The notes under the pieces: model-generated | What the model was told of the DNA's origin: nothing | The model's database searches: none | Seen by the model: the letters and a program-made list of their open reading frames with translations, nothing else | Virus record (IMG/VR): IMGVR_UViG_3300011113_000150 | Location: 1 to 24,822 of that record | DNA: 24,822 nt | Reading direction: 5' to 3' (one strand) | Origin: a virus | Position numbers and translations under genes: made by a program | In this document: one piece after another, positions 1 to 24,822 of the stretch | How the letters are laid out: the number at the start of each line of letters is the position of its first letter | Numbering within the stretch: position 1 is the first letter of the stretch

Positions 1-2495
1 TCTGTTTTACCAGCATGTTCGTTAACAAAAGAAATCATTTTTGTTTTTTCGGTTTCTGGTAATCTTGTAAAGGAATTATCACCAGAGTTCATTGCTTTGT
101 TAATAGCTTCTTTTAGTTCTGTATTTTCTAGGTTTTCTAGTTCTGCTATTCTTGATTTTGTCCACTCTTCACCCTTATTATGTGGAGTGGTTATTAGTAA
201 TTCTTTTGCTGAATTAATTCTTCTTTTAAAATCAACTAATCTTTTTAAAACACTTCTACTAGTATTTTCTGGTGCAGAAAGCAATCTTAAAACATCGGCA
301 GAAGTATTTACTTCTCCTCCATTAATAGCTCTTAAAGCGTAACTAGAATCACTTTCTCCTGTGTTTCTATTAAAGGCTGTAGATTCAGAAGCGTTTGGAA
401 GACCGTTTTCAATTTTTGCTTTAGTTGAAATATCAGCAGCATCAGCAAATTTTTCGGTTTCAATAACAGATTTTTCTAGATTATTTAGTTTTGGTTCTTC
501 ATCTACAAGTGTTGGTTTTGTAGTTGTTGTTTCGGAATCAAAAATATCTTTTCTAACAAGAACATCTAGATTGGTTCTAGAATCTCTAACAGAAATATAT
601 TCACCAGACATAACCTTTTCTGGTTCAATTTCTCCAATATCAAAAATATCGTCTTCTTGTAGTCTTACAGATTTTCCATTTTGATCTAAAACTACAACAC
701 TACCATCCTTAATATTTTCGTTTGTTTGTTCTAAAATATCTGGTGGATTGTCTACCTCTCGGTGTCTCATTTCTTCTATAGCGGCGTTTAATCCTTCTGT
801 AATTGGAGTAGACTGATCTAGTGTACTTCCGATCATAGATTTTTCATTACCGTCTTGATCTATAAATCTACCAGTATCTAGTGAATAGTTTTTTACACCT
901 AAACTTGTAATACCACCAATAAAACCACCAAAAGAAGCTCCTGCAAGAGCAGCCCAACCAAGATCAGAAACTTTAATTTCATCAGTATTATCTGTTAATA
1001 ACGCTGTATTTGCCCAAGCAATGTTATTTAGCTGATTTCTAAACTCTGCTCCAGTATTTTGTAAAGCACCTAAACCAGCACCAACTGACATTGTTCTTAG
1101 TGTTGAGCTTGTTCTTAACCAGTTTGGAATATCTCCCATTGAGATTTCATATAAACCTTTTACAGTAGCTCTTGCTTTACTAACCGAAGATATTTTTGAA
1201 AGTCTACTAATATTTTTAACAACATCAGCTCCTCGTTTAATTGTGCTTAAACCAGCACCAACCATACCAACACCAGCTCCTAATAGTTTTGTTCCTAGTG
1301 TTATTTCAATAGCTAAAGCAGCGTCTGGATCGTTTATAATCATTGTTGGTAATGAGTATAAAATATTAGTTACTGCGTTTGTTCTTAAGAATCCAGCATC
1401 TTTTGTATATCTTTGAATTCTATCTTGAATTGTGCTTGTACTTAGTTCTTTTTGAATAAAATATAAAGCTTCTCTATGACCCCTAGCGTTTCTTACTAGG
1501 TTTTCATCAATTCCTTTTTGTGATAAGAAAGGTACAACTTCTGGATTAATACTATTTTTAAACCACTCAACACCATTAAAGTTTAGTTTTTCATCTTCTG
1601 TTGGTTCTAGTGCTTTTAAAATATCATTAGCTATACCACTACCATCAAGTGGATTAAACATACTTGAATATTGGGCAATTGCTGTATCACCAAGAAGATC
1701 ATTTATTTGTTCTTCAATAGAAGTTAGTGGTTCAACACCAACATCTCTTCTAGCAGCTACTGCGGAAAGTCTAGTCATTTCATTTCCCATTAAAGGGTCT
1801 AGATATTCATTTGCTTTTAGAGCTTCTGCTGCTAATAGATTTGGGGCAAGTCCACCAGCCTTTAAAGAACCATAGGCTCTATATAACAAACCTCTTTCCA
1901 ACATTGTTTTTGATAATGGTTCTAATAGTTTTTGGCTAATTACTTTATCACCAATTTTTAATGCTGGTACTTTTCTGCCTTGTAAATCCAAATAATATTT
2001 TTGTCCTGTTTCTGGATCTGTTAGTGCTTTTGGATCGTTTGCTGCTAATTCTTGTTCTGTTGCGTTTTCTTCAGCTAACTTTCTAATTTGTTCTGGTGTA
2101 AGATTTTCAAGAATAACTTTATTTAGTGTTGTATACGGAGCAACACCTTGTCCCATGATAGCTCTTTCTTGAGCATATCTTTCTACATCTTGGCTAATTA
2201 AACCGGGATTTCCTCCTCCAGCTAATAAAACAAGTCTAGTATAGTTATTAAAATCTTCCTGAGAAGGTTTTGTTGTCCAGTTAGCCATATTATTAATGGC
2301 TGCTAGTGATACATCTGGTAAAACACCTGTTCTTGCTACATCATCTTTAGAAATATTACTAAAGAAGCTTCTATAAAACAAGACTGGCTGTGTTGCTGTA
2401 TAAGCTACATAGGGGTCTGATGCTCCATAGACTGGTGCGTTATATACATTAGAAAAATTTGGTGTTTTATTTAAACTAACTGATTCTCGTTTCAT
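1..2495 (-). CDS. Internal virion (ejection) protein, gp16-like, partial at left edge
   Basis: The frame is open from an ATG at 2495 to the window edge with no stop. This gives 831 complete codons and a missing C-terminus. The start has an AAAGG site nine bases upstream. The product is mostly polar and helical, with glycine- and alanine-rich hydrophobic stretches at roughly residues 393-420 (GTKLLGAGVGMVGAGLS) and 507-533 (WAALAGASFGGFIGGI). Such stretches are common in the large core proteins that T7-like phages eject to form a channel across the host envelope. It is the last gene of a gp14 / 350-aa / 1330-aa series, which supports a gp16-like role. T7 gp16 carries an N-terminal transglycosylase domain, but I see no such motif here. 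The only lysozyme signature in this module is in the preceding gene. The role is inferred from size, position and composition, since I recognise no specific domain. Confidence 0.7.
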   Translation of the reverse strand, partial: MKRESVSLNKTPNFSNVYNAPVYGASDPYVAYTATQPVLFYRSFFSNISKDDVARTGVLPDVSLAAINNMANWTTKPSQEDFNNYTRLVLLAGGGNPGLISQDVERYAQERAIMGQGVAPYTTLNKVILENLTPEQIRKLAEENATEQELAANDPKALTDPETGQKYYLDLQGRKVPALKIGDKVISQKLLEPLSKTMLERGLLYRAYGSLKAGGLAPNLLAAEALKANEYLDPLMGNEMTRLSAVAARRDVGVEPLTSIEEQINDLLGDTAIAQYSSMFNPLDGSGIANDILKALEPTEDEKLNFNGVEWFKNSINPEVVPFLSQKGIDENLVRNARGHREALYFIQKELSTSTIQDRIQRYTKDAGFLRTNAVTNILYSLPTMIINDPDAALAIEITLGTKLLGAGVGMVGAGLSTIKRGADVVKNISRLSKISSVSKARATVKGLYEISMGDIPNWLRTSSTLRTMSVGAGLGALQNTGAEFRNQLNNIAWANTALLTDNTDEIKVSDLGWAALAGASFGGFIGGITSLGVKNYSLDTGRFIDQDGNEKSMIGSTLDQSTPITEGLNAAIEEMRHREVDNPPDILEQTNENIKDGSVVVLDQNGKSVRLQEDDIFDIGEIEPEKVMSGEYISVRDSRTNLDVLVRKDIFDSETTTTKPTLVDEEPKLNNLEKSVIETEKFADAADISTKAKIENGLPNASESTAFNRNTGESDSSYALRAINGGEVNTSADVLRLLSAPENTSRSVLKRLVDFKRRINSAKELLITTPHNKGEEWTKSRIAELENLENTELKEAINKAMNSGDNSFTRLPETEKTKMISFVNEHAGKT

Positions 2496-2540
2496 TATTG
2501 TTTACCTTTCTGGGAACTGGGTGTGCCATGAATAAGTATA

Positions 2541-5500
2541 TTATTTAGACCAAAGAGCAGCTTCTGCTTTTCTTCGTCTTACTAAACCTTTTAATTTTTG
2601 ACCGCCTGATGTATTATATAAAAGCAAAGTTGCTGGAACTTTATCAAAAGTATCTACTGAAGATAGAACTTTACTAAGTGTTTTATATTTTTCACGACCA
2701 TAAAAATTTTGACCAGCATTATATGAGAATGAAATTAAAGCTGCTTGTTGATTTGGAGTCATTTCATTCCAAGTTGGAATTGTTTCTTGTAATCTTGGAA
2801 TAACGACATCATTTACAAAAGTTTCAGCATATTCTCTAGCCTGTTCTTTTGTAATCTTATCACCCTTTTTAACTGGTTTGCCGTTAGGATAAGTTGTTGT
2901 TCCTTGTCCTATTGTCCATACTTTTCCAGTACTATCCCAATATGCTTCTGTTTTTAAACCTTCAAACTCTTCAATTAGTTTCATATATGGTTTATCACTA
3001 ACAGCACCGGGAGATGTTTGTTGTTTTTGTGATTCTGTTAGTGGTATTTTAATTGTACCATCAGATTCAATAGGATAACTACCTAAATCTCTTTTTTTAC
3101 TAGAGTCATAAATTAATTCTTCTGAGATAGTTCCACCCAAGTCTTGATATTGTTGTTTACTAATATTTGGTGGTAGTTCTCCAAATCTTTCAACATAATT
3201 ATTAACTTCATCTAGTGTTTTTGGAATACCAAACATACCTTTGGTATTAAAATTAACGCCAGTATCAATTGGTTTTCTAAGAATATCTGCTTCGGTTATT
3301 TGTTTCCAAATAGACTTATATTCTGTATCCATTAACAAATCAATTGGTACTATTGTTTGTGTTGTTGCTTTTAACATTTGACCTACTGTATTAACAAACT
3401 CATCGGTTGCTTCTGGTAAGTCTTTTTTAAATGTTTCTTCTAATACATCTTTAATATCTTTTAATGCTTCTGGTATATCTGTACTAACAGCTCTTTTAAC
3501 AGCGTCAGTAATTTGTGGGTATAGATTTGCTATTTCTTCAGCACCTAAAAGACCGTCCATATACCATTGGTCTAATTGAGACATTATAAAAGACTCTGCT
3601 TCTTCTTGTTTTAAAGAGCTTCCAGTATATGAAAAGTATGGTCTTTCTTTTTCTGTCTGTAGTGCATTTTCCCAGAATACAGATTCTTGTATTTTTGGAT
3701 AATTATCTTTAGTTTCTTCTTTAAAGGTTGTATTTAAGTTATAACCAACAGCAGCGATATGCATGTTATTAATAATATCAAGTTTTGTAATTTGACCGTC
3801 ATTATCGGAATCTGCTGTTACAATATAATTAAACAAATCTTCATTAGCTACAACTTCTCGTAAAGCTGAAAAGTAAACTTGTTTTGGTTTATCATAAACT
3901 TTTGATAATAAATCAGAAACTCTACTTATTACTTCTGGGTCTTTACCAGAAACTCTAGCTTGATGTTCTGTTATTGGAATAATATAATCAGCTAATTCTT
4001 CTTGAGAGATAACATCTATAACTGGTTGATAAAGATCTCTTTTATTATTATTTGTTGCACCTAGCATTTGAGCAGCTGATACTAAACCGTTATTTGATTT
4101 ATTTGTAGTTGGGTTTGTTCCCAAATCAAGTTCTAATACAGATGGTCTTTGTCCTACTAATAATCTCTCGGCATTTCTATAACCTTCTTCAAAGTTTTCT
4201 GGTAATAAACTTCGGTTTGGTAACATAGTATAAGGAATGCTATTAGAACTATCACTAAATCTAATATTACCTCTATTAGATTGAGTCATAACCATTCTAT
4301 TATCTAATAGGTTTATTGTCTCACCTATTTCATTTTTATAGTTAATTCCATTTAGATTAAAAGGAATTCCGCCATCTTTACTGTTTATAAGTTGATCATC
4401 AGCAGAACTATATGTAAACTTCCAATCCCAAAGTTCAGCTGGTCCTATTCTATCATAAACTCTTCCTGCAATTTCTAATGCTTGTTTTTCAGTTGATGGG
4501 GCAACGCCATTATTAAAAGATTTAATAACAGACGGATTAGTTGAAACTAAAACTCTTAAAGCATCGCTTAATCTTGGGGTTGATCCGGTATTTTGTCCAT
4601 CTTGATTGTTTGAAACAGAAACAATAGATTGAAGTATTTTTTTCTTTGTTTCAACTGAAATTTTATCCTCAATAGGAACAAACTGTCTATCTACTGATTC
4701 AATTAAACTATCATAATCTCTTTCATCTATATTATCATTTAATGACATTGTAACAAACGCCATAGATGTTGGAGACATGTTATTAAATCTTTCAAGAACT
4801 GTTGGGTCTATTAATACACCTTGTTTAGACTGAACTATAGCATTATTAATAATACTACCATAATAACCAGTTGGTTTGGTTTCTCCATTAAGAGGTTTTT
4901 GACCCAAAGAACCAAATAAAGAATTTCTAACAACAATAGGAACACCCGCATCGTCCATCAATACAACTGAATTTAGTGTTTGTGTTATTTGTTTAGTTGC
5001 TTCTTCTTGAGAAATGTTTGGATTATTTATTCTAAGTGTTTGTAGTTCTAATAAAGCAGTAAATAGAGGTGGTTGAATACTTGGATTATTATTTACATAA
5101 GCATTAAACCAAGAATCAGTATTTATATTTTCGTATAATGTTGGGTTTATAATCTCACCATTTTCGTTTACAGCACCAAGTAAACTATGTAGTATAGATT
5201 TTGATGACACTTTTGCATCTAAAATGGGACCAGATGTTGGTCTATCCATTTCTAATACAGGTAAATCTTTTGTTAGATTTGATATTAAAGCTTGTAATTG
5301 ATTTGCCTGTGGTGTTTTTATGTTATTTATTTTTTGAATAAATGTTTCTGGTGTTACATCTTCTCTACCGGGATAACCAGCGTAAGATAGAGCAACCATT
5401 AATTTGGCTTTTTCTAGTGGTTTAAAGTTTTCACCTATTTCAAATAAATGCTTAATTTTTTCTTGTGGCATATATTTTAGGTTTGACTTTAACCACACAG

Positions 5501-6533
5501 CATCTGCTACAGAAATATTATCACTTTGCAGTATTGTTCTTGTTCTTTCAGCAAACTTATGTGGTAAGTTTATACCTCTTGCTGAATGTGCTACTTGAGC
5601 ATCCATTTCAGTTAATAAACTATAACCAGTTATTCCAAGCGTTTTTATTAGATCTTCATCGGTTGCTTCTGGGTTTATAATAACTCCACCGTTTGGTGTT
5701 GGAATTAATGTAGAACCTCCAGTTGCTGTTTTTACTTCCATATTTATACTTTGTGGCCCAATAGCTTCAATTACAGCATTTACTGGCTCTAATCCATTTC
5801 TTCTTGGATATTGATCTTTAGCAATTACTTCGTTATCGGTATTAGATGTATATTTTCCATTTGCCCAATTTGTAAAAGTATTTGCTTTTTTAAACCGTTC
5901 ATTAAAAGATTTTAGAAGATCTGATTGAACTTTTTCAGCATCTCTAGAAATATCATAAAGACCTGATCTGGCTGTTTCTACTACATTAAACCACGCAGAA
6001 CCAAAACCATCAAAGTTAAATCCTTTCTTAACTAGATTACCTTGAGCATCATATTCATCATCAGCAAAAACATCTAATACATTACCATCAGAGTCTTTAA
6101 AACCAATAATTTCATTTGCTTGCTTTCTAAAGGTTTCTTGAAAATAATTTGATGTTGAAAATGGTCTATTAAAATCAACAGCTTCTTCTCTTGGTTCAAC
6201 ATAGTTAGTTGGGTTTGGATCAACTGATGCAGCAAACTCATTTCTCATTTTAGTTTGATAATCATATTGAAGATCTCTTAATTGAGCTGTTTTTTTATTA
6301 ATTGAGTATTTTAATGTATCTTCATATATACTACCAGCAGCAGCAAAAGCTTGCTCACCAAGTTTATACCAATCAACACCATAATCAATATTACCAATCC
6401 ACTCTCTTGGGCTTGGCATTGATACTTCACCTTCTTTTACAACTTGAGTTCCTGCAATTTGTTCTTGTACCTGTGGTGCTTGAATTAAAGAAGGATCTTG
6501 TTGAATCATTAGTTGATTAGGTGTTGGGGCCAT
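2541..6533 (-). CDS. Large internal virion protein with C-terminal T4-type lysozyme (GH24) domain
   Basis: This is a 1330-aa protein. Residues about 1180-1330 form a T4-lysozyme-like (GH24) muramidase domain. The catalytic set is E1191 (in EEFEGL), D1200 (in YWDSTG) and T1207 (in VWTIGQG), spaced much as E11/D20/T26 in T4 lysozyme. The domain ends with the family's typical NQQAALISFSYNAG and RRRKAE stretches. Residues 908-919 read DSDNDGQITKLD, which fits an EF-hand calcium loop. The rest has no recognised domain. By position it is an internal core protein (gp15/gp16 class), and the lysozyme would open peptidoglycan locally during DNA entry. The start at 6533 follows an AGGAG site nine bases upstream and overlaps the previous gene by 17 bases. 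The fused domain could also be a displaced endolysin, but fusion to a virion-size protein favours a virion lysin. Confidence 0.85.
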   Translation of the reverse strand: MAPTPNQLMIQQDPSLIQAPQVQEQIAGTQVVKEGEVSMPSPREWIGNIDYGVDWYKLGEQAFAAAGSIYEDTLKYSINKKTAQLRDLQYDYQTKMRNEFAASVDPNPTNYVEPREEAVDFNRPFSTSNYFQETFRKQANEIIGFKDSDGNVLDVFADDEYDAQGNLVKKGFNFDGFGSAWFNVVETARSGLYDISRDAEKVQSDLLKSFNERFKKANTFTNWANGKYTSNTDNEVIAKDQYPRRNGLEPVNAVIEAIGPQSINMEVKTATGGSTLIPTPNGGVIINPEATDEDLIKTLGITGYSLLTEMDAQVAHSARGINLPHKFAERTRTILQSDNISVADAVWLKSNLKYMPQEKIKHLFEIGENFKPLEKAKLMVALSYAGYPGREDVTPETFIQKINNIKTPQANQLQALISNLTKDLPVLEMDRPTSGPILDAKVSSKSILHSLLGAVNENGEIINPTLYENINTDSWFNAYVNNNPSIQPPLFTALLELQTLRINNPNISQEEATKQITQTLNSVVLMDDAGVPIVVRNSLFGSLGQKPLNGETKPTGYYGSIINNAIVQSKQGVLIDPTVLERFNNMSPTSMAFVTMSLNDNIDERDYDSLIESVDRQFVPIEDKISVETKKKILQSIVSVSNNQDGQNTGSTPRLSDALRVLVSTNPSVIKSFNNGVAPSTEKQALEIAGRVYDRIGPAELWDWKFTYSSADDQLINSKDGGIPFNLNGINYKNEIGETINLLDNRMVMTQSNRGNIRFSDSSNSIPYTMLPNRSLLPENFEEGYRNAERLLVGQRPSVLELDLGTNPTTNKSNNGLVSAAQMLGATNNNKRDLYQPVIDVISQEELADYIIPITEHQARVSGKDPEVISRVSDLLSKVYDKPKQVYFSALREVVANEDLFNYIVTADSDNDGQITKLDIINNMHIAAVGYNLNTTFKEETKDNYPKIQESVFWENALQTEKERPYFSYTGSSLKQEEAESFIMSQLDQWYMDGLLGAEEIANLYPQITDAVKRAVSTDIPEALKDIKDVLEETFKKDLPEATDEFVNTVGQMLKATTQTIVPIDLLMDTEYKSIWKQITEADILRKPIDTGVNFNTKGMFGIPKTLDEVNNYVERFGELPPNISKQQYQDLGGTISEELIYDSSKKRDLGSYPIESDGTIKIPLTESQKQQTSPGAVSDKPYMKLIEEFEGLKTEAYWDSTGKVWTIGQGTTTYPNGKPVKKGDKITKEQAREYAETFVNDVVIPRLQETIPTWNEMTPNQQAALISFSYNAGQNFYGREKYKTLSKVLSSVDTFDKVPATLLLYNTSGGQKLKGLVRRRKAEAALWSK

Positions 6534-7569
6534 TAGTTGGTTCTCCTAGTAAATCTTTATACTGTGAAAGTGCCATATAAATTGTTTTAACAATATCTTC
6601 ATCGTTTTTTACTCTTCCAGACTCTACTTCACCAAGCATACCCTTTTTTATTAAAGAGATATATTCTGGTTTTGAAAACATTGAAAAAGCTTCTGACCAT
6701 CTATCTGGTGTTAGTGATCCGGTTTCTAGCATAGATGCAGCAACACCTTCTGATGCTTTATTATCTAAGTTAATTTTTGATCTTTGATTTTGTACATTAC
6801 CTTTTACATATTGTCTGATAAACTCTGGAGCTAAATCATCAATCATTAACTGTTCATCTGTTGAGGGAGTACCGTATATATCTGTAGGTAATACTTGAGA
6901 TCTGTCTTGTAGATCAGATGCTGGAACAAAAATACCGTCTTTATTAGCTACACCAAAACGACCATTGATTGTATCTGATACATCTAATAAATTCATCTTT
7001 TCTAGTTTTAAAAGATCATTTATATGAGCTTCTTCAGAAACATCTGGATCTAATTCTCTATTTGATAAATTAGCTAATCTTTTTGATAAATTATCTTTAT
7101 AAATTTGTTTTGATTTGTTTAAATTAGAATCTGCTGTTCTTGCAGAAAAATTTTGTAAATCATCTTTAAATTCATTTATTAACCAAGAAGGCCATCTTGA
7201 AACTCTATCTCTAAGAAAATGTTCTTTTTCTTGTGGTGTTTCAAACATTTCCATTTCCATAGAAGATTTGTTTATTAGTTCTTCTTTTGCTTCTTTTTTA
7301 TCTTTTGGGTGTAAAGAAATATATTTATCCCAATAATATTCTTTAAAATCTTCGTTTGGTAATGGAAAATCTTTTGTTGCTTGTACCCAATTTTCAAATA
7401 CTTTTTTAGTATTGTTTGGATACATATCCTTTAGTTCTTGTTCTATTTTTTTAAGTTTATCTTTTAATTTTTCTGCTCTTATTTTTGCTACATCTGTAAC
7501 ATTTGTTTTACTTGCAAAAACAGAACCCTCAGCTATTTGCTGTAGTTTATTTAGTTTTTCATAGTTCAT
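6517..7569 (-). CDS. Probable internal virion protein (350 aa)
   Basis: The product is 350 aa, highly charged and predicted helical. Its lysine/glutamate-rich N-terminal third (around residues 25-60, including KLKDKLKKIEQELKDMY) looks like a coiled coil. I see no signal peptide, membrane segment or catalytic motif. It sits between the gp14-like gene and the 1330-aa lysozyme-bearing core protein and overlaps the latter by 17 bases, so the two are probably translated together. This is the slot of a T7 gp15-like core protein, but it is about half the 747 residues of T7 gp15, so the assignment rests on position. The ATG at 7569 is preceded by TAAGGA, whose TAA is the stop codon of the upstream gene. 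Confidence 0.65.
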   Translation of the reverse strand: MNYEKLNKLQQIAEGSVFASKTNVTDVAKIRAEKLKDKLKKIEQELKDMYPNNTKKVFENWVQATKDFPLPNEDFKEYYWDKYISLHPKDKKEAKEELINKSSMEMEMFETPQEKEHFLRDRVSRWPSWLINEFKDDLQNFSARTADSNLNKSKQIYKDNLSKRLANLSNRELDPDVSEEAHINDLLKLEKMNLLDVSDTINGRFGVANKDGIFVPASDLQDRSQVLPTDIYGTPSTDEQLMIDDLAPEFIRQYVKGNVQNQRSKINLDNKASEGVAASMLETGSLTPDRWSEAFSMFSKPEYISLIKKGMLGEVESGRVKNDEDIVKTIYMALSQYKDLLGEPTNGPNT

Positions 7570-7580
7570 AGTTATTATCC

Positions 7581-8264
7581 TTATGGACCAACAAAATTAG
7601 CACCACCGGGTGTTGTGTAACTTTCGACTCCACCTTTACCAAACATTAATTGAGCACTAATACCAGCACTAAGTCCACTAAGAGCTGCTCCACCGATAAT
7701 ATTCAACATAGATCCACCAGAAGTCATGCTTGTATCTCCGGGCATGTATACAGCATGTTCTTCATAGTTAAAATCTCTTTGAGCTAATTTATTTTGATAT
7801 ATAGTAGAAATGTCACGCATTTTATTCATATTACTAACTCTTAAATTAGCCATGTTAACAGTTGCGTTTTGTAGATTTTGTCTTAATAAAGCTCTAGCTG
7901 TTCCAGAAGACATATCAATATTTCTACCAGATACACTAGATAATAAAGCAGAGTTTACTTGATTAGTTTGTTTACTAAACTGTCCTTTTGAATTATCATA
8001 TCCTAACTTTTGATAAACTTCGGCAATAGCTCTTTCATTCAAGGCTACTTGCTCAAGTTTTTTATTATTAATATCTCTTGCTAGATTTCTTTTATCTATA
8101 TTTCTATTAGCAGCCTGAACTTGCCATTGTCTTTGAAAGTTTGCGTTTTGTGCTGCAAGTTGAGATTGCATTGCTTGGGCTTGTGCTTGACTATTTGCAC
8201 TAAGACCACCAAAAATACCTTGACCTAAAGCGATACCACCTAGTGTAATTGCGGCTACTGGCAT
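7581..8264 (-). CDS. Internal virion protein, T7 gp14-like
   Basis: This 227-aa protein is close to T7 gp14 (196 aa) in length and design. It has a hydrophobic glycine-rich N-terminus (residues 1-22, AAITLGGIALGQGIFGGLS). A long alanine/glutamine-rich helical region follows (about 24-100, with AQAQAMQSQLAAQNANFQRQ). A second glycine-rich hydrophobic segment lies near residues 185-208. In T7-like phages gp14 is ejected and forms the outer-membrane part of the DNA channel. The gene starts inside the end of the sulfotransferase-like gene (10-base overlap) and has an AGAGG site seven bases before the ATG. It begins the ejection module, followed by the 350-aa, 1330-aa and at-least-831-aa proteins. 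Confidence 0.75.
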   Translation of the reverse strand: MPVAAITLGGIALGQGIFGGLSANSQAQAQAMQSQLAAQNANFQRQWQVQAANRNIDKRNLARDINNKKLEQVALNERAIAEVYQKLGYDNSKGQFSKQTNQVNSALLSSVSGRNIDMSSGTARALLRQNLQNATVNMANLRVSNMNKMRDISTIYQNKLAQRDFNYEEHAVYMPGDTSMTSGGSMLNIIGGAALSGLSAGISAQLMFGKGGVESYTTPGGANFVGP

Positions 8265-8779
8265 TTAATACCTCTTTCTATGAAGTTATAAATACTAGAT
8301 AATGAGTTATTTAAATCCTCAGTATAAACATGTAGTATTTTATTTTTATCTTTATTTTTTAACCAGTTATTAAGTAAGTTAACTGTATTTGTATATATTT
8401 CTTCAACCGTTTCATTAGTATAAAAAACTCTATTAAGTGGTAATTTTAACTCATCCTTTAAAACTTTTTCCATACTAGATAACTGTTGGTTTTTATTTTT
8501 TCTTTCTAAAACAATAACTAGATTTGTATTTTCTTGTGGTATAAACTGTAATACATTTGCCCACAGTTTACAGAATTTATTATTTAGTTTATTATTAGAT
8601 ATTAACTCAGATAACTGTAGTGGATTAAGATCCCAATACCCATTTGGATTATGTTTTTCAACAGTTATTCCACTTAAAAACTTTTCACCACAAATAGGAA
8701 ATCCTTTTTCTTTTATTTTTTGCATTACAAAAGATGTTCCAGTTCTTTGTCCAAATCCAGTTACAACATTTATATTCAT
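8255..8779 (-). CDS. Sulfotransferase-like P-loop protein
   Basis: This is a 174-aa protein with three features of the PAPS-dependent sulfotransferase fold. An N-terminal phosphosulfate-binding loop, TGFGQRTGTS, lies at residues 7-16 (compare the common GFPRSGTS). NPNGYWD at 44-50 matches the NPNGYYE motif of a short bacterial and phage sulfotransferase-like family. A 3'-phosphate-binding strand and helix, VIVLERKNKNQQLSSMEK, follows near 88-105, with R93 and S101 at the classical spacing of eight. A C-terminal HVYTEDL stretch also fits. The substrate is unknown. The canonical proline-arginine-serine of the loop is changed, so catalysis is uncertain. The gene overlaps the terminase stop by one base (TAATG) and the gp14-like start by ten, placing it inside the virion operon. 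Known families support the fold; the role is not evident. Confidence 0.65.
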   Translation of the reverse strand: MNINVVTGFGQRTGTSFVMQKIKEKGFPICGEKFLSGITVEKHNPNGYWDLNPLQLSELISNNKLNNKFCKLWANVLQFIPQENTNLVIVLERKNKNQQLSSMEKVLKDELKLPLNRVFYTNETVEEIYTNTVNLLNNWLKNKDKNKILHVYTEDLNNSLSSIYNFIERGIKCQ

Positions 8780-10464
8780 TATTTAAATCGTTTTTTTAAA
8801 ATAGAAGGATATTGTTTATTGTTATATTGATCAGATCCATTTAATAAAATAGCTCCGCTTACTCGTTCACCAAGTAATCCTAAAGCTCTTTTATTACTCA
8901 TCCAATCTTTTATCTGTTGTTTATACTCTTCTTTTTTATTTCTTTCAATTTGAGTATCTGCATCTATTGATAAAGAATCTTGCCAATAAGCAACTGCACT
9001 AGCCAAAATATCAACTCTATCGTCATGTTTAAGACTACCACGACGCTCTGTGATTCTTGTTATTTGTTTTTGATTTTGAGGATCTTTAATGGCTTTTGTA
9101 TTAAATATTAATTTATGAACAGCCATTATTGGCTCTAGTGTTCTAATAATTCTTTGTTCTTTAGATCCACTTACTTTAAAATCTTCAATAGAAACTTGAC
9201 CACATATTTCTGAAACAACTGGTCTTAATAGATTGCAATACATAGCATCACCAAAGTTAGCTTCAACACGAATTAAATTTATTTCATATTGATAAGCTAG
9301 TTTAGCTATTTTTCTTAATAAAGGTTCTTCGTATCCCCCCTGTAGACCAAGCAATTCATGTATGATGACATAGCCATTGACAAATGACGCAATGCAAATA
9401 GCTGTTTCATCCGACCCCCTACCACTTGGATCGACAAACATAACGGTTTGCGTATACGGTATAAAGTTAGGACTAGTCCATTGTGGTTCATATAAAAGAT
9501 CTCCTGAAATACCATGTGATTCAATATGTTTCTTTGGAACACGCTTTTCCCATGTAATTTTTTCTGGAAATAACTCTGGATTAACATCCAATACAATTAA
9601 ATCTTCTAACTTAAGTGGATACTTAGCTCTATCGCTAAGGGTAGGATCTAATTTGTAGTGTAAAGCAAATAGTCTAGGGCCAATTTTAGCCTCTCTAGAC
9701 TTAAGGACTTCTATAGGGAATCTCTCTGGTTGTGTTGATTCTCCTACTTCTAGCTCCAACTTTAGGATATAGTCTGCACAGCAATCAACTTCACCGGGAA
9801 TATCTGGATTTGGCATAATTGCTGGAAACTTAACAATTGGATATGAATTAGCTAGTTTAAGATAAATACTATCTGTTGATTGATAAGTTCCAAGAATTCT
9901 AATACAACCATCTGGAGTATTGTTTCTAATTTGTTCTAATTCTGCTAGTTTATTTAAAAGCTTTTCTCTAGCTGCTGGAGTGTCTGCATTCTCTTCAATC
10001 TCAACATCGTCTACAATAATATCGTCTGCGTGGCTACCAGTTATCTGACTGGTGATACCTTTAGCATAACAAGACAAATCCTGACCATAAAGAGTACGGC
10101 ATCCAATATTAAAACCGAATGCACTATCTTTATCAAACTCTTTTGGTTTAAGATGTTCACAATAAGGAACAACATTTAGAATTTGTCTAACTTGAGAAAT
10201 GAACTTGATTGCTTTATCGGATGTTGCTGATAGAACCATGATAGTTCTATTGGGATTAGTTAATAATCTCCAACTGGCAAAGCAAGCATTGATTACGGAT
10301 TTGCCTGCACCACGACCAGCCTGAAGTTGGAAGTCCCTTGGTCCTTTTTGCATATAGTCTGCCATAGCATACTGTAATGGGGTTGGTTCTCCAAGCCCAA
10401 GGTACTTAAAACAGGCCCATAGGTGGTTTCTAAAATCATCTGTCATTTCTTGTGGTGCTTGCAT
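8779..10464 (-). CDS. terL: Terminase large subunit (T7 gp19-like)
   Basis: The 561-aa product is close to T7 gp19 (586 aa). It is the ATP-driven packaging motor and headful or terminal nuclease, acting at the portal. The N-terminal ATPase has a Walker A motif GRGAGKS at residues 50-56 and a Walker B DDIIVDDVE near 147-155. The C-terminal RNase H-like nuclease begins at VMFVDPSGRGSDET (D345), continues through RVEANFGD (E401) and ends at KHDDRVDILA (D481/D482/D485). Together these supply an acidic metal-binding set. The ATG at 10464 has a strong GGAGG five bases upstream. The gene follows the small terminase after a 65-base spacer containing two hairpins, and overlaps the next gene by one base. 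Confidence 0.95.
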   Translation of the reverse strand: MQAPQEMTDDFRNHLWACFKYLGLGEPTPLQYAMADYMQKGPRDFQLQAGRGAGKSVINACFASWRLLTNPNRTIMVLSATSDKAIKFISQVRQILNVVPYCEHLKPKEFDKDSAFGFNIGCRTLYGQDLSCYAKGITSQITGSHADDIIVDDVEIEENADTPAAREKLLNKLAELEQIRNNTPDGCIRILGTYQSTDSIYLKLANSYPIVKFPAIMPNPDIPGEVDCCADYILKLELEVGESTQPERFPIEVLKSREAKIGPRLFALHYKLDPTLSDRAKYPLKLEDLIVLDVNPELFPEKITWEKRVPKKHIESHGISGDLLYEPQWTSPNFIPYTQTVMFVDPSGRGSDETAICIASFVNGYVIIHELLGLQGGYEEPLLRKIAKLAYQYEINLIRVEANFGDAMYCNLLRPVVSEICGQVSIEDFKVSGSKEQRIIRTLEPIMAVHKLIFNTKAIKDPQNQKQITRITERRGSLKHDDRVDILASAVAYWQDSLSIDADTQIERNKKEEYKQQIKDWMSNKRALGLLGERVSGAILLNGSDQYNNKQYPSILKKRFK

Positions 10465-10482
10465 ATATCCTCCAAAATAGGA

Positions 10483-10505
10483 TCTACTAGGTGTTCCCTA
10501 GTAGA
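10483..10505 (-). promoter_or_regulatory. Perfect 9-bp inverted repeat upstream of large terminase
   Basis: TCTACTAGG (10483-10491) and CCTAGTAGA (10497-10505) pair perfectly around a 5-base loop. The stem extends by two G-C pairs past a one-base bulge (10480-10507). On the transcript it is followed by UAUUUU and then by the GGAGG site of the large terminase. The U-tract is short and interrupted, so this could be a weak terminator, a processing or stability hairpin, or a DNA site read by the packaging machinery. The sequence alone does not decide between these. Confidence 0.55.
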
Positions 10506-10522
10506 CCCCCAAAGGTAGCGAA

Positions 10523-10542
10523 GTCCGCATTATCCGGCGGAC
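10523..10542 (-). promoter_or_regulatory. 6-bp hairpin spanning the small-terminase stop codon
   Basis: GTCCGC (10523-10528) and GCGGAC (10537-10542) form a perfect GC-rich stem with an 8-base loop. The stop codon of the small terminase (10530-10532) lies mostly in the loop. Together with the repeat at 10483-10505 it makes two tandem hairpins in one 65-base spacer. There is no U-tract directly after it, so termination is unlikely. A role in translation coupling or mRNA stability is possible but inferred. Confidence 0.4.
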
Positions 10543-10760
10543 GCTTTGAACTTAAATGGAGCCTTGGAAGCCATCTTAGCTTCTAGTTCGTCCAAGGCAC
10601 TAGCGGAGATGCCATCCAGCATCTCTCTATTGTCGTTTATAAGCCCCCTAATGACCGTATAAAGCCCCGGAGTGCATCGGGTGGGGTCATCTAGGTCTAG
10701 AAGAAGCTGGCTCAATAAACGGTCGTTAAGACGTTTAATGAGATCCTTGTTATCGGACAT
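10530..10760 (-). CDS. terS: Terminase small subunit (T7 gp18-like)
   Basis: This is a 76-aa helical protein immediately upstream of the large terminase, the position and approximate size of T7 gp18 (89 aa), which recognises DNA for packaging. I chose the ATG at 10760 because AAAGG lies six bases upstream. A TTG six codons further out (10778) is possible but lacks a good site. The protein begins MSDNKDLIKRLNDRLL and ends in a lysine/alanine tail. Codon use and GC differ from the neighbours: hand counts of 60-base lines within the gene give about 55, 48 and 45% GC, against 33-37% elsewhere. The ORF overlaps no upstream gene; the 36-aa gene ends two bases before its ATG. The call rests mainly on position and size. 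Confidence 0.75.
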   Translation of the reverse strand: MSDNKDLIKRLNDRLLSQLLLDLDDPTRCTPGLYTVIRGLINDNREMLDGISASALDELEAKMASKAPFKFKASAG

Positions 10761-10762
10761 AT

Positions 10763-10873
10763 TTAGCCTTTGATCCAACTCTTGATCTTATCGACACTTA
10801 CGACATGGCCAGCTACATAACCAGCAAATAGCATAAAACAACCAAACCAAACACTTCCTAAAAATGATTCCAT
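10763..10873 (-). CDS. Small single-span membrane protein (36 aa), possible holin or lysis accessory
   Basis: This is a short ORF of 36 codons plus stop. An exceptionally good ribosome site, TAAGGAG, lies seven bases before the ATG at 10873, and its TAA is the stop codon of the upstream gene. The product begins MESFLGSVWFGCFMLF, continues as a hydrophobic helix to about residue 25 and ends in a basic amphipathic tail (SVDKIKSWIKG). That predicts one membrane span with the tail in the cytoplasm. In T7 the slot between fibre and small terminase is held by gene 17.5, the holin (67 aa). The position suggests a lysis role, but the protein is much shorter and there is no sequence proof. The gene stops two bases before the small-terminase ATG, so the two are probably co-translated. 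Confidence 0.65.
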   Translation of the reverse strand: MESFLGSVWFGCFMLFAGYVAGHVVSVDKIKSWIKG

Positions 10874-10884
10874 AGTTATTCTCC

Positions 10885-11214
10885 TTATAAAATTATTGAT
10901 AAAACTAAATCACAAGCACTAGAACGAGTTTCTTCAGTACCATCCCAAATAATTCCTAGTATTTCATTTTCTTTTTGATTACTAAGATTTCTAATATTTT
11001 GAATATTTAATTTAAGTATATTTGTTTCTTCTTCGGACAAAAGACCTAACGCAGCATTTCTTTGTTTAAATTCTGGAGCAACTTTTAAAATTTTTTCCAT
11101 TGCTTGTTTTCGTAGCTGTTGTAATGCAAATTCTTTACAATCAGAAAAAACCCTATCATCAATTATAGTAATACTATTATCACTATTATAAATATATGTT
11201 GCTGATATTTTCAT
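10885..11214 (-). CDS. Hypothetical helical protein (109 aa)
   Basis: I do not recognise this family. The product is 109 aa, with a beta-like N-terminus (KISATYIYNSDNSITIIDD) and then mostly helical, charged sequence. It has no membrane segment and no catalytic motif. The ATG at 11214 is preceded by AGAGGA, formed by the last codons of the upstream appendage gene, whose stop lies one base away (11216). This points to tight coupling with that gene. Small helical proteins encoded directly after receptor-binding or fibre genes are often assembly chaperones. That is a possible role here, inferred only from position. Confidence 0.6.
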   Translation of the reverse strand: MKISATYIYNSDNSITIIDDRVFSDCKEFALQQLRKQAMEKILKVAPEFKQRNAALGLLSEEETNILKLNIQNIRNLSNQKENEILGIIWDGTEETRSSACDLVLSIIL

Positions 11215-11215
11215 T

Positions 11216-11878
11216 TTATCCTCTTTGTATTGGATTTCTTGTAATCAATGGTGCTTTATTTAAGTATATTGTTGGAAATCCAGTTACACCTTCTACAAGT
11301 GTAAATTTAGAACCACTTAGTGATGGAGGCATTGGGCCAAATGTATGAGATAACCTTAGACCAACACCTTGATAGTTTGCAATAGCAGAAGAAGATGGAA
11401 ATAAACATATACTATTTGTTGTTAAATGTTGTATTGGTCCAGCGTTTGTACTAAATACAACACCAGCCCAATACCAACCGGGTTCTTTAATGGTAATATT
11501 ACAAGCTGGCCCAAAATCATTATATCCAGTAACAGTCGCAACACTTTGAGATGAATATAAGCATGTTTCTGGCAATCCCGTTGTTGGGTCTGGCTTAAAC
11601 AAACCAAAATGAGCATTTCCAGCTGTGGTTGGAACAACAACACCACAAAACATATTTTTAATTAAACAAGGTCTAGATATCCAATGTGCTGCTAAATATA
11701 GTAAATTTGCTGTAACATTAGCATTACTACCAGCGGCAGTAAAACCTATTGGTGAATGTTTAACAATCTGTGAATTTCCACCAGAAGAGCAATTTATAAT
11801 ATCAACTAAAATAGGATATGTAAAATTAACTGGTATTGTTGTAAGATTATTAGGAAAACCATAAATACCTTCATTCAT
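11216..11878 (-). CDS. Putative virion appendage protein (220 aa)
   Basis: This is a 220-aa, beta-rich protein with many Gly, Thr, Ser, Asn and aromatic residues. It has no signal peptide or membrane span. It contains GWYWAGVVFST (around 143-153) and several short strand-turn patterns typical of fibre tips or appendage domains. It starts at an ATG that overlaps the stop of the preceding 137-aa gene by four bases (ATGA), showing translational coupling. Its own stop precedes the 109-aa gene by one base. It belongs to the group of small structural-looking genes downstream of the tail fibre, so an accessory receptor-binding or decoration role is plausible. I recognise no named family. Confidence 0.6.
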   Translation of the reverse strand: MNEGIYGFPNNLTTIPVNFTYPILVDIINCSSGGNSQIVKHSPIGFTAAGSNANVTANLLYLAAHWISRPCLIKNMFCGVVVPTTAGNAHFGLFKPDPTTGLPETCLYSSQSVATVTGYNDFGPACNITIKEPGWYWAGVVFSTNAGPIQHLTTNSICLFPSSSAIANYQGVGLRLSHTFGPMPPSLSGSKFTLVEGVTGFPTIYLNKAPLITRNPIQRG

Positions 11879-12288
11879 AGTGTACCTGATTCACAAAGAA
11901 TATTAAATGTTTCTGCGTTATTTGTAGATGCATATAAAATATTTCCAGTACCGCCGGGTATTACTAACCCAACTAGTTCTGGAACTTCTACTCTCCAAGC
12001 AGGAATGGTTGTACTTGGTGTAATGGCTGGAACTATTTTTTCACATATCATTCTTTTTGTTGTTCCATTATCTGTTGAAATAAAAAATCTAATAACACCA
12101 GCAGTAGTTGTTACTGTTGCTTGTACTGTAATTCTAAAAATTCTTTTACCGACACCAGCTCCAGCTGTTGTATTAGGACCAGTACAAATAGTACCCATAG
12201 TACCAGTTCCATCTCTATTAGTATTTGCCGTTGATATTTGAACATGTTCTAAGATTGGTTGTGCTGTATATTGTGCCGTAGTAGCCAT
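11875..12288 (-). CDS. Putative virion structural protein (137 aa)
   Basis: This is a 137-aa threonine-, glycine- and alanine-rich beta protein. Alternating strands such as RIFRITVQATVTTTAGVIRF (about 50-69) and an asparagine-containing C-terminus resemble compact jelly-roll or trimeric decoration domains of marine phages. The ATG at 12288 is preceded by TAAGGAG, where TAA is the stop of the upstream 223-aa gene. Its own stop overlaps the next gene by four bases. There is no enzyme motif, signal peptide or membrane span. It is likely a head decoration or tail appendage protein, but the exact location in the virion cannot be told from the sequence. Confidence 0.6.
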   Translation of the reverse strand: MATTAQYTAQPILEHVQISTANTNRDGTGTMGTICTGPNTTAGAGVGKRIFRITVQATVTTTAGVIRFFISTDNGTTKRMICEKIVPAITPSTTIPAWRVEVPELVGLVIPGGTGNILYASTNNAETFNILCESGTL

Positions 12289-12297
12289 AGTATCTCC

Positions 12298-12969
12298 TTA
12301 AATAATTCCCATATTAAATAAAACAAAATCATGTAATCTAATAGCTGCTGTTGTTTGTACTGTAGAATCTGAAAAGACTAAACTATTTCTTACTTGAATT
12401 GTGTTTGGAACATCGTTAGTTCTACCAGAACCAGAAACAATTATTTCTCCGTTATTCTGATTTACTCTACCAACTCTACCAATATTTTGAATTAGTTCTG
12501 TAGCTCCAGTAGGTTTAACATTGGTAAGACCACCACCAACTGCAACATATAATGTTTGGCCTACAGTATAACTGTTAGTATCAACTCCCAAGAGATTACC
12601 TAAGTATGTTATATGGCCTGTACCACCTACAGATAATTCTGCTGATGTTAACCCAACAGCTGGCATCATTGTGGGATCTCCAGCATTGGCAGGAGCTACT
12701 TCAAGAACATTTGTTGCTCCTACAGTACCTGTAATATATACTGGAGTACCTTTTGGAATAATAGAATTACTTGTGTTTTTACAGTCTGTTTCTAACTTTC
12801 CACTAAAACTTCCTATAAAGTGTGGTGATGTTACATCTCCAGTAAAATCTCCATTAACAGCAGTAATACTTCCAGTTATTGTAGTATAATTACCAACATT
12901 ATCAATAAGGTCTACTGGTGGATCGGAAATAGAATAACCATCTTTAGAATTAAATTTATTAATAGCCAT
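12298..12969 (-). CDS. Putative tail or decoration protein (223 aa)
   Basis: The 223-aa product begins with a fibre-like segment containing repeated G-D-F-T-G-D-V turns. A middle domain (about 60-165) carries KGTPVYITGTVGATNVLEVA and GHITYLGNLLGVDT, a pattern I associate with virion proteins of marine podoviruses and myoviruses. The C-terminal SLVFSDSTVQTTAA motif is common at the ends of phage fibre modules. No chaperone-type peptidase or enzyme domain is visible. The ATG at 12969 follows TAAGGA, whose TAA is the stop of the upstream gene. It is probably an external appendage; no better assignment is possible. Confidence 0.6.
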   Translation of the reverse strand: MAINKFNSKDGYSISDPPVDLIDNVGNYTTITGSITAVNGDFTGDVTSPHFIGSFSGKLETDCKNTSNSIIPKGTPVYITGTVGATNVLEVAPANAGDPTMMPAVGLTSAELSVGGTGHITYLGNLLGVDTNSYTVGQTLYVAVGGGLTNVKPTGATELIQNIGRVGRVNQNNGEIIVSGSGRTNDVPNTIQVRNSLVFSDSTVQTTAAIRLHDFVLFNMGII

Positions 12970-12979
12970 ATGTTATTCC

Positions 12980-13696
12980 TTATGGTACAACTACTGGAGG
13001 AGCTGACCAATTTCTATCCATACCAAACATACAAAAAGCAATTACTCTATGGCGCATTGTATTATTTGTAGATGGTGTTACTTCAATGTTAAATGTTTTT
13101 GTAGCAGATCTATATGCAAAGTTATAGGTAGCAACTCCAGAAGCTGTTGCTGTATGACCGTACTCGGTATGTTCTAAGTACGGCGACTGTGATCCACCAA
13201 TCCCATTAAAGTCGTGGTCCATTACAAGCAACATTTTACTAATTCTTCTTTTTGTTACATATTCTGGTGTTGATGCAGTTCCTGTAGTATTTCCAACATC
13301 TGTTTGAATAATAACATCAGCAGAACCTATAATAACATTAGTAGCAATATCAGTACCTTCATATAAAGGAAAAGACATTAATACTTGGTTTGCTGTTGTT
13401 GAACCAGTAGTTACCTCACTAGTTATTATTCTAGATACTGTAGAAATTTGTGGTGTATATAGAATTGGATTTGTATTATATACAAGGTTTCCAATACCAG
13501 TTTCATCTGTAATAACATCGGCAAGTTCAGCAGAAGTTGTACTAGAAAACTGTCCTAATGATTTTGAAATACTAGCAAAATCACTAGTATCAATTTCAGA
13601 TCCCCGAACTATTTCAGCAAAACCAGTAGTACTTCTTTTTAAAATAGTTCTATCTGCTGAATGTTGAATGATATCAATCTTTCTTGGTCCCGGCAT
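12980..13696 (-). CDS. Putative virion appendage protein (238 aa)
   Basis: I place the start at 13696 (MPGPRKIDIIQHS) because a GGAGAAAGGA site lies eight bases upstream. The longer reading from 13756 runs through the end of the upstream gene in another frame and has no such site. The 238-aa product contains FSSTTSAELADVITDETG near residues 50-67 and then NTNPILYTP. These are close to the STTSAELAGVISDETG...SPTLVTP pattern that recurs in fibre and appendage proteins of many marine phages. The remainder is beta-rich. It overlaps the lipoprotein gene upstream by 23 bases and leads into the 223-aa gene through a TAAGGA junction. It is likely an accessory tail or appendage subunit. Confidence 0.65.
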   Translation of the reverse strand: MPGPRKIDIIQHSADRTILKRSTTGFAEIVRGSEIDTSDFASISKSLGQFSSTTSAELADVITDETGIGNLVYNTNPILYTPQISTVSRIITSEVTTGSTTANQVLMSFPLYEGTDIATNVIIGSADVIIQTDVGNTTGTASTPEYVTKRRISKMLLVMDHDFNGIGGSQSPYLEHTEYGHTATASGVATYNFAYRSATKTFNIEVTPSTNNTMRHRVIAFCMFGMDRNWSAPPVVVP

Positions 13697-14153
13697 TTTT
13701 AGATTCCTTTCTCCAAGCAGCATCAAATTCTGGATCACTAAAACGCTTGGCAGCAATCCATTCTCTTACTGTTTCTTGGTTATTTTCATTTAATACCGAT
13801 TGAGCCAAAGCTGCTTCTTTCTTTTTATTACTAGGAATCCAACCAATAGCAACTCTAATTGCTTGTCCTATTCCTGTTTGCCAAAGTACTACGACTATAG
13901 CAATTCCAATAACAGCAATAAAGCCATATTGGAGTAGTGTTGCCCACCAAGGGGTAACATCTTTGATATTTCCAAGTACACCAGCAATATCAGATGTTTC
14001 ATCTAGAATAATCTGTGCGTGTTTATGTGCAATTGTAATATCTTTAGTATCTAGAATCTTAATAGCGTTTTCCTGAACTATATGGTTACTAGTAGCAATC
14101 TCATTAACAGAAGAGCAACCACATAGTAACAATACACTTAGGAATTTTTTCAT
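13674..14153 (-). CDS. Lipoprotein with an added transmembrane helix, candidate unimolecular spanin
   Basis: The 159-aa product begins with a lipoprotein signal, MKKFLSVLLLCGCSS, in which LCGC fits a lipobox and C13 would be lipidated. A 55-residue polar, probably helical segment follows. A strong transmembrane helix lies at about 71-91 (LLQYGFIAVIGIAIVVVLW), and the C-terminal 65 residues are basic and then charged. A lipid anchor plus a downstream membrane helix is the architecture of u-spanins such as T1 gp11, which bridge outer and inner membranes at lysis. The short periplasmic part and long cytoplasmic tail are atypical for that class. The start overlaps the preceding gene by four bases (ATGA) and has no good ribosome site, so translation is probably coupled. 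The alternative is a membrane-anchored virion or superinfection protein. Confidence 0.6.
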   Translation of the reverse strand: MKKFLSVLLLCGCSSVNEIATSNHIVQENAIKILDTKDITIAHKHAQIILDETSDIAGVLGNIKDVTPWWATLLQYGFIAVIGIAIVVVLWQTGIGQAIRVAIGWIPSNKKKEAALAQSVLNENNQETVREWIAAKRFSDPEFDAAWRKESKNAGTKKD

Positions 14154-14410
14154 GTCATTTGTCTTTCTAAAACCTCAATACGGTGTCTTAGTTCTTTTAG
14201 TTCACCAATAACAGTAATAATACTTTTACCTTGTTCAATATCTGTTTTAACAAGGTCTTTAGTAATTTCTTTTAGAACCAACAATTCGTCCATGCTACGA
14301 TCAATCATAGCATCTCGTTTGCCCATTCTTAATATTACAGTTACTACTCCTATTGTTAGAATTGCTAGTTGCATAACAGCAACATAGACCGACAGTTGAT
14401 TGTCTTGCAT
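14150..14410 (-). CDS. Small membrane protein with coiled coil (86 aa), candidate holin or lysis protein
   Basis: The 86-aa product has one transmembrane segment at about 7-28 (SVYVAVMQLAILTIGVVTVI) and a heptad-rich helix from about 38 to 85 ending LRHRIEVLERQM. The charge pattern (acidic before the span, RMGKR directly after it) predicts the N-terminus outside and the coiled coil in the cytoplasm, which is opposite to a normal i-spanin. The gene follows the fibre gene by 12 bases, with AGGAA seven bases before the ATG, and overlaps the lipoprotein gene by four bases. A lysis role (holin-like, paired with the candidate spanin) is plausible from context, but no family is recognised. Confidence 0.55.
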   Translation of the reverse strand: MQDNQLSVYVAVMQLAILTIGVVTVILRMGKRDAMIDRSMDELLVLKEITKDLVKTDIEQGKSIITVIGELKELRHRIEVLERQMT

Positions 14411-14422
14411 AGTTAGTTCCTA

Positions 14423-17347
14423 TTATGATGCTGCTATATATGAAAAGTTAAATATAATGTATTGGCTATTTGGTAAATAACCGTTTGTAACGGTTGATTT
14501 TAAAAAATGAGCTTTTAAACTTGGTGAGGTATAAAAGAAAGAAGCACCGTTTGGTCTATCAACATCACTAAAAGTTCCACTACCATTTCCGGATGGTATT
14601 GTACCTAAACCATTAAATTCAAAAGTCATATAGTGTGTTGTTGAGTTAGTAGCATCGCCGCCACCATGATTAAACGGTTTAAGTCTTAAAAATCCATCAC
14701 TTGTTACATAACCAGTAATTAGTCTTGATGCTCTAGAATTTGGGTATTTTACTCCAGCATTAGAAACACAAAAATAACCCTGCGATAAAAAATGAAATCG
14801 TGGTAGTGCTGCTCCCGGTAAACCAATTATTGGAGCATTAGATGAATTAGTAGATCCAAAAGAATCAATTGCATTATCATCACCCTCTACTGTTGTTCTA
14901 TCTGTTCCCATTATACCATAAACATAAACAATATTTCCAATTTTTGTATATGTTAGTGGAAAATTTGCTGTTGATTCACCCGGAACAATATAATTTTTAA
15001 GCCAACTTTTATTATATCTAAAAGTAGATCCACTAGTAGAAGTTCCACATACAACGGGAGCTGAAGGAACTAGAATTGGATTAGAACCTATTTTTGGTGC
15101 TTGTGCGAATACTACAGTACCAGTAGGATCTATTGTCATATCTGGAGTAGTACCTCCGGCGGCATTATATGCTTGTCTGAATTCAATAGTTCCAGTACTT
15201 TGAATAATACCAGTTTCAACAACAGGAGAAATTAATTTAGGTGTTACTTGTACATTACTAGAAATAATTTTAATATTACCATCAACTTCTAGTTTTTCTG
15301 TTGGTGCTGCTACGCCAATACCAACTCTATTTGTAGATGTTGAATCCTGTAATTGAAGGTTTCCAGCTAAACCATCAATTAAACCAACGCTTATTTTTTT
15401 AGTATTTGCTATTTGAACATTGTTTGCAAATAAAATACCATTCGTAGCATTTAAAGTTAATTGATTATTTACTCCTGATGTTGTATGTACTATAGAACCA
15501 GCTCCACTACCGTTTAATCCAATAGATAGAGTACCAGTACCATCTCCTTGTGTTATTGTGTTAGCTGTGGCTGCTGTAACTACATGAATAGATGTACTTG
15601 GGTTGTTTGTTCCAATACCCAAACGACCTGTTGATGTAAATCTAGCAATTTCTGTAGCATTAGAAATAAATTCAAAATTTCTTTTTGCATATAACTCTAA
15701 ATCACTATCGGTAATAGCGTTAGAAATATCGCCTAGTTTATAAACATTTGATGAGTCTAGTGTAAAACTATTTCTAGCTGTTCCACCACTATCCTTAAAC
15801 ATAATATTTACATTGTTATTTAGTGTTGTATTTGCTTCAAGATTTACAGTACTTGTGAATCTACCAGTACCAGTAACATCCAAGTTAAAGGATGGAGATG
15901 TTGTGTTTGTTATACCTACTTTACCATCACTATCTATTGTAATACCAGAGTTTGTAATTCCAGAGTAAGTATTTGTTGTTGCTGTAGCAGTACCTAATTG
16001 TAATTTAGAACCACTAGAACCAAATAAAGCAGCAATTCTAGCTTTTGGTCCAGTTCCTGTTGTTCCTCCAGTAAAATCAATACCAGAATAGTCTGTTGTT
16101 CCAGTAGAACCTCTAATAGTAGTTCCTAGTACGGAAGAAGTATTAAAAGAAGTTACCCCAGATGGTCCATTAATATCAATAATTGTTAGTGGATTTGCGT
16201 TAATACCAAAACCAGTATTTCCGCTAAATGTTTTTGATCCAGTAATGTTTTGTGCTGTTGTTAAATCAACTCCGCTTGGTTGATTAAAAGCACCCAAACC
16301 AGTCCATCCACTTGATGTATAAATAAGTAAATTGTTTCCGTTAGTACTAAAATGTAATGAACCTATAACTGGATTTGGTGGTTGTGTTGTAGAAGCAACT
16401 GGTAGATTAATATTACCATATTGATCAATAGTATTTACTTCAACACCGCTTGAGTTTTTAATAGATAAAATATTATTTGTAGAACTACCTCTGATAGATG
16501 TTTGTCCTATTAGGTTTATAACACCACCGTTTACTGTTAGATTTCCGGTTAGTGTTAGTAAATCGGGAGATCCTTTTGTTAGAGTAAAATTATTAGAATA
16601 ATCTTTTGCTCCATTAGTACCAGCAATTACAACAGCTCCTAGTGGAAACCCACTAAAAATAGAACCAGTTCCACTTAGTGCTGAAGTTACTGTTGTATCA
16701 ATAGCGTTTAGTTTTGTTACAATATCTGAATTGTTTGGTGCTTGAATAGAACCAGAACCAACTTTAGTACTTACTAAATCTACATATGCTTTTACAGTTG
16801 CTGTTGTAATAGGACCAATTAAACCCTCAACAAATGTTTTTGATGCTGTATTATATGTTGTATTGTAATCAATATCTGTAGAAGTTACATATTCATATTT
16901 TAGTCTATCTAGAATTTCTTGTGTAAGATTTAGTAATTGTGTTGTTTGTAGGTTTAGTTGGGTGGCTGTTAATCTAGTTCCATCAACCCAATTAACTAAA
17001 GATTCATTAGATATACTTTTTCTTCTAATAATTAATTTATCGTTAGGTGCTATTGCTGGTATTTGTATTACAGTATTTGTACTTGTTTGGGTATATGTAG
17101 TTGGTGCTGTAATACCAGTAATTGTTTTTGTTGTTTCGTTTACGGTAAAATTAGAAGAAGGAATAACATAAATTGTTCTTAAGTCTTCCTGTTTTAAAAT
17201 TACAGTACTAGGAGTAATAAATGGTCTTTCAATTTCAAGTTGATCTTTATGACTTATACCAGAAACTAAAGGTATTGTTGAATAAGATACTCCATTTGTA
17301 TTCCATGTAGTTGAAATATTTGTTTTAATTTGTGTGTTTGTTGGCAT
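14423..17347 (-). CDS. Tail fibre protein with T7 gp17-type N-terminal domain
   Basis: This is a 974-aa protein. Residues 1 to about 150 match the phage T7 tail-fibre attachment domain: an ISHKDQLEIERPFI-like region, then NDKLIIRRKS, then DGTRLTATQLNLQTTQ, then a helix. The same arrangement attaches T7 gp17 to the tail. The shaft and body (about 200-760) are Gly/Thr/Ser/Asn-rich beta sequence with four V/L-G-I-G...P...L-x-V modules at near-regular spacing (glycines 381, 478, 577 and 676). The C-terminal ~210 residues (from about 761) differ in character and probably form the receptor-binding tip; I see no autocleaving chaperone signature. The ATG at 17347 has GGAG seven bases upstream. It is longer than T7 gp17 (553 aa). 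The tip presumably sets host range. Confidence 0.88.
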   Translation of the reverse strand: MPTNTQIKTNISTTWNTNGVSYSTIPLVSGISHKDQLEIERPFITPSTVILKQEDLRTIYVIPSSNFTVNETTKTITGITAPTTYTQTSTNTVIQIPAIAPNDKLIIRRKSISNESLVNWVDGTRLTATQLNLQTTQLLNLTQEILDRLKYEYVTSTDIDYNTTYNTASKTFVEGLIGPITTATVKAYVDLVSTKVGSGSIQAPNNSDIVTKLNAIDTTVTSALSGTGSIFSGFPLGAVVIAGTNGAKDYSNNFTLTKGSPDLLTLTGNLTVNGGVINLIGQTSIRGSSTNNILSIKNSSGVEVNTIDQYGNINLPVASTTQPPNPVIGSLHFSTNGNNLLIYTSSGWTGLGAFNQPSGVDLTTAQNITGSKTFSGNTGFGINANPLTIIDINGPSGVTSFNTSSVLGTTIRGSTGTTDYSGIDFTGGTTGTGPKARIAALFGSSGSKLQLGTATATTNTYSGITNSGITIDSDGKVGITNTTSPSFNLDVTGTGRFTSTVNLEANTTLNNNVNIMFKDSGGTARNSFTLDSSNVYKLGDISNAITDSDLELYAKRNFEFISNATEIARFTSTGRLGIGTNNPSTSIHVVTAATANTITQGDGTGTLSIGLNGSGAGSIVHTTSGVNNQLTLNATNGILFANNVQIANTKKISVGLIDGLAGNLQLQDSTSTNRVGIGVAAPTEKLEVDGNIKIISSNVQVTPKLISPVVETGIIQSTGTIEFRQAYNAAGGTTPDMTIDPTGTVVFAQAPKIGSNPILVPSAPVVCGTSTSGSTFRYNKSWLKNYIVPGESTANFPLTYTKIGNIVYVYGIMGTDRTTVEGDDNAIDSFGSTNSSNAPIIGLPGAALPRFHFLSQGYFCVSNAGVKYPNSRASRLITGYVTSDGFLRLKPFNHGGGDATNSTTHYMTFEFNGLGTIPSGNGSGTFSDVDRPNGASFFYTSPSLKAHFLKSTVTNGYLPNSQYIIFNFSYIAAS
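15278..16213 (-). repeat. Four VGIG-type modules in tail fibre, about 98 residues apart
   Basis: Within the fibre, GFGINANPL..DING (residues 379-394), VGITNTTSPSFNLDVTG (477-493), RLGIGTNNPSTSIHV (575-589) and RVGIGVAAPTEKLEVDG (674-690) share one pattern. The glycine of each lies 97, 99 and 99 residues after the previous one. These are degenerate protein repeats, not exact DNA repeats. Confidence 0.7.
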
Positions 17348-17360
17348 ATTAATACTCCAA

Positions 17361-20300
17361 TTATGTACCTAAAGAGGTATTTGTTTGTTTAAACTTTCCT
17401 TTAAATTCCATATTAACAATATTTACTGGTGTTGGGTAATCTGAAATAATTTTAATAGATGTTGTATCAGAAAATCCTAAAATTTTAGCAACAAATTCTC
17501 CATTTTTTTCTATATTTTCAATACTAAGAGTATCTGTTATTTTATTAGATTGAATGGCAGAAAAACTTGATTTAATAACTGACTTTTCTCTTCTTGTTGC
17601 TATAATATCATAATTACCAGTATCAGCATGTCTTAATACTAAAGTTTTAAGATTTAAAACACCATCTATTGCGTTATTGTTTGTATCTCTAACAAATGGA
17701 GTACTAAGTTCTACATTCATAGTATAAGTAGTTCCAATATAAACTTTACCTTGGTGATTTAAATAATTTCCTTTTACAGCCAATTTAATACCAAATCCGG
17801 GCAAGTATTCCATTTTTGGTTTTAATACTGTATATTTTTTTTCTCCCCAAGTAATATCGTTTTGGTCTGTTATTATTAATATTTTTTCTTGATTTATAAA
17901 CGCATATGGAAAGTATAATGTGAAAACAGTTTCATTAGTCTCTGAATTATAGGTAGTATTATTATTCTCATAAATAGTAAAACTAAATAAATTATCTAAC
18001 CTAGGAATGGTTGTATTTTGTTTACCTAAATAAGATTTTAAAATATAATATTCAGTAGTATTTGGTAATAAAGCTGTATTTAATGGTGAATAATTATTTT
18101 GTTTTTTTACAACACAGACTAAATAATTATCATAAACCTGTGTACTTAAAACTTCATCATAAGACTCAGTTAAATTATATCTATAAAATGCATTTTGTAA
18201 TACTCTATCAGATGCAAATTTATTTGTATATAGATAAATATAATTTGGTTTATCATCGTCAACAAAAATAATTGAATTGTGGGCTGGAGCTACGCAAGGT
18301 GCTCTATAATTTTTTGGTAAATACCCAATACAATGATTTGAAACTTCTTCTGCCGTGCTAAGAGATGCTACTTGTTGAGCAGTATACATATATAATCTAC
18401 TCTTATCAAAGAAATAAATTAATGAACCCATCAATAAAGGTTCTGTTAATTTAGCTGTAGAGTAGAAAGCAGTTGGTGTAATTTGTGCTGTTAATGGTGT
18501 AATTTGATTTTCAGATCCTCTTAGTTCAAATTGAATATCTGCTTTTGTATTAATAAACAAGAAATCACTAAATGGTGTTAATGAAGTAATTTCTGCATAT
18601 GATTTAGACGATGCTCTAATATCAATAGGATCTGAAGAAACAATATTACTTGGGTCTTGTAAGAACAAATCTTCGTAGTTTCCTAGTTGTGTAGAAAATA
18701 CAACATCTCCAGATGAAAAATATAATCTATCTCTATATGTTGTAAGTGCGTTTATATTAACATGTCTTGCATCAGATTTATCATTAGTTAAAAATACACT
18801 AGGACCGGGATTTGTATTTCTATCTCCATTTGTTCTTTCTTTCCATTTTATTGGGCCAAAATACCAATCTTTATTGATACCAGTAGGAGAAGCGTCAAAA
18901 GAAAGTTTTTGAGGCATTCTTGTTTCATCAATAACAGAACAAATATCTGGAGATCTAATTTTTTGGGTATATGGTCTGCCAGTACCGGAAATTGTGTAGT
19001 TTTGGAATGTATTATTACCAAGATCTTTAACTAAAGTATACTTTTGTGTTTCTGGAAAGTTAATAACTCTATAGTAACCAGAAGATTGTGTTAGATATGG
19101 TCCTGCTGTGTATAGTATTTTTCCAAGACCAAAACCAGTTGTATTGTAAATACCAGTTGCATTTATTTGAGATATTAGTGGATGCTCAGAGTCATATAAT
19201 GCAATCATCATTTCTCTTGCTGTCTGATCAATAACAGTTGTACTTTTACCAGCAAGCCATGAATTATTAGCAAAAATTTCGTTTGGTTCTGTTGGAAATC
19301 TTATTTCACTAAAATCAGCAAAGGATTGACCAAACCAAGGTTTATCTGGATCTTTATGTTTAAAGTCTTCTACTGGAAGATAACTACCATACCAAATTAG
19401 CCATGTATTATAAGTAGTAGCACTTGATGATAAAACCGAACTAAATGATGTTAAGTTTAGTTTTAAACACTCAAATGCAACATTTTTTGTTCCTGATGGT
19501 ATTGCTAAAGAACCGTTTTTCCAAGTTGTGCTTACACCAGTTACTTTTAATGTTATTCTTGCTGGTGTTGCTCCAGCGGCTGCTGTATAGTTTGTAATAT
19601 AACCATATAGCCATTCTTCAGTAGATGTCCATATTAAAATACCAGTACCATTAAAATAACCACCAGTAATATTTGTTGGAATAGCGGCTGGTTCTATATA
19701 TATAACTTGATTTAATACAGATGCTGTATTTGGTGTTGTAGTTGTACCAACGGTAAAAACATTTGTTGTTGTTGTTTTAAAGTTTGTTGGTGTGTCTGCA
19801 AAATTAAGATTATCTATAGTATTATTATATATTTCTTTAATATTTCCGGTTAAATAAGCATCTTGAATATATGTTGTTGGTGGGTTATTATTTATACCAG
19901 AAGGATGCATTGTAATATTACCGCCAACCACAACTCTATCATCAATATTAATACCTAAGGTTAATTCAGTAAGAGCACTAATTGCAGTACCTGTTGATGA
20001 ATAATAAAAATAATCTGAACCTTGTTTTGTTAGGTCTGTTGATGTAGTTAGTGTTTCAAGATTACCAGTTGATCCCATTACTAAAGATGATGTATAATAT
20101 GTTACTTTTTGACCTTTTAAATCTTTAATATCTTTTTCAGAGCCATCTAAATTAATTGAGTTTCCTGTTTTTCCACTAGTAAAACCAGCTTTAACTAAGG
20201 TATTTAAAACAATTAAACTAGAACCAACGGTTGTAACTTTTAATACATCTTTTGCTTTATAAAAAGAAGAAATATTATATGTAATATAATTTCTTGTTGT

Positions 20301-20762
20301 GTTAGATACAATTGAAGTATTTTGTTCAGTTTGTTCTAGATTAGATGTTGGTGTTATATCAACCCAAGTATTCTCATTTAGCTTATAAACATAAAATAAA
20401 ATTGAATTTGTTTCTTTAGCATTATAATCTATACCAATTAAAAATCTATTATCATCATTAATTGTAAACCAAGTCCAATAAATATCTATGTTTGTTTTGT
20501 CATATAATCTATATAAATCTAGTCTATTAGTATAGTTTGTTTGGTTATTACCAATAAAAGATTCTTGTGGAATGATTTCAAATCCGGGTCTTTTTTCAAA
20601 AGATCTTTCTAATGAAATTAAAGCGTTGTCTAGTGCTTCTGCTTCTAGTGGTAATCTTTTTGTTGGTGGTTGTGTAGATACACCACCAGATAAACTATAG
20701 ACAGGAATTTTAGTACTTGCAGTACCTCCAGATGGGCTTAATCTTCTTCTAATTGGTGGCAT
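17361..20762 (-). CDS. Tail tubular protein B (T7 gp12-like)
   Basis: This 1133-aa protein begins like T7 gp12. A basic N-terminus is followed by YSLSGGVSTQPPTKRLPLEA, then a helix and a FEKRPGFE motif near residue 55-62, equivalent to the GGISQQP...KRP start of gp12. The rest is long, Thr/Asn/Tyr-rich beta sequence, as in the gp12 propeller that forms the tail nozzle and attaches the fibres. It is some 340 residues longer than T7 gp12 (794 aa), with no recognised inserted domain. The gene begins one base inside the stop of the gp11-like gene (TAATG). A GGGGA site lies eight bases upstream, so the two tail-tube proteins are made together. The fibre gene follows after 13 bases. Confidence 0.88.
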   Translation of the reverse strand: MPPIRRRLSPSGGTASTKIPVYSLSGGVSTQPPTKRLPLEAEALDNALISLERSFEKRPGFEIIPQESFIGNNQTNYTNRLDLYRLYDKTNIDIYWTWFTINDDNRFLIGIDYNAKETNSILFYVYKLNENTWVDITPTSNLEQTEQNTSIVSNTTRNYITYNISSFYKAKDVLKVTTVGSSLIVLNTLVKAGFTSGKTGNSINLDGSEKDIKDLKGQKVTYYTSSLVMGSTGNLETLTTSTDLTKQGSDYFYYSSTGTAISALTELTLGINIDDRVVVGGNITMHPSGINNNPPTTYIQDAYLTGNIKEIYNNTIDNLNFADTPTNFKTTTTNVFTVGTTTTPNTASVLNQVIYIEPAAIPTNITGGYFNGTGILIWTSTEEWLYGYITNYTAAAGATPARITLKVTGVSTTWKNGSLAIPSGTKNVAFECLKLNLTSFSSVLSSSATTYNTWLIWYGSYLPVEDFKHKDPDKPWFGQSFADFSEIRFPTEPNEIFANNSWLAGKSTTVIDQTAREMMIALYDSEHPLISQINATGIYNTTGFGLGKILYTAGPYLTQSSGYYRVINFPETQKYTLVKDLGNNTFQNYTISGTGRPYTQKIRSPDICSVIDETRMPQKLSFDASPTGINKDWYFGPIKWKERTNGDRNTNPGPSVFLTNDKSDARHVNINALTTYRDRLYFSSGDVVFSTQLGNYEDLFLQDPSNIVSSDPIDIRASSKSYAEITSLTPFSDFLFINTKADIQFELRGSENQITPLTAQITPTAFYSTAKLTEPLLMGSLIYFFDKSRLYMYTAQQVASLSTAEEVSNHCIGYLPKNYRAPCVAPAHNSIIFVDDDKPNYIYLYTNKFASDRVLQNAFYRYNLTESYDEVLSTQVYDNYLVCVVKKQNNYSPLNTALLPNTTEYYILKSYLGKQNTTIPRLDNLFSFTIYENNNTTYNSETNETVFTLYFPYAFINQEKILIITDQNDITWGEKKYTVLKPKMEYLPGFGIKLAVKGNYLNHQGKVYIGTTYTMNVELSTPFVRDTNNNAIDGVLNLKTLVLRHADTGNYDIIATRREKSVIKSSFSAIQSNKITDTLSIENIEKNGEFVAKILGFSDTTSIKIISDYPTPVNIVNMEFKGKFKQTNTSLGT

Positions 20763-21430
20763 TATCTATTTCCCCTCCAATAACGATATCTAGATGGATC
20801 ATAAACATAAGGATTTCTAAAAGCAGCACCACGAACATTCATATCACCGCTTTCAAAAATATTTCTTTTTTTGTAGTTAATATCAGCAGATCTTCCTTTG
20901 ACATTATATAACTGTTCATTATATTCAAGGTATCTATCGGCTTCTCCATCACCAAGAATAGCAATTTGATATTGTCTCATTGCTGTTGCCATTATAGCTC
21001 TTTGTATAGGTGTATCTAAATGTTCCCATTTTAGCTTTTTAGTTACTTCAATATAATAATCACCAGTTATCCAAGTATCTTTATCTTCAGTATAGTTATA
21101 TAACCGAGGTGGGTTATCATTTAGTACTTTTGCTATAATTCTTTGTCCATCGGTAGTTAGATGTAGAGATACTAGTTCTGCTGAAATAATACCTTCTTCA
21201 TCTGAATCACCAGAATCAAATATAATTTTATTATCTGAATTTGGATTAAATTTTCTAATTATTTTATTATTAGCTAGACCTCTTAATTGAAAGTCTAAAC
21301 TAGCTTGTTCTAGTATTGTTTCAGCAATTCCAGTATCAATACCAGAATTGTTTATTAGGTCAGCTACTGGAGATTCACCAGCAGCCAGTAACATTTGATT
21401 AATTGCTTGTAGCTTGGTTATAAAACCCAT
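20762..21430 (-). CDS. Tail tubular protein A (T7 gp11-like)
   Basis: The 222-aa product is close in length to T7 gp11 (196 aa). It opens with the family's typical helix, FITKLQAINQMLLAAGESPV, followed by DTGIAETILEQASLDFQLRG. A central strand region and a helical end with AIMATAMRQYQIAILGD follow. gp11-like proteins form the ring between portal and nozzle. A strong AAGGAGG lies four bases before the ATG at 21430. It is the first gene after the capsid-gene terminator, so it is reached by read-through or by a transcript starting nearby. The gp12-like gene starts in its last codon. Confidence 0.9.
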   Translation of the reverse strand: MGFITKLQAINQMLLAAGESPVADLINNSGIDTGIAETILEQASLDFQLRGLANNKIIRKFNPNSDNKIIFDSGDSDEEGIISAELVSLHLTTDGQRIIAKVLNDNPPRLYNYTEDKDTWITGDYYIEVTKKLKWEHLDTPIQRAIMATAMRQYQIAILGDGEADRYLEYNEQLYNVKGRSADINYKKRNIFESGDMNVRGAAFRNPYVYDPSRYRYWRGNR

Positions 21431-21445
21431 ATAGCCTCCTTAGAG

Positions 21446-21483
21446 AAAAAAACCACCCGACTCCCACTTAAGGGAGCCGGGGG
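21446..21483 (-). terminator. Rho-independent terminator after the capsid gene
   Basis: On the transcribed strand a 10-bp stem (CCCGGCTCCC paired with GGGAGTCGGG, with one G-U pair) closes a 6-base loop TTAAGT. It is followed, after GGTGG bases that partly extend the stem, by seven T residues (A46-A52 on the plus strand). It lies between the capsid and gp11-like genes, the same place as T7 T-phi. There it would make the capsid message end early and reduce tail-gene expression relative to capsid. Confidence 0.9.
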
Positions 21484-21490
21484 TAGATTA

Positions 21491-21502
21491 GGATCACCTC
21501 CT
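21491..21502 (-). promoter_or_regulatory. Orphan full-length Shine-Dalgarno sequence
   Basis: The transcript reads AGGAGGTGATCC, a 12-base perfect complement to the conserved 3' end of 16S rRNA (GGATCACCTCCT). It lies 48 bases after the capsid stop and just before the terminator stem. No ATG, GTG or TTG follows at a usable distance, and the next gene has its own AAGGAGG beyond the hairpin. Ordinary ribosome sites in this window are 4-7 bases. Function is unknown; a bound-ribosome mRNA stabiliser, as in Bacillus STAB-SD elements, is one possibility. Confidence 0.7.
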
Positions 21503-21550
21503 GTCAATCGACTTGAACAAACAAACCGTTAACAGTAAGATTAATCATTA

Positions 21551-22852
21551 TCAAGCCATTGCGTATTCAGCACCGAAGCCGTTTGCTAGGTTTGAGCTAG
21601 AAGCGGTATTGATGATTGAGAATAGTTCTGGTCTTGAGTCAATATCACCAGATGCAAGATCTGATCCAGCTCCACCGTTATTAATGCCAACAAGAAGCTG
21701 GCAAAGTTCTGGACGAAGAATACCAGTACCCTTCATCATGCTTGCTACGGTGAATTGGGTATTTCTTCGGACATCTTGTACGGTATCAACCTTCATACCC
21801 ATTAAGGATAGACCAGCAACTGCTTCTGGCTGGAAGATAGCACCGAAGATGTCTGGGCAAGTATCAGCATTCCATCTTAGGTTGTACTTACTTGAACCAA
21901 TTTCTGATGAAACATAGTTCTTACCGTTTGGTAGATGATTACTCTTGATAATACGGCAACCCATATATTCAAGAGAATCATTAAGGCCATTTAGACCCAT
22001 ACCAATACCCATACCAGCATTATAATCATCACTACCAGTAAATAGTGGTGTATTTGCATAAGTACCATTAGCCCAAGGCTGATTAGCAGCTGCATGTGTA
22101 GCTCTTGGAATACCAAGACCACGGATTGTCTGGAATACTTTTGGAGTGACTACACAATAAACATTGTTAGTTGGGTAATCATTTTCCTGCATGAATACAA
22201 AGTAATCTTCAATAGCCTTAAGAATATTAAGAGCACTTAATTCAGTACAAGCAGTTACAGCAGCATTATTAGCACCACTAACAACAGTTCCAACTACAGC
22301 TGGAGCGGGGAAGTTTGCTTGTAGTAAACCTCTTGGATCTGCATTAGCTGAAGTTAGAGTACCTGCGGTGTGTGAATAACCAAGTGGGCTTAGTAGACCA
22401 GCTACGCAAATAGCTTCAGCTAATTGCTTATCTCTTGTATTAGCAAGAGTCTGGCCTGCCTGACGAGCTAGTTCGCTACGGTAATCCCATTGGGTTACTA
22501 GAGCGTCTACATTGTCAGTTTCAAAGTGAGCAGCCATTGGTCGCTTATCAAGGTTAACCTTGAAGCTACTGGTGGTTGAGCTGCCACCGCCAAGTTCTTC
22601 GCCTGCATCCCAAGATGCATTTAGAGCGATAGTACCAGTAATTGGGAATTCCCATGAGAATCCACCAGTTAGTGACTTATTAGTAATTAAGTTTTCAAAT
22701 ACATTATACTGATCGTATGCATGAATAGTTTCGCCAGACCAGAGTGGTAGCCATAGTTTGTTTGGGTTTGAACCACTTGGACCGTCAATTAAACCTGAAC
22801 GCTTTGGTGCGAAATCTGCTGCATCAGTAAATGAGGATGAAGGAAATGCCAT
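21551..22852 (-). CDS. Major capsid protein (T7 gp10-like, HK97 fold)
   Basis: The 433-aa product is the right size for a podovirus capsid protein. The N-terminal third has the T7-like pattern KLWLPLWSGETIHAYDQYNV, then SLTGGFSWEFPITGTI, then GEELGG. NLDKRPMAAHFETDNVDALV and a helix with DYRSELARQAGQTLANTRDK follow, corresponding to the E-loop and spine helix of gp10. The later part has the strand, P-domain and A-domain composition of the HK97 fold. Third codon positions are richer in C than in neighbouring genes, consistent with high expression. The ATG at 22852 follows AGGAG nine bases away. The gene has a long leader and a terminator of its own. I see no gp10B-type frameshift extension, because several stops follow at once. 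Confidence 0.93.
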   Translation of the reverse strand: MAFPSSSFTDAADFAPKRSGLIDGPSGSNPNKLWLPLWSGETIHAYDQYNVFENLITNKSLTGGFSWEFPITGTIALNASWDAGEELGGGSSTTSSFKVNLDKRPMAAHFETDNVDALVTQWDYRSELARQAGQTLANTRDKQLAEAICVAGLLSPLGYSHTAGTLTSANADPRGLLQANFPAPAVVGTVVSGANNAAVTACTELSALNILKAIEDYFVFMQENDYPTNNVYCVVTPKVFQTIRGLGIPRATHAAANQPWANGTYANTPLFTGSDDYNAGMGIGMGLNGLNDSLEYMGCRIIKSNHLPNGKNYVSSEIGSSKYNLRWNADTCPDIFGAIFQPEAVAGLSLMGMKVDTVQDVRRNTQFTVASMMKGTGILRPELCQLLVGINNGGAGSDLASGDIDSRPELFSIINTASSSNLANGFGAEYAMA

Positions 22853-23023
22853 ATTTATATACTCCTATTAGTTTAAGTTTATAGTAACAATTAAAAATAA
22901 AAACAATTAGTGACAAATCTTAAACTAACATTCCATAGATTTTTCCAATGGAGTCTATATAATGTTTGTCTTGTCATATTGTCATCCATTACCATTTGGG
23001 GGATTTACTTAAAATGACTTGAC
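22853..23023 (-). other. 171-base non-coding leader between scaffold and capsid genes
   Basis: This is the largest gap in the window. It holds no convincing gene: a 34-codon ORF (22995-22891) lacks a ribosome site. It contains AT-rich sequence, a weak imperfect stem around 22930-22955, a T-rich run (TTTTTATTTTT on the transcript) and a possible promoter close to the capsid gene. It is the most likely place for capsid-specific transcription or mRNA processing. Confidence 0.6.
22878..22906 (-). promoter_or_regulatory. Possible sigma70-like promoter for capsid gene
   Basis: On the minus strand TTGTTT (22906-22901) and TATAAA (22883-22878) are separated by exactly 17 bases, with the -10 box 26 bases before the capsid ATG. 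The -35 box matches the consensus at only three of six positions, and AT-rich DNA produces such pairs by chance. It is supported mainly by its place in the long leader. A phage polymerase promoter is equally possible. Confidence 0.25.
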
Positions 23024-23998
23024 TTAGTTTGGAAGACGGGTAATATCCGTCATCATTATACGCTGTTCTACGGCCTGACGGAACTTGGCATCAGAATTAT
23101 ATCTTGGATTGCCTCTGTCAGCGTAGAATTCGCGCTTTGTCTTATAAGGGGATAGAGGAACCTTAGTTGCAGATACATTTACCTGTTTATTTTTTGGTAA
23201 CTCTTTACCCTTGGCTGAGTTTGCAGTAGCTTTATCATATTTAACTTGCAGACCTAGTAATGCAACATCCCAACTTGGGCTTGCGAGAGATGCATTAATG
23301 TCTGCTTGTTGCTGTGGAGTCATAGTCTTTGCTGCCCAAGCAAAGATATTAGCCAAGCGATCTTTACCACCAACAACCTCAGCAGCCTTACCAAAGGCTT
23401 CTCTTGATTTAGCTCTTTGACCTTCAACATAATCAGAAATTATGCGATCAGTAAAACCAGTTTTTTCTTTAATTTCTTCAATTGTATCTTTTGATAGATC
23501 GTTGGATAGAGCAACTTCCATAGACCATTTAGACCAATCTTCTTCAGTAATTACTTGCTTAACTGGTTCTTTATTAATTACTTCTTCCTTTTTAATTTCT
23601 GGAATTCGTAATTCTTCTGGAACATTAATCTTAGGCTCTTCAGCAACTTTTTCTGATTCTTCAGATACAGTTTCTTCTACATATGTTGGATTTTTTGTAC
23701 CATCTTTTTCATATGTTTTCTTTAGTTCTGCAATTTCCTGACGAGCTTTAGTATATTCCTTTTGTGCGCTTTTTAAAGAATCGAACCAAGCATTTGAATC
23801 TTTAAAATTTTTTGGAATTTCAAGACCTTGGTTTTTTACATAAACCTCAAATGCTTTTCGTTCTTTAGCAGTAATCATATCTTCTGGACTAGATGTACGA
23901 GATTGTTCAGCTTGCTTAATCTGAGCATCAGCCGTGCTAGGGGCATCTGGTTGTTGATATTCAAATGTTTGCTGAGTCTCATTAGTTTCGTCTGTCAT
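23024..23998 (-). CDS. Capsid scaffolding protein (T7 gp9-like role)
   Basis: The 324-aa protein lies directly upstream of the capsid gene and has a typical scaffold composition. It has a polar Gln/Glu/Thr-rich N-terminus and a lysine/glutamate helical region (about 72-95, KSAQKEYTKARQEIAELKKT). A strongly acidic stretch follows (about 105-150, with EETVSEESEKVAEEPK). A further helical region leads to a basic, aromatic-containing C-terminus (SPYKTKREFYADRGNPRY...). In T7-like phages the C-terminal helices bind the capsid protein and the scaffold leaves on maturation. The ATG at 23998 is preceded by TAAGGAG, whose TAA is the stop of the HNH-like gene. No protease domain is visible. Confidence 0.85.
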   Translation of the reverse strand: MTDETNETQQTFEYQQPDAPSTADAQIKQAEQSRTSSPEDMITAKERKAFEVYVKNQGLEIPKNFKDSNAWFDSLKSAQKEYTKARQEIAELKKTYEKDGTKNPTYVEETVSEESEKVAEEPKINVPEELRIPEIKKEEVINKEPVKQVITEEDWSKWSMEVALSNDLSKDTIEEIKEKTGFTDRIISDYVEGQRAKSREAFGKAAEVVGGKDRLANIFAWAAKTMTPQQQADINASLASPSWDVALLGLQVKYDKATANSAKGKELPKNKQVNVSATKVPLSPYKTKREFYADRGNPRYNSDAKFRQAVEQRIMMTDITRLPN

Positions 23999-24007
23999 TC
24001 GTTCTCC

Positions 24008-24247
24008 TTAGTTATTGTCTTTACGACGGTTTACATAGCGGGAGACAACCCTAAGATTTCTTAGGCCATTCGTTCCTCCCTTAGATAGTGCTCTTTTGTG
24101 ATCGACATCTTTGCCATCACCTTTACGAACTCTTCCCATTTTTTCTAGTTTTCTTCGTGCTAGAACACGCATAGATCTACGCTTACGATAAGCAGAAGTT
24201 CCATGATACTTAGCATATTCTTTTTTATAGTTTCTTTTTTTCTTCAT
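24008..24247 (-). CDS. Small HNH-nuclease-like basic protein (79 aa)
   Basis: This 79-aa, very basic protein has a lysine/arginine-rich helical N-terminal half. Its C-terminal half (about 47-76) resembles a compact HNH (beta-beta-alpha-metal) motif: DVDHKRALSKGG with D49 and H50, then GLRNLRVVSRYVNRRK with N64 and N73. There are no zinc-binding cysteine pairs. HNH proteins beside packaging and head genes often assist terminase, but in this phage the terminases are 14 kb away. A structural or DNA-binding role therefore remains possible, as does a tiny homing-type nuclease. The ATG at 24247 has only a weak AGG upstream. Its stop codon forms part of the scaffold gene's ribosome site, so the two are co-translated. 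Confidence 0.6.
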   Translation of the reverse strand: MKKKRNYKKEYAKYHGTSAYRKRRSMRVLARRKLEKMGRVRKGDGKDVDHKRALSKGGTNGLRNLRVVSRYVNRRKDNN

Positions 24248-24257
24248 ATAAAACCTA

Positions 24258-24812
24258 TTATACTGGATTTGGACCAGCGGGTAATTTATTATCTACCATA
24301 TAAGTATTTTTATTTGTAGAATCTGATTTAATAAATCTCTTCCAAAGTGTTATATTTGTTGGAGCTGCAATCCAAGTAGATGACGCGCTAGATGTGCTTG
24401 ATCTAATACTTTTAATATTTTTTAAATCAATGGGTAATAGTTCACCATTTCTTACTCTAATCTCAACAATATATTCATTATCATTAGTTAATGAAACAGA
24501 TGTACCAGAAGAGTTTATTACACTAAAATTACCACCTACTTGTACTCCTGTATCGTATACAATTTGAGCAACAACAACATTAGAAGGAATTCCTGTTGAT
24601 GCTGCTGGATTTGCTCCAAAAGAAATATAGTCAGTATCTAAAGCTTTAATATAATCTGGTATAGTTATATTTAAAGTATTTGCTGAATATAGTGTTGTTG
24701 TGTTTCCAATAATTCCACCGTTTGCCTGTAAAGCATTAAATGGAAGTAAATTACATATAGGAAGCAAATAAAAATATTCATTATTTATAGTTGCTGATAA
24801 ATAGTTAGACAT
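24258..24812 (-). CDS. Unrecognised beta-rich protein (184 aa), probable virion component
   Basis: The 184-aa product is rich in Asn, Thr, Ser and Ile, with alternating strand patterns (for example NTLNITIPDYIKAL and NEYIVEIRVRNGELLPIDLK). It has no signal peptide, membrane span or catalytic motif. The composition resembles head-fibre or decoration proteins. The ATG at 24812 follows AGGA six bases upstream, just inside the window edge. The gene precedes the HNH-like and scaffold genes by ten bases and is part of the same head operon. The portal gene is not in view. I do not recognise a family, and its virion role is inferred from composition and position. Confidence 0.55.
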   Translation of the reverse strand: MSNYLSATINNEYFYLLPICNLLPFNALQANGGIIGNTTTLYSANTLNITIPDYIKALDTDYISFGANPAASTGIPSNVVVAQIVYDTGVQVGGNFSVINSSGTSVSLTNDNEYIVEIRVRNGELLPIDLKNIKSIRSSTSSASSTWIAAPTNITLWKRFIKSDSTNKNTYMVDNKLPAGPNPV

Positions 24813-24822
24813 ATTATATCCT

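Follow-up and report, generated by a model that had tools for sequence, protein, structure and literature searches.

A Shine–Dalgarno (SD) sequence of unusual length that is followed by no start codon lies between the capsid gene stop and the transcription terminator of a T7-like phage and many of its relatives, and the sequence comparisons support the conclusion that this orphan anti-16S sequence is under selection at that place. With belief and doubt about evenly balanced, we interpret it as a site in the capsid 3′ untranslated region (UTR) where ribosome docking is gated by translation: ribosomes arriving from the capsid gene by way of a short open reading frame (mini-ORF) would uncover the SD. 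The element was studied in a 24.8-kb IMG/VR virus fragment, all 24,822 nt of which were analyzed and are referred to below as the window.

An extended anti-16S sequence in the capsid 3′ UTR

The orphan SD, AGGAGGTGATCC, occupies positions 21,491–21,502 of the minus strand, which is the coding strand at this site, and contains the core GGAGGTGATC (21,501–21,492, minus strand) that is conserved in relatives. As the first-pass annotation had reported, it is an exact 12-base complement of the 16S rRNA 3′ end, and it is the only exact match in the window. Complementarity was judged against the universal 16S 3′ end, from which the exact tail of the host may differ; a search of bacterial genomes for the host gave only three chance matches. 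Under a first-order Markov model of both strands, 0.00086 copies of the 12-mer and 0.0126 copies of the core are expected per window, in line with the earlier estimate of well under one chance occurrence, and a chance origin of AGGAGGTGATCC (expectation ~0.0009) was rejected. The complementarity extends over 12 nt in the window, 10 nt in the invariant core and 14 nt in the L047 clade, while the SD matches of the window's ordinary genes span only 3–7 nt. A phage promoter or other repeated signal was likewise rejected, GGAGGTGATC being single-copy in most of the 60–67-kb relatives, as the whole element is in most near-complete genomes. An Rfam scan of the window returned no family above the gathering threshold, with only chance-level weak matches near the orphan SD.

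Every structural gene around the orphan SD is encoded on this same strand. The major capsid protein gene (T7 gp10-like; 21,551–22,852; PHROG phrog_267, E 6e-28; Pfam Gp10A-like match just below the cut-off) ends 48 nt upstream of it. Immediately downstream, a strong hairpin and U-run span 21,484–21,446: the predicted stem of the intrinsic terminator, hairpin H2, covers 21,452–21,484 and the U-run 21,446–21,452. RNAalifold on a mixed alignment found compensatory change (U-A/C-G) at one H2 pair, in 6 of 32 sequences. The tail tubular gene follows (gp11-like, tail tubular A; 20,762–21,430; PF17212, phrog_446), with an ordinary SD, AAGGAGG (21,435–21,441), 4 nt 5′ of its ATG. Gene order and terminator place are those of T7 genes 10 and 11, where Tphi likewise sets a hairpin and U-run before tail tubular A. 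Three window proteins in this otherwise recognizable T7-like structural region, of 974, 220 and 350 aa (14,423–17,347, 11,216–11,878 and 6,517–7,569), gave no PHROG or Pfam match.

Conservation among relatives selected by capsid

Relatives were retrieved by capsid protein alone, not by motif, and span 53–82% capsid identity. Among the 75 with readable 3′ ends, 53 carry GGAGGTGATC between the capsid stop and the terminator, 47–62 nt after the stop and with the terminator directly next to it. The position described for the window is therefore repeated in relatives, and the search downstream of related capsid genes proposed in the first-pass annotation, for which absence from all close relatives would have counted against the element, found it in most of the 75. 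A separate scan of IMG/VR for the motif plus a terminator yielded 116 stretches. In 63 distinct sequences, the only departure from the ten-base core is one A-to-G change (L021, GGAGGTGGTC), which retains a G·U pair with 16S rRNA, and the base directly after the core varies freely. Since these 63 sequences were aligned on the core, its invariance is partly a product of how they were selected, and the unbiased figure is 53 of 75.

Several clades, including close relatives, lack the element. On a capsid tree of 74 rows, its distribution needs four changes, three of them forced, compared with about ten in shuffles, which fits an ancestral trait with three to four losses or one exchanged by recombination. 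The 3′-UTR type also departs from the capsid tree in places (L011/L015 versus L010/L012/L014), and this mismatch suggests recombination at the capsid 3′ end. One 67.4-kb record (G009) holds two near-copies of the capsid 3′ end, L766 (286) and L767 (63958), ~63.7 kb apart and slightly different, which probably represent overlapping ends in an assembly of two strains. All known isolates are distant, their capsids reaching at most about 29% identity; none of those searched has a matching capsid 3′ UTR, and an orphan extended SD before the terminator was found in none of T7, HTVC011P, P-SCSP1d and LUZ100.

The absence of a start codon at a usable distance, first remarked on for the window alone, extends to all 63 distinct family sequences, in which ATG, GTG and TTG are missing within 28 nt after GGAGG; the nearest start codon, a GTG in the terminator region, comes 29–31 nt after it. 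What stands at start-codon distance is ATCTA (21,484–21,488, minus strand), which is family-invariant, begins 8–10 nt after GGAGG and is not a start codon. That ATCT serves as a simple partner of AGGU was rejected, because the better-pairing ACCU would then be expected and none was noticed among the listed orphans.

A mini-ORF of arbitrary sequence joins the capsid stop to the SD

The first-pass annotation overlooked both a mini-ORF between the capsid stop and the SD and a hairpin that contains the SD. In the window, the mini-ORF (21,504–21,548, minus strand; ATG to TGA, peptide MINLTVNGLFVQVD) begins 2 nt after the capsid stop (TGATAATG) and ends 2 nt before GGAGG. Its start and stop positions are conserved: across the family, the ATG shares bases with the capsid stop or lies right beside it (TAATG, TGATAATG, TAATTATG), the frame runs for 14–17 codons, and the stop falls 1–3 nt before GGAGG in 67 of 73 cases. 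The encoded peptides belong to mutually unrelated types (MINLTVNIVYLFKHV, MIDSLSTFGFVFINRV, MILSASERGFSLFTNLA, MITLLLHNKFLLLVLV, MINTFSMSVCDFLYAD, MTNHFSVTVLLYADC). When spacers were shuffled, this layout was recreated in 0.5–5% of trials per representative; the product of these frequencies over eight representatives is ~5e-15, a figure in which two pairs are related types and not fully independent. Within types, variable sites are spread over the three codon positions as 18/14/18, with 13 synonymous and 35 nonsynonymous variants. A functional mini-peptide was rejected on this even variation and nonsynonymous excess, which indicates that the position of the mini-ORF matters and its peptide does not.

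A few genomes have an interrupted or shortened frame (L036; L020 and L026 stop 8 nt early), and SD-less clades also lack the ATG-overlap mini-ORF. The overlapping ATG is absent from the L047 clade, whose capsid stop reads TAATAG, and from the distant relatives L253 and L277 (capsid identity of L253, 48.6%). These carry instead a AAAGGAGG-N6/8-TTG mini-ORF of 5–8 codons with a strong ribosome-binding site of its own, and this too stops 0–2 nt before the SD. An extension of the capsid by frameshifting, of the T7 10B type, was rejected: the mini-ORF lies in the −1 frame in 68 of 70 cases, but it is in frame 0 in L109 and L190, capsid 3′ ends differ between clades, and the −1 frame upstream is open for a variable 1–32 codons, unlike in T7 gp10A/10B, where it is open from a conserved slippery site into the extension.

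The spacing of TAATG junctions (−1 nt) is one of those found enriched where genes overlap in pairs, and coupling or reinitiation fades by about 20 nt (PMC12548453, PMC10666635). With the SD 50 nt away from the capsid stop, a bridge such as the mini-ORF would thus be needed for capsid ribosomes to reach it.

The SD is predicted to be hidden in a hairpin

In the predicted hairpin H1 (21,486–21,552, minus strand), the capsid stop and mini-ORF RNA form the 5′ arm, and the SD and AUC form the 3′ arm, with the AUC pairing to the capsid stop/AUG region. The SD of the window has an unpaired probability of 0.06, compared with 0.47 when the upstream RNA is shuffled, and the folding z is −2.7. From the capsid stop to ATCTA, the RNA is predicted to be more stable than its shuffles in 57 of 57 distinct sequences (z −1.7 to −4.7, mean −3.0), and in 17 representatives the mean unpaired probability of the SD is 0.10 versus 0.32 with shuffled spacers (pairing 0.90 versus 0.68). 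The SD is distinctly hidden in the predictions for the MINL, MITL, MTNH and L047 types, moderately so for MIDS and MILS, and weakly for L011 and L049; in folding against shuffles the effect is not significant in the MINT/MINF types (L063, L108) and absent in L253/L277. RNAalifold on the mixed alignment prefers a local GGAGGUG-AUCUACC pairing, made mostly of invariant pairs without covariation, and no covariation appears for H1 in that alignment, where the 5′ arm is too divergent. As a folding prediction, H1 has good support in some of the clades and stays tentative in the remainder. Where the SD is predicted to pair with the mini-ORF RNA, the likely mechanism is no longer a passive site but one that translation would open.

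A further feature of H1 is that the sequence pairing with the SD differs between clades and carries mismatches, while the SD arm stays GGAGGTGATC. An outside partner such as 16S rRNA best explains an arm that is invariant although its intramolecular partner changes, and together with the two different mini-ORF designs that end at the same point, this makes an RNA-shielding site for docking or parking our preferred explanation.

Proposed mechanism and alternative explanations

In the mechanism that we propose, ribosomes finishing the capsid gene would restart at the overlapping or adjacent AUG, as the TAATG-type junctions suggest, and would read 14–17 codons whose peptide is irrelevant, presumably opening the predicted SD-hiding hairpin as they go. 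Termination 1–3 nt before the SD could then allow the released or a fresh 30S subunit to pair with the 10–14-nt SD, and the subunit, finding no usable start codon, would be held instead of initiating; at the usual distance from SD to P-site, its footprint would reach the terminator stem. The likeliest benefit would be that RNA decay is blocked, either at the 3′ end of the mRNA in heaviest use or at the new 5′ end of a read-through tail mRNA. We infer from sequence that 30S subunits would dock here and that docking may affect mRNA stability or termination.

In an alternative explanation, read-through RNA would be cut in or near H1, and a 30S subunit on the SD would guard the new 5′ end of the tail transcript. 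The mRNAs of T7-type phages are commonly cut at hairpins by RNase III, which speaks for this explanation, as do some orphan SDs of unrelated phages that precede head genes (scaffold, protease). It also shares the sequence logic of the STAB-SD element, an extended SD without a start codon (PMC4113751). In the window, however, the terminator separates the SD from the tail gene, the tail gene has a strong SD of its own and the cut site at H1 is only presumed, and we consider such a 5′ shield unlikely, though it has real claims.

Ribosome occupancy might instead set read-through of the terminator, a 30S subunit covering AUCUA and the terminator 5′ arm; we find this distinctly unlikely, as we do the link between capsid translation and tail transcription that it would create. 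Such control is favored by the nearly constant spacing between SD and terminator, with ATC 8–10 nt after GGAGG and the stem adjoining, and by the alternative SD–AUCUACC pairing of the consensus, which would compete with the base of the stem. However, a single-subunit RNA polymerase is encoded in 11 of 11 related records tested, most of them of 60–67 kb. T7 RNA polymerase outruns ribosomes, and with so fast a phage polymerase a ribosome would rarely be in place in time, which makes control of termination less likely.

It is quite improbable, in our judgment, that the SD is simply the 3′ arm of an RNA structure, such as an RNase III site or a 3′-end stabilizer, to which 16S pairing is irrelevant. 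A hairpin adjoining the terminator is indeed predicted in nearly all clades, but the arm remains GGAGGTGATC while its partner changes and carries mismatches, and the single core change, in L021, is one that keeps a G·U pair with 16S rRNA. A decoy role, in which the tails of plentiful capsid mRNA would occupy 30S subunits and so reduce competing translation, appears very improbable: long perfect complementarity beside a gene expected to be strongly expressed would suit it, yet in most clades the SD is predicted to be buried, a single site on each mRNA would hardly titrate ribosomes, and close relatives do without the element. That the SD is left over from the start of a lost gene, or that a gene begins after it at a non-canonical codon, is scarcely credible. 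ATC stands at start-codon distance, but neither spacing nor frame after the SD is conserved (L047 reads ATC TAG), which led us to reject the small ORF that the first-pass annotation had named as a threat to its reading, and an element conserved in relatives with capsid identities as low as about 50% is not decaying.

Relation to known systems

The first-pass annotation had drawn an analogy to STAB-SD elements of Bacillus, reportedly described for cry3A by Agaisse and Lereclus in 1996. The STAB-SD of Bacillus thuringiensis cry3A pairs with the 16S 3′ end, has no initiation codon, lies in the 5′ UTR at or close to the beginning of a stable mRNA and halts the 5′–3′ exonuclease RNase J1 (PMC4113751). 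The analogy holds for the sequence, the phage element being likewise an extended, 16S-complementary SD without an initiation codon, and not for the place: the phage SD lies in the capsid 3′ UTR by a terminator, is hidden in a hairpin and has a mini-ORF upstream. Because it is not in a 5′ UTR, we do not file it as a STAB-SD, although RNA processing might create a 5′ end there. In the espADB mRNA, a mini-ORF ribosome-binding site is said to protect the transcript from RNase E (Lodato et al. 2012). Both systems tie a mini-ORF and ribosome traffic to an intergenic SD in polycistronic RNA; unlike in espADB, where the ribosome-binding site belongs to the mini-ORF, the phage SD follows the mini-ORF stop and has no start codon. 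Translational coupling by RNA unfolding, as between MS2 coat and lysis genes (PMC12548453), offers a possible third parallel, in that upstream translation across the TAATG junction would melt the hairpin predicted to hide the SD in most clades, but no downstream gene starts at the uncovered phage SD.

Start-less SDs in unrelated phages

Outside the family, IMG/VR matches to GGAGGTGATC plus ATCTA included start-less noncoding orphans with a terminator in 10 of 105 cases among the matches listed, compared with 0 of 106 among those listed for the control pentamer ATTCA after GGAGGTGATC. In a set selected on AAGGAGGTGATCCA, ATCT occurs within 0–7 nt in 11 of 21 noncoding orphans versus 1 of 48 real start sites. 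The upstream capsids belong in three cases to other PHROG families (L228, phrog_2522; L568, phrog_1328; L614, phrog_212), and other orphan SDs adjoin portal, scaffold, head-protease, endolysin, PhoH or DNA-binding genes. Two of these three capsid families have the orphan SD only sporadically, in 3 of 23 and in 1 of 63 distinct relatives, without deep conservation, and hiding of the SD is not general in the unrelated orphans (mean unpaired probability 0.38 versus 0.40 shuffled). Recurrence being sporadic and hiding not general, we treat these cases as a lead only, outside the main claim.

Several side observations belong to this set. A start-less SD with ATCT and a hairpin or terminator occurs in unrelated phages including L209, L228, L245, L260, L285, L292, L568, L587, L593 and L614, and a stop codon lies within 4 nt upstream in 65% of the noncoding ATCT orphans. 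A small hairpin, GG(N)GCTAATC(N)CC, directly follows the orphan SD and ATCTA in L547, L593, L549, L284 and L559, contigs that are otherwise different; L559, which carries an orphan SD, also contains a group I intron (2991–3252; Rfam RF00028). Orphans of the form AAGGAGGTGATCCA plus ATCTC were seen in L396, L403, L373, L362 and L389; wherever the following gene could be identified, it was one for a scaffold or head protease, and in some of these orphans GGAGGU can pair with AUCUCC.

Implications

An SD is nearly always taken as a signal to start translation. The one described here has no start codon, is invariant across highly diverged capsid lineages, lies by prediction within a hairpin that hides it, and would be fed by a mini-ORF whose sequence is arbitrary. 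Tentatively, and with rather more doubt than belief, we suggest that it represents a new class of 3′-UTR element, in which a mini-ORF encoding a decoy peptide delivers ribosomes to a start-less SD and uncovers it, so that a 30S subunit is parked there. Under that interpretation, late transcripts of phages would on several occasions have acquired simpler forms, consisting of a stop codon, an extended SD, ATCT and a hairpin. The element is compact (about 110 nt), and its parts can be mutated separately and moved to a reporter. It offers a natural test of whether ribosome docking itself may serve as a regulatory device at mRNA 3′ ends in bacteria and their phages.
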